Below are positions 1-56,280 of a DNA stretch of 56,280 bases, piece after piece. Position 1 is the stretch's first letter; every line of letters starts with the position of its first letter. Position numbers and translations under genes: made by a program. The DNA lies in NCBI GenBank assembly GCA_017649895.1, contig JAGCFW010000009.1:1-56280 (forward strand). The letters run 5' to 3'. Source of the stretch: Alphaproteobacteria bacterium. GTDB taxonomy: Bacteria > Pseudomonadota > Alphaproteobacteria > UBA3830. Below the pieces are notes generated by a model. It worked only from the letters and a program-made list of their open reading frames with translations. It made no database searches and was not told the origin of the DNA.

Positions 1-141
1 AATCCAAAACACTGCGTTTATAAACCGACGGTTGTCCTTGGCTTGTCCTCCCCAGCTGCCTTTTCTTCCCGGCAATATTGGTTCCAACTTGCTCCAAAAT
101 TAATCAGATATGTCGTGCCTGTGTATGCTTTCGTCTTCCAT
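1..141 (-). pseudogene. IS5-family transposase N-terminus with early stop
   Basis: The reading frame starts with ATG at 139-141 and encodes the same beginning as the right-hand copy (MEDESIHRHDISD), then reaches TAA at positions 100-102, codon 14. The right-hand copy has GAA there, a single G-to-T difference. Downstream codons still match the DUF4096-type N-terminal domain of IS5-family transposases. This copy cannot make a full transposase from this start. The 3' part is outside the window. Confidence 0.8.
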
Positions 142-206
142 TTTGATCCTACATCTACTACTTCTTTGCTCTCAGTATAACATGTTTTTTGTGACGACAC
201 TATCTA
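1..206 (-). mobile_element. IS5-family insertion sequence, left partial copy
   Basis: The reverse complement of 1-141 matches 56120-56260 at the other end of the window, apart from at least one base, so the two ends carry inverted copies of one element. The terminal inverted repeat TTGTGACGACACTATCTA lies at 189-206 and its mate at 56063-56080; both copies have TA at the outer boundary, which fits the TA target of IS427-group IS5 elements. The stretch between repeat and start codon differs between copies, so they are diverged copies rather than one sequence read twice. The rest of the element lies outside the window. Confidence 0.85.
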
Positions 207-311
207 GAAGACTGGATAAAGATAAGAACACATACATAATTTTTATGCCTATTTCCAAATAGGAATGTATAAGAATATGATATAAAAAGAAGGAAGAAGA
301 AAGAGTATAAA

Positions 312-933
312 ATGCCGGTATATAGCGAAGATCTACACGTTAGGGTTGTAGAGTTTTTGAAAAAAGGGCACACGCATTGGGAAGCGGCGGAGGTTTTGGG
401 AATTTCGATGAGATCGATTATCATTTGGAAAAAATGGATAAAGAAGGGAAAAGGTTGGTATTTGAGTTCGTTCCGCATAGTCCGCATCGCATTAACCATG
501 AAAAATTGTTGGCCTAAAAAATTTATAGAATTCGCAAAAAAAACGCGATAAAACCAGGCTGGTTTTTGTTGATGAATCAGGCATCGACAGGTGTTTGCAT
601 TGAAAATATTGTCGAGATCCGAAAGGCGAACAGGTATACGAAGCGGTTTCGGGGTTAAAATTTGGGAGATGAAGCATAGTCTCGGGCAAGTGAGGAAGGG
701 AAATCCTGGTCCCGTTTGGGTATTACGGAACACGCAACTCGGAGTTGTTTTTTTTGAAATGAGTTAAAGAAATGCTCGTGCAGAATTTAAAGAAAAATCA
801 AATGAATGGACAATGACAGCACACATAAAACGCCATCGAACACTTCTGGAGCCCTCTGAAGAAAAAAATCGGAGCGTTGAGAAAAAAATTCGAATCCATT
901 TTTAATGCTACTCAATACGTATTATCAAATTGA
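312..933 (+). pseudogene. Decayed IS630-family transposase
   Basis: An open segment at 312-551 encodes a helix-turn-helix of the IS630 type (VEFLKKGHTHWEAAEVLGIS). The frame is then lost, and a second frame around 540-600 carries the DDE-domain start RLVFVDESGID. More stops follow, and near 830-933 another segment gives IEHFWSPLKKKI, the C-terminal signature around the last acidic residue. So all parts of an IS630 transposase are visible but broken by frameshifts and stops. A short dyad CCTATTT/AAATAGG (248-263) lies upstream and GGTAT/ATACC downstream near 939-955; I cannot identify clean terminal repeats. Confidence 0.75.
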
Positions 934-1070
934 AAGGGGTATAAAATAAATACCTTGGTGCTGTCTCAAAAGAAATAATTTTTACCCGTAAATTTGATTA
1001 AATTCTTTTATATCAATTCCTAATGGGACTGAACATCTGAAAATAACACAAGATCGACAAAATAAAAGAT

Positions 1071-1160
1071 TGGCGGACAGGGCGAGATTCGAACTCGCGA
1101 AAGAGTTACCCCTTTGCCGGTTTTCAAGACCGGTGCCTTCAACCACTCGGCCACCTGTCC
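1071..1160 (-). tRNA. tRNA-Ser(UGA)
   Basis: On the minus strand the sequence folds as a class II tRNA: acceptor GGACAGG pairs with CCTGTCC, discriminator G and an encoded CCA end (1071-1073), D arm TGGCCGAGTGG, anticodon stem-loop with TGA in the loop (CCGGTCTTGAAAACCGG), a long variable arm typical of serine tRNAs, and TTCGAATC in the T arm. It closely resembles bacterial tRNA-Ser(UGA). It lies divergent to the kinase gene starting at 1329. Confidence 0.95.
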
Positions 1161-1261
1161 GCAAGTACACGTTGCAAGATAATATATTTCCTGCTTTATT
1201 TCAATATAAATCTGGTTGACTTTACTCCGAGCATTTTCTTAAGCAACCTGACGTCTGACTG

Positions 1262-1290
1262 TTGAAATTTAATATTAATAACAATAAAAT
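1262..1290 (+). promoter_or_regulatory. Predicted sigma70-type promoter of the CDPS-like kinase
   Basis: TTGAAA (1262-1267) and TAAAAT (1285-1290) are separated by 17 bases, 38 bases before the start codon. The leader ends in a strong ribosome binding site, GGGAGGAG, 7 bases before ATG 1329. The region is AT-rich, so a chance match is possible. Confidence 0.5.
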
Positions 1291-1328
1291 CCAATAGAAG
1301 ATATTGAGATTAAGGGAGGAGTTTTTGT

Positions 1329-3104
1329 ATGTCTACAGAACGAGTTGTGAGATGGTCTAAACTGATCGGGAATTTTTGGGAAGAGGCAAGTGAAAAAAGC
1401 ATATCCCCGAATGTCGTAGTATCCTACAGTTGTCGAAGCCAATCGGGTGAAGGTTTTGAAGAGTTGATAAACTCTCTGAATAGTAAGTTGATAAGCAGAA
1501 AAATTTCTCACGTTCATATTTGGGACACGTCGTATCTCTACCGCCATTCGATTCCAGAGTTTGAACAATATGCAGACCCTAGCGTCGAAACTAAATGGTT
1601 TAAAACGAACGAGAAAATTATCAATAAGTTGAAGTTGCCTCATACTTTACATTCTTGGACCGAAGGTTTGGACAGTCCGTTATTTGCGGAATGGCTCGAA
1701 AAAGTAAAAATTGCGTTCGCCGGAGATGAAACCGGGAACGGAATTATTCCAGATTTCCGCGAGATAGTTTTAGAAGAAGCGGAAAAGGCGACAATTAGAG
1801 CTAACGGAACCTTTGTTCAAAACGTTAGTTTCATTTTGGAAGAATGTGCTTACACATGTCTCTATTTCAAGAACAGTGTTATCATATATCCGACAAAGCT
1901 TTCTCCGCCAATCGCAAATATAATTCAACATTATCATTCGAATATCACGCATTTGCCTTACACCATGTCGAACAACGCGCAACGTCGCCAGCATCGCTCT
2001 TTGGATAGAAATGAAATAAATTGCGAAATAATCGAATTCATCACGAAAATCGCGAAAAACATAAATTTTTTCGTCATAAACAAGGACGGTACTATTGTTT
2101 ACAAGAATGAATCTCTGGGAAAAATTGTTTCAGATACCGATGCCACGGCGTTAAATCCAAAGACATGGGAAAATAGTCTCGAGGTAATCAATACCAAATC
2201 AACTATCGTCGTAGAAGAAGCAGATAAAGGAAGATTCTTTCTATCGGTAAAATCTCCTCTTATGGTGAACAACGAAATTGAGGGGGTGATCGGATTGTCC
2301 ATAGATATCACCGATTCGAAAAAGATTGAGCAGGAAAAAGAAAAAATCATAAAACTAGAATTTCTTAACAAGATTCAGCAGGCAAAAATTGATCTTCAGA
2401 CAGAATTCAGCCAATTTATTTCACAGATGGCTCACGATATCGCCTCTCCACTTGCAAGTCTGAGAGTTTTTACCCATAGTTGTTCTAACCTCACGGAAAG
2501 ACAGCAAAAAATGTTAACGAATATTACGAAAGATATTCGCAGTATATCGGACGATCTCTTACAAGAAAACAAACGTTGCAGAGAAAATTTGGAAAAACAG
2601 GACAAACGTCGCGTTTCGATTTTTTCAGTTTTACAGGACGAAATTAAACAAAAGAAGTTAGAATATAGAGGTACCGATGTAAACATAGGGCTCTCCTGTG
2701 AACCGTCGGCAAAATCTGCGATAGTGGATATTAATGTGTCTGACTTCAAAAGAATGATATCTAATCTCGTAAACAATGCAATAGAATCCGGCAGACACAA
2801 AGACAGCGTTTCAGTTAAGTTATTGCTTTATTGTTCAGGAAAAAATTTGGCTATAGAAGTTGAAGACAATGGAAAAGGAATGCCGAAGGAAATGACGGAT
2901 CAAATCCGAAATAATATTGCCCCAAAAAGTACTAAGCCAAATGGCTTCGGTTTGGGATTGGTTCAAATATTGGAAACGATCAAGCGCTACAACGGAGAAC
3001 TGGATATAACCTCTATCGAAGGCAAAGGAACGAAGTTTTCGATAAAATTCCCGATGGCTGATTTTGGTAATGCTGAGAAAAAATTCAGAGATAGCTGTAA
3101 ATAA
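1329..3104 (+). CDS. Cyclodipeptide-synthase-like domain fused to PAS-histidine kinase
   Basis: A 591-residue soluble protein. Residues 26-205 look like a tRNA-dependent cyclodipeptide synthase (CDPS) of the XYP subfamily. VVVS (Ser32) matches the catalytic serine loop; a GEGFEEL helix and DTSYLYRH follow; HSWTEGLDS...LEKVKIAF matches the central helices; SFILEEC aligns with the catalytic Tyr178/Glu182 helix of AlbC (Phe168, Glu172 here), and IIYP (Tyr187-Pro188) with Tyr202-Pro203. A PAS domain covers about 235-333 (INFFVINKDGTIVYKNES), a coiled linker follows, then a HisKA H-box with His369 (MAHDIASPLASL), N box (NLVNNAIES, about 479-487), EDNGKGMP and GFGLGLVQI of the ATPase domain. No membrane segment or receiver domain is seen. 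Known CDPSs make cyclodipeptides from two aminoacyl-tRNAs; here the domain may act as enzyme or sensor. The kinase call is certain; the CDPS call rests on recalled family motifs. Confidence 0.8.
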   Translation: MSTERVVRWSKLIGNFWEEASEKSISPNVVVSYSCRSQSGEGFEELINSLNSKLISRKISHVHIWDTSYLYRHSIPEFEQYADPSVETKWFKTNEKIINKLKLPHTLHSWTEGLDSPLFAEWLEKVKIAFAGDETGNGIIPDFREIVLEEAEKATIRANGTFVQNVSFILEECAYTCLYFKNSVIIYPTKLSPPIANIIQHYHSNITHLPYTMSNNAQRRQHRSLDRNEINCEIIEFITKIAKNINFFVINKDGTIVYKNESLGKIVSDTDATALNPKTWENSLEVINTKSTIVVEEADKGRFFLSVKSPLMVNNEIEGVIGLSIDITDSKKIEQEKEKIIKLEFLNKIQQAKIDLQTEFSQFISQMAHDIASPLASLRVFTHSCSNLTERQQKMLTNITKDIRSISDDLLQENKRCRENLEKQDKRRVSIFSVLQDEIKQKKLEYRGTDVNIGLSCEPSAKSAIVDINVSDFKRMISNLVNNAIESGRHKDSVSVKLLLYCSGKNLAIEVEDNGKGMPKEMTDQIRNNIAPKSTKPNGFGLGLVQILETIKRYNGELDITSIEGKGTKFSIKFPMADFGNAEKKFRDSCK

Positions 3105-3133
3105 GAATATATGGCAATTTTGACGTTAGCTTT

Positions 3134-3153
3134 TCTGGTTCTTTTTAACCAGA
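3134..3153 (+). terminator. Weak hairpin behind the sensor kinase
   Basis: TCTGGTT and AACCAGA form a 7-bp stem around a CTTTTT loop, 30 bases after the kinase stop codon. The following bases (TTTC) are only a poor U tract, so termination may be incomplete. Confidence 0.4.
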
Positions 3154-3372
3154 TTTCAATCCCAAGGACGTCCTTACATTTGAAATAATGATCAATGCAT
3201 GTCGATCAAATCTTCCTTGCTCACAGGATTTGGTATTTCTTGGATTGTTTGGTGTGCAACCATCTGGTGCTGGAGAAAAATTTACAAAAAAATCCAAAAG
3301 AACGCCCCTACTAAAGCGCCGACATCGTTTTATAACGGAGAATAACGGTATCGAATGCACCTAAAATCATAC

Positions 3373-3405
3373 AAAAAACCCACCGACAATTGCCGATGGG
3401 TTTTT
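3373..3405 (-). terminator. Terminator of groES-groEL (bidirectional form)
   Basis: CCCA (3379-3382) and TGGG (3397-3400) enclose an imperfect stem with the CAATTG core. A-run 3373-3378 and T-run 3401-3405 flank it, so it can end transcription on both strands. It lies 34 bases behind the groEL stop codon on the minus strand. Confidence 0.75.
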
Positions 3406-3438
3406 GTGAATTACAATTTTTTCTACGACTTTTGGATT

Positions 3439-5079
<1,641 letters not shown>

Positions 5080-5087
5080 CTATCCCC

Positions 5088-5390
5088 TTATTTGTTCAAA
5101 ATTCCTAAAATATCAGACTCTTTCATAATTACGTAATCGCAACCATCAATCTTTACTTCGTTGCCCCCCCACTTGGAGAACAAAACTTTATCGCCAACCT
5201 TTACTTCTAACGGATGAAGGTTCCCCTGCTCATCACGAACACCACTTCCTACCGCCAAAACTTCTCCTTCAACAGGCTTTTCCTTCGCAGTGTCCGGAAT
5301 AATTATACCGCCAGGAGTTTTTTCCTCTTGATCCACTCTTTTGAGCAAAACCCTATCTTTTAAAGGCACAAAATTTACTGTATTAGCCAT
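5088..5390 (-). CDS. groES: Co-chaperonin GroES (Hsp10)
   Basis: A 100-residue protein that caps the GroEL chamber. It has the usual order of GroES motifs: N-terminal [11 protein letters not shown], mobile loop with [31 protein letters not shown] and the C-terminal [12 protein letters not shown]. It is the first gene of the groES-groEL operon. The start ATG at 5390 has GGGAG 7 bases upstream. No CIRCE inverted repeat for HrcA is visible upstream, so control by HrcA is not suggested by the sequence. Confidence 0.98.
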
Positions 5391-5420
5391 TTATAACTCC
5401 CAATATATTGATCTCGAATC

Positions 5421-5448
5421 ATGATATCACTTACCCCAAAAAGTTCAA
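5421..5448 (-). promoter_or_regulatory. Predicted groES-groEL promoter
   Basis: On the minus strand TTGAAC (5443-5448) and TATCAT (5421-5426) are 16 bases apart, about 30 bases before the groES start. The -35 half also fits the heat-shock sigma -35 (CTTGAA-like), but no CCCCAT-type -10 is present, so I call it a sigma70-like site. Confidence 0.45.
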
Positions 5449-5467
5449 TAAAAAAACTTTCACAAAA

Positions 5468-5482
5468 TTAACCTAATCTTAA
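5468..5482. promoter_or_regulatory. Candidate CtrA-binding site
   Basis: TTAA, seven bases, TTAA (TTAACCTAATCTTAA) matches the full CtrA box TTAA-N7-TTAA of alphaproteobacteria, and a CtrA protein is encoded at 53779-54528. The site lies between divergent groES and the lipoprotein gene at 5527. Such matches also arise by chance in AT-rich DNA. Confidence 0.35.
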
Positions 5483-5526
5483 GGATTTACAGCATAAACT
5501 TATTCTGTTGAATTAATAGGTGATAA

Positions 5527-6384
5527 ATGTATAAAAATTTTTCGTATATATTTGGTCTAGGTGCTTTGCTACTATTAGCGGCTTGTGACAATGGAGATAA
5601 GAAAGCGACTGATGGAAACCAAAAAGCTGCTGAACCTCAAAAACTGATACATATACAAAAAGAGGAAACCAAACCAGTTAAAGAAATTTCCTCAAAAGAT
5701 CAGACAAAGTCAGAAACAAAAGAGAACGATATCTACGCAGATATCAACAAACCTATTGAGTCGGATGTATCAAGCTCGGAAATTAAGAGCAATGTAGAGG
5801 CGGATAACATAGTCCACACAGAAGAGTTAAAAACCGAGGAAGATATTGCTGTCCCTCCTCAAAATGAAGAACCTGTTGCGAATACCGAATCCGTAGAGGA
5901 AGATATTGCTGTCCCTCCTCAAAATGAAGAACCTGTTGCGAATACCGAATCCGTAAATGAAACGACCGTCAATCCGACGTTGGAGTCTAATGCAGAAAAA
6001 GAAACTCAAGAGGAAAGTCCAAAAATTGAGGACGTTCAAGCAACAGATACGGTAAATAGTGAGGAAGCTCCAAAAGTTGAGAATGCCCAGCTGTCAGATA
6101 CGGTAAGTAATGAGGAAAGTCCAAAAATCGAGGATGTCCAGCCGACGGATGTATCAAATACTGTAGAACCATCCGTTACTGAGGAGGTACCAGCTCCAGC
6201 AGTAAGCGATGAAAATACAGAAATTTCGGATAAGATTCCGGAACTTCCTGCAGAATCTGATGCTTCGGTAATTTCTGAAGAACCTGCTGAGGAAAAATCT
6301 TCTGAGGAAGTTAATTTAAACTCTGAACCAACCCCAATCTCAGAGGAAACCTCTCCCCAGGAGGCTGTTGTCGTCGAGAATTAA
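5527..6384 (+). CDS. Repeat-rich acidic lipoprotein, unknown function
   Basis: A 285-residue protein with a lipoprotein signal peptide ending in the lipobox LLAAC (Cys20). The mature part has no recognisable fold: it is rich in Glu, Pro, Ser, Val and Thr, and looks disordered. It contains one exact 20-residue duplication (residues 104-123 and 124-143, EDIAVPPQNEEPVANTESV) and about three degenerate units of the kind SPKIEDVQ.TDTV. The start ATG has AGGTGA upstream. It may be a flexible envelope spacer or a surface-exposed protein; this is inference. A strong terminator follows. Confidence 0.8.
   Translation: MYKNFSYIFGLGALLLLAACDNGDKKATDGNQKAAEPQKLIHIQKEETKPVKEISSKDQTKSETKENDIYADINKPIESDVSSSEIKSNVEADNIVHTEELKTEEDIAVPPQNEEPVANTESVEEDIAVPPQNEEPVANTESVNETTVNPTLESNAEKETQEESPKIEDVQATDTVNSEEAPKVENAQLSDTVSNEESPKIEDVQPTDVSNTVEPSVTEEVPAPAVSDENTEISDKIPELPAESDASVISEEPAEEKSSEEVNLNSEPTPISEETSPQEAVVVEN
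5836..5955 (+). repeat. Exact 60-bp tandem duplication in lipoprotein gene
   Basis: Bases 5836-5895 and 5896-5955 are identical and in frame, each encoding 20 residues. The perfect identity suggests a recent duplication by slippage or recombination, so copy number may vary between strains. Confidence 0.95.
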
Positions 6385-6407
6385 AGTTTACACATTTTAT
6401 GACCTTT

Positions 6408-6442
6408 GGAGGGCTGTTGTTTCGTGCCAGCCCTCTTTTTTA
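6408..6442 (+). terminator. Rho-independent terminator of lipoprotein gene
   Basis: GAGGGCTG (6409-6416) and CAGCCCTC (6428-6435) form an 8-bp stem followed by a T run (6436-6441), 24 bases behind the stop codon. Confidence 0.9.
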
Positions 6443-6532
6443 TCTACCCAAACATTTTAGCACTGTTAACACCGAATCCATATCTTTTTACGTAAACTTC
6501 GGAGTTTATGTCATTTTTGAAATCATTGAAAA

Positions 6533-7423
6533 TTAACGATCTTTTCTTGTCACTTTTCGGCTTATCATTGCAATGTCGTCGTATTCATAAAATCCTTTTT
6601 TGGATTTTCTACCCAAAAATCCTTTTTCAACATATTCCTCCAGCAATGGACACGGTCTGTATTTATTTCTTTCTCCCAGCTCTTTTTGCAGAGTTTTGAG
6701 AATGGCCAGCACCGTATCCAATCCGATCAAATCGGCAAGAGCCAGAGGACCTATTGGGTGATTTGCCCCTAATTTTAAAGCTTCATCTATGTGTTCTGCC
6801 GTCGATATATTCTCATACAAGGCATATATCGCCTCATTAATCATAGGAATCAGAACTCTGTTAAGTACAAACCCTGGAGCATTTTTTGAATAAATCGGGT
6901 ATTTACCTAATTGCTTGGCTAGATTCCAAAAATAATTATATGTTTCGTCGCTTGTATGATATCCCCTTATTACTTCAACCAATTGCATAATAGGAGGCGG
7001 ATTCATAAAGTGAAATCCTATAAATTTATCAGGATAAGGTAACATTTGTGACAGCGAAGTTATGGATAAAGACGAAGTATTACTGGCAACGTAGCTATCT
7101 TCAGATAAATATTGTGCAAGCTTATATAGTATATTCGTTTTAATATCAAAATTTTCAAAAGCCGACTCTATAAAAATCTGGCTGTCTGCGAGATCGTCCA
7201 TCTTTTCAACAAACTTCACTCTGTTGATAATCGCTTCGACTGGTTCTTCCAAATGTCCTTTTTCAGCTAATCTTGCAAGTGAACGCTCGATTCTAACTTT
7301 TGATTTGTCCAAAATTTTCGGAGAAATATCATAAATCGAAACTTTAAACCCTGCTGTAGCAAATACCTGAGCTATTCCACTGCCCATCTGTCCCGCACCG
7401 ATAACCGCTGTCATATTGCTCAT
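6533..7423 (-). CDS. 3-hydroxybutyryl-CoA dehydrogenase family protein
   Basis: A 296-residue NAD(P)-dependent 3-hydroxyacyl-CoA dehydrogenase, the usual length for the short Hbd/PaaH form. The Rossmann motif AVIGAGQMGSGIAQVFA opens the protein; SNTSSLSIT and GFHFMNPPP (catalytic His region) mark the middle, and the C-terminal domain has KNAPGFVLNRVL and HPIGPLALADLIGLD. It interconverts acetoacetyl-CoA and 3-hydroxybutyryl-CoA in fatty acid, butyrate or polyhydroxybutyrate metabolism; the phasin at 21582 makes the last plausible. GGAGATGAG precedes the start. Confidence 0.92.
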   Translation of the reverse strand: MSNMTAVIGAGQMGSGIAQVFATAGFKVSIYDISPKILDKSKVRIERSLARLAEKGHLEEPVEAIINRVKFVEKMDDLADSQIFIESAFENFDIKTNILYKLAQYLSEDSYVASNTSSLSITSLSQMLPYPDKFIGFHFMNPPPIMQLVEVIRGYHTSDETYNYFWNLAKQLGKYPIYSKNAPGFVLNRVLIPMINEAIYALYENISTAEHIDEALKLGANHPIGPLALADLIGLDTVLAILKTLQKELGERNKYRPCPLLEEYVEKGFLGRKSKKGFYEYDDIAMISRKVTRKDR

Positions 7424-7577
7424 ATTCTCATCTCCATCGCCTTACCACTCTTTTGGGACTATTTCGTCCACTCATGCATGTGACTAATTCTGAATTTTTT
7501 CATTACAAATGTCTGCACTCTTTTCGTAAAATTCCGCAACATATGGATATTATGGAACACAAACTATTAATAAAATT

Positions 7578-8039
7578 TTAACGTAATAAATTTAATTCAG
7601 AAAACGCTGCTCTATAGCATTTATATTTGAAGTCTACGATGGAATCCAAAATTTTCTCTACGGATTCCCATTTCCAGCGACGAAACTCCTGTGTATTGTA
7701 ATTTAAATTCACTTCAGAATCATTTCCGGCAAATTCAAACAATGTAAAACATAGCTCCTGCCCTTGATATTTCAGTGCTCCGTATTTTTTCATTATTTGA
7801 TCTTGAGAATATTGAGGAAAATCATATTTGTATAACTTACGTGTTTTATCCAAAAATTCTATTGAAGAAATACCCGTTTCTTCCAACAATTCCCTTCGGG
7901 CCGCCTCTAAATAAGACTCGTCGCCATCCACTCCTCCCTGTGGGAGCTGCCAAGCATTCTTGGTATCTAATCGTTCTGCGACAAAAATCAGATTGCCCTT
8001 CTTTAAGATAATTGCAACGCACTTTCTATAAGGAAGCAT
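7578..8039 (-). CDS. rppH: RNA pyrophosphohydrolase RppH
   Basis: A 153-residue Nudix hydrolase. It begins MLPYRKCVAIILKK and has WQLPQGGVDGDE followed by the rest of the Nudix box (RRELLEETGI). This pattern with the early YRKCV is that of RppH, which removes pyrophosphate from 5'-triphosphate mRNA ends and so triggers decay, rather than of dinucleotide hydrolases in general. It overlaps the preceding deacetylase-like gene by 14 bases. The order of polysaccharide deacetylase then rppH is common in alphaproteobacteria. Confidence 0.92.
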   Translation of the reverse strand: MLPYRKCVAIILKKGNLIFVAERLDTKNAWQLPQGGVDGDESYLEAARRELLEETGISSIEFLDKTRKLYKYDFPQYSQDQIMKKYGALKYQGQELCFTLFEFAGNDSEVNLNYNTQEFRRWKWESVEKILDSIVDFKYKCYRAAFSELNLLR

Positions 8040-8928
8040 TCTTTTCCCCGAAACTGATAGGAACCAGCTTTATCCCATTAGGAAGAGCTTTAATAACATC
8101 ATTCAGCTGCTTTGAACTTGCGATAATCGTATCTTTTTCTTTCAATTGATCAGAATCTTGAAAAACTTTTGCTCTCAAGGTTTTCAAATTGATCCTTTCT
8201 GATATTTCATTGATAACATCACTATCATCCTCGATATTCAGGAGAGCCATCCCACGTTGAGAAAGCTCTTTGGCGATGATTTCCATATCCTTGCCGGATT
8301 TCATTATAAGAGAATCGCAAGTGTTTGCTATTCCTATGGCATATTTCGTCGAAGACATTAAATAATATAGTTTATCTCTAACTTCATCAGAAGAAGCATT
8401 CGCTAAAAACGGAGAAACTGTTTCTTTTTTATCCAAAGGAATCGAAGATTGAGTCGGCAACTGAATAAAGAACTCATGCCCGGAAGATACTATAATCTCA
8501 GCAATTTTACCCAAATTAACAACATAGTGCGGAACAATAAACGAAACTTTCACATCGGAAAAACGTGCTATAATGTTCTGTATACTCTCTTCTGTGGCAT
8601 CTTGGACTAAAACAGCTAGCTTTAAATACCCCTTTCTTAAGCAATCTTCCTCGTAATCAACAGTGGCCGAATATGCATTAAATATCTTGGACGAATCCGA
8701 TTGCCTTCGGGGAAGAATTCCATATTTCGTTCTTACGTACAAGCTTATGGGCTCGCTTTTTGTTTCTTCATCAGAATTCGATTCATCTACGGAAAAATCC
8801 TTGTCTATCAATATTCTGCATTGATAAACCGAATTCCTGTCCTGGACGTGTCTGTGCCACAACTCGACTCCCGCCACAAAAGCAGCAAACCCTCCAAAAA
8901 ATACGAGCCAACGAACCTTATTTTGCAT
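8026..8928 (-). CDS. Divergent polysaccharide deacetylase family protein
   Basis: A 300-residue envelope protein with one N-terminal membrane segment (WLVFFGGFAAFVAGVEL). The later part has the pattern of the divergent polysaccharide deacetylase family (YibQ type): LKLAVLVQD, VSFIVPHYV, GHEFFIQLPT and GIANTCDSLIM. The metal ligands of classic NodB deacetylases are not obvious, so catalysis is unproven. I prefer ATG at 8928 over an upstream GTG at 8940 because GGTGA sits 9 bases before it. It overlaps ctpA by 11 bases and rppH by 14, in the order usual for alphaproteobacteria. Confidence 0.8.
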   Translation of the reverse strand: MQNKVRWLVFFGGFAAFVAGVELWHRHVQDRNSVYQCRILIDKDFSVDESNSDEETKSEPISLYVRTKYGILPRRQSDSSKIFNAYSATVDYEEDCLRKGYLKLAVLVQDATEESIQNIIARFSDVKVSFIVPHYVVNLGKIAEIIVSSGHEFFIQLPTQSSIPLDKKETVSPFLANASSDEVRDKLYYLMSSTKYAIGIANTCDSLIMKSGKDMEIIAKELSQRGMALLNIEDDSDVINEISERINLKTLRAKVFQDSDQLKEKDTIIASSKQLNDVIKALPNGIKLVPISFGEKNASL

Positions 8929-10348
8929 TATTCTTTTCACCGTTTATCTTATCTTTCACTTCATCATTCTTACCGTTTATTTTATTGTAAACATTTATCG
9001 CCTTTAAAGTATCAAAAGCCTTATTTAACTGGTAATCCTTTTCTGCCCTCTCTCGCAAAGACATCTTTCTGAAATCAGGCTCCTCGTCCTCTTTTTTGTC
9101 CTTATCACCCTTTTTAACAATCGGAGAATCTGGCAACTTATTGGAATCGGGGTGTTTCTTCTCAGTCTCTTTCCTATCCAGAGCATTTTTAAAGATCTCC
9201 TCACGCAGGGAAAATACTCCTTCAACTTTTTTGATGCTGGCGTAACCTGCCTCAATGTCAGGGCTTATACCATTCCCCTGGATACACTCGCCACTCGGAG
9301 TATAATGCTTCGCGATAGTTAACTTAATTCCAGTTTTGTCCGAAAGAGGAATAACTTTTTGCACCGAACCTTTTCCGAAAGAACGAGTTCCGATGATAAC
9401 GGCGCGTTTATTATCACGTAGAGCACCTGCTAAAATTTCAGGAGCTGAAGCCGTTCCGCTGTTAATCAATACAGCCATCGGAAGTCCGTTGGTAATATCC
9501 TCATCGTTCGCAAAAAACTCCATGGTATTGTCTTTCGTTCTACCTCTGGTCGACACAATCTTGCATTTTTTGAGGAACAAATCCGAAACCGCAACGGCTT
9601 CGTCCAATAGACCTCCCGGATTGTTTCTCACATCCAATATGATACCGCTCAGACTTTTATTTCCCTGTAAAAATTTCTTGATATCCGCGCTGGTATTTTT
9701 ATCGAAGGTGGAAATTCTGATATACCCTATGTTGTCCAACACTTCGGCTTTAACCGACTTAACTTTGATTAGATCTCTCTTGATTGTCACATCAAACGGA
9801 GCCTGTCTTTCCCTCACAATCTTGAGTTTTACCGATGTTCCAGGCTTGCCCCTCAATTTTTCAACAACTTCCACATCTGTAATGTTCGTTCCGAGATACT
9901 CGCCGTCCACCCCGACAATAAGATCTCCGTTTTTCAACCCCGCTTTATAAGCCGGAGTGTCATCTATTGCAGAAATAACCCTAATGTATCCGTCGTCATC
10001 CATGATAAACTCTATGCCAAGCCCGCCAAATTCTCCCTCTGTTAAATTTTTCAGGGAGTTAAACGCCTTTTCATTCAAATAACGAGAATGCAAATCCAGA
10101 GTAGACATCATTCCTTCGATTGCCTTGCGAATTATGTCCTCGTCTGTCATTTCGTTGACATATTCGTACTTTATACAGGCACAAACAAATTGCAATTCGC
10201 GACCAGCCACGTCTGCGGCTTTATCTTTCTCCTGAGCTAAAACTTCAGTCTTTTCAATTTTTCCCGCCTTATTTTCAGACTTCGATCCGCCCGAATTACA
10301 AGCCACTAATGAAAGCAAAAGAGGCAACATCCACAACTTTTTCATCAT
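8918..10348 (-). CDS. ctpA: Carboxy-terminal processing protease CtpA (S41), lipoprotein
   Basis: A 476-residue periplasmic serine protease with a lipoprotein signal (LLLSLVAC). After the conserved GGLGIEF segment comes a PDZ domain (about 85-170), then the S41 core with RNNPGGLLDEAV, the catalytic serine in INSGTASAPEI and the lysine in SFGKGSVQ. The C-terminal ~90 residues are charged and low in complexity. CtpA-type proteases trim or degrade envelope proteins. ATG at 10348 overlaps the stop of the upstream gene as ATGA, with AAAGGAAA before it. An in-frame start 33 bases upstream lacks a signal peptide context and is rejected. Confidence 0.93.
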   Translation of the reverse strand: MMKKLWMLPLLLSLVACNSGGSKSENKAGKIEKTEVLAQEKDKAADVAGRELQFVCACIKYEYVNEMTDEDIIRKAIEGMMSTLDLHSRYLNEKAFNSLKNLTEGEFGGLGIEFIMDDDGYIRVISAIDDTPAYKAGLKNGDLIVGVDGEYLGTNITDVEVVEKLRGKPGTSVKLKIVRERQAPFDVTIKRDLIKVKSVKAEVLDNIGYIRISTFDKNTSADIKKFLQGNKSLSGIILDVRNNPGGLLDEAVAVSDLFLKKCKIVSTRGRTKDNTMEFFANDEDITNGLPMAVLINSGTASAPEILAGALRDNKRAVIIGTRSFGKGSVQKVIPLSDKTGIKLTIAKHYTPSGECIQGNGISPDIEAGYASIKKVEGVFSLREEIFKNALDRKETEKKHPDSNKLPDSPIVKKGDKDKKEDEEPDFRKMSLRERAEKDYQLNKAFDTLKAINVYNKINGKNDEVKDKINGEKNNAK

Positions 10349-11361
10349 TTTTTCCTTTTCTCTATAGTTTGCATAAGCCAATGTCTCGGATCAAGAGGTT
10401 CTCCAGACTTTCTCAATTCCATTTTTACGATCGGAAGCTCCTTTGATTTGTCACCCATTTGACCTATATAATCACCGATTTCAACAACGTCTCCCGTGGC
10501 AGCAAAAACCTTATTAATCCCGTACAGAAATATTCGATATTCACCGTTGCTGATAATTACCATATTCTGATAATTCAGAAAATTTCCGGAAAATACTACA
10601 AGCCCCTTAACTGGAGAGGTAACAATTGCTCCATAATTTGTTTCAAATCCCATATAGCAAATCATCGAACCATCATCTCCGCGGTCTCCGAATTCCGCAA
10701 CAATTTTCCCATTTACCGGGTATGCTAAGGACAAATCTGTTGAGACTTTATTATTCCTCAGAACCCCAACTACATTTTCTGCTTCCAACTCGGCATCCAA
10801 CTCCTCAATAGATTCAGATTTAGTCGCAATATGGTAAACCACATCATTTTGAATTACATTTTCCTCTCTGGTTTCCGCAAGTTCCCTGGACTTTTCATCT
10901 ATTTTCTTGCAAATATCCCTGTATTTGTCCAAAGCCTGAGTATAATCTTTATCCAAATTGTTCTTCTCACGCTGAAGCTTCACTAATTCCGCGTTATCCC
11001 TTCCCAACTTAAGACTCATATTTTTGAAATAATCAGCAAAGCTTTTTATAATAATCGAGCAACGAATGAAATCATTCTTACTCTGATATTTACTGATTAT
11101 CAGCATATTAGAAAACCTTTGGATACTGGATAGTACCGTACAACATCTTGATAAGATTTCATAAACATTTATCATTGTCGGCAGGGACATTTTCTCTCTC
11201 TTATTTACATCCTGCAATGCGGCCTGAACCTTAGAAAGAGTTGATTCCAGCTTCTGAGCTTCTTTGCATAATCCGCGTATCTCCGTCGACTGGACAAAAG
11301 AGCAACTTCCCGTCTGAAACAGAAACAAAGAAACAAAAGAAGCTGCTACAAAAAGTTTCAT
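10345..11361 (-). CDS. EnvC-like coiled-coil protein with degenerate M23 domain
   Basis: A 338-residue exported protein: signal peptide (LFLFQTGSC, possibly a lipobox), coiled-coil part to about residue 190, then a LytM/M23 fold (YPVNGKIVAEFGDRGDDG to the end, with SPVKGLVVFSGN and DPRHWL). The zinc ligands of active M23 peptidases are missing: where H..D is expected it reads YMGFETN, and the later HxH is IFLYG. This is the pattern of EnvC, which does not cut peptidoglycan but activates amidases during cell division. Position directly before ctpA agrees with the alphaproteobacterial arrangement. Confidence 0.82.
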   Translation of the reverse strand: MKLFVAASFVSLFLFQTGSCSFVQSTEIRGLCKEAQKLESTLSKVQAALQDVNKREKMSLPTMINVYEILSRCCTVLSSIQRFSNMLIISKYQSKNDFIRCSIIIKSFADYFKNMSLKLGRDNAELVKLQREKNNLDKDYTQALDKYRDICKKIDEKSRELAETREENVIQNDVVYHIATKSESIEELDAELEAENVVGVLRNNKVSTDLSLAYPVNGKIVAEFGDRGDDGSMICYMGFETNYGAIVTSPVKGLVVFSGNFLNYQNMVIISNGEYRIFLYGINKVFAATGDVVEIGDYIGQMGDKSKELPIVKMELRKSGEPLDPRHWLMQTIEKRKK

Positions 11362-11377
11362 TACCTACAAAAACACT

Positions 11378-12682
11378 CTACTTACAAAACATCCTTCCGA
11401 CAGAACAGTACAAAAACCCTGAAGCCTTAACTTCATCCACGGAATAAATATTTCTGAGATCGATCAACAACGGACTTTTTACCCTTTTCCTCAGTTCTTT
11501 CAAATTGAGAGCTCGAAATTCACTCCAGTCTGTCAGAATTAATACAACATCGGCATTGTTACAACACTCGTAAGGATTTTTCTCCCACGAAACATTGCTG
11601 AAAATCCTCTTTGCTTGCTGAGAAAAGGAGGGATCATAAACCTTTATGTTCGCCCCTGCTTTCTGCAAAGCCTGAACTATCTCGATGCTCGGACTGTCCC
11701 TCATATCATCGGTATTCGCTTTGAAAGTAACGCCAAGAACAGAAATATCCTTACCTTTGACGTCACCGTCGCAAGCGGAAAGAATCTTCTTCACCATCTT
11801 TGCACGTCGCTTATCATTGGAAGAAATTGTCTCTTCCACCAAATTCATATCGACACCAAAATCTTTTGCAAAATCAGCCAACGCCGATGTATCCTTTGGG
11901 AAACAAGAACCACCGTAACCAGGACCCGCCAACAAAAATTTATCTCCGATTCTCTTATCAAGCCCCATGGCGAGAGCTACGTCGTTGACATCCGCCCCGC
12001 AAGCTTCGCACAAATTTGCAATTTCATTTATGAAAGTAACTTTCATCGCCAAAAAAGCATTGGAGGAATATTTGGACAACTCTGCGGTTTCTAAATTCGT
12101 AAACACAATCGGAACGTTAAATACATAAAGTGGCCTGTAAACCTGAGACAAGACCTTTTTCGCTTTTTTGCTTTCGACTCCGAGAATAACTCTGTCTGGA
12201 TGCATGAAATCGTCGATCGCAGCTCCTTCTTTCAGAAATTCTGGATTAAATGCAACATCAATTTCAACTCCTCGACCTTGCAGGAATTTTTTCACGGATT
12301 TCGTTGTTCCGACAGGCACCGTAGATTTGATAACCAACACGGCATCGGGGTTTACCGAGTCAGCCAATTCCCCAACTGCCGAATATACGTAATCCAAATT
12401 GGCACTGCCGTCTTCTTTGCTCGGAGTTCCCACTGCAATGAATATGATATCGGCATCTTTTACCGAATCCTTGGTGCTGGAGGAAAAACCGAGACGTCCT
12501 GCCTCCATATTTTTTTTCATCAATTTATCAAGACCTGGCTCGTAGATCGGCACCTCACCTTTTTTCAAAGATTCAACCTTCGCCAAGTTGTTATCCACAC
12601 ACATAACATCGAACCCGAACTCCGCAAAGCAAACTCCAGAAACCAATCCTACATAACCTGTGCCAATTACTGTTATATTCAT
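11378..12682 (-). CDS. ugd: UDP-glucose 6-dehydrogenase
   Basis: A 434-residue enzyme, usual length, that oxidises UDP-glucose to UDP-glucuronate with two NAD+. It starts with the Rossmann motif ITVIGTGYVGLVSGVCFAE. The catalytic cysteine lies in GPGYGGSCFPKDT, and FNPEFLKEGAAIDDF and GVTFKANTDDMRDSPS are typical. It overlaps galU by 4 bases (ATGA), so product and supplier of UDP-glucose are translated together. The product feeds capsule, exopolysaccharide or lipid A sugar synthesis. Confidence 0.96.
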   Translation of the reverse strand: MNITVIGTGYVGLVSGVCFAEFGFDVMCVDNNLAKVESLKKGEVPIYEPGLDKLMKKNMEAGRLGFSSSTKDSVKDADIIFIAVGTPSKEDGSANLDYVYSAVGELADSVNPDAVLVIKSTVPVGTTKSVKKFLQGRGVEIDVAFNPEFLKEGAAIDDFMHPDRVILGVESKKAKKVLSQVYRPLYVFNVPIVFTNLETAELSKYSSNAFLAMKVTFINEIANLCEACGADVNDVALAMGLDKRIGDKFLLAGPGYGGSCFPKDTSALADFAKDFGVDMNLVEETISSNDKRRAKMVKKILSACDGDVKGKDISVLGVTFKANTDDMRDSPSIEIVQALQKAGANIKVYDPSFSQQAKRIFSNVSWEKNPYECCNNADVVLILTDWSEFRALNLKELRKRVKSPLLIDLRNIYSVDEVKASGFLYCSVGRMFCK

Positions 12683-13500
12683 AACTTTTCCTTATTTTCT
12701 CTTATAAATTCATCTATCACGTGCTTCAGCTTCTCTGTATTGCTGGCTACTCGCAAAATAGCTGCCAACAATCCACCTTTGGAGCCGCAATCAAATCTTT
12801 GTCCTTCAAAATTGAACCCAACCAATCCGCAGGACGGAATCATCTCCAACAGGGCATCAGTTAACTGGATTTCTCCGTTTACTCCTGGCCCAAGACGTTC
12901 CAGAACCTTAAAAATATCCGCCGACAACAAATAACGCCCAACTATCGCAATATTAGACTTCGCTTTCTCCGGAGAAGGTTTTTCATCCACTGATTTTGCA
13001 TAGATCAACCTTCCTTCCTGACGCTCAACGTCCAAAATACCATAACGACTGACGTGTTTCCGATCTACAGGCATTGTTGCCACCATATTTGCGCCGTTGT
13101 AATTCTTTATCATCTCTCCGATACAAGACTTTGGACTCAGAATGAAATCATCCGCCGACATAACCGCAAATGGCTCATTATTTATGAGATTCTTTGCGCA
13201 CAGCACAGCGTGTCCGAGACCTTTCGGTTCATTCTGACGAATATAACAGACGCTTCCCATATTTATATCGAAATAATCGGGATGAGAAAACATATAGTCG
13301 AAGTAATCCTCGATAGAATCCTTTCCGTGCCGAGTAACAAATATAAATTGCTCGATACCTGCGTTAATCGCTTCCTCAAAAGCATAGTGAATCAGAGGCT
13401 TATCAATAATGCCCAGCATTTCCTTCGGAATGGCCCGAGTGATAGGGAAAAATCGTGTCCCCAAACCTCCAACAGGAAAAACTACCTTACGAATCCTCAT
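12679..13500 (-). CDS. galU: UTP-glucose-1-phosphate uridylyltransferase
   Basis: A 273-residue nucleotidyltransferase making UDP-glucose from UTP and glucose-1-phosphate. The signature KVVFPVGGLGTRFFPITRA is at the N-terminus, with KEMLGIIDKPLIHYAFEEA following and the PKGLGHAVLCAK and SADDFI sites downstream. A ribosome binding site GAGGGG precedes the ATG. It heads a minus-strand run with ugd, the envC-like gene and ctpA. Confidence 0.96.
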   Translation of the reverse strand: MRIRKVVFPVGGLGTRFFPITRAIPKEMLGIIDKPLIHYAFEEAINAGIEQFIFVTRHGKDSIEDYFDYMFSHPDYFDINMGSVCYIRQNEPKGLGHAVLCAKNLINNEPFAVMSADDFILSPKSCIGEMIKNYNGANMVATMPVDRKHVSRYGILDVERQEGRLIYAKSVDEKPSPEKAKSNIAIVGRYLLSADIFKVLERLGPGVNGEIQLTDALLEMIPSCGLVGFNFEGQRFDCGSKGGLLAAILRVASNTEKLKHVIDEFIRENKEKL

Positions 13501-13831
13501 TCACCCCTCGCAAATTGCTCACAAGATACTATCACTTTGATTGAAAACTAATCAACCAAAAAGACAGATAATTGCTCGCATTTTCACAAATTTTCAGAAA
13601 CAAACCAATCGGCAAAATAAGGTAATTTATCCTCTAAATTAATGAAAAGATATCCTCTGTTAAAAATCTTAGATCCGTCTAATTTCGTGTTTTTGCATTT
13701 TTTCCGACTTTTAAGAACATTTTACGAGCAATTTTATCTTAAATTTAACAATTTGTTGATAATTTAATGATAGAATTTAGTCGTAGTAAGGAAAGAAACT
13801 CGCGAGTTTCGATATTGTTACGTAGGAAGGT
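13501..13831. other. Divergent intergenic region galU / secreted protein
   Basis: This 331-base AT-rich stretch must hold promoters for the minus-strand galU run and for the plus-strand gene at 13832. I see TAGAAT at 13771-13776 as a possible -10 for the plus side but no good partner at the right distance. The only ordered element is the palindrome at 13795-13810. Confidence 0.5.
13795..13810. promoter_or_regulatory. Perfect 16-bp palindrome, possible operator
   Basis: GAAACTCGCGAGTTTC is its own reverse complement. It sits 21 bases before the start of the secreted-protein gene and is GC-rich against an AT-rich background. No T run follows, so it is not a terminator; a repressor site in the leader is the natural reading. 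Confidence 0.45.
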
Positions 13832-14404
13832 ATGAAGATATTACGCTGTTTATTAGCTTTGCTGTTTTTTTTCGAATCTTTCGGAGATTACGAATCGGAA
13901 TATAAACCACGCTGTCTTCCGATTGAAACACCTGATCAACCTGAACGTAGCCAATTTGTAATAAAGGCCCCAAGCGGTTGGGCATACAGAACTTTCAAGG
14001 GAAACAATGGATTAGTGGGAGTATTATGGCCGAAAGGAACTTCTTTCAGCGACTGCGATACAGCGGTATTTGTATTTATTCAAAATTTTGACGAACCGCT
14101 ACCAAAAATCCCAGATAATATTCAAATATTCGGGGAAAAATGCCAAAAAGCGGAATTTAAATTCGCCGATCGGAAAAATGACCAAGATAAAACCTTCTCG
14201 ATAGAAGAGAAATATTTCTCCGGATTTTGTGGACGTACTCAAATTTTATTTGAGGAGAAAGTAAAAAATTTCAGAATAATAACGATGCTCGCTTCATCAT
14301 TCTATGTTTCACGCGACCTTTTTGAAGACGTAAAGTACATAGTATCCGCTTACAAAACGGAAATTGAGGACAGTTTAGGGATTAAGAATAAGAAAACATC
14401 TTAA
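13832..14404 (+). CDS. Small secreted protein, unknown function
   Basis: A 190-residue protein with a short N-terminal hydrophobic signal (ILRCLLALLFFFESFGD) and a mature domain of mixed alpha/beta composition. Segments such as FVIKAPSGWAYR and GVLWPKGTSFSDCDTAVFVF look like a compact periplasmic domain, and four or five cysteines could form disulfides. I do not recognise a named family. TAGGAAGG provides a ribosome binding site before ATG. The gene is transcribed away from galU. Confidence 0.75.
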   Translation: MKILRCLLALLFFFESFGDYESEYKPRCLPIETPDQPERSQFVIKAPSGWAYRTFKGNNGLVGVLWPKGTSFSDCDTAVFVFIQNFDEPLPKIPDNIQIFGEKCQKAEFKFADRKNDQDKTFSIEEKYFSGFCGRTQILFEEKVKNFRIITMLASSFYVSRDLFEDVKYIVSAYKTEIEDSLGIKNKKTS

Positions 14405-14553
14405 CGAACAAAAAGAAATTCATCTTCTTCGAAAAGGAATACAGAATACTAAAACCGCGAATTCTCTGAAACACTATCTACCTCGAATCCCATGATACTT
14501 CTCTTTTCGAAACAATTAAAAGTTTTAGTAACAAAAAAATTAACTTCTTACGA

Positions 14554-15729
14554 TTATCCGAATTTACTGTGACTAATGCGTATCGCCTCCAAGGCCGGAC
14601 AGTCTTCGTTTTCGACATAATTCAGAAAGGCCCCCCCTGCCGTAGATATACACGTCATTTTGTCCGCGACGTTAAATTTTTTCATTGCAAATCCCGTATC
14701 GCCTCCTCCGATAATTGAAATCAACTGATGATTTTGTGTTCTTTCGGCAATAAACTCAGCAATTGCTTTTGTCCCAAACTCAAAGGGGCTGCGCTCGAAC
14801 AATCCTACAGGGCCGTTCCACAACACCATATCACTGCCTGCAATATGATCTTCCAGCAACTTAACTGAATCAGGTCCTATATCAAAAACCGTCGTATTGG
14901 AATTCTCGGACCGCATAATTGCACGATCATTTTTCGCTGAAATCAACGCTGAAAAATCGGTCGGAACGATTAATTCACATCCAAACTTTTTGGCATTATC
15001 CACGATCTCTTTAACATCTGATTCATACTCCTTAAAATCAAAGACCTCAGATGGATCATCTTTGAGATACGACAAAAAAGCACCTGCAATTCCTCCTCCA
15101 AGAGCTAACTTATCAACTTTTGTAACTAGCCTCTTCAGCAGCTTAATTTTCGTTGGTAATTTGGAACCTCCAATAATAGCCATCCTTTTCCCAGAGGTAT
15201 GACCAAAAAAATCTTCTACATTTTTGATTTCCCTTTTAAAATTCATCCCCAAATCTGACGGTAAAAACTGAGGTATCCCGAAAACCGAAGCATGTTTACG
15301 ATGAGACACAGAAAATGCTTCATTCACGAAAAAATCCCCCAGCGAAGCTAATTTTTTAGCAAAATCCAGGTCGCAACTTTCTTCTTGCGGATAAAATCTG
15401 AGATTTTCGAGAAGAATTAAATTATCTCGAGAAACCTCTTCTATCAAAGATCGAGTATTTTCATTTAGATATTCTTCAAAAAACGACACTGAATTCCCGT
15501 AAATCTTTTCTATAATAGGAATTAGTTGACGCAAACTCTGTACCTTACTAGATTTTCCTGCTGCTTTTCCCATATGAGACATCAAAACGACTTTTGCTCC
15601 TTTATTTTGCAGATCCTTTACAGTCGCGACAGGCACCTTTATCCTGGCGTCATCCATCACGGTACTTCCGTCCATAGGAACATTAAAGTCGACTCGAACC
15701 AATACTATTCTACCAGATAATTCCACCAT
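14554..15729 (-). CDS. pgk: Phosphoglycerate kinase
   Basis: A 391-residue glycolytic enzyme transferring phosphate from 1,3-bisphosphoglycerate to ADP. It carries VLVRVDFNVPMDG at the N-terminus, MSHMGKAAG, NEAFSVSHRKHASVFG, AIIGGSKLPTKIKLL in the hinge and LWNGPVGLFE and GGGDTGFA at the nucleotide site. ATG 15729 is chosen over TTG 15732 because GAGG lies 6 bases before it. It stands alone here, without the gap gene that accompanies it in many bacteria. Confidence 0.96.
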   Translation of the reverse strand: MVELSGRIVLVRVDFNVPMDGSTVMDDARIKVPVATVKDLQNKGAKVVLMSHMGKAAGKSSKVQSLRQLIPIIEKIYGNSVSFFEEYLNENTRSLIEEVSRDNLILLENLRFYPQEESCDLDFAKKLASLGDFFVNEAFSVSHRKHASVFGIPQFLPSDLGMNFKREIKNVEDFFGHTSGKRMAIIGGSKLPTKIKLLKRLVTKVDKLALGGGIAGAFLSYLKDDPSEVFDFKEYESDVKEIVDNAKKFGCELIVPTDFSALISAKNDRAIMRSENSNTTVFDIGPDSVKLLEDHIAGSDMVLWNGPVGLFERSPFEFGTKAIAEFIAERTQNHQLISIIGGGDTGFAMKKFNVADKMTCISTAGGAFLNYVENEDCPALEAIRISHSKFG

Positions 15730-15919
15730 CAACTCCCTCTATTTATCTTAGAACTATCCCAAAATCGTAAATTTTTCGTTAATTAAATTTACTAATAACC
15801 GTATTGAATCCTATCACATATTTAAAATATTATGAACTTTTTTTCAGCTTACCCCTTGTAAAAAGCGTTTAAAGCCATTATTTGATATAGTGGAGTTCTT
15901 TATCAGGTAGGAGACTATT

Positions 15920-16573
15920 ATGCCAGCTATCGTTTTAACGGGTCACGCAGGACGGATCGAAGCAAGATATCATCACAGCCGACAGGCCGGAGCACCTTTG
16001 GCTATGGTATTGCATCCAAATCCTGTGCAGGGCGGAACCATGAACAACCGAGTTACCGTAAGTCTGTATAATGCTTTCGTGGAAAACGGTTTTTCCGTAA
16101 TTCGATTTAATTTTCGAGGAGTTGGAAAATCAGAAGGTGAATTCGACAAAGGCGAAGGGGAATTCAATGACACCGCCTCGGTTCTTGACTGGATTCGAGA
16201 CATAAATAAAGGTCACCGCGAAATTTGGATAGCCGGATTTTCGTTCGGAGCTTTGATCGGAATGCAGCTTTTGATGAGACGTCCTGAGATTTCGGGATTC
16301 ATCTCCGTTTGTCCGCCGGCGAATCTAAATGATTTTTCTTTCTTAGCGCCCTGCCCTGTTTCCGGCATGATGATAAATGGCGCGGATGATATCGTGTGTC
16401 CGACGGAGCATGTGGACAAATTGGTCGAAAAGTTAAATGGTCAGCGGGGAATTTCAATCGATTATCGCGTAATTCCGAATTGCGATCATTCCTTCACGGG
16501 GCATCTGGATACTATCAAGCAATATGTCACCGAATACTTGAACTCCAGAACAAAAATGCGTAAAGTCGTCTAG
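15920..16573 (+). CDS. Alpha/beta hydrolase family protein
   Basis: A 217-residue cytoplasmic alpha/beta hydrolase. The nucleophile elbow is GFSFGALIG, the acid is in NGADDIVCP and the histidine in NCDHSFTGH, so the triad appears complete; an oxyanion region HPNPVQGGTMNN lies near residue 40. This compact type is widespread in alphaproteobacteria and of unknown substrate. TAGGAG precedes the start. It is followed after 29 bases by tyrS on the same strand. Confidence 0.88.
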   Translation: MPAIVLTGHAGRIEARYHHSRQAGAPLAMVLHPNPVQGGTMNNRVTVSLYNAFVENGFSVIRFNFRGVGKSEGEFDKGEGEFNDTASVLDWIRDINKGHREIWIAGFSFGALIGMQLLMRRPEISGFISVCPPANLNDFSFLAPCPVSGMMINGADDIVCPTEHVDKLVEKLNGQRGISIDYRVIPNCDHSFTGHLDTIKQYVTEYLNSRTKMRKVV

Positions 16574-16602
16574 TTATCGAAAAGAAAAAACGGGAGAAAA
16601 TA

Positions 16603-17835
16603 ATGAAATCGTCCTTTTTGAATGAGGCTGTGGCCAGAGGTTTTGTGTACCAAACCACAAATTTAGAAGCAATCGACGAATATTTGTCGACAAAAGGACG
16701 ATACGGCTATGTGGGTTTTGATATAACTGCGAAAAGTCTGCACGTGGGGCATTTGATTCCGATATTTACGATGAGGCTGTTCCAGAAGCACGGACACAAG
16801 CCGATTATCCTGGTCGGAGGCGGTACAACGAAAGTCGGAGACCCTTCGTTTCGCAACACTACCCGCCCGATGCTTTCGAATGAGCAGATCGAGGAAAATC
16901 TGAAAGGAATAAAATCATGCCTCGAGCCGTTCTTGGAATTTGGGGACGACAAGGCAATCATGGTGAATAACGCCGATTGGCTAGACAATATAAATTATCT
17001 GGAATTTCTGCGCGACATCGGAAAATATTTTTCCATAAACCGCATGATCGGGTTCGATTCGGTCAAAACGAAGCTGTCGCAAAACAACTCGCTGAGCTTT
17101 TTGGAATTTAACTACATGATTCTGCAGGCATACGATTTTTACAGACTTTTCTGCGATAAAGACTGCCGAATCCAGCTGGGCGGACAGGACCAGTGGGGCA
17201 ACATTGTTTGCGGTGTCGAATTAATCAGAAAGAAGTGCGAAGCCGAAGTTTTCGGGCTAACAAATCCTCTGCTGACAACCAGCGACGGAAAAAAGATGGG
17301 GAAGACGGCCAACGGAGCAGTCTGGCTGTCCGAAAATTTCATGTCCGCCTATGATTTTTGGCAGTACTGGCGGAATATCGCCGACGCAGATGTCATCAAA
17401 TTGATGTATTTATTCACGGATTTGCCGATTGACGAAATCAAAAAAATGGAATCCGTCAAGGGAAGCGAAATAAACGCGCTGAAAGTCATCTTGGCAGACG
17501 AAATCACCTCCATCGTGCACGGAAAAGATTCACTCGCATCTATTCACAAATCCGCCGATCAAATTTTCAATCAGTCCTGCGAAGACTTGGCGAAAATCGA
17601 CTCGGTGAACAGATTTCCGACGGAGAAAAGCACGTCCATTATCGATATTTTGGTGAAAACTCAATTGTGCTCCAGCCGAGGCGATGCGAAAAGGATGATC
17701 CGAGGCAAGGGCGTATATGTGAACAACGAATCGATCACCGAGGACTATGTACTTCCGCAAGATTTATCTGACGGAGATCTTCTCAAGTTATCCTGCGGCA
17801 AGAAAAAAACCGTGATTTTGGAAATTAAAAACTGA
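16603..17835 (+). CDS. tyrS: Tyrosyl-tRNA synthetase
   Basis: A 410-residue class I synthetase, the usual bacterial length. The HIGH-type motif is HVGH (about residue 47), the KMSKS-type loop is KMGKT, the tyrosine pocket shows YDFYRLF and GGQDQWGNI, and a C-terminal S4 RNA-binding domain (SSRGDAKRMIRGKGVYVNN) completes it. GGGAGAA precedes ATG. It charges tRNA-Tyr with tyrosine. Confidence 0.97.
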   Translation: MKSSFLNEAVARGFVYQTTNLEAIDEYLSTKGRYGYVGFDITAKSLHVGHLIPIFTMRLFQKHGHKPIILVGGGTTKVGDPSFRNTTRPMLSNEQIEENLKGIKSCLEPFLEFGDDKAIMVNNADWLDNINYLEFLRDIGKYFSINRMIGFDSVKTKLSQNNSLSFLEFNYMILQAYDFYRLFCDKDCRIQLGGQDQWGNIVCGVELIRKKCEAEVFGLTNPLLTTSDGKKMGKTANGAVWLSENFMSAYDFWQYWRNIADADVIKLMYLFTDLPIDEIKKMESVKGSEINALKVILADEITSIVHGKDSLASIHKSADQIFNQSCEDLAKIDSVNRFPTEKSTSIIDILVKTQLCSSRGDAKRMIRGKGVYVNNESITEDYVLPQDLSDGDLLKLSCGKKKTVILEIKN

Positions 17836-17854
17836 AAGGTTTCGAACAACTAGA

Positions 17855-17881
17855 AAACGCGGAGTCTGAAAGACCCCGCGT
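17855..17881 (-). terminator. Hairpin between converging tyrS and 17906 gene
   Basis: ACGCGG and CCGCGT, with an inner GTC/GAC and one mismatch, form a GC-rich stem. On the minus strand it is followed by TTTTC, which fits termination of the gene ending at 17906; on the plus strand it lies about 20 bases behind tyrS without a clear T run. Confidence 0.6.
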
Positions 17882-17905
17882 GTTGATAGAAGAATAGAGA
17901 AGACT

Positions 17906-19045
17906 TTATTTATCCCACGGTTTAAGAGCAATTTCTTTACGGCGCTGTTGAGCCTCGGGCGAGGTGTCGAATTTGTACATTTTTCCCTTTTCAATCACTT
18001 CATTATATACTTCTCTAATCCCTACATTAGTAGCAAGTGGTATAACTCCTTTTAGTTTATCAACAAAAGGATTTTTTTGCGCTGGTAGGCCAGAAAAACC
18101 GGAAAAGTGAGAAGTATTACTGGCCGCATTTTTTAATGCAGTTGCTAAATTAGAATCAGAAAAATTATTTGAACCAAGCTTGATATCAATATTGCCAAAT
18201 GACAACTTAGCCCTCACTCCTCCTATCAGTTTCACTTGCCCATCTTCAACAACAAGCAACTCCTCAGGCACATCCAATATTTCAGCCATACGTTTCAAAG
18301 CTGCTTCCTCACTTGGTGGGGGAGTAACCAATTTCACTCCCGTTATCTCTTCGATCTGTTTCATAAAAGGAGTGAGTTTTATTTCAAAAGACACCCACGC
18401 GTTGCTTGGGCAATTGAACGCAAATACTGCTTTTTTGTTTTCATCAAATCCGGACACTTCCCTTTTCCCATCAACAGCTGATATTTTTATGATTTCTCCT
18501 TGAAAATTGAATTTTCTGTTCTGGATATAATTTTTGGAAATATCTTCGACAGCATTTTTATCTTTTTCTACGATATACAATCCTGTGTGGTCTACAAAAA
18601 TCAGGCGAGGAATGCTGTCGGTAAAGCTGTTGGCTTCTTCTGCGACATCATAAACTTCAAAATTATTGTCCTTTCCAGTGATATTGTGACCATTTACACC
18701 GATAATTCGGCATTTATTTTCATTTTTTTCACTGTCGTATATATCTATGCAACATTTTCTGCTTTTCATATCTTTAACAAAAGTGACTTTACTCTCGGTA
18801 TAGTCTATTTTTTGTATATTTCGGAAATGAGCGGGATTTCCGTCGGGATAGGTAAATATATGAGTCGGAGTATAGACCTCATCGACGGCCGATACTGGTC
18901 TTCCTATACCAATGTCGTAGGTCCCGAGATCTTTGGATGCTTTTACATGCTGCAGCACGTATTCATTGTCGGCGACTTTTACAAATTCCGCGAAACAGCT
19001 GAAAGACAAGCAAACCATCGCCATTGCTGATATTATTCTTTTCAT
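17906..19045 (-). CDS. Secreted protein, unknown function
   Basis: A 379-residue protein with a clear signal peptide (IISAMAMVCLSFSCFAE). Residues 20-230 are rich in beta-prone segments with several cysteines (SRKCCIDIYDS). A middle segment LKRMAEILDVPEELLVVEDG looks helical, followed by KLSFGNIDIKLGSNNFSD, and the C-terminus is charged. I do not recognise a family. A candidate CtrA box lies 44 bases upstream. The gene is separated from engB by about 100 bases and is probably its own unit. Confidence 0.75.
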   Translation of the reverse strand: MKRIISAMAMVCLSFSCFAEFVKVADNEYVLQHVKASKDLGTYDIGIGRPVSAVDEVYTPTHIFTYPDGNPAHFRNIQKIDYTESKVTFVKDMKSRKCCIDIYDSEKNENKCRIIGVNGHNITGKDNNFEVYDVAEEANSFTDSIPRLIFVDHTGLYIVEKDKNAVEDISKNYIQNRKFNFQGEIIKISAVDGKREVSGFDENKKAVFAFNCPSNAWVSFEIKLTPFMKQIEEITGVKLVTPPPSEEAALKRMAEILDVPEELLVVEDGQVKLIGGVRAKLSFGNIDIKLGSNNFSDSNLATALKNAASNTSHFSGFSGLPAQKNPFVDKLKGVIPLATNVGIREVYNEVIEKGKMYKFDTSPEAQQRRKEIALKPWDK

Positions 19046-19088
19046 TTCATAATCTCCTACTCAATAACTTAATTATAAGTTGAAAAAG

Positions 19089-19103
19089 TTAAGAAAAAAT
19101 TAA
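19089..19103. promoter_or_regulatory. Candidate CtrA-binding site
   Basis: TTAAGAAAAAATTAA fits TTAA-N7-TTAA and lies just upstream of the minus-strand secreted-protein gene starting at 19045. The spacer is a run of A, so a chance match in AT-rich DNA is a real possibility. Confidence 0.3.
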
Positions 19104-19146
19104 TTACTGTAAAAAATTTAACTATTTTTCGAACTTGTATGCGAAC

Positions 19147-19743
19147 TTATTGGCGAATTATTTGAAAAATCTCCGCCTGCAGCGGCTTTATCCCCTCGCC
19201 TTTCTTGGAACTTGTGGAAATAATTTTCGGAAAAGCTGACGGATGAAATTGAAGAATTTGGGAAACGGAATCCTCCACTCCTGCCGATTTTTTGTCCGAT
19301 TTGGTCAGAATTATTTGATACACCAATCCGAGGGAATCAAATATTTCCATGATTTCGGCGTCGTTCTGCTTTATGCCCAGCTTGGAATCGATCAACAGGA
19401 AAATTCTGCGCAGATTTTTGCGGGAACGGAGATAACCGAGAATCAGCTCGTCCCACTGCATGCGTGTCTGCTTGGAAACCGCGGCGTATCCGTAACCGGG
19501 AAGATCGACCAGCGAAATTTTATTTCCCAGCGAAAAAAAATTGATCTGCTGGGTACGCCCGGGGGTTTTGGACACCCGAGCGGTAGCCTTCCCCGTCAGA
19601 GAATTTATCAGAGAGGACTTTCCGACATTTGATCTTCCAACGAAAGCTACCTCGGGAAGTTTCAGAAAAGGAATCTGAGAAAATGTCGCAGCTCCCGCCA
19701 AAAATTTGCACTCGGAGCTGAACAGCGAATTTATGGAACTCAA
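19147..19743 (-). CDS. engB: Ribosome biogenesis GTPase EngB (YihA/YsxC)
   Basis: A 198-residue GTPase of the TrmE-Era-EngA-YihA class. Walker A is GRSNVGKSSLI, switch I includes the conserved SKTPGRTQQINFF, G3 is DLPGYGYA, G4 is TKSDK and G5 ISTSSKKGEG. It is needed for assembly of the large ribosomal subunit. Its ATG overlaps the yidC stop as ATGA, an arrangement that is common in alphaproteobacteria. Confidence 0.95.
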   Translation of the reverse strand: MSSINSLFSSECKFLAGAATFSQIPFLKLPEVAFVGRSNVGKSSLINSLTGKATARVSKTPGRTQQINFFSLGNKISLVDLPGYGYAAVSKQTRMQWDELILGYLRSRKNLRRIFLLIDSKLGIKQNDAEIMEIFDSLGLVYQIILTKSDKKSAGVEDSVSQILQFHPSAFPKIISTSSKKGEGIKPLQAEIFQIIRQ

Positions 19744-21446
19744 CTTTTCGCCTCGGATTTCGCAAAAGCGTTCTTCTCATCGACCTTTCTGATTACGTAT
19801 TGCTGCACGATCGCGAACAAGTTGCTGAAAGTCCAGTAAATAATCAACCCTGCCGGCAGCTGCGAGAACATCAACGTAAACATTATCGGCATTATCATCA
19901 TCATTTTCGCCTGAGAAGGATCCGCAGGAGCCGGGCCCATTTTCTGCTGCACCCACATGGACAATCCCATCAGCAGCGGCCAAATTCCTATCTGCAAAAA
20001 GCTTGGTAACGTGACTGGAATCAATCCGCCTAAATTCAAAATCGACCATGGATCAGCTACCGACAGATCGTGAATCCACCAAATGAACGGGGCTTGCCTC
20101 ATTTCGATCGAAATGTACAGAACTTTGTACAGCGCGAACAAAATCGGCCACTGCAAAAACATTGGCAGACATCCGCCCAACGGATTTATCTTTTCTTTTC
20201 GATATAACTCAGAAACAGCCTGCCCCAACCTCATTTGGTCACCTGCATATTTTGTTTGCAGCGCTTTAATCTTCGGCTGGATCGTCTTCATTCTGTTCAT
20301 GGAGCGATAGGCCTTGTTCGCGAGCGGAAACAAAAGCAACTTCAGCAGCAAAGTTATCAAAAGAATTCCGAATCCCATATTGCCGATTAAATCCTTAACA
20401 TAGGACATCGCGTACAGCAATGGCTTCGTAAGAATGTAGAAATATCCGAAATCAATAACCAAATCCAAATGTGGCACATTCAACTTCTCTTCGTATATGT
20501 CGAGAGTGTTTATTTCTTTCGCTCCGATAAACAGGTGATAATCTTTCGAAAATTTCGATGACGGATTCACAACCGACCAATCCTCGCTGCTCTCAACCGC
20601 ATAGTTGCCGTTACCCAACGATTTGTAATTCACAGAATACGAAGAATTGCGCTCCGGAATGAAAGATACTAACCAATACTTGTCAGTAATTCCGAACCAG
20701 CCACCTTTGGACTTGTAAGATATCTCCTTTTCCTTATCGATATCGTCATATCCGACTTCACGCAATTTTCCGTCGAAATATCCGATAGGACCGTGATAAA
20801 ACCCGATAGATTCGGACTTGTCCTTGCCTAACTCACGATAAATCAGCGAAGTATTCCGCAACCGAACAGCTTCGGCACCGTAATTCTTCACCTCATCGGT
20901 AATTGTGAACACAAAATTCTCATCAACAGAGATTTTTTTCGTAAAGATCAAGCCTGCTCCGTTGTCCCAAGTTAATATGATCGGCGATTTCGGCGTTAAT
21001 TTCGTGTCGTCCGTCTCCCAGCATGTATTTTCATCCGGCAAAATTATCGAACTATCGTCGGATTTCCACCCCGAAACTGCAAAATAATTTTCTTTTCCAA
21101 AAACTGAAACTTTGTCCTGATTATCATATTCCTGAGTGTAATCATTCAAACTAACATCACTGAATTTTAACCCTCTAGTTGAAATGGTTCCGGAAATTCT
21201 CGGCGCGCAAATTTCGATGGTTTTAACCTCCGCCTGACGAACAGTACTCTCTCTCCTGGACACCAATTTTTTGTCAGAACTTTGAGCATCAGAAAAAGCT
21301 GTTGATATTTCCTGACTCTGATTATTCAGATCACTGACTTGTACTGGTGTCGAAGACTTAAAAACATAAGGATACCCTAGCATAACAATTAGCGAAATCG
21401 CGAAAAACAGCATAACATTGCGTTTTTGTTCCTGATCTTCCTGCAT
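19740..21446 (-). CDS. yidC: Membrane protein insertase YidC
   Basis: A 568-residue inner membrane insertase. An N-terminal signal anchor (MLFFAISLIVMLGYPYVF) is followed by the large periplasmic beta domain of Gram-negative YidC (about residues 60-330), then the conserved core with five membrane segments, including GFGILLITLLLKLLLFPL, KINPLGGCLPMFLQWPI and FSQLPAGLIIYWTFSNLF. It inserts and folds membrane proteins with or without SecYEG. ATG 21446 with GGGAG 6 bases upstream is preferred over TTG 21458. Confidence 0.95.
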   Translation of the reverse strand: MQEDQEQKRNVMLFFAISLIVMLGYPYVFKSSTPVQVSDLNNQSQEISTAFSDAQSSDKKLVSRRESTVRQAEVKTIEICAPRISGTISTRGLKFSDVSLNDYTQEYDNQDKVSVFGKENYFAVSGWKSDDSSIILPDENTCWETDDTKLTPKSPIILTWDNGAGLIFTKKISVDENFVFTITDEVKNYGAEAVRLRNTSLIYRELGKDKSESIGFYHGPIGYFDGKLREVGYDDIDKEKEISYKSKGGWFGITDKYWLVSFIPERNSSYSVNYKSLGNGNYAVESSEDWSVVNPSSKFSKDYHLFIGAKEINTLDIYEEKLNVPHLDLVIDFGYFYILTKPLLYAMSYVKDLIGNMGFGILLITLLLKLLLFPLANKAYRSMNRMKTIQPKIKALQTKYAGDQMRLGQAVSELYRKEKINPLGGCLPMFLQWPILFALYKVLYISIEMRQAPFIWWIHDLSVADPWSILNLGGLIPVTLPSFLQIGIWPLLMGLSMWVQQKMGPAPADPSQAKMMMIMPIMFTLMFSQLPAGLIIYWTFSNLFAIVQQYVIRKVDEKNAFAKSEAKS

Positions 21447-21530
21447 ATGAACTCCCAACTAAAGAAACTTTTTGAGTATACAGTAAATTTCGCTATCTTG
21501 AAAGCTGAAGTTTTCAAGGTTCTACAAATA

Positions 21531-21558
21531 CAAAAAGCGCCGAGTAAACCTCGACGCT
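21531..21558 (-). terminator. Terminator of the phasin gene
   Basis: On the minus strand AGCGTCGAGG and CTCGGCGCT form a stem with one G-T pair around a short loop, followed by TTTTTG. It lies 24 bases behind the phasin stop codon. Confidence 0.85.
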
Positions 21559-21581
21559 CAAAATAAGATCTTATTTAACAA

Positions 21582-21995
21582 TTATTTCTTGTTTACTATA
21601 TTCTTGGCTTCTTCAACAGAATCTTTAACTCTCTTGGTAATAGCAGCTGACAATTCCTTATTTGTTGAAACTATCATTTCGGAAATCTGTTTGCTGTTTC
21701 CGATTGCTTTTTCAACTGTATCGCGAGCAACTTCATTGAACCTCGTCACCATGTCCGAAGGCTTACCGGCCTTTTCCCAAATGGACTCCATGTCGGTCAT
21801 CATTTGCTTGACAAACGCGGACTGCAACTTTGTGATACCGTTGCATACCTCTATTGACATCTTGTTAATCAAACCAAGAACTTCCAAATTCTTTTTGTAA
21901 GAGTCCATTATCGCATTCATATCAATATTTGGCATCTTAAAATTCGGACACGTCCCTGCCTTATCACTTGCTCCACTGTTATTTGGTGTACCCAT
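21582..21995 (-). CDS. Phasin family protein
   Basis: A 137-residue, almost wholly helical protein without signal peptide, with the phasin pattern: NMNAIMDSYKKNLEVLG at the start, KLQSAFVKQMMTDMESIW in the middle and heptad-like SKQISEMIVSTNKELSAAI towards the end. Phasins coat polyhydroxyalkanoate granules; family members also exist in organisms without granules. It has a good promoter, AAGGAG as ribosome binding site and its own terminator, so it is a monocistronic and probably strongly expressed gene. No PHA synthase lies in the window. Confidence 0.8.
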   Translation of the reverse strand: MGTPNNSGASDKAGTCPNFKMPNIDMNAIMDSYKKNLEVLGLINKMSIEVCNGITKLQSAFVKQMMTDMESIWEKAGKPSDMVTRFNEVARDTVEKAIGNSKQISEMIVSTNKELSAAITKRVKDSVEEAKNIVNKK

Positions 21996-22028
21996 AACTT
22001 TCTCCTTAATGCATTACAATGTATGTTA

Positions 22029-22057
22029 TTGTACACCCAATACAGAAAAAAATCAAA
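22029..22057 (-). promoter_or_regulatory. Predicted phasin gene promoter
   Basis: On the minus strand TTGATT (22052-22057) and TACAAT (22029-22034) are 17 bases apart, 33 bases before the start codon, which itself has the strong ribosome binding site AAGGAGAAAG. Confidence 0.6.
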
Positions 22058-22110
22058 TATATATAGAATTTTTCAGATATTTTAGTATATTTTTATACTT
22101 TTACTCAAAC

Positions 22111-23265
22111 CTACACTGCCAGAACTATGCCACTCTCGGATTTCCAGTGCAAATAAACTTGATCATCCCACTGTATAGGTCTTTCAGCAGCTCGAACCAA
22201 ATTTGCAACTGTTGCCAAAACGACTGCCCCTGATGTCAATTTCACATAATATATCGAAACATCTCCCAAATAGGCTATATCTTGGACAATTCCGCTCGTC
22301 CAGTTGTATTCCCCCTTTGGCTCATCTAAAGATAACATGACTTTTTCAGGCCGAATAGCCACGCAGATCTGTGCACCCACAGGCACTGATGCTGAATGAT
22401 TCACATAGAGATTCTTCTCCAACATTGTGGATTTTACGATCACGTGATCGGATTTTTCCTCAATTATAAGACCCTCGAACAAATTTACCGATCCAATAAA
22501 ATTCGCAACATACCGTGAATTCGGATACTCATATACCTCTGTCGGTCCTCCTACCTGGAAGATACGCCCCTCATTCATAACACCAATACGAGTAGACATA
22601 GTCATCGCTTCTTCTTGGTCGTGCGAAACCATCACGAATGTAACTCCGACTTTTTCTTGAATATTCACCAACTCCAGCTGAGTTCTTTCCCGTAATTTTT
22701 TGTCCAGCGCAGCTAAAGGCTCATCTAACAGAACCAATTTCGGCTGTTTTACAAGACTTCTCGCCAAAGCAACCCTCTGCCTTTCTCCACCCGAAAGTTG
22801 ATGCGGCCGCCGTTTTTCGTATCCGCTCATCTGAACCAGCTTCAAATACGAATTGACCCTATCTTGAATTTCACTTTTGTTCATTCCCTCTTGAATCAAT
22901 CCAAAGGCAATGTTTTGCTCCACCGACATATGTGGAAACAAAGCATAAGACTGAAAAACCATGCTCACGGGACGCTTATAGGCCGGGGTATCCGTCATAT
23001 CCACTCCGTCGATGAAAATTTTCCCCGAAGTCGGTGACTCAAAACCCGCCAACATCCTCAACAAAGTTGTTTTTCCGCACCCGGAATGCCCAAGCAAAGA
23101 AAAAAGCTCGCCCTTGTATATGGAAAGTGATACATCATTGACCGCAACCTTTTCCCCAAAAGTTTTCGTGAGATTTTTGATACTAACATACGGCTTAATC
23201 TTCGGATCTTGCCAAGGTTCCGGATTGTTCAATCTGTTTTTCTGGTTTGGTTGCACCGTCGTCAT
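22111..23265 (-). CDS. potG: Putrescine-type ABC transporter ATP-binding protein (PotG-like)
   Basis: A 384-residue ABC ATPase with Walker A GHSGCGKTTLLRMLAG, Q loop VFQSYALFPHM, signature LSGGERQRVALARSL, Walker B LVLLDEPLAALDKKL and switch His in VMVSHDQEEAM, then a TOBE domain. Overall pattern, including IGSVNLFEG and the C-terminal IAYLGDVSIYYVKL, follows E. coli PotG more than PotA. It should power polyamine import. The partner permeases and binding protein are not next to it, which is unusual for this family; they may lie elsewhere. It is transcribed towards the phasin gene. Confidence 0.88.
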   Translation of the reverse strand: MTTVQPNQKNRLNNPEPWQDPKIKPYVSIKNLTKTFGEKVAVNDVSLSIYKGELFSLLGHSGCGKTTLLRMLAGFESPTSGKIFIDGVDMTDTPAYKRPVSMVFQSYALFPHMSVEQNIAFGLIQEGMNKSEIQDRVNSYLKLVQMSGYEKRRPHQLSGGERQRVALARSLVKQPKLVLLDEPLAALDKKLRERTQLELVNIQEKVGVTFVMVSHDQEEAMTMSTRIGVMNEGRIFQVGGPTEVYEYPNSRYVANFIGSVNLFEGLIIEEKSDHVIVKSTMLEKNLYVNHSASVPVGAQICVAIRPEKVMLSLDEPKGEYNWTSGIVQDIAYLGDVSIYYVKLTSGAVVLATVANLVRAAERPIQWDDQVYLHWKSESGIVLAV

Positions 23266-23404
23266 CTTCCTTTCATCAACTCAGATATTTTTCATGACGC
23301 CTTTCATTATATAAAAAAGTGCTCACAAACGCTAAAAAAAATTCAGGAATTAATCTTTTTTAAAATTTTTGATGATAGCTTGAGAATAGATAGTGGGAGT
23401 TTTT

Positions 23405-23752
23405 ATGAAGAAGTTGTTGGGAATATTCCTGATTGTAACGGCTTGTTGCAGCAATGAGGAACTAAATACATTGAGAGATGCACGGAATCACGCAGAAAAA
23501 ATAAGAAATCATTTTATGGGACACGTGTCTGAAGATGTCTCAACCTTAATCGCAAAAACTAGAGGCATATCATATCGACTAAAGTCCTTAAAATTTTACG
23601 GACTCGCGAACAAATTTGATTCCTATACTGACGTCCTTATATATGGAAATGACACAATACAAGAATCTGTAAAAGATATGCAGGACTTAGTACGCGGAGG
23701 AGTTTGCGCTTGCGATTACAAACTGTGTATAGAATGTCCTTCAAGTGAATAA
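23405..23752 (+). CDS. Small lipoprotein, unknown function
   Basis: A 115-residue protein with a lipoprotein signal peptide (KKLLGIFLIVTAC, lipobox VTAC) and a helical mature part, followed by a cysteine-rich end (GGVCACDYKLCIECPSSE) with four cysteines in the last 17 residues. ATG 23405 with GGGAG upstream is chosen over GTG 23393. I do not recognise the family. The stop is 2 bases from the stop of the converging comF gene. Confidence 0.75.
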   Translation: MKKLLGIFLIVTACCSNEELNTLRDARNHAEKIRNHFMGHVSEDVSTLIAKTRGISYRLKSLKFYGLANKFDSYTDVLIYGNDTIQESVKDMQDLVRGGVCACDYKLCIECPSSE

Positions 23753-23753
23753 T

Positions 23754-24476
23754 TCATGAATTTGATATCGCATTTTTTAGAATTACCCTGGCCACGGTAG
23801 CTACATATACCTTGGAAGCCCCTGCTTTTTTCAATAATTCAGCACAGGCATTGGCGGTCGCACCAGTCGTGATAACATCATCTATCAACAAAATAACTTT
23901 ATCTTTTACTGAAATTTTTTCATTTACAGAGAAGCTTTTTCTTAAATTTATTCTCCGTCTTTCTTTGTTGAGAGATTTTTGCATAGCCGTTTCTTTCGAC
24001 TTTTTCAGAATTTCAGGAACATAATGCAAGTTCGACAATTTCTGTAATTCGATACATAACAACTCCGTTTGATTGTATTTCCTTTTAAATCTACGTTTGA
24101 GACTGATCGGAACTGGTACAAGAAAGTCAACTTCTCTCAGAAAATCCTGAATTATTCTATTGAGCCATTGAGCAAAAATCGGTGCATACAGAGTAGCCTC
24201 ACCATCTTTGAATTTGAGAATCAAATGCCGAGCTAACCCCTCATACACCATGACGGATACAGCTCTGTCGAAAAAATTATCATCCCTAATACAATATTTG
24301 CAACTTTCATCCTCCATGGGCTGACCGCAAATTTTACATTTTGGTTCGGATATCCATTTGATTTCTCTCCAACAATTATCACACACCCCTACTCTTTCAA
24401 CGTATTCCTTACAGTATATACATCTCGGGGGCAGCAAAGTATCCCTTATTCTTTTCAAAAAATCAGACATTATCAT
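23754..24476 (-). CDS. comF: ComF family phosphoribosyltransferase-like protein
   Basis: A 240-residue protein with an N-terminal zinc-finger part (CIYCKEY, CDNCW, CKICGQP, CKYC) and a C-terminal phosphoribosyltransferase fold with VILLIDDVITTGATANACAELLKKAGA, the PRPP loop. KRKYNQTELLC and ERRRINLRKSF are family hallmarks. ComF/GntX-type proteins are linked to DNA uptake and DNA repair; no other competence genes are nearby. ATG 24476 has GGA at a useful distance; ATG 24470 is an alternative. Confidence 0.9.
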   Translation of the reverse strand: MIMSDFLKRIRDTLLPPRCIYCKEYVERVGVCDNCWREIKWISEPKCKICGQPMEDESCKYCIRDDNFFDRAVSVMVYEGLARHLILKFKDGEATLYAPIFAQWLNRIIQDFLREVDFLVPVPISLKRRFKRKYNQTELLCIELQKLSNLHYVPEILKKSKETAMQKSLNKERRRINLRKSFSVNEKISVKDKVILLIDDVITTGATANACAELLKKAGASKVYVATVARVILKNAISNS

Positions 24477-24574
24477 AAAATTCCAAATCAAAAAATTTTA
24501 TAACAAAACAGGTTAAAACATTCTGAAAATTTATATTATAATCCAGATTTAAATACTTTTCTCATTTTTATAAA

Positions 24575-24603
24575 TTGGATTTTATTCTGTATTATGAGAT
24601 AAT
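24575..24603 (+). promoter_or_regulatory. Predicted hppA promoter
   Basis: TTGGAT (24575-24580) and GATAAT (24598-24603) with a 17-base spacer lie 35 bases before the hppA start codon. Confidence 0.5.
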
Positions 24604-24638
24604 GTACACGTTTAGTTGTATGTATTTGGAGAATATTT

Positions 24639-26735
24639 ATGGAATGTTGTATTTTTGAATGGATCGTTATGGTATCAGGCGTACTCGCTCTGATATACGG
24701 AGCGGTCAATACCATGAGTATGCTCAAACTCAGCGCTGGAAATGCAAAAATGCAAGAAATTGCAGGAGCAATACAGAGTGGAGCTTCAGCATATTTAAAT
24801 AGGCAGTACACGACTATCTCGATAGTTGGTGTAATTATCGCTGCACTCGTCGCTTCCTTCATGGGAATTTATCCTGCTGTGGGTTTTGTGCTGGGCGCAG
24901 TTCTGTCGGGAATCGCCGGTTATATCGGCATGAACATTTCCGTCAGAGCAAATGTTCGTACTACCGAAGCTGCAAAAAAAGGAATTCATTATGCATTGTC
25001 AGTCGCTTATAAATCAGGATCTGTTACCGGATTTTTAGTTGTAGGCTTGGGATTGCTGGGAATTTCCTTCTACTTCTTTTATTTGAAAGCATTTTTATCC
25101 GATGAAAGACTTATTTCCGAGTCGCTGATCGCAATGGGATTCGGAGCTTCTTTGATTTCGATTTTCGCTCGTCTCGGTGGAGGAATATTTACAAAAGGAG
25201 CTGACGTGGGAGCCGATTTGGTCGGAAAAGTTGAAGCGGGAATTCCTGAAGATGACCCAAGAAACCCTGCAGTTATTGCGGACAATGTCGGGGACAATGT
25301 CGGAGACTGTGCCGGTATGGCTGCTGACTTGTTCGAGACCTATGTCGTGACTATCGCGGCAACAATGGTTTTGGCAGGAATCTTCTTTACAGGTTCTACG
25401 AAAGACTTGTTCATGCTATATCCTTTGGCGATTTCCGGAGTTTGCATTTTGGGATCCATATTCGGAACATTCTTTGTAAAACTCGGAAAAAGCGGAAAAG
25501 TCATGTATGCTTTATACAAAGGATTATTTGCTACCATTGGTTTTTCTATCGTTTTCATTTACGTAGTTACAAAAAGAATGCTTGGAGATTTAAGTTCCGC
25601 TTACAATATTGGAGGTTTAGCCTTCACTGGGTCTGATATTTTAGTCTGTGCACTGGTTGGATTAATTATTACTTTGCTCTTGGTGTTTATCACTGAGTAT
25701 TATACATCTTATTCCTACAGGCCTGTTAAAAGTATTGCGCAAGCTTCTACAACCGGACATGGAACGAACATCATTCAAGGTTTGGCCATCTCGATGGAAG
25801 CAACAGCTGTTCCTGCTTTAATAATCTGCGCCGGAATTTTGGTTTCATACATGAGCGCAGGACTTTATGGAATTGCGATTTCTGCGACTTCTATGCTAGC
25901 GCTGGCGGGAATTATCGTTACTTTAGACGCATATGGTCCCGTAACAGATAACGCTGGTGGTATCGCTGAGATGTCAGGACTTCCGGAAAGCATCCGTAAC
26001 GTTACCGATAAGCTGGACGCGGTCGGAAACACGACAAAGGCCGTCACAAAGGGATATGCTATCGGATCCGCAGGTTTAGCGTCTTTGGTTTTGTTCTCTG
26101 CTTACACTCAGGACATCGAGTTCTACTTTAAGAATTTGAACGTACATTTCGATTTGGGTAATCCTTACGTAGTCATCGGATTGATCTGCGGTGGTCTGTT
26201 GCCTTATCTCTTCGGAGCATGCGGAATGATGGCTGTCGGAAGAGCTGGTGGAGCGATCGTCCTGGAGGTACGCCGCCAGTTCAAAACCATCAAGGGAATT
26301 ATGACAGGGAAAGCGAAACCGGATTACAAAACGGCGGTCGACATTCTAACTCAAGAAGCGATCAAAGAAATGATCCTTCCGTCTCTTTTGCCGGTATTGG
26401 CCCCAGTAGTTCTATACTTTGCAATTGGAACCGTCGCTGGACACGAAGCCGGGTTAATCAGTGTCGGAGCTATGCTTTTAGGAACTATTTTGACGGGTCT
26501 GTTCTTGGCTATTTCCATGACTTCCGGAGGTGGAGCTTGGGATAACGCGAAAAAGTACATCGAAGACGGAAATTTCGGTGGAAAAGGATCGGATGCTCAC
26601 AAAGCAGCTGTTACCGGAGACACCGTCGGAGATCCTTACAAGGACACCGCTGGTCCGGCGATTAATCCTATGATCAAAATTACGAATATCGTCGCGATTT
26701 TGCTTTTGGCTTCGCTCGCCAAATTCATGGCTTAA
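24639..26735 (+). CDS. hppA: K+-independent H+-translocating pyrophosphatase
   Basis: A 698-residue membrane pump with about 16 membrane segments that couples pyrophosphate hydrolysis to proton export from the cytoplasm. The substrate site motifs [18 protein letters not shown] and [18 protein letters not shown], and the C-terminal [17 protein letters not shown] are intact. The segment reads [19 protein letters not shown]; the lysine after GNTT is the established marker of K+-independent H+-PPases, where K+-dependent forms have alanine. GGAG stands 9 bases before ATG. It has its own promoter and terminator. Confidence 0.96.
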
Positions 26736-26760
26736 TTGCTGTTTTGAATTTTGATTATGA

Positions 26761-26786
26761 AAGCCGCCTTCGGGCGGTTTTTTTTG
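26761..26786 (+). terminator. Terminator of hppA
   Basis: AAGCCGCC, loop TTCG, GGCGGTTT and a continuing T run form a textbook intrinsic terminator 25 bases behind the hppA stop codon. Confidence 0.95.
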
Positions 26787-26832
26787 ATTATCTAATTGTG
26801 CAAAAAGTAAATCCTGACGAAAAAGAGAATTA

Positions 26833-26862
26833 TTGTAATTTTCCCAATTTAACTAGTATAAT
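26833..26862 (+). promoter_or_regulatory. Predicted promoter of the M16 gene group
   Basis: TTGTAA (26833-26838) and a perfect TATAAT (26857-26862) with an 18-base spacer lie 35 bases before the TTG start at 26898. Confidence 0.55.
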
Positions 26863-26897
26863 GAGCAGTATTTGATCAAAAATTTTTGAGGAAAATT

Positions 26898-28205
26898 TTG
26901 AAAAGATTGTTGTTTTTTTTCATTTTTTTAATGTTCACCGCGAATGCCAATTTTAAAGCGGATGAATTTTCGCTGAAAAACGGAATGAAAGTAATAATGA
27001 TAGAAAAGAAATCCGTCCCTATTATTTCTCTTTCAGTCTGGTATAAATGCGGTTCCAAGTGCGATATGCTTTCGAAGTCAGGAGCAGCACATTTTCTCGA
27101 ACATCTGGCTTGCGAAAATCACAAACGTGCATTCAGCGATTACTTGGAAGAAATCGGCGCGGAAAATAACGCCTTTACATTTTTTAACACGATTTGTTTT
27201 TACGAAATTTTCCCCTCGGATTGTTTTGAAAAAGTTTTGTCCTTCGAATCTGAACGAATGAAAAGTTTGGAAATTGAAGATAAAGTTTTTCAAAATGAAA
27301 AGAAAGCTATTTTAGAGGAAAGAGGCATGCGTGTAGACGCGGATGTCCAAGGAAGGTACGGAGAAGTATTTTTATCTAATATTTTTAATCGACAGATAGG
27401 AGGGATTGAGGTAATCGGCTGGAAACACGAGATAGAATCCATAGAGATAGAGGACCTGCAGGCATTTTACAAAAAGTGGATAACTCCGAACAATGCCATT
27501 TTGATTTTAGTAGGAGATTTTGAAAAAAAATCCGCCAAAGAACTCATTGAAAAATATTTTGGTACTGTTTCGCGGGGAGATTCGCCCAAAATATCTTCCT
27601 TGAGCAATAAAGAATTTAATAAAAAATTGATTGAGTGCCGATCTACCGAAAACGGTCCTTCTTCGGCGATAACATATGTATTGAAAGTTCCATTTTCACC
27701 GAAAAATAATTTGAGAAAATCCCTTGCGTTAAGCTTGGCTTTAGAAATATTGGAACAACCTTCCTCTTTCACAGAAACTATTCTAAAACAAATGAGCAAT
27801 ATTATTTCGACTGTGAATTTTTCGTATACAGATTCTGTTTATCAGTTCGATATTTTGGATATAACCTTCCATGCAACCTCAATTGATAATTTAGATAAAG
27901 TCGAAATCGCATGGCCATATTTGAAAAAGAAAATATTAGCTGATTGTATAAGCGAGAACGATCTGAAAAAGATAAAAAGGAGAAGACTTATCTCTCTTGC
28001 TTATAAAAGAGAGGATATACAACATATTGCGGAATATTTCGGCTGGAATTTGATGTTCGGATTGCCCGTGAAAGAAATTTTATCTCTGGACGATATGGTA
28101 CAATCGATAACCGTGAAGGAATGCAATGACGTCCTTCAGGAAATATTCTCGACATCTCCGATATCCGTTATGAAAACTTTTCCGAAAGGATATGACCGTG
28201 ATTAG
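26898..28205 (+). CDS. M16 family zinc peptidase, catalytic member
   Basis: A 435-residue secreted M16 (pitrilysin-like) peptidase. After a signal peptide (LLFFFIFLMFTANA) comes the inverted zinc motif HFLEH (His65-His69) and the third ligand region in KAILEERGM (about residue 140). The second half is the non-catalytic M16 domain. I choose TTG 26898 because GAGGA stands 5 bases upstream; a TTG at 26886 would precede that site. It is first of four consecutive M16-like genes and overlaps the next by 14 bases. The domain pair should form a clam-shell protease chamber degrading peptides in the periplasm. Confidence 0.88.
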   Translation: MKRLLFFFIFLMFTANANFKADEFSLKNGMKVIMIEKKSVPIISLSVWYKCGSKCDMLSKSGAAHFLEHLACENHKRAFSDYLEEIGAENNAFTFFNTICFYEIFPSDCFEKVLSFESERMKSLEIEDKVFQNEKKAILEERGMRVDADVQGRYGEVFLSNIFNRQIGGIEVIGWKHEIESIEIEDLQAFYKKWITPNNAILILVGDFEKKSAKELIEKYFGTVSRGDSPKISSLSNKEFNKKLIECRSTENGPSSAITYVLKVPFSPKNNLRKSLALSLALEILEQPSSFTETILKQMSNIISTVNFSYTDSVYQFDILDITFHATSIDNLDKVEIAWPYLKKKILADCISENDLKKIKRRRLISLAYKREDIQHIAEYFGWNLMFGLPVKEILSLDDMVQSITVKECNDVLQEIFSTSPISVMKTFPKGYDRD

Positions 28206-29493
28206 AAAAATTTTATTCGCAATCTTGTTTTTAATATCGGGAATTTCCGAGGCAGAAGTAAAAGAGTTGACCAGCTCGTACGGTGTAAAATTTTGGTATT
28301 CCCGTGACAATAGTGATCCATTGATTAATATCGCCGTCGCCTTTAAAAACTGCGGCTCAGCACATATGGAAAAAACAAAAACTTCCGTCCCGAATTTATT
28401 TGTAGGCGCTACTTTTTGCGGTTGCGGAAATTATTCCAAGGAAGAATTTCAGGAAAAAACAGGAGATATTTCGGCAATATTCCATGGTCATAGTAATTCC
28501 GATAATGTTTTGTTCTTCTTTAAATATCCCAAAATCGTTTCCGCCGAGGCTGCAAGTTTGATACAAACCTTTTTTAGTTCTCCTAAGTTTCCAAAAGCGG
28601 AAATCGAAAAAATGAAAAATGCCGTCTCTTATAAGTTAGAAAATTATCAGGTTGCTCCCATATCCTGGTGCGAAAGTATTCTATTACCAAAACTTTTATT
28701 TAAAAATCACCCATATGGAGATAACACCGCCGCTCCTGAGAATATTCTGAAATTAAATGACGCCGACCTGAAATCATTTCACAAAAAATACATCGTGAGA
28801 AGTAATGTTGAACTATGTATTTTCGGAGACATATCTGAAAAAGAAGCCGTAAAATTAGCCGACCAGATTTTATCTTCAATTCCAAAGGGAGAAAAAGCGC
28901 AAGACAACATTCCCGACACAGAACCGACATTGGAAAATTTTAGCGAGAAATATCATATCGAAGGTCCGCAGAGTTATATAATTTTCGCGTTACCCAACAT
29001 ACTAAAAAATTCCGAGCAAAAGTTTGCTGCGTACGTCTTATATCTAATATTCGGAGATGGTGGCTTTAGGAGTTATATCATAAAAAAGCTTCGATCAGAA
29101 CTAGGACTTGTTTACTACGGAGGCGTACATAAAATCGAAATGAAACATTCTTGTTTTGAAATGGGCCTGTTGCAAACTTCAAATAACAATGCGACTGCGG
29201 CTATCGATAACATCAAATCTTTGATAAAAAATCTGAAAGAAAAAGGGATTTCTCAAAAGGAACTTGATTTTGCGAAAAATAGTATAAAAGGAGAGTTCCT
29301 TGTAAATCTGAGGACATCCAGGGATTTATGCTATTTCTATATAATGAAAAAGTTACAGGGACGCTCCACAAATGCCTTAAAAGAATTTTTACACGGAATA
29401 GATGCTGTAACTTTGGATCAGGTAAATTCGCTGGCCAATCAAATTCTTGATGAAGAAAACATTCCTATCGTCATTATGGGAGGAAAAGAATGA
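28192..29493 (+). CDS. M16 family protein lacking zinc motif (partner subunit)
   Basis: A 433-residue exported protein (signal ILFAILFLISGISEAE). It follows the M16 fold: VAFKNCGSAHMEK corresponds to the strand before the zinc helix, but the helix reads VPNLFVGATF with no HxxEH. KKYIVRSNVELCIFGDI and LRSELGLVYYGGVHK are typical of M16B subunits. Bacterial M16B enzymes often pair an active and an inactive subunit, so this is likely the partner of the preceding gene, with which it overlaps by 14 bases. Confidence 0.85.
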   Translation: MTVIRKILFAILFLISGISEAEVKELTSSYGVKFWYSRDNSDPLINIAVAFKNCGSAHMEKTKTSVPNLFVGATFCGCGNYSKEEFQEKTGDISAIFHGHSNSDNVLFFFKYPKIVSAEAASLIQTFFSSPKFPKAEIEKMKNAVSYKLENYQVAPISWCESILLPKLLFKNHPYGDNTAAPENILKLNDADLKSFHKKYIVRSNVELCIFGDISEKEAVKLADQILSSIPKGEKAQDNIPDTEPTLENFSEKYHIEGPQSYIIFALPNILKNSEQKFAAYVLYLIFGDGGFRSYIIKKLRSELGLVYYGGVHKIEMKHSCFEMGLLQTSNNNATAAIDNIKSLIKNLKEKGISQKELDFAKNSIKGEFLVNLRTSRDLCYFYIMKKLQGRSTNALKEFLHGIDAVTLDQVNSLANQILDEENIPIVIMGGKE

Positions 29494-30692
29494 AACGAGT
29501 ACTGATTCTGTTATTTTTGAGTTTTCAGGCTCTCTTTGCATCAATTCAAGAATACAAATTAGACGATGCGCGCGTAATTGTTTGCGATGATTTTTTTCTT
29601 CCGATCGCAAAGGTAGGAGTATTCTATCCTGTCGGACTAAATCAATTACAAAATATTTCCGAAGCCGAGATTATAGAAAAAATGTTTTTAAGCGAAGCGT
29701 CGAAGAGATCTGCAAAAGAATTGGGAACCGAGATCGATTTCAGTATACACGATAAATTTTCAGAGGTCAGTGCAACTGTATCGAACAAAAAAATTCCCGA
29801 AATCATAAAAATTATACTGGACAACAAAACGCACATAACTGACCTTTCATGGATAAAAAACAAGATAAAAATCACACATAAATTATCCGATTATTTCGAG
29901 ACAAATCTTGTTGATAACGAAATTTACGCCAAAATAAATCTGAAATATATTTTTAATGAATCAATCTTAGATAATATTACAGAAAATGATCTGAAAAATT
30001 CATTAAATAAGTACAAAAAAACTCATCTAAATATAATTATCTGCGGAAAATTTGATACGAAAAAACTTGTTGAAAAACTTCACTTAGAACCATTGTCTCC
30101 AAGCGATTTGGAGAGTGTAAATACCAATCAAAATGAGGTTGCGTCTCAAAATTTTTCAGAACAAATCATTGAAGCAAGAAGCAAATTTCTTGGACGTTCT
30201 TTGTATTATATGCACAAGCTCCCCTTTCCTGAACTCCGAAAAAAGCAAAAGGCTATTTTCTCTATATTGAATTATGAAATGTTTAATTATTTCGAAAAAT
30301 ATTCGCAATTGATTGATAATTTTTTTATAACGAACTTCATGAAGCCCTATTTTGTTTTGCTGGGTTTAACTCCAAGACGAGACGTATCAAAAAAATCTCT
30401 TGAAATCGAGCTGAAATCTTTCCTTTATTATATGAAAAAAAATAATTTTCCGCCCGAAAAATTAGAGTTCATATCAAAACTTGCGAAATTTTCGGAAATC
30501 AGTACGGACGAGGACATTTCTGCAAAATATCGGATTATCAAAGATCGATACATCACGCATTCTCAATCCAAAAACGACACTTCCAAAGAAATATTAACTG
30601 TGTCACCTGATGATATCCGAAATTTCATAGAACAAGTTATAGAAAATAATTTAATTACGAAAATATCCACCCAATACAAGACGGAAAATTGA
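29490..30692 (+). CDS. Diverged M16-like protein, non-catalytic
   Basis: A 400-residue exported protein (signal RVLILLFLSFQALFAS) that overlaps the previous gene by 4 bases (ATGA). Its first domain keeps M16 features, such as YKLDDARVIVCDDFFLPIA and KVGVFYPVGLNQ, and KTHLNIIICGKFDTKKL at the end of the domain, but the zinc motif is absent and the sequence is far from the others. Function as a third subunit or a regulator is inference from context. Confidence 0.7.
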   Translation: MKRVLILLFLSFQALFASIQEYKLDDARVIVCDDFFLPIAKVGVFYPVGLNQLQNISEAEIIEKMFLSEASKRSAKELGTEIDFSIHDKFSEVSATVSNKKIPEIIKIILDNKTHITDLSWIKNKIKITHKLSDYFETNLVDNEIYAKINLKYIFNESILDNITENDLKNSLNKYKKTHLNIIICGKFDTKKLVEKLHLEPLSPSDLESVNTNQNEVASQNFSEQIIEARSKFLGRSLYYMHKLPFPELRKKQKAIFSILNYEMFNYFEKYSQLIDNFFITNFMKPYFVLLGLTPRRDVSKKSLEIELKSFLYYMKKNNFPPEKLEFISKLAKFSEISTDEDISAKYRIIKDRYITHSQSKNDTSKEILTVSPDDIRNFIEQVIENNLITKISTQYKTEN

Positions 30693-30693
30693 T

Positions 30694-31947
30694 ATGAAAA
30701 AGATTTTAAGTATAGCCATTACCATCCTCGTCATTCTTCTGGCTTTCCAGATTTACGACAAAAAAATTCGAAAGTATTTTCCGCTAATTCATTTTAAAAA
30801 ACCCTGTGAAACCATTGTTTTTAATGAACCAAACAGTAAACAGATCTATATAACTTTGAAATTCAAAAACGCGGGGGTGTTACATAATTCGGACGACAAG
30901 CACGGAATATCGTCGTTATTATCCAAACTATTATTCAGAAAAATCGGAAAATTGTCTGCAGAAGAAACCCAAGAAAAGATTTTAGAATTGGGTATCACAA
31001 ATTTATCGTTAAACGGAACGACTGATGATTTTTTAATCTCATTCAGTGTTATAGAAGATCAATTTGAACCCATCGTAAAATTTCTATTTTCGGGATTAAA
31101 CGTAAAATTTTCGGAAAACGATTTATCTTTTGCAAAGGAATTTTTTCCGATTCAAGTGAGCAGAGAAAATTCCCGCCCCAACGAAATTCTAACTGATAAG
31201 CTGTATCAAAAGTTGTATCCCAACCACATATACGGAAAAAATTCCACAGGTTCTTCCGTTGCAATCAGTTCAATTACGCTAAACGATATCGATAATTTTC
31301 TGAAAAATAATTTTGCGCTGAGTAATTTGAAAATTTATTATGCAGGAAATTATTCCAAGAAAAAATTAAAAATTCTAACCGAAGAAATCTCGAAATTTCT
31401 GCCGAAAGAATCGAATCAAAATGAAATCCCTAATTTAAAAAATGTTATGGTCGATAATTCTGATGAAAAAATCTCAAACGACAATATACGAGACATTTGC
31501 GGCATAACAGCGGGAATACGTTTTGATAATCTATCCAAACAAGAAAAAGCAGCCCTTTTAATTATTGCATACACATTATTTAATGAGGACGATGGAGAAT
31601 TTTTGAGAGACAAATTCCCAATGAATTTTTCTTACGCGATAAATGATCGAGAACTTTCTTCCGTGTTGGTTTTATCATCGTTCGTTCATCAAAAGGATGC
31701 AGACAAATATATGGAAAAGCTGAAAAATTTCCTCGCAAACTTAAACTTATCACAACTAAAAAATTTGGAATTGTCTCGAAACTATTTCATCCAAAAACAG
31801 AAAATAAAATCGCTGCGATCCATACATAATTCCCTGACCTTTTTGGCTTTGCCGTTTTCAGATTGCTCAAACGAGACCTATCAACAAATTTTGGATAAGA
31901 TTAAGCAACAAAAAAACCGCTGCATTGTATCTATATCGTCGAAATAA
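30694..31947 (+). CDS. Membrane-anchored diverged M16-like protein
   Basis: A 417-residue protein starting one base after the previous stop. An N-terminal membrane segment (ILSIAITILVILLAFQI) without clear cleavage site is followed by an M16-like domain: ITLKFKNAGVLHNSDDKHG, with the zinc helix reduced to ISSLLSKLL, then LSNLKIYYAGNYSKKKL. It could anchor the group to the inner membrane. It ends 17 bases from the mutS stop on the other strand. Confidence 0.72.
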   Translation: MKKILSIAITILVILLAFQIYDKKIRKYFPLIHFKKPCETIVFNEPNSKQIYITLKFKNAGVLHNSDDKHGISSLLSKLLFRKIGKLSAEETQEKILELGITNLSLNGTTDDFLISFSVIEDQFEPIVKFLFSGLNVKFSENDLSFAKEFFPIQVSRENSRPNEILTDKLYQKLYPNHIYGKNSTGSSVAISSITLNDIDNFLKNNFALSNLKIYYAGNYSKKKLKILTEEISKFLPKESNQNEIPNLKNVMVDNSDEKISNDNIRDICGITAGIRFDNLSKQEKAALLIIAYTLFNEDDGEFLRDKFPMNFSYAINDRELSSVLVLSSFVHQKDADKYMEKLKNFLANLNLSQLKNLELSRNYFIQKQKIKSLRSIHNSLTFLALPFSDCSNETYQQILDKIKQQKNRCIVSISSK

Positions 31948-31964
31948 AAATTTCGAAAGGAGAA

Positions 31965-34574
31965 TTAATTCATCATCTTTTTCAGATCAAATAAAAAATT
32001 CAGGGCATCCAAAGGAGTCAACTCGTTCAAATCCAGATCTTTCAATTTTTCTTCTACCGGAGAAGCTTGCGCATAACTCAGCTCAATCTGATCAGGGGAT
32101 TCAACCGGCAAGTTTCGTGCTCCACTTTTGGATTCCAACTTGACAAGAAGGTCCTTCGCCCGCCTTATCACATTTTTCGGAACTCCTGCCAAACTCGCGA
32201 CATGAATACCGTATGATTTATCTGCTATTCCATCAATGATTCGATGATAAAAAATCACCTTTCCTTCCCATTCCTGAACTTTCAAAGTTTTACATTTTAT
32301 ATCTTTAAATTTTTCGCTCAGTGCGGTCAGTTCTCGATAATGAGTCGCAAACAGAACACGACATTTATTATTTTTGTAGAGACTTTCTATCACCGCCCAC
32401 GCGATCGACAAACCGTCGTAGGTAGATGTCCCCCGCCCCACCTCATCCAAAATAACAAAGGAACGCTCGGTCGCTTGATTTAATATCGTCGCTGTCTCGA
32501 TCATCTCGACCATAAAAGTCGAACGCCCACGAGCTAAATCGTCGGATGCTCCTATGCGAGAAAACAACCTGTCGACAATTCCGATCTTCGCTTTTTTCGC
32601 CGGTATAAAGCTTCCGATTTGAGCCATCACGATAAGCAAAGCATTTTGTCTCAAATAAGTACTTTTTCCCGCCATATTCGGACCGGTCAGCAAACAGACT
32701 CGAGAATCCGGAGTTAGATCGCAATCATTGCCGGTGAAATCATCCTGCAGAAGTTCCAACACCGGATGGCGACCATTTTCTATCTCCAACACGGATTCGG
32801 TTACAATTTCGGGACAAATGTAATTGCGTTCCGTGGCGATCAACGCGAGATTTGTATAAATATCCAACAAAGCCAAAAGCTTTATGGTCTCAGAAATTGA
32901 TTCATAATTTTGTAAAACAATCTCAACCAATTCATTGTATATCGACCGCTCCATTTGAGCGAAATCTTCGGAAGCTTTCATCACTTTATCTTGCAGCTCC
33001 AGCATTTCTTCGGTAGTGTATCGAATATTGCTTACCAAAGTCTGCCGATGCATAAATTCCGGCAATATTTTATTTTTTTGAGAGAGAGGAATTTCGATAT
33101 ACCAGCCGATTATCGCGTTATTCCGAATCTTCAGCGTATTTATTCCCGTTTGATAAATGTACTTATCCTGCAGTTGCATTATAAGATCTTCGCTATGATT
33201 TTTCATGTACCGCAGCTTGTCCAACTCCTGGGAATATCCCTCCACGATCAATTCTCCGTTTTGTTGAAACTTTTCCACAAGCGCATTCTTCAAACGGTCT
33301 CTCAAATCGGAAAAATCATGCAAAGATTCAAAATCACAACTTCCTTCATGCGGGAGATTTTTTTCGAACACCATTTCCCTTACTTGCTCGCTTACCACCA
33401 ACGCATCTCGAATATTTTCCATATCCTTGGGGGAAAATTTATTGAATCTTATTCTGTTTATGGATCTCTCAAAATCGGGACACTGAGCTAAAATTTCCCG
33501 AAGATTATTCAATAACTCCCCATTTTCGATAAAGAATTTTACGCATTCTTGCCTCTTTTTCAGCATATTGATATCGACTATCGGCATGGCAACACGAGAA
33601 GCCAACATCCTAGCACCAAACGCGGTCTTTGTCTTATCCAACGCCTGAATCAGCGTGTATTTCGACTCCGAGCCGTTGGTACTCATGATCTCCAAACTTT
33701 TGCTTGTATCTGAATCAATAACAAGGTAGTTATTCATCAAAATTTTCTTCGGAATCGGAAGAACTTTCAAATTATCCTTTTGCGTTATAATTAAATATTC
33801 CAAAACCGACCCGCAACACGCAAATTCGGCATCGCATCCCAACTCAAAACTGTCCAAAGTCGAAACGTTAAAATATTTTTCCAGCCGAGCTTTTTCGATT
33901 TTGGAATTAAATTTAGATGACGGTAATTTCGTGATACTCGCGTCCGTAAATTTATTGACATATTTTGCAAAATCTTCGAACTCAGAGGATATCAAAACCT
34001 CTTTAGGAGAATAATTTTCCAGCACGGAACTGATCTCAGGATAATCCACGGTATTCACCAAAAACTCACCTGTGGAAATATCAATCAACGCAAAGCTTAC
34101 TTGGTCGATTTTATCTTTTTTCTTTTTGCAAACCGGAACCAACGACATCAAATAGTTATTTTTGTTATACGTAAGCAAATTATCTTCCACTAAAGTTCCC
34201 GCGGAAATAATTCTCGTAATCGCCCTTTTTACAACAGCCTTGTACCCTCTCTTTTTCGCGTCTTTCGGATTTTCCAACTGCTCACAAACGGCCACTTTAT
34301 GTCCGGCTTTTATTAATCTGCTAACGTAGTTATCTATAGTAGCGACAGGAATTCCGCACATGGGAATGTCTTCCCCCTTCACCTTCCCTCTGTGGGTCAA
34401 CACGATATTCAATGCAGCTGAAGCGATCTTCGCATCCTCAAAAAATAATTCGTAAAAATCTCCCAATCGAAAAAGGAGCAAACAATCTTGGCACTCGGAT
34501 TTTGCCGCAATATATTGAGACATCATAGGCGTCGAATCTTTCAAAGCCTTATAATAAAGGAGGTTATCTTCCAT
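31965..34574 (-). CDS. mutS: DNA mismatch repair protein MutS
   Basis: An 869-residue mismatch recognition ATPase. The N-terminal MMSQYIAAK and LLLFRLGDFYELFFEDA carry the conserved mismatch-contacting Phe-x-Glu region; Walker A is LTGPNMAGKSTYLRQ, Walker B FVILDEVGRGTSTYDG, and LFATHYRELT follows. Length is normal. ATG 34574 with TAGGTAG upstream is chosen; an open frame of 39 more codons upstream has no family similarity. MutL is not in the window. Confidence 0.96.
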   Translation of the reverse strand: MEDNLLYYKALKDSTPMMSQYIAAKSECQDCLLLFRLGDFYELFFEDAKIASAALNIVLTHRGKVKGEDIPMCGIPVATIDNYVSRLIKAGHKVAVCEQLENPKDAKKRGYKAVVKRAITRIISAGTLVEDNLLTYNKNNYLMSLVPVCKKKKDKIDQVSFALIDISTGEFLVNTVDYPEISSVLENYSPKEVLISSEFEDFAKYVNKFTDASITKLPSSKFNSKIEKARLEKYFNVSTLDSFELGCDAEFACCGSVLEYLIITQKDNLKVLPIPKKILMNNYLVIDSDTSKSLEIMSTNGSESKYTLIQALDKTKTAFGARMLASRVAMPIVDINMLKKRQECVKFFIENGELLNNLREILAQCPDFERSINRIRFNKFSPKDMENIRDALVVSEQVREMVFEKNLPHEGSCDFESLHDFSDLRDRLKNALVEKFQQNGELIVEGYSQELDKLRYMKNHSEDLIMQLQDKYIYQTGINTLKIRNNAIIGWYIEIPLSQKNKILPEFMHRQTLVSNIRYTTEEMLELQDKVMKASEDFAQMERSIYNELVEIVLQNYESISETIKLLALLDIYTNLALIATERNYICPEIVTESVLEIENGRHPVLELLQDDFTGNDCDLTPDSRVCLLTGPNMAGKSTYLRQNALLIVMAQIGSFIPAKKAKIGIVDRLFSRIGASDDLARGRSTFMVEMIETATILNQATERSFVILDEVGRGTSTYDGLSIAWAVIESLYKNNKCRVLFATHYRELTALSEKFKDIKCKTLKVQEWEGKVIFYHRIIDGIADKSYGIHVASLAGVPKNVIRRAKDLLVKLESKSGARNLPVESPDQIELSYAQASPVEEKLKDLDLNELTPLDALNFLFDLKKMMN

Positions 34575-34761
34575 AATACTACCTAAACACGATGCACTAA
34601 GTATAGGAAAAATGCCACAAGTTTTAAAGCTTATTTTGCGACGGAATGTTTCTCCCTGACCCGATATTTCGATAATTTTCGTAAACTTCATTTACTTTTC
34701 GTTAACCAATATATGAAAATATTGAACTTACGGAGGTTTTGTACTACATAAATGATAGAAA

Positions 34762-35478
34762 ATGAAAAAAATAACATATCTTTTGTTTTTTATACTATCA
34801 GGATGTAATTTTTTCGAGGACTTGTCCGAGTTTTTTGGTCCGAAATTCAATGAAAAAGTGTATGTAATCAGCTCGAAAAACAACAAAGAACCACGCGAAC
34901 AAATAAAGAATCAACTGAAATCACTTGGCATTAAATATAACGAATTTATCACTGAGATAGATACGACGCAACATCAAAGAATTATCCAACAAAATCATAG
35001 AAAATTTTGGCAACGAATCGCATATGGTAAAGAATCGCGAGCCATAGTTCTCGAAGATAACGTCCGACTTGAAAAGGGATTTAAAAAAAATTTGCAAAGA
35101 TATATAAAAGATCTTCCCGAGGATTGGGACATAGCCTTTTTGGTGATAGGTCGGGAAAATAATAAGTACGGATGGTTTATCTCAGTGGGAGACATTTTCA
35201 GAGACATAGACGAAGTCAAAGGGCATCCTTACGTCGCCCAAATTCAAAAAACCAATCGTGTCTACGGATTGTACGGATACATCATCAACAAAAAGGGAGC
35301 GAAAAAGCTTCTGAAACTTACGGAAAAACCGTCCGACGACATCAGCGATATTATTTTTCAAAAAGGAGGCATAAACACGGGATATATAAAGGCATACGTA
35401 TCCATGTTCAAACTCATCGAACCGCAACTAACAAAAGCCAAAATTGACGAAATAAACAAACGCTCAACAGATGAATAA
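34762..35478 (+). CDS. GT25-like glycosyltransferase with lipoprotein signal
   Basis: A 238-residue protein whose body resembles glycosyltransferase family 25 (LOS/LPS sugar transfer): EKVYVISSKNNKEPREQ at the start, AIVLEDNVRLEKGF where the family has LEDD, DWDIAFLVIG, and YGYIINKKGAKKLL near the acceptor site. Unusually it begins with a lipoprotein signal (YLLFFILSGC, lipobox LSGC), while most GT25 enzymes are cytoplasmic. The Asp-to-Asn change in the metal motif and export make classic nucleotide-sugar use doubtful. No good ribosome binding site is seen near ATG; GGAGG lies 26 bases upstream. Confidence 0.75.
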   Translation: MKKITYLLFFILSGCNFFEDLSEFFGPKFNEKVYVISSKNNKEPREQIKNQLKSLGIKYNEFITEIDTTQHQRIIQQNHRKFWQRIAYGKESRAIVLEDNVRLEKGFKKNLQRYIKDLPEDWDIAFLVIGRENNKYGWFISVGDIFRDIDEVKGHPYVAQIQKTNRVYGLYGYIINKKGAKKLLKLTEKPSDDISDIIFQKGGINTGYIKAYVSMFKLIEPQLTKAKIDEINKRSTDE

Positions 35479-35492
35479 TGGCAAACGGATTA

Positions 35493-35675
35493 TCAAAAGA
35501 AAAACAATCCCGCAATCATTCCGATAATCAAAAGCCAAACCACCGTCTTTTTAATCACAACCTTAAACGGGGGCTTGTTATCATTCACATGTGTTATCTT
35601 TATATTCGAATAAGGCACGATAGTATCCTCTATACTGTATCTCTCTTCTTCTATCTCTCTTTCATTTACATACAT
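35493..35675 (-). CDS. Small C-terminally anchored membrane protein
   Basis: A 60-residue protein with a charged N-terminal part (NEREIEEERYS) and a single hydrophobic C-terminal segment (TVVWLLIIGMIAGLFFF), i.e. a tail-anchored layout. AAGGA stands 9 bases before ATG. No family is recognised. It lies between the GT25-like gene (converging, 14 bases away) and bamD on the same strand. Confidence 0.6.
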   Translation of the reverse strand: MYVNEREIEEERYSIEDTIVPYSNIKITHVNDNKPPFKVVIKKTVVWLLIIGMIAGLFFF

Positions 35676-35712
35676 ATCATATATTCCTTATAAAAGTATT
35701 AACGATAGATTA

Positions 35713-36459
35713 TTATTTCAATTGATTTAATTTCTTCGCCCAGATTCCTCTCGGAAATCTTGCCTTCAGTACCGCGGCGGCATTGTCTGCTTCTTCTCTC
35801 AGTCCCTCATTCTTACAACACTCAACTATACGATAAAATGCTTCTTCCGCACTTTTGGTGTTCGGAAATCTACTGACGACATAATTATATCTGCCCAATG
35901 CGGCGAGACTGCTTTTATTCTGCTGATAATAACGACCGACTATCATCTCGTGAGCCGCAATAATATCATCCAAAACAATTACCTTCTTCTGACTGTCCTC
36001 GACATATTTGCAGGTCGGAAATCTGTTTATCAACTCAACGAAAGCTTTTCTGGCATCTTTGGCTTGAGCCGAATCGCGCCCCACCGTCGACACTGTCATA
36101 TACTTACTAACCGCTCTCAGATACATCGCGTAAGGAACCAATTCGCTGGACGGATGATATCTCAAAAAAACATCCAACTCACGAGTAGCATCTATATAAC
36201 TTCCGTTTTTGAAATTACAGTAAGCTGACATGATCTGCGAAGTACCAGCTTTTTCCGAATACGGGAAGTAAGTCTCTATATCCTTAAATCGCTTGGCAGC
36301 ATCTTCGAACTCGTCGTTTTTCATCAAATTTTTAGCTTCAAGATAGACTTCCTCAGCGTTCTTTCCCTCAACAGGAGTCTTTGGACTTTCACATCCAGTA
36401 ATCAGAAAGACCAAACCGCACAAAAAACAACTTCTCTTATTTAACACCCGTAGATCCAT
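35713..36459 (-). CDS. bamD: Outer membrane assembly lipoprotein BamD
   Basis: A 248-residue lipoprotein (lipobox ITGC) built from about five tetratricopeptide-like repeats: [20 protein letters not shown], then [37 protein letters not shown] and later repeats. This is the BamD pattern; the protein is an essential part of the BAM complex that inserts outer membrane beta-barrels. ATG 36459 has GGAGG 6 bases upstream and lies inside the end of dut (23-base overlap), so the two are translationally linked. Upstream ATG codons lie before the ribosome binding site. Confidence 0.93.
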
Positions 36460-36880
36460 ATCCGCCTCCAGCTCTTGAAGTATCATCAAGGGATTCTACC
36501 ACATTCCATTGAACTTTTTCATATTTTTCTACAACTAATTGGGCGATCCTCATACCTTTTTCTACGATAAAATCCTCTTTTCCCAAATTAATCAAAAGAA
36601 CTTTTACCTCTCCTCGGTAATCGCTATCGATTGTTCCCGGAGTATTTAAAACCGTAATACCATGCTTAAAAGCAAGCCCTGATCTTGGTCTGATTTGAGC
36701 TTCGTAGTTTTCAGGAATCGCCATGGACAGTCCTGTTGGAATCAATTTTCTCTCCATCGGATGAACAACTACAGCTTCACCCACCGCCGCCTTCAAATCA
36801 ACGCCGGCGCTTCCTTCCGTCGCGTAGTGAGGTAACTCCAATCCTTTACCGTGATCTAAAATTTTTATATCTACTTTCAT
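36437..36880 (-). CDS. dut: Deoxyuridine 5'-triphosphate nucleotidohydrolase
   Basis: A 147-residue trimeric dUTPase converting dUTP to dUMP, keeping uracil out of DNA. All five motifs are seen: [45 protein letters not shown] and GGYGSTG at the C-terminus. It overlaps bamD and lies 12 bases behind the MlaC-like gene. Confidence 0.97.
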
Positions 36881-36892
36881 TATTTGTGCTCC

Positions 36893-37597
36893 TTAATTTC
36901 TCCAAAAATCCTTTTTCGTTTGCATTCGTTCTGTATAAATAGAACGTAAAATATTACTGGCACTAACGCCACCGGAGACAACGTCGTACACTCTTATACT
37001 TCCCTTAGAAAGATAAACTGACCATACTATCTTTATATTTTTATCAGCAGTAAGTTGGGACTCCACCTCCACGTGTCTATAGGATTTTACTTTCGATCCG
37101 GTTACTGTAAATTTTGATGTTTTGTAACTATCAAATTTAGATAAAAACTGATTGTATAAATCTTTCGGCAAATAATCATTTGCTATTTTTGCTTTCTCTT
37201 CTTGATTCAAACTTTTAAAACTTGGTCCTATCGCAAAACCTGCGATACTCATTAATCCAAACCTGTTTTTTAAAAGCAAATCGAATCCAGCTTTTACCTC
37301 ATTCAAATCAATATCCTTTGTACGCACTACTTCAAAAGCATTACTTCCTAACTCTCTAATAAAATTCTCTGCTTCTTTCTTGTCTAGTTTTTCAGTATCA
37401 GTCTTGTATTCTTTTTTTAATTTTTCAACCAACTCTTTGGAGAGCCTTTGAAATAATTTCTGTTCCAAATTTTTAGAAGTTTTAGTCTGCTTCTCAGTAA
37501 CTTTGTACGATTGACTATCATTTGTTGCTAGTCTAGCTACACTTGCTTCACAAAACAAAATTGACGCAATTATGATTTGCAATTCCAACTTTCTCAT
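36893..37597 (-). CDS. MlaC-like periplasmic phospholipid-binding protein
   Basis: A 234-residue exported protein (N-terminal ELQIIIASILFCEASVA). The pattern RFGLMSIAGFAIGPSFKSL, NQEEKAKIANDYLPKDLYNQFLSKF cut into parts, and the later SRVYDVVSGGVSASN-like strand fit the MlaC/Ttg2D family, which ferries phospholipids between outer and inner membrane. A long charged helix (residues 40-80) precedes the conserved part. The other Mla genes are absent here. It starts 3 bases behind the CDF transporter, probably one operon with dut and bamD. Confidence 0.72.
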   Translation of the reverse strand: MRKLELQIIIASILFCEASVARLATNDSQSYKVTEKQTKTSKNLEQKLFQRLSKELVEKLKKEYKTDTEKLDKKEAENFIRELGSNAFEVVRTKDIDLNEVKAGFDLLLKNRFGLMSIAGFAIGPSFKSLNQEEKAKIANDYLPKDLYNQFLSKFDSYKTSKFTVTGSKVKSYRHVEVESQLTADKNIKIVWSVYLSKGSIRVYDVVSGGVSASNILRSIYTERMQTKKDFWRN

Positions 37598-37599
37598 AA

Positions 37600-38511
37600 C
37601 TATTTTCCCTTCGGCTCTGCTTTTACTAGAATATCAACTTTTGCAAACAATTTTGAGATATTTTTTTCAACATTTTTTGTGATATCATCGGCATTCTTCA
37701 AAGATACGTCGCGATCTACTCCAATGATAGCTTCTATATGCCTTTTCATCCCTGCGGACCGCGTTCTTAAAACCTTTATCTCTTCTACTCCTGAAACCGC
37801 AAGAATTTCCTTCACAATTTTGTTACGAATATTTTTGGGCAAAGCTTCATCCATAAGGTCCACTAATGCATTTCTCAAAACTTGAAGAGCACTGTACAAA
37901 ACATAAATTCCCACAACAGATCCGAAAATGATATCCACGTGAGCGAAGAAATTTGAGAGTAACAACGATCCGATGACAGCTAAATTCATACAAAAATCGG
38001 ATAAATAGTGCAGAGAATCTCCCTTTACCAACACCGAACTGGTCTTCCTCGCGACATACTTTTGAAAATAAATCAGCTGATACACCGCCACTGTGGACAC
38101 CAACATAATTACTATACCAACCATTGTATTTTGTATCGGTTGAGGATCATTCCATGCTTCATATGACTCGTGCAAAATCATTATTCCCGAGTAAAAAATA
38201 ATCAGGCACTGAAAAATCGAAACCACTCCCTCCACTTTTTCGTGGCCGAAATTGTGATTATCGTCGAACTTTACATCGGAGTATTTCAGAGCATGGTATA
38301 CCAAAAAAGAAACCAGAGCATCCAGAAGAGAATCAGTCATGGACGCCTGAAGAGAAATTGATCCTGTAACACGCCAAGCGATAAATTTTATGATAACCAA
38401 AAAAACAGAGGTCATCACCCCGAGAGAAACCGACCTCTTCGCCAACTCCACATGATTATACCCGGAAAACCATCTGTCCAATATTTTGTTTAAAAATTTT
38501 ACGTTAAACAT
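37600..38511 (-). CDS. Cation diffusion facilitator, FieF-like
   Basis: A 303-residue inner membrane metal exporter with six membrane segments and a cytoplasmic C-terminal domain. The metal site follows the FieF type: Asp-x3-Asp in TDSLLDALVSF (TM2) and His-x3-Asp in GDSLHYLSDF (TM5); NHNFGHEKVEG lies between. Such proteins export Zn2+, Fe2+ or Mn2+ in exchange for protons. ATG 38511 with GGGGA upstream is preferred to TTG 38523. It is the first gene of the run with mlaC-like, dut and bamD. Confidence 0.92.
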   Translation of the reverse strand: MFNVKFLNKILDRWFSGYNHVELAKRSVSLGVMTSVFLVIIKFIAWRVTGSISLQASMTDSLLDALVSFLVYHALKYSDVKFDDNHNFGHEKVEGVVSIFQCLIIFYSGIMILHESYEAWNDPQPIQNTMVGIVIMLVSTVAVYQLIYFQKYVARKTSSVLVKGDSLHYLSDFCMNLAVIGSLLLSNFFAHVDIIFGSVVGIYVLYSALQVLRNALVDLMDEALPKNIRNKIVKEILAVSGVEEIKVLRTRSAGMKRHIEAIIGVDRDVSLKNADDITKNVEKNISKLFAKVDILVKAEPKGK

Positions 38512-38606
38512 AAACGTCCCCAAAACATTTTTCCATTGTAAACGAATATAAAGTTTTTTTCAGTATTCACTTTAAAAATTTTGTAGTATATTATGCACTG
38601 TGTTTC

Positions 38607-38683
38607 GGCGGGATAGCTCAGCTGGTTAGAGCAGCGGAATCATAATCCGCGTGTCGGGGGTTCAAGTCCCTCTCCCGCTACCA
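38607..38683 (+). tRNA. tRNA-Met(CAU), elongator type
   Basis: The 77-base sequence starts GGCGGGATAGCTCAG, has CAT in the anticodon loop between GCGGA and TCCGC, TTCAAGTC in the T loop and ends in an encoded CCA. The sequence is close to elongator tRNA-Met of alphaproteobacteria. TATATT near 38584 may be its -10 box. Confidence 0.94.
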
Positions 38684-38902
38684 GCTCGAATTTCAATGTT
38701 TGAAATAGGTGGGGTCGCAGCTGTCGATCTGTCTTGAGTTTTTGATTTTCGCATAGTACAATCACCCTGCCTCGTTGGGGGGAAAAAGCGGTCAGCTTGA
38801 ACGAGAAAATTTTGTGAAAGTTTGAGATACGTTGAAATAGAAAGATGAAATTACGAAGGGATTAGTGAGAACTGTATCGATTTAGTGTTAAAGATGTAAG
38901 AA

Positions 38903-40576
38903 ATGATAAAGATGTTATTTCGTAAAATTGTAGATAAGGTAAAGCATGATGTTGCCGCAGTAAGCAGAAAAGAATTTTTGATATTTTCTGTGTTGAGTTT
39001 TGTGTGTTTGGTCGCTCCGTCCTTTTTATATTCGATATGCTATTCCAATTATAATTTCAGGATTGATTTTATCTTTTGGTTAGTGCTCGTATTTGCTTTA
39101 TTCATGGCAGGAGCGAAAACAAAACTTAATTTATTTGTTATCAGCATTTTTGCTGTTATGGAGCTGATTCAGTTTTCGCACATATTTTACTTCGGAACGC
39201 CAATAACTCCTTTTGAAATAGAGATGATTTGGCAAGAAAAAGGAGAAATATTCGAGAGCGGTTTTGATACCTTTCCGTACTTTTTAATTCCGTTATTTTC
39301 AGTTCTCATACCGTATATCACCTTGTTTTTTGTGTATTTGAAACGAAGAAAAAGTAAGGGATCAGTCTTTTTTTCTATGCTCCTTCTCATAATGCTTTCC
39401 ATTTTACCTAAAAAAGCATTAACCGGAGGGCGGCAGGTTATAAATAATCTTATGCCGAGAAATGATTCTATTAGTATCTATAATTCATTAACTTCATTTT
39501 CCGGATTTTTCTTTAACAGGGTTCTGCTGGGCTATGGTAAAAACACGCAGATAAAGGACTACAAACCCTACGAAGTGAAAAAGATTTCTTCTCCTAAAAA
39601 TGTCAATGTTGTTGTTATAATCGGAGAGAGTGCTAATCCATCGAGAGTGCATTTACTTGGGCATGATAGGCCAACTACACCAAACTTGGATAGATTAGCA
39701 AAATCAGACAGAAACTTTGTATATGGTTTGGCCCTATCTAGTAGTGTACTTACAACCGTTTCTACCACGATGTTTATGAATGTTCTGAGAGAACCCAATA
39801 ATATAAAACACTTAATGAATCAACCTTCACATCTGTTTAAGCTTGCAAAGACAAATGGATTTAAAACCGTGTACATCAGCGCTCAAGACAACGCTATTGC
39901 AAGAGGATTCGCTCCGGATTTCGTCGATATTTTGCACACGAAAGAATATGCTCCGGTAGAAGATGCGAAAAAAGGAGATTTGGTGGTTCTTGATAAATTG
40001 AAAGAGTTTGGCACAAAATTCGGAAGCAAAAACTTCATCGTGCTTCATCAAAGAAACGCGCATTCTCCGTATGACAAAGGATACAGAAATATAGAAAGAT
40101 TCAAAAAGTATGTGTCACCTATTACTGCGTCATTCGAAGAAAAAAAGAGGAACTCATACGACAATGCAATGTTGTTTAATGATTATTTTATTTCTGAAAT
40201 TATCGATTATTTTAAAAATAATACAAACAATCCGACGTATATATTTTGGATTCCCGATCATGCAGATCTGCTCGGTGAAGATGGATTGTGGGGACACTCT
40301 ATTGTAAATATAAACGTTGCGAAAATACCGTTTGTTTTCACATTGCTACACAAAGAAAATGATCCATTTGTTTCCGAATTAAAATCGATATTTATGCCTA
40401 CACACTATGAATTTGGAAAAATGATAGCAAAGCTTTTAGGATATGAGATTGTTAACCCCAATGAAAAAGACGGTATCTTTTACGTCAACGGAAACGTGAT
40501 AAATGGTGATGCCGGCTGGTTTGAAATAGATAAAAGAGAGAGAAGTTTTAAATTTGCAAAACATAATCCGGATTAA
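38903..40576 (+). CDS. Phosphoethanolamine transferase-like sulfatase-fold protein
   Basis: A 557-residue inner membrane protein: five N-terminal membrane segments (to about residue 160) and a periplasmic alkaline-phosphatase-like domain. Motifs are VVVIIGESANPSRVHLLGHD, RPTTPNLDRLA, NFIVLHQRNAHSPYDKGY and IFWIPDHADLLGEDG. This is the EptA/CptA/OpgE layout, enzymes that move phosphoethanolamine from phosphatidylethanolamine to lipid A or other glycans. The usual nucleophile threonine after Gly-Glu is serine here. It may modify the lipid A made through LpxK, encoded 4 kb away. Confidence 0.87.
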   Translation: MIKMLFRKIVDKVKHDVAAVSRKEFLIFSVLSFVCLVAPSFLYSICYSNYNFRIDFIFWLVLVFALFMAGAKTKLNLFVISIFAVMELIQFSHIFYFGTPITPFEIEMIWQEKGEIFESGFDTFPYFLIPLFSVLIPYITLFFVYLKRRKSKGSVFFSMLLLIMLSILPKKALTGGRQVINNLMPRNDSISIYNSLTSFSGFFFNRVLLGYGKNTQIKDYKPYEVKKISSPKNVNVVVIIGESANPSRVHLLGHDRPTTPNLDRLAKSDRNFVYGLALSSSVLTTVSTTMFMNVLREPNNIKHLMNQPSHLFKLAKTNGFKTVYISAQDNAIARGFAPDFVDILHTKEYAPVEDAKKGDLVVLDKLKEFGTKFGSKNFIVLHQRNAHSPYDKGYRNIERFKKYVSPITASFEEKKRNSYDNAMLFNDYFISEIIDYFKNNTNNPTYIFWIPDHADLLGEDGLWGHSIVNINVAKIPFVFTLLHKENDPFVSELKSIFMPTHYEFGKMIAKLLGYEIVNPNEKDGIFYVNGNVINGDAGWFEIDKRERSFKFAKHNPD

Positions 40577-40671
40577 ATCTGAAAGGCGAAAGTTTAATTT
40601 CGTTCTTTGGAAGGACAACACAAAATTGTAAAATTCCTCTGCTCTGACATATCTAAGAATCGGAATAATAC

Positions 40672-41007
40672 TCAAAGAACCTTGGATAATATATATTCTT
40701 TGATTGTTTCTAAGTGACATCTCTTTGGAAACCACCAACAAAATAAATTAATCCTGCCGTGTTTTTCATAAATATACAGCAATTTTTCGACTACATTTCG
40801 GAATTCCACGTCCTTTTTTATTCGTTCATGGAAGTAAGACTGATACTTATCGAGGACACAATCACGTAAAGACTCATCATCAATTCGAAAAGGATTCCCG
40901 AAAATAGTTTTTCTATCGACACGCACATCAAACTCATAATACGGCTCCGAAAAATCCATGTTTTTAATAATTATCACTGTTTCAATACCTCTTCTACGAG
41001 CCAGCAC
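40672..41007 (-). CDS. DUF4326 domain protein, phage-type
   Basis: A 111-residue protein with the DUF4326 pattern: FDVRVDRKTIFGNPFRID near the start and LFCWWFPKRCHLETIKEYI at the end, where the family shows C-x-C-x2-CH. Here the first cysteine of that motif is followed by Trp-Trp. The family is frequent in phages and mobile DNA; its function is unknown. GTG 41007 is the likely start, without a strong ribosome binding site. It lies behind the terminator of the STAND gene. Confidence 0.7.
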   Translation of the reverse strand: MLARRRGIETVIIIKNMDFSEPYYEFDVRVDRKTIFGNPFRIDDESLRDCVLDKYQSYFHERIKKDVEFRNVVEKLLYIYEKHGRINLFCWWFPKRCHLETIKEYILSKVL

Positions 41008-41121
41008 ATTGCAATACTACAGATATTTTGCAACCAAATAAAGTAGTTCGATTATTGTCGCAACATAGTCGCCGTTCGCGGCTTTCGAAAGACCAAAGTT
41101 CTTTACCAACGAATTAATCAC

Positions 41122-41148
41122 AAAGAAAGCCTCCTTATTCAAAGAGGC
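41122..41148 (-). terminator. Terminator of the HTH-STAND gene
   Basis: On the minus strand GCCTCTTT and AAGGAGGC form an 8-bp stem with one mismatch, followed by TTTCTTTG, about 45 bases behind the stop codon at 41194. Confidence 0.7.
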
Positions 41149-41193
41149 CTCCTTGTTTTGAGAAATTACTTTTCGTTACTAAAATTTCTTTGT

Positions 41194-43983
41194 TCACTTT
41201 TTTTCAGGATCAATCCTTTTTGTTAAAAGCAGATTTTTTCCCACGTAACACTCATTAAACTCGTAGTTTTTCCCGTAAATCGCTTCGAATATTTTCAAAC
41301 TATTTTCAAAATATTCTCTCATACTTTCGGAATTTTCATTAAAAGCCTTCCGTTTTTCTAAATCACCATAAGCTGACTCCGTCAGAATCTCTTTGCACAA
41401 CTTTCGGATGCTTTTGAAAAAGTCTCGGAAGTACTTTTGAGAAGCGCCAAAATTTTTCTTGCGACATTCAATTACAGCAGCATGATATACGCAGGTATCG
41501 TGCAACAAGTCACAATAATTATTCCTCTCTCTGTCTCCATAAGTATGTCCCCCTTTGTCCTCGTAATTTAACACATTTTCACATATCTGCATCGCTTCAT
41601 CTAACTTGTTAAGACGAATCAGGCACTCTACTTCATGACATTTAACTCTGAACAAATATTCTCCCTTCATTAATTTCGAGAAGAACGATTCAGATTCCAA
41701 GAAATACTTGTAGGCACGAGAAACTTTGCTCATACGAAGATAAGCCAACCCTCTTTCGAGAGCAATTATACCTCTCGCGTACAATGTATCAGCATTATAG
41801 TATCCGGCTTTATCAAGAGCTTTTTCGGCTTCCTTCGCCAAACCTAAAGCCTGCTGATACAATCCTAGAGCATTATAAATTCCCGCCAGCTTGGCCTTTT
41901 GGACATTTCTCCTGGTCGCAGCCGGCTCAAATTTGTCGAACTTTTCGTGAGATAATACTTCTATAGCCTTTTTCATTATGTCCACGGAAGCACGTGTATT
42001 GTCCCGATTTATTCCATCTACAAAATAATTAAAGGCCATATTTTCAAGGATATTAGATTCAAACAACCCTTTTCGAACATCTTCCATTTGTGCAAACTGC
42101 AGATGTTTTAGGGCAGATGTAAAACATTCATTGGACTGCTCAAACGCTCTCTGCCTCATACGAACAATACCCAATATCATATAGGCATGAACCTTTTCCA
42201 AACTGTTATCACGAAAAACCTTCAAACTCTCGACCAAATACTTATCCGCAAGAGAAATTTTATTCATCACCGTGTAAATCTCTCCCATCCTGAACTTTAC
42301 TCTTGCCAAATTATATTCACCTAAGCAATTGTTTCCTTCATTAATTTCAACAACTTTGCCGAGATATTCCATCGCCTCTTTCATTCTGTAAGACTTTGTC
42401 CTCAAAATTTCAGAGATCAACAACAGTACCCTGGATTTATCGCCGGCTATCTTCTCTCCCTTAACTTTCGAAATTTTGGATAACATAGCATCCAAATGAG
42501 GAATCAACGTTAATTTCCTATCGGCATTGTGAAAAATTACTTTAGTTATCGTGTGCACTGATGACGCCAACTCCTCATCCGTAAGCAATTCCGTAATGTA
42601 GTCGTACCCTATCTTGTGACTGCTTCTGTGAATAGAAATTTCCGCCCCCGAGTCAGTCACTAGCGACTTTTCCCTAAGTCTCCTTATGAAATTATCGGCA
42701 TTAAGCGTTCCTGCAATATCTTTGAGTATATATTTCGGAATATTCTGAGAATCTAATAGACTTAGAGTCAACAACAGTAACTTATACTCTGCTTTATTAT
42801 TTAAAACCTCCTTAAGTGACGAACTTATGATTCCGTATCGGGTTTCGCTGTATCCGGAATTCTCCCTTATCAAGTCTCTTTGCTCCGAATTAAGCTCATT
42901 GATACTTTTTGTGATCAACTGAGAATACTCATCCAAAGTGATATTAGTATTTTTTATGTAGTAGGCCGCTGCACTCACGTCCAGAGGAAACTCAGGTATC
43001 ATCGCCAAAAATTCTGAAACTTTTTTCTTATCTTCTAAATCAAGTTTGGCAAACTCCTTTCTGAAAACAATATTTGAAAACAATTCCTTCTTCTCTTGTT
43101 CTTCCAGTCTTCCGATATTTACCAAAGACTCTGCTTTTATAAAATTGTTGTTTCCCAAATTTTGATTCCTGGTCGTGATTAGGACACAGCCCTGCCCCCA
43201 AATCTCTTCATTTACAGGAAAATACTCTTTGATACTTTCAAAAAATCCTACGTTATCCATCAGCAGAACCCAGCTATCTTTTTGTTTCAACAACATCGAG
43301 ACAAGTCTGACCAACCTTTTCTTACGGTATTCTACGTCTTGCAAATTTCTAATGAGATCAATCTCTTTTCTCTGATCGGGATCCACCGCCAAATGATCCG
43401 CCAATTCCATGAACGAGTTATATAGAGTCTTCCCCGTTTCCGCATTGACTTCAAATTTAACATCTCCCTCTAGCAAAGATACAACTTTTCTCGCAACAGT
43501 AGTTTTTCCTGCTCCACCCGTTCCAAAGACCACGACAGTTCGTATTCCTTTCTGCCATTTCAGCTTTTGAATTATCTTATCTTCAATATACGGCCTGTTC
43601 AAAAAATTATCGGTAAAATTTGAAATGTTTGTTACTTCGAGAGGTTTGTGTTTTTTCGGATAAAGAAGTGCCGTTACTCCCAGAAGAATCAGTAAAATCA
43701 ATATCAGAGCATGTAGAAATCTTTTATCACCACTTAAAATCGAAATCTTTTTTACAATAAGATTTTCTTTATTCTTTTCGAAGAAATCCAACAATTCCTT
43801 CTTGGAATCAGCTTTCGTCTTTTCTTTCAAATTTTTCACATGATAATCTATCGCCTTTACTGAAATCGACAACTTCTCAGCTATCTCACGATAGGTTGCT
43901 CCCTTTTTCAGTTCTTCAACTATGGCCATTTCCTGACTGGAAAACTTGATCCCATTTATATCTATCTCGTACTTTTTACTCAT
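41194..43983 (-). CDS. Membrane-anchored LuxR-HTH / NB-ARC / TPR (STAND) protein
   Basis: A 929-residue protein. Residues 12-58 form a LuxR-type helix-turn-helix (FSSQEMAIVEELKKGATYRE, then KLSISVKAIDYHVKNLKEKT). A membrane segment lies at about 89-107 (FLHALILILLILLGVTALLY). The STAND ATPase follows: Walker A VVFGTGGAGKTTVA (about 151-164), Walker B SWVLLMDNV (about 245) and the arginine strand CVLITTRNQ. A winged-helix part and about ten TPR-like repeats fill the rest to the C-terminus. This order puts the DNA-binding domain in the cytoplasm before the membrane and the sensor outside or, if the segment is a loop, inside. Ligand and targets are unknown. ATG 43983 with GAGAT upstream is chosen. 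Confidence 0.85.
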   Translation of the reverse strand: MSKKYEIDINGIKFSSQEMAIVEELKKGATYREIAEKLSISVKAIDYHVKNLKEKTKADSKKELLDFFEKNKENLIVKKISILSGDKRFLHALILILLILLGVTALLYPKKHKPLEVTNISNFTDNFLNRPYIEDKIIQKLKWQKGIRTVVVFGTGGAGKTTVARKVVSLLEGDVKFEVNAETGKTLYNSFMELADHLAVDPDQRKEIDLIRNLQDVEYRKKRLVRLVSMLLKQKDSWVLLMDNVGFFESIKEYFPVNEEIWGQGCVLITTRNQNLGNNNFIKAESLVNIGRLEEQEKKELFSNIVFRKEFAKLDLEDKKKVSEFLAMIPEFPLDVSAAAYYIKNTNITLDEYSQLITKSINELNSEQRDLIRENSGYSETRYGIISSSLKEVLNNKAEYKLLLLTLSLLDSQNIPKYILKDIAGTLNADNFIRRLREKSLVTDSGAEISIHRSSHKIGYDYITELLTDEELASSVHTITKVIFHNADRKLTLIPHLDAMLSKISKVKGEKIAGDKSRVLLLISEILRTKSYRMKEAMEYLGKVVEINEGNNCLGEYNLARVKFRMGEIYTVMNKISLADKYLVESLKVFRDNSLEKVHAYMILGIVRMRQRAFEQSNECFTSALKHLQFAQMEDVRKGLFESNILENMAFNYFVDGINRDNTRASVDIMKKAIEVLSHEKFDKFEPAATRRNVQKAKLAGIYNALGLYQQALGLAKEAEKALDKAGYYNADTLYARGIIALERGLAYLRMSKVSRAYKYFLESESFFSKLMKGEYLFRVKCHEVECLIRLNKLDEAMQICENVLNYEDKGGHTYGDRERNNYCDLLHDTCVYHAAVIECRKKNFGASQKYFRDFFKSIRKLCKEILTESAYGDLEKRKAFNENSESMREYFENSLKIFEAIYGKNYEFNECYVGKNLLLTKRIDPEKK

Positions 43984-44109
43984 CTTCACATCTCTATACT
44001 AACTATGAGTTACGCTAGCATGAGTAGAATGATTTTGTAAATAAGAAAAATTGAGAACAAGTGCAAATTGGCAAACCAAGATTTAAATCTTGGAATTAAA
44101 AGACAAAAC

Positions 44110-45069
44110 TTAGAAATCAAGAAGAAAATCAATAGGTGATTCCCAGATAATATCCACACCTACAGTTTTTATTTGGGACCAATATTTTCTCGGAATTCTC
44201 ATCAAATCTTTTTCTGTTGTCACTAATTGGGCCCTCAATCTGAATGCCTCCTCCAACATTTCACTAATCTCTTCATCTTTATAAGGATAGTGATCCGGAA
44301 AGGCTATTGTCTTGGCTACCTCAAAATTTGAAAATATCTGAAAAAATTTTTGTGGATATCCTAAACCACAGAAAACCATAAGCCGACCTGAAATACTTTC
44401 AAAATTTTGTTTTATGTTACCACAGCGAACTGGAATATCTCCGAATGACGGAACATTATCGTCACTTTCCCTCTTCAACACAAGCAAAGCGTCTATATCG
44501 GATTTAATTTCGTTGAAATCCAATCGGTTCGGCCCCAACGGAAACATTTCACCGTTACCAAATAACTGATCATTATTTACTACGATTATTTTTTTAGTCG
44601 GTTCAAGATATTTTTGAGAAAGTCCGTCATCTAAAATCAAATATTCGCATCCGTCAATCATATTTTCCGCCATATCAGCGGTTTCCGCTCTATCTTTTCC
44701 GACAAATACATCAAATTGTTTCGAAAGCATAAGCGGTTCATCTCCCACATCTTTGTAGCTATGAATATTGTTGTCTACCTTCAGGGCTTCGCTCGCTTTC
44801 CGCCCATATCCTCTGCTTAATACCGCGAATTTTTTATTATTTTCTTTCAACATTTTGCAGATAGAGCTTACAACAACCGTCTTTCCCGAACCTCCGACGG
44901 TTATCCCTCCGACAGCTATTACTTTCTTCCCGTAAAGCGAAACATTGCAAGGCAGATGATATCTGTAGTTTGAAACAACCCGGAAAATCTCACTAATCGG
45001 TTTAAGACATAATTTTTGCAACAATCCGGGTTCTTTATACCAAAACTCAGGAGTTTTAAAAAAAATCAT
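44110..45069 (-). CDS. lpxK: Tetraacyldisaccharide 4'-kinase LpxK
   Basis: A 319-residue inner-membrane-associated kinase that phosphorylates the lipid A precursor disaccharide at the 4' position. It has the P-loop GGITVGGSGKTVVV, the catalytic-site region VLSRGYGRK and DVGDEPLML, and the conserved LILDDGLSQ and LFGNGEMFPLGPNR. The N-terminal anchor helix (PEFWYKEPGLLQKL) is also present. It shows that the organism makes lipid A. It follows the MFS gene by about 40 bases. Confidence 0.95.
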   Translation of the reverse strand: MIFFKTPEFWYKEPGLLQKLCLKPISEIFRVVSNYRYHLPCNVSLYGKKVIAVGGITVGGSGKTVVVSSICKMLKENNKKFAVLSRGYGRKASEALKVDNNIHSYKDVGDEPLMLSKQFDVFVGKDRAETADMAENMIDGCEYLILDDGLSQKYLEPTKKIIVVNNDQLFGNGEMFPLGPNRLDFNEIKSDIDALLVLKRESDDNVPSFGDIPVRCGNIKQNFESISGRLMVFCGLGYPQKFFQIFSNFEVAKTIAFPDHYPYKDEEISEMLEEAFRLRAQLVTTEKDLMRIPRKYWSQIKTVGVDIIWESPIDFLLDF

Positions 45070-45106
45070 AAGTTATCTCCTAAACTCCTGAGCCTTGAAA
45101 AAACAC

Positions 45107-46492
45107 TTATTCCCTTCCTTTCGAAAGCACTGCAAAATTGTACTTCTTCGGAAGCAAAACAAATGAAAGAATGAGTGCTAAAACACAGCAGGTAAGGCTG
45201 TATACAAAGGTATACTCGCAACCCATGCGCTCCCAAATCTTGCCGGCCTCTTGAGAAGCAACCCAGTACCCGCCACCTAGAATCAACGAATAAATTCCTA
45301 TCGCCGTTGCTCTCAAATGAAATACCACCTGCTCGCAAATAATCGCTATAAACAATCCCTCTATCGCCGACATCTGTCCGCCCCACAAGAAAACCCCGAG
45401 ATATACACAACAGGCCTGCGCATTTATTACAAATCCGTTTCCGAAGAATCTTGATAAGTCGAGAGAAAAATCGACGATATTACAAATATATCCCGCAAAC
45501 AAAAACAAGAGATTCGATACAATCATCATCAACATGCAGAACCTGATAAACTTACCTTTTCCAAACTTATCTGCAAAAAAACCAATGGTGAAGGCCAGCA
45601 TGACCTGCCCCATACTTACAACAAGCGATGTCGAGCCAGCAACTCTGATATCAACGAAATTCTTCATATATATAGGGAATAAATGCTCCGAAAAATGCCC
45701 CAACTGAAAAATGAAAGCCAGAAGAATCAGCTTCCAAAACGAGAGATCCAAAGATTTTAAATACTTCCTCTTAAAAGGATTTTCTCTCTTTTCAACCTTT
45801 TCATCGTTATTCACATTTTTCCGATTAGAATCCTTCACAAATAGAAGGCAAATACCCGCCAGCACCACAGGAATGACCGCGAACAAAAATACCTTTCGGA
45901 AATCATTGAAAAAATATCCCATAAGAGTGACAGCAATAACTCCACCAAGAAGTCCGCCAGCTGTTTTTACGGACTTCGTAAGTCCGTAAACCCTGCCCCT
46001 TATACTTCTCGGAGTGATGTCCGCAATTAACGCATCTCTCGGCGACGCCTGTAAACCATTTCCCATTCTTTCAGAAAGTTGGACACCTAAAATTCCCGAA
46101 AAACTGTATACGAAAGGAAGAAATGACCTTGCTACCAAAGTAAAGGCACACCCCACGCACAAAATCAATTTTCTCTCTCTGAAAAAGTCGCTTATCGGGC
46201 CTGAAAACACGCGAGTAATATAGGCGACACATTCTACCAGGCCATCCATATTGGCTATCTGAGAAACGGTCAATCCAAGATCCTCTTTCAAAAAAAGAGC
46301 CAACTGGCTGTAAACTATTGCTGTGGACATTCCCAGGAATAATCCGAAAAATGAGATTGCCCAAATACCTCCCGGAATACTGGAAATAATAGAAAAAAAG
46401 CCATCCTTACGATGGCTCATGTCCTGTTCCGAACAACTTTCCTGAGGCTCTTCATCCCTCACCACCTCTGAAGTTTTTACCACGCTATTCAC
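45107..46492 (-). CDS. MFS transporter
   Basis: A 461-residue protein with twelve predicted membrane segments and a long charged N-terminus (about 30 residues). The loop 2-3 motif is GPISDFFRERKLIL, ITPRSIRGRVYGLTKS lies in the N-half and the equivalent FFADKFGKGKFIRF in the C-half, with a long central cytoplasmic loop. This points to a proton-coupled major facilitator; the substrate is unknown. The start is GTG 46492, with GGGGGTG upstream. Its stop lies 37 bases before lpxK. Confidence 0.88.
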   Translation of the reverse strand: MNSVVKTSEVVRDEEPQESCSEQDMSHRKDGFFSIISSIPGGIWAISFFGLFLGMSTAIVYSQLALFLKEDLGLTVSQIANMDGLVECVAYITRVFSGPISDFFRERKLILCVGCAFTLVARSFLPFVYSFSGILGVQLSERMGNGLQASPRDALIADITPRSIRGRVYGLTKSVKTAGGLLGGVIAVTLMGYFFNDFRKVFLFAVIPVVLAGICLLFVKDSNRKNVNNDEKVEKRENPFKRKYLKSLDLSFWKLILLAFIFQLGHFSEHLFPIYMKNFVDIRVAGSTSLVVSMGQVMLAFTIGFFADKFGKGKFIRFCMLMMIVSNLLFLFAGYICNIVDFSLDLSRFFGNGFVINAQACCVYLGVFLWGGQMSAIEGLFIAIICEQVVFHLRATAIGIYSLILGGGYWVASQEAGKIWERMGCEYTFVYSLTCCVLALILSFVLLPKKYNFAVLSKGRE

Positions 46493-46573
46493 TTACACCC
46501 CCGAAACTTAATTATAGTTAATTTTCGATAAATTTATCATTTCCGACGAAAAAAATCCAGAAGCAACCTGATT

Positions 46574-47092
46574 TTATTTTCGCCTTCTACTTGGATAAGG
46601 CCTCCTTTTGTATTTCAACGCAGCTAACTGACTTTCCTTCGGCAAGCAAGTAACTCTAACCCTTGCATGTCCTTTTCTTTTGAATCCTAAAATCTCTGCA
46701 GCTCTTTGCGAAACATCAATAATTCTTTTATTTGTATAAGCAAAAGGACCTCTGTCGTTAACTAATAACTTCACCCTTCTTCCGTTTTCCAAATTTTCAA
46801 CTATAACTACCGAAGGAAGCGGCAACGTTCTATGAGCCGCCGTTAATTTGTTCTTATCAAACCTCCGCCCGGTTGAAGTCGGCTTGCCGTGGAAACCTGG
46901 ACCGTACCAACTGGCATACCCTATCGCACTGTATTGATAATTTGTTTGCGGATAATACCTAACTCCCTTTATTCTGTACGGTCTCTCTGACCCTGCATGC
47001 CAATATTTAGGCCTATGTTCACTGGAACAGGCGGATAGTAACAACAAACCAAATGCTGTAAATGTGACGAGTTTTCTGCTAAAATTCCTCAT
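46574..47092 (-). CDS. rlpA: RlpA-like septal ring lytic transglycosylase, lipoprotein
   Basis: A 172-residue lipoprotein (lipobox LLSAC) with a double-psi beta-barrel: YASWYGPGFHGKPTSTGRRF and the catalytic-site stretch KLLVNDRGPFAYTNKRIIDVS, ending in RVRVTCLP. RlpA cuts denuded glycan strands at the division septum in some bacteria. The C-terminal SPOR domain of the longer RlpA proteins is missing, as in many short alphaproteobacterial forms. Confidence 0.92.
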   Translation of the reverse strand: MRNFSRKLVTFTAFGLLLLSACSSEHRPKYWHAGSERPYRIKGVRYYPQTNYQYSAIGYASWYGPGFHGKPTSTGRRFDKNKLTAAHRTLPLPSVVIVENLENGRRVKLLVNDRGPFAYTNKRIIDVSQRAAEILGFKRKGHARVRVTCLPKESQLAALKYKRRPYPSRRRK

Positions 47093-47115
47093 ACAAATTA
47101 CCTTACGGAGTTATA

Positions 47116-47562
47116 ATGAAAAATTACCTAAAGGATGTAAAGCCTCTAACCGTTACTCATGCTATCATAACCCGAAAAAAAATCAATATTAATAAGAAGT
47201 TAATCGTGGAGAAATCCGAGCAAATTTTAATTCCGAAGGAAAGTACATTGACATCAATAAGCCGCAAGCAAAAGAGAAAATTCGAATATGAAAAAACCAT
47301 AGACTTGCACGGATATACGAGGGAAAAAGCCTTTATGGCCCTCATAAGATTTTTCAATTCCTGTCAGAGAGAAGGAGTTCGAAAAGTATTGGTGATTACC
47401 GGGGGAAACAACATGAGAGAAACAACCATACGAAAACATTTTCAAATATGGATTCGGGAAAAATTCGGAAATTACGTAACCTCTTGCACTTCCGCAAACA
47501 TTTGGCACGGCGGTCAGGGGGCTTTTTATTTAACTCTCAAAAAAGATAGTTCTTGCTACTGA
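47116..47562 (+). CDS. Smr domain protein
   Basis: A 148-residue protein with a basic N-terminus and a C-terminal Smr domain: IDLHGYTREKAFMALIRF, KVLVITGGNN and ANIWHGGQGAFYLTLKK. The strand-helix-strand with DLHG and the GGxGAFYV-like end is the family signature; such domains act as nucleases or nucleic acid binders in ribosome quality control or recombination. It is divergent from rlpA; ACGGAG precedes ATG. Confidence 0.9.
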   Translation: MKNYLKDVKPLTVTHAIITRKKININKKLIVEKSEQILIPKESTLTSISRKQKRKFEYEKTIDLHGYTREKAFMALIRFFNSCQREGVRKVLVITGGNNMRETTIRKHFQIWIREKFGNYVTSCTSANIWHGGQGAFYLTLKKDSSCY

Positions 47563-47596
47563 TTTTTCAAAATATATCGAAAAACATACAATACAA

Positions 47597-47625
47597 CTGT
47601 AATTTCGAAAATTTCGATTTTACAG
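47597..47625. promoter_or_regulatory. 29-bp near-perfect dyad overlapping a promoter
   Basis: CTGTAA at the left end pairs with TTACAG at the right, and the core TCGAAAATTTCGA is itself a palindrome with one central base. It overlaps the -35 region of the parvulin gene and is not followed by a T run, so it may be an operator; it could also act as a weak terminator for the Smr gene. Confidence 0.45.
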
Positions 47626-47646
47626 TCGGAACATTTTTGATATACT
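47619..47646 (+). promoter_or_regulatory. Predicted promoter of the parvulin gene
   Basis: TTTACA (47619-47624) and TATACT (47641-47646) are 16 bases apart; the -10 is extended by TG one base upstream (TGATATACT). Confidence 0.5.
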
Positions 47647-47686
47647 GTGATAACTGAATTGGAAGTTTATGAATGGAGATTAACAT

Positions 47687-48706
47687 ATGAAATTTAAATT
47701 AGCCTGTGCCTCAGCGGTGCTTATGTTCTTGTGCTGTGACTTGACCTGGGGTGGTGCTTTGAAGAATTCGTTTACAAAGAATAAGACTGAAGTTGAGAGT
47801 CAAGATAAAGAAACTGAGAAAAGTAAAGAAGAAACTCAGACAAATGAGGCTTCCTCAAAATCCGCTGAGCAAACAACAACTGGACAAGCTCAGACAAAGG
47901 AAGTTGCTGAGAAAAAGGAAATCAAAGGGAATCCTGTCATCTTCAAAATCGGAAACAAAGAGATCCGCCGTGACGAGATTTTAGCGGACATAAAGATGTT
48001 GCCTGCTCAGTTAGTACAGCAAACGCCTGCAGACAAGTTGTTTGATATTATGAAACGCCAGAAATTGATGACCTACTTGGTGATTGAGCAAGCTAAAAAA
48101 GCGGGTATGGATCGAGAGAAAGATTACATTCAGCAAATTGATAAGTTAAAGGAAAGGGTCTTGTTTGAAAGTTACTTGGTTAAGGAACTCGAGCCAAAGG
48201 CGTCAAACGAGGCAACCTTGAATCAAAAATATCAACAGTACTTAGTTGAATTTAAGTCAGGGAAAGAGATAAAGATTTCTACTATTGCTTTGAACACGGA
48301 AAAAGAAGCAAAGGATGTTATCAATGCCTTAAACAAGGGCGCTCCATTTGATAAGTTGCAAAAAGATAAAGGTCTCTCAGCCTTGTCCGAGAACAGCGAC
48401 AGATATGTACCTGTATCTAGGATGCCAGAAGATCTGAAGAGCAAGTTTAAGGAAGTTAAGAAAAACGCAATTACGAAAGAGCCAATAAAAATTGCTGATG
48501 CTTATCATGTGTTAAAGATCACGGATATAAGAGATTCCAAACCAGGAACTTTCGATGAGATAAAGCCTATATTGTCTCAGTTGATTTTGAGAGATGAAAT
48601 GGAGAAGTTGATAAAAAAGCTGGAGAATCAATATAAAGTCCAAAAATTCAACGAGGACGGAACTCCTGAGGTAGCTTCTTCTGAAAAGAAGACTCCGGCA
48701 GCATAA
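47687..48706 (+). CDS. Periplasmic parvulin-type peptidyl-prolyl isomerase
   Basis: A 339-residue exported foldase-like protein. A signal peptide (KLACASAVLMFLCCDLTWGG) is followed by a Lys/Glu/Thr-rich linker (residues 28-85), a SurA/PrsA-like N-domain (VIFKIGNKEIRRDEILADI), and a PpiC parvulin domain (KEIKISTIALNTEKEAKDVI to DAYHVLKITDIRDSKPGTF). Such proteins assist folding of outer membrane or secreted proteins. It has its own promoter and a strong terminator. Confidence 0.86.
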   Translation: MKFKLACASAVLMFLCCDLTWGGALKNSFTKNKTEVESQDKETEKSKEETQTNEASSKSAEQTTTGQAQTKEVAEKKEIKGNPVIFKIGNKEIRRDEILADIKMLPAQLVQQTPADKLFDIMKRQKLMTYLVIEQAKKAGMDREKDYIQQIDKLKERVLFESYLVKELEPKASNEATLNQKYQQYLVEFKSGKEIKISTIALNTEKEAKDVINALNKGAPFDKLQKDKGLSALSENSDRYVPVSRMPEDLKSKFKEVKKNAITKEPIKIADAYHVLKITDIRDSKPGTFDEIKPILSQLILRDEMEKLIKKLENQYKVQKFNEDGTPEVASSEKKTPAA

Positions 48707-48730
48707 AATCTGTAGTGTCTGATTAATACA

Positions 48731-48762
48731 TACTCCCCGAATTTAGATTTGGGGAGTTTTTT
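48731..48762 (+). terminator. Terminator of the parvulin gene
   Basis: ACTCCCC (48732-48738) and GGGGAGT (48751-48757) form a stem followed by TTTTT. It ends only 13 bases before the rsmD start, so rsmD transcription depends on read-through or a start within this region. Confidence 0.92.
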
Positions 48763-48774
48763 AGAATTTTGCTC

Positions 48775-49347
48775 ATGTCTACAAAAATTTTATCCGGACA
48801 ATTAAAAGGTTCCGTTTTGGTTGTCCCGGGTTCCGCTAGACCTACCCTACTTCGATTTAGACAGTCGTTATTTGATATGATGGTGAGTATGGCCCACAAT
48901 CCCAAAGATTTTTTTAAGGATAAAGCAATTTTAGATTGCTTTGCCGGATCCGGTGCTTTGGGAATTGAGTCATTATCGCGCGGTGCTTCCTTTGCGTATT
49001 TCGTAGACATATCTCAAAAGGCAATCAATGCAATCTATAAAAATATACAAAAATTATCCCTGGAAGATCGCAGCAAAATTATAAAAACCGACATTTTGAA
49101 AATCAGAAAACCCCAAGAACGTGCGGCCTGCGACATAGTATTCATTGATCCTCCGTATGGAAAAGTTTCGATAAAAAAAACGTTACAGCACCTGTTCAAA
49201 ACAGGCTGGATTAATGAGAATTCTTTAATCGTAACCGAAGAAGATACATTGAAGGCTGAGGATTTATCCAACATAACCGAAATTGTCCTCGAAAAAAACT
49301 TGGGAAAATCCGTTTTCAGAATAACAAAGTTAAAAATCGACTTGTAA
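48775..49347 (+). CDS. rsmD: 16S rRNA m2G966 methyltransferase RsmD
   Basis: A 190-residue SAM-dependent methyltransferase. It has the RsmD N-terminus (ILSGQLKGSVLVVPGSARPT), then LFDMM, the SAM loop DCFAGSGALGIESLSRGA and the catalytic IV motif IVFIDPPYGK. It methylates guanine 966 of 16S rRNA. ATG 48775 is chosen over TTG 48769; the ribosome binding site is weak because a terminator lies directly upstream. Confidence 0.92.
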   Translation: MSTKILSGQLKGSVLVVPGSARPTLLRFRQSLFDMMVSMAHNPKDFFKDKAILDCFAGSGALGIESLSRGASFAYFVDISQKAINAIYKNIQKLSLEDRSKIIKTDILKIRKPQERAACDIVFIDPPYGKVSIKKTLQHLFKTGWINENSLIVTEEDTLKAEDLSNITEIVLEKNLGKSVFRITKLKIDL

Positions 49348-49361
49348 TAGACTTATGCAAA

Positions 49362-50609
49362 TCACCAAAATTGATCAAATCGAATAATGAATTCTGCATA
49401 CTTTCCGTACACAGATTGACAATAAATGTTAGCGTCCATTGAACGAAGTGTACTCTTGCAAAAGTATAACCCAACACCTGTCCCTTCATTTTTCAAAGTG
49501 AAAAACGGTTTAAAAATATCGTCAATATCTTCCGGCTTTATACCCGAAGCGGTATCCTTCACAGAAATAAACGCCCGCTTTTTGGTTTTGTCCACGGTTA
49601 TATAAATCTGGCCTTTTCTCTCTGCTTTAATCTGGTACAGCGCATTTTGTATCAAATTAAAGATCACATGAACAAACAAATCACAACTGGCGAAAAAGTG
49701 AAAATCCTTTACTATCTTAACATGTACTAAACTGCGATCGTCCTGAAAAAACGGATATTCATCAATCGCTTTTCTTATGCAATCTTCAGCGCTTAACTCC
49801 TCATGATCCAAATATTTATTTCCGTTAAAAGCAAGTTTCGTCAATGTCGCATCTATTGTATTGAAAATGCAATTAACTTCCCTAAGCGCCTTCTCCCTTT
49901 TTGCAAGCTGCTTTATCCTTTTTTCTTCAGGTATATCATTTAGATCTAATCCGTGCAAAATCATAGAAATGGTTGACAACGGAGTCCTTATTTCATGAGC
50001 CATAGACGCTGCTAACATTCTCATGGCTTTCATTCGAATATCATATTTTTTGCTAAGATCACGAGCAAATATGATCAGAATACCCAAAACAAATACCATC
50101 ATGTAAAAATACGGGTAAACGAGGTAATTGGGCAGCTCAACATTGGAGGTATGCCCGAGAAAATAAGACACCAATACCCCTAATATGACACCTATAGAAT
50201 ATACCGCTATGAAACTTGCGAAATCCAACAAAATGACCCCGAAAAGAACTGCAATATTTATATTTACAATCCAATAAAGGGTCACTCCTTCAAACAGTAA
50301 CATAAACGTCACCATAAACGGCAGACAAAACATTACAGCGAAATGCCAAAATAAAGGACGATACTTTTTCAGCGAGTCATCCCAAGAATCTGAAACCGCC
50401 AGTATAAAACTCAATACGATAGCAACTATTCTTACGGTATAAACCGAAATATCATTTGCATGCCACTCGGACCACATGTACATCGGGATAAGATAGTTGA
50501 TGGCAGAGAAAACTCCGAAAGCAACATATCTCGCTCCATATTCCTCTACTCTTTTTTCAGAAATAGCGGCTAACTTATCCAACCAATGCTTTACCCATCC
50601 TATCATCAT
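49362..50609 (-). CDS. CqsS/LqsS-like membrane sensor histidine kinase
   Basis: A 415-residue kinase with about six membrane segments (residues 25-195) and a C-terminal kinase core: H-box MAHEIRTPLSTISM, N-box VIFNLIQNALYQI, D-box VKDTASGIKPEDIDDIF and G-box GTGVGLYFCKSTL. The membrane part, with LFWHFAVMFCLPFMVTFML and YFYMMVFVLGILIIFARDLS, resembles the alpha-hydroxyketone autoinducer sensors CqsS (Vibrio) and LqsS (Legionella). No receiver domain or CqsA-like synthase is nearby. Its start lies about 15 bases behind a symporter stop, so both are in one operon. An upstream TTG at 50621 is an alternative start. Confidence 0.85.
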   Translation of the reverse strand: MMIGWVKHWLDKLAAISEKRVEEYGARYVAFGVFSAINYLIPMYMWSEWHANDISVYTVRIVAIVLSFILAVSDSWDDSLKKYRPLFWHFAVMFCLPFMVTFMLLFEGVTLYWIVNINIAVLFGVILLDFASFIAVYSIGVILGVLVSYFLGHTSNVELPNYLVYPYFYMMVFVLGILIIFARDLSKKYDIRMKAMRMLAASMAHEIRTPLSTISMILHGLDLNDIPEEKRIKQLAKREKALREVNCIFNTIDATLTKLAFNGNKYLDHEELSAEDCIRKAIDEYPFFQDDRSLVHVKIVKDFHFFASCDLFVHVIFNLIQNALYQIKAERKGQIYITVDKTKKRAFISVKDTASGIKPEDIDDIFKPFFTLKNEGTGVGLYFCKSTLRSMDANIYCQSVYGKYAEFIIRFDQFW

Positions 50610-50625
50610 CACCGACAACAAACAC

Positions 50626-52035
50626 TCAGGCTCTACTGACAGCTAAACTTGAATTATACGGTCGACTCAAAGTTTTTAAATATTTCCCTAAAACATACAT
50701 CGTAACAAATGTCACTACTGCTCCTACAACTTGACTTACCACAGCACAATCCTCTGAAACAGAATACCTAAAAAAAACAATAGAAACAAATCCTACAACA
50801 ATACTAACCAAATAAGTTTTTATATCCGTTTTGAAATTTAATAAATACAACAACATTGGAGCGACAACGGTCGGGGTCCAAAAATTCGAGAAATACAGCC
50901 CAAAATCAACCATACTGGAAAACTTAGTAGCGGCATTGATGGACACAATTCCGAGCAACACCGTAATCCCTCTGCTTAACATCAATTCCGACTTATCATT
51001 CATTCTAGACGGCCACAGAACAGCAAAAACATCCTTCGTTACAGCAATAGCAGAAACATTCAAAAATGAATCGGCCGTAGACATGATGACGGCCAGAACT
51101 CCGGAAATCGCAATCCCTTTCACAACTGTCGGAAGCGAATAGTCCAGCACATTTAAGAAAGCATTGTTCGGATCTATCCCCGGAAACATCAAAACTGCAC
51201 TCAAAGCTATAATGGATATCACTGCATAAAACGGAACATACAAAATACCGGAAATCACAAGAGATTGTGACGCTTGTCTCTCATCCTTTGCCATCAATAT
51301 CCTTTGGATTATCATCGGACTAAATCCCGGAAATACAAAATAAATGAAATATACAACAAATAACAAAAAAGAACCTTGATAAGAAGTCAGTTCAAGGTGT
51401 TGTTCCGGCAAATTAAACAAAAGATATTCCCAACCACCGACTTTTTCCAGCGCGACATTAGCCATCAGCGGTATTCCGATTATTAAAATACCAAACTGCA
51501 ATACATCCGTGAAAACCACCGATCTTATTCCTCCGAATGAAGAATACATTATCACAATGAAGCTTCCAATAACCGTCCCAAAAAAATGCGATACTCCGAA
51601 AAACAGATTACATATATACCCAATAGCACTAACCTGAACAGCTATATACCCGATAGAAAATAATACATTCGCAACACCACTCATAATCTGCCCGGGCTTA
51701 CCGTACAAATCTCCCATTATTTCACCAATCGAAACCTTATCCGGGAAATCTCTGAGAACCTTCGGAGCAATTACACGTGCGTGAAAAAAAAGGCTCAAAG
51801 TCTGTCCTAACACAAGAACAAAAAACGCCAACCCGACACTGTATACTCGTTCACTGACACCGATCAGATCGTCTCCCCCCATCCAGGTTGCGAAGATAGT
51901 CGACACCAAAACAGACGTAGGAAAAATCTTCGATGAAACCGAAAAATCTTTCATACTCTTTACATTACGTCCCGCCAAAATTCCCACGGCGAGAGTAACA
52001 ACCAAATACAAAACTACAATAACTAAATCTATCAT
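50626..52035 (-). CDS. Sodium:solute symporter (SSS), copy 1
   Basis: A 469-residue transporter with about 13 membrane segments of the SLC5/SSS family. It begins MIDLVIVVLYLVVTLAVGIL; GGIRSVVFTDVLQFGILIIG is the conserved sodium-site helix, and VIMSTADSFLNVSAIAVTKD the later conserved part. The substrate cannot be read from sequence; proline, pantothenate and other organic solutes are typical. It stands directly before the CqsS-like kinase and is close kin of the gene at 52219. Confidence 0.9.
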   Translation of the reverse strand: MIDLVIVVLYLVVTLAVGILAGRNVKSMKDFSVSSKIFPTSVLVSTIFATWMGGDDLIGVSERVYSVGLAFFVLVLGQTLSLFFHARVIAPKVLRDFPDKVSIGEIMGDLYGKPGQIMSGVANVLFSIGYIAVQVSAIGYICNLFFGVSHFFGTVIGSFIVIMYSSFGGIRSVVFTDVLQFGILIIGIPLMANVALEKVGGWEYLLFNLPEQHLELTSYQGSFLLFVVYFIYFVFPGFSPMIIQRILMAKDERQASQSLVISGILYVPFYAVISIIALSAVLMFPGIDPNNAFLNVLDYSLPTVVKGIAISGVLAVIMSTADSFLNVSAIAVTKDVFAVLWPSRMNDKSELMLSRGITVLLGIVSINAATKFSSMVDFGLYFSNFWTPTVVAPMLLYLLNFKTDIKTYLVSIVVGFVSIVFFRYSVSEDCAVVSQVVGAVVTFVTMYVLGKYLKTLSRPYNSSLAVSRA

Positions 52036-52144
52036 AAAAAAAACCTTCTCTCACTCACTAGAAAAAGGTTACAAAATTACAAATAAAAACTCAACTTAAA
52101 AAACTGGAGACCTCCTCATCCTCAAATTCCAAACGATTGAAAAA

Positions 52145-52203
52145 ACAAAAAAAACATAACCGAATGACACTCTGCTGCAGCACGCAGCGCGTTCGTCGGT
52201 TAT
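52145..52203 (-). terminator. Terminator between the two symporter genes
   Basis: On the minus strand ATAACCGA and TCGGTTAT (52196-52203 and 52156-52163) form the base of a large hairpin with an inner CTGC/GCAG stem, followed by GTTTTTTTTG. It lies 16 bases behind the stop of copy 2, so the two symporter genes are separate transcripts. Confidence 0.8.
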
Positions 52204-52218
52204 ATCACTAATAGTAAT

Positions 52219-53628
52219 TTAAATCCTACTAACAACCAATTTTGAATCGTAAGGATGACTTAAATTTCCAAAATATTTTCCCAGTATAAGCATAGAAAAA
52301 AACGTTACTACCGCTCCGAAGATCTGACTTACAACGGTACAATTCTCTGGAACTGAATACCTAAAAATAATGATGGAAATAAATCCTATCGACACACCAA
52401 TCAAGTAGGTTTTTATATCGGTCTTTAAATTAAACAAATACAGAAACATTGGAGCAACAACCGCCGGAGTCCAAAAATTCGAAAAAAACAATCCGAACTC
52501 AACCATGCTATAGAACATTGTCGCCACATAAATAGACGCCACCCCCAACAACACAGTAACTGTCCTACTCAACATCAACTCCCGCTTATCATTCACTTTA
52601 GTGGGACATAATACAGAAAAAACATCCCTCGTAGCAGCGATTGATGCAGCATTCAAAAGAGAATCTGCTGTCGACATAAAAGCTGATAACATACCAGAAA
52701 TCGCGATCCCTTTCACAATTGTCGGAAGAGAATAATCTAACACATTTAAGAAAGCACTATTCGAATCTATACCTGGAAATATCAAAATAGCACAAAGGGC
52801 TATAACGGACACCACCGCAAAGAATGGAATACATAGAATTCCAGAAATTGCCAAAGACCGAGTAGCCTGTCTCTCATCTTTTGCCATCAAAATTCTCTGC
52901 ACTAATGCCGGCAAAAAACTAGGAAAAGCACACCAAGAAAAATACGCAATAAACGACCAAAATGATCCCTCATAAGAAGTTAATTCAGTATATTTAGGTG
53001 GTAAGCTATTCATCAGGTATTCCCATCCACCAACTTTTCCCAAAGCAACACTCGCCATCAAAGGTATTCCGATTATCAAAACTCCAAATTGCAATACATC
53101 AGTAAAAACAACTGATCTTATTCCCCCAAAAGAAGAATAAGCTACTATGATCCCCCCCCCTATAATAATTCCATAAAATTCAGAAACTCCAAAAAACTGA
53201 TTACAAATAAACCCTATTGCCCTAACTTGCATCGAAATACATCCAACGGAAAATAAAATATTTGCAACGCCACTCATAACCTGCCCTGGATTGCCGTACA
53301 AATCACCCATGATTTCACCTATAGAGATCCTATTTGAAAATCCTCTAATAATTTTCGGTGCAACTACGTAAGCTTGAAAGAAAAAATTCAAACTCACCCC
53401 TAATATAACCACAAAATACACTAATCCAACGCTATATACTCGCTCGCTCACTCCAATTAAACAGTCTGCTCCCATCCATGTTGCAAAAATGGTAGATATT
53501 AAAACTGACGTAGGAAAAATTTTTGCAGAAACAGAGAAATCCTTCATATTTTTCACGTTACGTCCTGCGAAAATTCCCAAAGCAAGAGTAACAATCAAAT
53601 ACAAAACTACAATAATCAAATCTATCAT
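52219..53628 (-). CDS. Sodium:solute symporter (SSS), copy 2
   Basis: A 469-residue SSS transporter, the same length as copy 1 and alike over its whole length (MIDLIIVVLYLIVTLALGIF; GGIRSVVFTDVLQFGVLIIG). Clear differences lie in the third membrane region and in the loop before residue 240, so substrates may differ. The gene and its leader look like a tandem duplication of copy 1. It is flanked by terminators on both sides and so is a single-gene unit. Confidence 0.9.
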   Translation of the reverse strand: MIDLIIVVLYLIVTLALGIFAGRNVKNMKDFSVSAKIFPTSVLISTIFATWMGADCLIGVSERVYSVGLVYFVVILGVSLNFFFQAYVVAPKIIRGFSNRISIGEIMGDLYGNPGQVMSGVANILFSVGCISMQVRAIGFICNQFFGVSEFYGIIIGGGIIVAYSSFGGIRSVVFTDVLQFGVLIIGIPLMASVALGKVGGWEYLMNSLPPKYTELTSYEGSFWSFIAYFSWCAFPSFLPALVQRILMAKDERQATRSLAISGILCIPFFAVVSVIALCAILIFPGIDSNSAFLNVLDYSLPTIVKGIAISGMLSAFMSTADSLLNAASIAATRDVFSVLCPTKVNDKRELMLSRTVTVLLGVASIYVATMFYSMVEFGLFFSNFWTPAVVAPMFLYLFNLKTDIKTYLIGVSIGFISIIIFRYSVPENCTVVSQIFGAVVTFFSMLILGKYFGNLSHPYDSKLVVSRI

Positions 53629-53684
53629 GAAAAAACTCTTCCCACCTACTGGATTAAGGCTACAAAATTACAAATAAAAACTCA

Positions 53685-53723
53685 ACAAAAAAATTAACGC
53701 TAGGTTTTTTTCAAAACCTAGCG
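53685..53723 (-). terminator. Terminator of ctrA
   Basis: CGCTAGGTTTT and AAAACCTAGCG form an 11-bp perfect stem with a short loop; on the minus strand TTAATTTTTTTG follows. It lies 55 bases behind the ctrA stop codon. Confidence 0.9.
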
Positions 53724-53778
53724 AGATAGTGAGATATACAAAGAAAGAATGAAAACCCACAATTGCGTGGATTCCCAC

Positions 53779-54528
53779 TTATATAGTGCCGGGAACACCC
53801 GACATAGCGTTAAGTTCATGAGGAGAATTCAACGCCTTTTCGCTCGATTGCGAATCTATATCTTTTATAGTGTATCCTCTGCCCCAGATGGTCTCAATAT
53901 AACATTCTCCGCCGAGAGCATCCATGAGTTTCTTCCGCAGTTTGCAGACGAATACATCTATTATCTTTAACTCAGGTTCGTCCATGCCACCATACAAGTG
54001 GTTCAAGAACATATCTTTGGTCAACGTGGCACCTTTTCTCAAGCAAAGCAACTCCAAAATTGAGTACTCCTTACCTGTAAGATGCAGGACATTGCCATCG
54101 ACTTCCACGCGACGACTCTGAAGGTTAACTGTCATTCTGCCGATCTTTATAACTGACTCGGCATGGCCCTTAGACCTCCTTATAACTGCCTGAATTCTGG
54201 ACACCAACTCCTTCCCGTCGAAAGGCTTAGTAATATAATCATCAGCCCCAATATCCAAGCACTTAACTTTATCCTTACACTCAGATAATCCCGAAACCAC
54301 GATAACTGGCGTTCCTATGTTCGCACTACGCAGTCTCTTAATTACCTCTACCCCGTCAATGTCGGGCAGCATCAAATCCAAAATGATACCATCATAGTCG
54401 TAAATCTTTCCAACCTCTAAACCGTACTGCCCAAAACTCGTAGAGTCAACCACTACACCCTCTTTTTTTAACAAAGACTCTATCCCCTTAGCAGTTAAGG
54501 TATCATCTTCTATCAATAATACTCGCAC
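53779..54528 (-). CDS. ctrA: Cell cycle response regulator CtrA
   Basis: A 249-residue OmpR-type regulator. The receiver domain (1-118) has MRVLLIEDDTLTAKGIESLL, the phosphoacceptor Asp in IILDLMLPDIDGVEV and GADDYITKPFDGKELVSRI. The DNA-binding domain reads TGKEYSILELLCLRKGATLT, KDMFLNHLYGGMDEPELKII and TIWGRGYTI, which is the CtrA pattern. CtrA controls division and cell-cycle genes in alphaproteobacteria by binding TTAA-N7-TTAA. The start is GTG 54528, with GGAGG 6 bases upstream. The C-terminal tail after RGYTI is about 20 residues long. An IS remnant lies 270 bases upstream of the gene. Confidence 0.93.
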   Translation of the reverse strand: MRVLLIEDDTLTAKGIESLLKKEGVVVDSTSFGQYGLEVGKIYDYDGIILDLMLPDIDGVEVIKRLRSANIGTPVIVVSGLSECKDKVKCLDIGADDYITKPFDGKELVSRIQAVIRRSKGHAESVIKIGRMTVNLQSRRVEVDGNVLHLTGKEYSILELLCLRKGATLTKDMFLNHLYGGMDEPELKIIDVFVCKLRKKLMDALGGECYIETIWGRGYTIKDIDSQSSEKALNSPHELNAMSGVPGTI

Positions 54529-54626
54529 AACTTACCTCCAAATACCAACTAAATCAAGACCTATATCTATAAATATTGTCTCTAATTGGTACGCTATCTA
54601 AAATTTACTAAAAATTTATTAAGATT

Positions 54627-54796
54627 TTAAGTGTTTTTTTGTGATTTTTCTATTTTTTTTATAATTTTTTTATCATCTTTCTCATTTTTGAACCTTTTCG
54701 TATTTATAATATTTTTAAATTTTTCTTCAGAAATATTAAAAGCTTTTATAATTTTCGAATCTTCGACCTTATTTTCATGAAGAATTCTAATAGCCT
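54627..54796 (-). pseudogene. Truncated C-terminal gene fragment next to IS982 remnant
   Basis: Reading out of the IS remnant on the minus strand gives an open frame of about 55 codons (EAIRILHENKVEDSKIIKAF, then NISEEKFKNI and a lysine-rich end) stopping at TAA 54627-54629. It has no start of its own and begins exactly at the inverted repeat of the IS remnant, so it is the tail of a disrupted gene. The alternating pattern resembles C-terminal tails of Rpn/PD-(D/E)XK nuclease-transposase proteins, at low confidence. Confidence 0.45.
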
Positions 54797-55530
54797 CAAT
54801 TATGGATTAGAAAATGGGAGGTACAGAATTCCCATAATCATTTTTAGTCCCTGAGCCGTCAAGCGAAGAAACAAATCTTTGCTGATATACCCTTTGTCCG
54901 CGAGATCCTTTCATATTTACTGTCATTTGAGGCACTACCGACCGATCATCGCATTGCCTTTCGTAAGTTTTGCGTTCATTAAATTTCCTTTGTCATCGAT
55001 GTGCAATTTGAAACCGAAAAATCAACCTTTCGCCAATTTCCCTCTCTCTGCGAGTCCTTTGAAAACTTTTTTCCTGCGAATTCTTTTCGGATGACACAAG
55101 GTCAAAGACATCGAATCGATGTACGCAATCTTGCTTCTTTTCCTCAAAGTACAGCAAAACAAAAGAGTAAAAAATACAATATTTTCGGTATCAGCGCGAC
55201 AAATCTTTCGTAGGTCGGCATTTTGGGAAACTCCGATCTGTATTGCTGCAAATACGATTTGTAAAAGTATTCAAAATTTCGGCATGAAGATTCTTGAAAC
55301 ATCACCGTGACTATTTCACTTTCAGTTAATCTGGGAGTTTTCGTCGGTTTTCTTCTCTTCTTTACATCTTCGATTTGCTTCTTTTTCCTATCCTCTTCCA
55401 AGGCTTTCAAAAATCATCTATCAAACAAAATAATCTCGTGATATTCTTATTCATGGCTTCGCTCTCGTTCTTTTTTTTCGGAGCTTAGCCTTTCCTTTCA
55501 TCTGTTTTTAAGATCTCTAATCCATAATTG
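54797..55530 (-). mobile_element. IS982-family remnant with perfect inverted repeats
   Basis: CAATTATGGATTAGA at 54797-54811 and its reverse complement at 55516-55530 delimit 734 bases. Between them the minus strand encodes pieces of an IS982-family transposase: PRLTESEIVTVMFQES and FEYFYKSYLQQYRSEFPKMP (within 55144-55410), then, after frame changes, KIAYIDSMSLTLCH, KVFKGLAERGK, FFGFKLHIDDKGNLMNAKLT and DLADKGYISKDLF. IS982 elements are about 1 kb, so part is lost and several frameshifts are present. The order of the pieces is that of one transposase. Confidence 0.8.
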
Positions 55531-55906
55531 GGGTAAATAACATAACAAGTTCTACTCTACGAAAGGGCTCATTTAGCCACAAATATAAAATATTCATCAT
55601 AATCAATACGTTAAAAAACTCTTTCGATCCTTGATATTTCTACAATCTAACAGCTTGATGTTTTCTTTTGATATCATACTTGATAGCTCTTCCTCTATCA
55701 GTAAGACGGTTTGTATTTACTTGCGAAAATTCGCTGACTTTCCCGAAAAACCGAATGTTCTACCACGATTCCTGATTTATCTGTACACAAAACTATATAT
55801 AAGATCGGATTATCGTCGGCACCTCGTTTTAACTCACCAAACACTCTAATGTGCTATGGCATCGCTCCGATATTCTCTTCTTTCACATGCTTCATATATA
55901 GTAGAT
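55531..55906. other. Degenerate region without intact genes
   Basis: This stretch has only short frames. On the minus strand 55730-55850 reads RVFGELKRGADDNPILYIVL and then KSGIVVEHSVFRE before stops, which looks like a piece of a transposase-like protein, but I cannot name the family. Nothing else is supported. Confidence 0.4.
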
Positions 55907-56062
55907 TCACAACAGATCCTTTTCGATTCTTTCTGATAATTCTTTTGACCGCTGAATAACTGCGTCCATATTCAAATATTCAAAAGAACCAAAACGTCCA
56001 TTTAAGAAAACACCTTGTTTTTCAAAATATGCTTTTATTAAATCCATATTTTTCCGATGTTT
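55907..56062 (-). pseudogene. C-terminal fragment of FAD-dependent oxidoreductase / UDP-galactopyranose mutase-like gene
   Basis: From the edge of the right IS5-family copy the minus strand reads an open frame of about 50 codons: DLIKAYFEKQGVFLNGRFGS followed by FEYLNMDAVIQRSKELSERI and a stop at 55907-55909. GRFGSFEYLNMD is like the FAD-binding C-terminal end of UDP-galactopyranose mutase and related amine-oxidase-fold proteins. The rest of the gene is cut off by the IS insertion at 56063. Confidence 0.5.
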
Positions 56063-56280
56063 TAGATAGTGTCGTCACAAGGTTTATGATATACTGAGAA
56101 AAATTGTGATAGGAAAAAAATGGAAGACGAAAGCATACACAGGCACGACATATCTGATGAATTTTGGAGCAAGTTGGAACCAATATTGCCGGGAAGAAAA
56201 GGCAGCTGGGGAGGACAAGCCAAGGACAACCGTCGGTTTATAAACGCAGTGTTTTGGATTTTGCGAACCGGAGCGCCATG
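56063..56280 (+). mobile_element. IS5-family insertion sequence, right partial copy
   Basis: The inverted repeat TAGATAGTGTCGTCACAA (56063-56080) is the reverse complement of 189-206. The leader up to the transposase start differs from that of the left copy, while the coding part is nearly identical. The element runs off the end of the window. Confidence 0.85.
56120..56280 (+). CDS. IS5-family transposase, N-terminal part (runs off window)
   Basis: ATG 56120 opens a frame that stays open for 53 codons to the window end. ISDEFWSKLEPILPGRKGS and DNRRFINAVFWILRTGAPW are the DUF4096-type N-terminal domain of IS5-family (IS427-group) transposases. Unlike the left copy, codon 14 is GAA, so this copy may be intact. 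In this group a second, frameshifted frame usually supplies the catalytic part. Confidence 0.85.
   Translation, partial: MEDESIHRHDISDEFWSKLEPILPGRKGSWGGQAKDNRRFINAVFWILRTGAP

Follow-up and report, generated by a model that had tools for sequence, protein, structure and literature searches.

What is the N-terminal region of the PAS-histidine kinase encoded near one end of a 56,280-nucleotide stretch of alphaproteobacterial DNA (the window), and what might it sense? The source bacterium is a gut symbiont, with a genome that is 79% complete. The initial annotation had read this region as a cyclodipeptide synthase (CDPS)-like domain fused to the kinase, and had proposed that the protein senses charged tRNA or detects a cyclodipeptide of its own making. 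The fusion is now supported by profile, by predicted fold, and by conservation across dozens of genomes. With respect to function, the evidence for the window protein leans to sensing of charged tRNA over a self-sensed cyclodipeptide.

Domain layout of the window protein

The features of the gene are collected in Table 1. The HisKA and HATPase_c matches both exceed the Pfam cut-offs, and in the ATPase domain the N box starts at residue 479 and the D box at residue 513. The PAS_4 match is weak; a PAS-like fold is present in the predicted model, although the full-length model gives no reliable picture of how the domains pack (pTM 0.41). Alignment indicates that this PAS domain is shorter than those of the two-gene relatives described below and that it is missing their YxGCN segment.

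Table 1. Features of the CDPS-kinase gene, in window coordinates
Feature	Positions	Strand	Basis
CDS, CDPS-derived domain - PAS - HisKA - HATPase histidine kinase	1329..3104	+	591 aa; ORF, Pfam, relatives
CDPS-derived input domain, residues 1-215	1329..1973	+	PDB profile search, model and fold search, hhalign, dN/dS
Ser32, equivalent to AlbC catalytic nucleophile Ser37	1422..1424	+	40/41 relatives
Phe168 at catalytic Tyr178 position	1830..1832	+	Phe in 41/41 relatives
Glu171-Glu172; Glu172 equivalent to AlbC Glu182	1839..1844	+	Glu172 39/41, Glu171 41/41
Tyr187-Pro188, XYP signature (Tyr202-Pro203)	1887..1892	+	41/41
Short PAS domain, residues 244-327	2058..2309	+	PAS_4 E 0.0047 (sub-threshold), model, alignment
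Two-helix dimerisation and phosphotransfer region, residues 328-425	2310..2603	+	HisKA 1.1e-6, H-box HDIASPL, model
Phospho-acceptor His369, in HDIASPL	2433-2435	+	HisKA match above cut-off
ATPase domain, residues 428-577	2610..3059	+	HATPase_c 6.6e-19; NLVNN, DNGKG

Hydropathy revealed no transmembrane segment in the window protein, which points to a soluble kinase. The protein also has no receiver domain, and no remnant of one was seen when the three frames 3' of the ORF were inspected by eye. A separate response regulator must therefore accept the phosphate. Eight receiver-domain matches were found in the window's own genome. An OmpR-type response regulator gene, the only regulator of that kind noted in the window, lies at its far end (53779-54528), adjoined by two adjacent sodium:solute symporter genes (50626-53628, - strand). 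The window also encodes, at 41194-43989 (- strand), a 931-residue protein with a LuxR-type HTH and an NB-ARC (STAND) module, in a genome of about 1.1 Mb.

A tRNA-Ser(TGA) gene (1071-1160, - strand) is located upstream of the CDPS-kinase gene in divergent orientation. A dedicated tRNA gene partner was considered and rejected, since most related loci are without a nearby tRNA gene and the few genes found differ in identity.

Identity of the N-terminal domain

Residues 1-215 almost certainly constitute a CDPS-derived domain of the XYP type. The motifs listed in the initial annotation, i.e., VVVS (Ser32), GEGFEEL, DTSYLYRH, SFILEEC (Phe168 and Glu172), and IIYP (Tyr187-Pro188), are all where it had placed them. 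In a phmmer search of the PDB with residues 1-219, the top four matches are CDPSs (E 0.003 to 0.18). Relatives of the domain are termed A-type here; after removal of duplicates, 41 A-type domains and 42 full proteins were aligned. A profile of the 41 domains places six CDPSs at the top of the PDB (5ocd, E 2.1e-8; 5mlp, 1.2e-7; 9i5m, 8e-7; 5mlq, 8.5e-7; 9iam, 2.4e-6; 6y4b, 3.1e-6), with the next protein at E 0.5. When three genuine XYP CDPSs from other alphaproteobacteria were compared with the A-type family by hhalign, the score was 72 (E 1.8e-10), and 60 column shuffles gave scores of at most 21.7. As judged from these sequence comparisons, the likeness is not due to chance.

The structural evidence agrees. 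An AlphaFold model of the domain, built from 14 sequences, has a pLDDT of 87.6, and its best 38 Foldseek matches in the PDB are all CDPSs (top E 4.6e-11), with tyrosyl-tRNA synthetases coming next. The VIA Z score of the model is 20.7 to 5ocd, 19.4 to 5mlp of Rickettsiella, and 16.9 to the tRNA-bound 6y4b; it is 11-12.5 to classical NYH enzymes such as AlbC and about 11 to TyrRS-like chains. Thus, the predicted fold of the window domain is the Rossmann-like fold of CDPSs, which is related to that of class Ic synthetases, and the comparison with AlbC and the Rickettsiella enzyme suggested in the initial annotation speaks for its reading.

The Pfam family search suggested alongside it was negative: PF16715 matches neither the window domain (E up to 10) nor the 41 homologues (E up to 1), and for this reason annotation pipelines would miss the A-type domain. 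This failure is the one point in favor of an unrelated sensor domain with coincidental motifs. That explanation was rejected on the basis of the profile, the predicted fold, and the shuffle-controlled hhalign comparison, all of which point to a CDPS, and we consider it extremely improbable.

The active site of the A-type family

The A-type family retains equivalents of Ser37, Glu182, and Tyr202-Pro203, with frequencies given in Table 1, and position 35, corresponding to the variable X40 of the XYP signature, is Cys in 34 of the 41 domains. The equivalent of Tyr178 is not retained. In the profile alignment, Phe168 is aligned with the Tyr of 5ocd, 5mlp, and 5mlq, so the substitution reported in the initial annotation is right and moreover invariant in the family. 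Ser37, Tyr178, Glu182, and Tyr202 are almost strictly conserved among active CDPSs (PMC7566563), and the Y178F replacement considerably weakens AlbC, in its activity as well as in the formation of the aminoacyl-enzyme (PMC5935735). Complex formation with charged tRNA persists in a CDPS made catalytically dead by the S32A change (PMC7566563).

Between the window protein and its relative at locus L021, dN/dS is 0.067 for the CDPS-derived domain, 0.036 for the PAS domain, and 0.125 for the kinase; the CDPS-derived domain is under strong purifying selection. Taken with the Y178F literature, this value makes the domain look like a CDPS with a slowed first step rather than one in decay. The near invariance of Ser, Glu, and Tyr-Pro suggests that chemistry, and not only binding, has been kept.

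Distribution of the A-type fusion

Homologues with the same fusion, which the initial annotation had proposed to look for, are present in dozens of genomes; most of the sequences compared come from metagenome-assembled genomes. The A-type domain occurs in 25 of the 50 genomes of the window's order, all of them in a single family (25 of its 41 genomes). A scan of 84,980 species genomes with the A-type domain yielded 13 loci, titled Holosporaceae, Holosporales, uncultured or unspecified (alpha)proteobacteria, or Candidatus Endomicrobiellum (Elusimicrobiota). No relatives of the window domain were found in plasmids, phages, or viral contigs. Among the 42 full proteins, HATPase_c was detected in 30, HisKA in 17, and a receiver domain in 12 (E 0.01), those without kinase domain matches being mostly broken or cut by contig ends.

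In the Endomicrobiellum family, 19 of 77 genomes contain A-type matches, many of which are fragments or carry stops; two copies (L027 and L028) sit inside long contigs of 135 and 71 kb. A gene transfer from UBA3830-type alphaproteobacteria to Endomicrobiellum has been documented for a nucleotide transporter (PMC11257099). The A-type family occurs in both lineages joined by that transfer, and one of its loci (L022) is itself titled UBA3830. Up to ten A-type matches, many with stops or fragmentary, were counted per genome in the Endomicrobiellum set G101-G143 (e.g., L094, L096, and L103), as if a once expanded family were now decaying.

Some gene arrangements are also worth recording. At one locus (L038:1417-4541), an A-type domain of 226 residues without a kinase (L038:1417-2091) and a complete A-type CDPS-kinase are encoded head to head, in divergent orientation. 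Tandem A-type CDPS-kinase genes are found in three genomes (L042:3233-7655, L046:3536-6775, and L034:1061-5799).

Other CDPS types on the same kinase

Searches with the PAS-kinase half of the window protein uncovered close kinases carrying two further kinds of N-terminal domain, types B and C. Linkage of a CDPS to this kind of kinase, as claimed in the initial annotation, is not unique to the window gene.

Type B, represented by 12 aligned domains, has no Pfam or PDB match. Genuine XYP CDPSs align with it by hhalign at E 1.8e-7 with a score of 55, compared with no more than 22.7 for the shuffles and with 47 for the positive control (XYP versus NYK CDPSs). The identity of type B rests on this match to XYP CDPSs, because the direct comparison of types A and B is not significant (E 0.009, score 25, with shuffles reaching 27). 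Equivalents of Ser, Tyr178, and Glu182 are kept in 12/12 type B domains; at Tyr202, where the alignment is by profile only, all 12 apparently have His. Type C is a PF16715-positive CDPS fused to the kinase (L061/L054, E 9e-58; L152, E 2e-44). The full set of four catalytic residues is retained at locus L054, and L152 carries Cys in place of Tyr202. Fusion may have been accompanied by the loss of one of the catalytic tyrosines, although few independent events are involved and L054 is an exception.

Types A, B, or C, fused or paired, are present in 31 of the 41 genomes of the window's family. In a tree of the kinase part the types are interleaved, with at least 5 changes for A and at least 7 for B on well supported branches. 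It follows that CDPS-type inputs have been exchanged repeatedly on one kinase backbone, and this swapping is the strongest sign that the three types do equivalent work.

These observations bear on the possibility that the CDPS-derived domain is a structural or protein-interaction module, serving dimerisation or docking to an aminoacyl-tRNA synthetase or a host protein, with no role for tRNA or cyclodipeptide. The alteration of one catalytic residue in A and in B would fit such a module, as would a sequence that holds no evidence of substrate identity. However, the other active-site residues belong to the best-conserved positions of the domain, and three different CDPS types in the same place would not be expected from scaffold use alone. 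We therefore regard this explanation as improbable.

Two-gene versions

CDPS genes are also found directly upstream of separate PAS-kinase genes. In genome G023, 24 bases separate an intact CDPS gene (L055) from the PAS-kinase-receiver gene that follows it. In a second alphaproteobacterial family, all four CDPS loci found, i.e., one each in G069 and G867 and two in G868 (L134, L158, L159, and L160, the last frameshifted), directly precede a PAS-kinase gene. Legionella lytica PCM 2298 has a CDPS gene on a plasmid, with a 14-nt overlap to the gene of a 676-residue PAS-HisKA-HATPase-REC-Hpt kinase (WP_252582640.1/WP_252582639.1). In the intact stand-alone CDPSs encoded next to PAS-kinases, Ser, Tyr178, Glu182, and Tyr202 are all present, and the PAS domains of the two-gene versions are of one common, full-length PAS_4 type (YxGCN, GKTD). 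In contrast, the CDPSs of one Streptomyces and one Priestia plasmid adjoin a metal pump and a P450 gene. PF16715 had no match in an even sample of 398 Pseudomonadota, in which the control likewise matched nowhere, so this result carries no weight. The fusion probably arose from a two-gene CDPS and PAS-kinase unit of protist-associated bacteria.

What the window protein may sense

In our opinion, there is about an even chance that the window protein is a soluble sensor kinase whose CDPS-derived input domain binds aminoacyl-tRNA and controls the kinase. The domain would take up one or a few aminoacyl-tRNAs and would load or process the charged tRNA slowly, as the impaired aminoacyl-enzyme formation of the equivalent AlbC mutant suggests. 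The short PAS domain and the coiled coil would pass the occupied or acylated state on to His369. Phosphate flow, received by an unlinked response regulator, would then report how much of one or a few aminoacyl-tRNAs is available, i.e., the supply of amino acids taken from the host.

The main competing explanation is that a single chain acts as both synthase and receptor. A cyclodipeptide made by the CDPS domain from charged tRNA would be bound by the PAS domain, either of that kinase molecule or of its partner in the dimer, and the kinase would report aminoacyl-tRNA supply or cell density through this small molecule. This is possible, though in our opinion less likely than tRNA sensing for the window protein. 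In its favor are the intact CDPS genes that immediately precede PAS-kinase genes, and the uniform, full-length PAS of the two-gene versions. A diffusible product fits better with the two-gene versions, which encode intact separate enzymes, and with the fused L054, which has four catalytic residues. The window family itself keeps Ser32, Glu172, and Tyr187, and this apparent retention of chemistry counts against pure tRNA sensing. On the other side, the fused forms appear catalytically altered, which favors tRNA sensing: Phe replaces Tyr178 throughout the A-type, and Tyr202 is apparently lost to His in type B and replaced by Cys in the fused L152. Furthermore, the A-type PAS domain, being shortened and without the YxGCN segment, looks less like a ligand sensor than does the two-gene PAS.

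Replacement of the stringent response by the CDPS-kinase was also considered and was rejected. A Rel/SpoT protein is encoded in 45 of the 50 genomes of the window's order, so another starvation sensor exists.

Relation to known systems

To our knowledge, CDPSs are known only as biosynthetic enzymes. We know of no histidine kinase that takes its signal from the aminoacyl-tRNA pool, and of no demonstrated case in which a CDPS and a kinase are dedicated to a cyclodipeptide signal. The eukaryotic kinase GCN2 has a HisRS-like domain and senses uncharged tRNA or stalled ribosomes. As in the window protein, a synthetase-like fold is coupled to a kinase, an arrangement that could allow tRNA charging to be read; the analogy is one of logic only, because GCN2 differs in having an unrelated kinase and a class II synthetase fold. 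Synthase-receptor pairs such as CqsA/CqsS, in which a small-molecule synthase is encoded together with the histidine kinase that perceives its product, resemble the CDPS-kinase in their pairing of synthase and kinase, whereas in the window protein the synthase-like domain and the kinase form one chain.

A broader proposal, which we hold only tentatively and with the balance slightly against it, is that these proteins represent a class of sensor kinases reading charged tRNA directly. In this class, a CDPS site would be tuned by the loss of one tyrosine (Tyr178 in A, Tyr202 in B), and aminoacyl-tRNA, or an acyl- or dipeptidyl-enzyme, would be the signalling state. Such GCN2-like logic in prokaryotes would have evolved by fusion and swapping of CDPS modules in protist and gut symbionts.

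The closest relatives of known structure are the XYP CDPSs of Fluoribacter dumoffii (5ocd), Rickettsiella grylli (5mlp), Nocardia brasiliensis (5mlq/9iam), and Glomeribacter (6y4b). The window domain shares with them the fold (Z 16.9-20.7), the equivalents of Ser37, Glu182, Tyr202, and X40-P203, and an L-x-R motif, at an identity of about 15-20%. It differs by the invariant Phe at Tyr178, by its fusion to a histidine kinase, and by the failure of PF16715. Described CDPS fusions involve a methyltransferase, a P450, or an ABC transporter (Gondry 2018). In these, as in the window protein, the CDPS is N-terminal in a multidomain protein; their partners are pathway tailoring or export domains, whereas the partner here is a signalling kinase.

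No CDPS-histidine-kinase fusion was found to be described in a search of 5.39 million open-access papers. In this respect the initial annotation, which knew of no such fusion, stands. The pairing as such was partly anticipated: PAS domains were noted in 2018 as being among the commonest non-biosynthetic neighbors of CDPSs, and a possible signalling role was proposed for the products (Skinnider 2018, PMC5767969). The CDPS and PAS-histidine-kinase pairs reported here link a CDPS to a PAS kinase as the window protein does, but with separate genes, intact catalytic residues, NYH/NYK type, and a full-length PAS. The fusion, the swapping of inputs, and types A and B were not anticipated.

Kinases whose CDPS inputs are interchangeable would either sense tRNA charging directly or constitute the first system in which a cyclodipeptide synthase is dedicated to a receptor. 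They point to an undescribed bacterial route from charged-tRNA state to signal, and either outcome would make it testable whether bacteria signal with cyclodipeptides or CDPS chemistry. The two-gene version of the cultured Legionella lytica PCM 2298 and the soluble fusion proteins provide practical material.

Finally, in three other alphaproteobacterial families, XYP CDPS genes are located directly downstream of an HTH_3 regulator gene (L135:660-2151, L136:1174-2692, and L137:737-2160). The regulators of L135 and L137 are 43% identical over 213 residues, including their unassigned C-terminal halves. This arrangement may represent a second CDPS-regulator pairing, with a one-component regulator.
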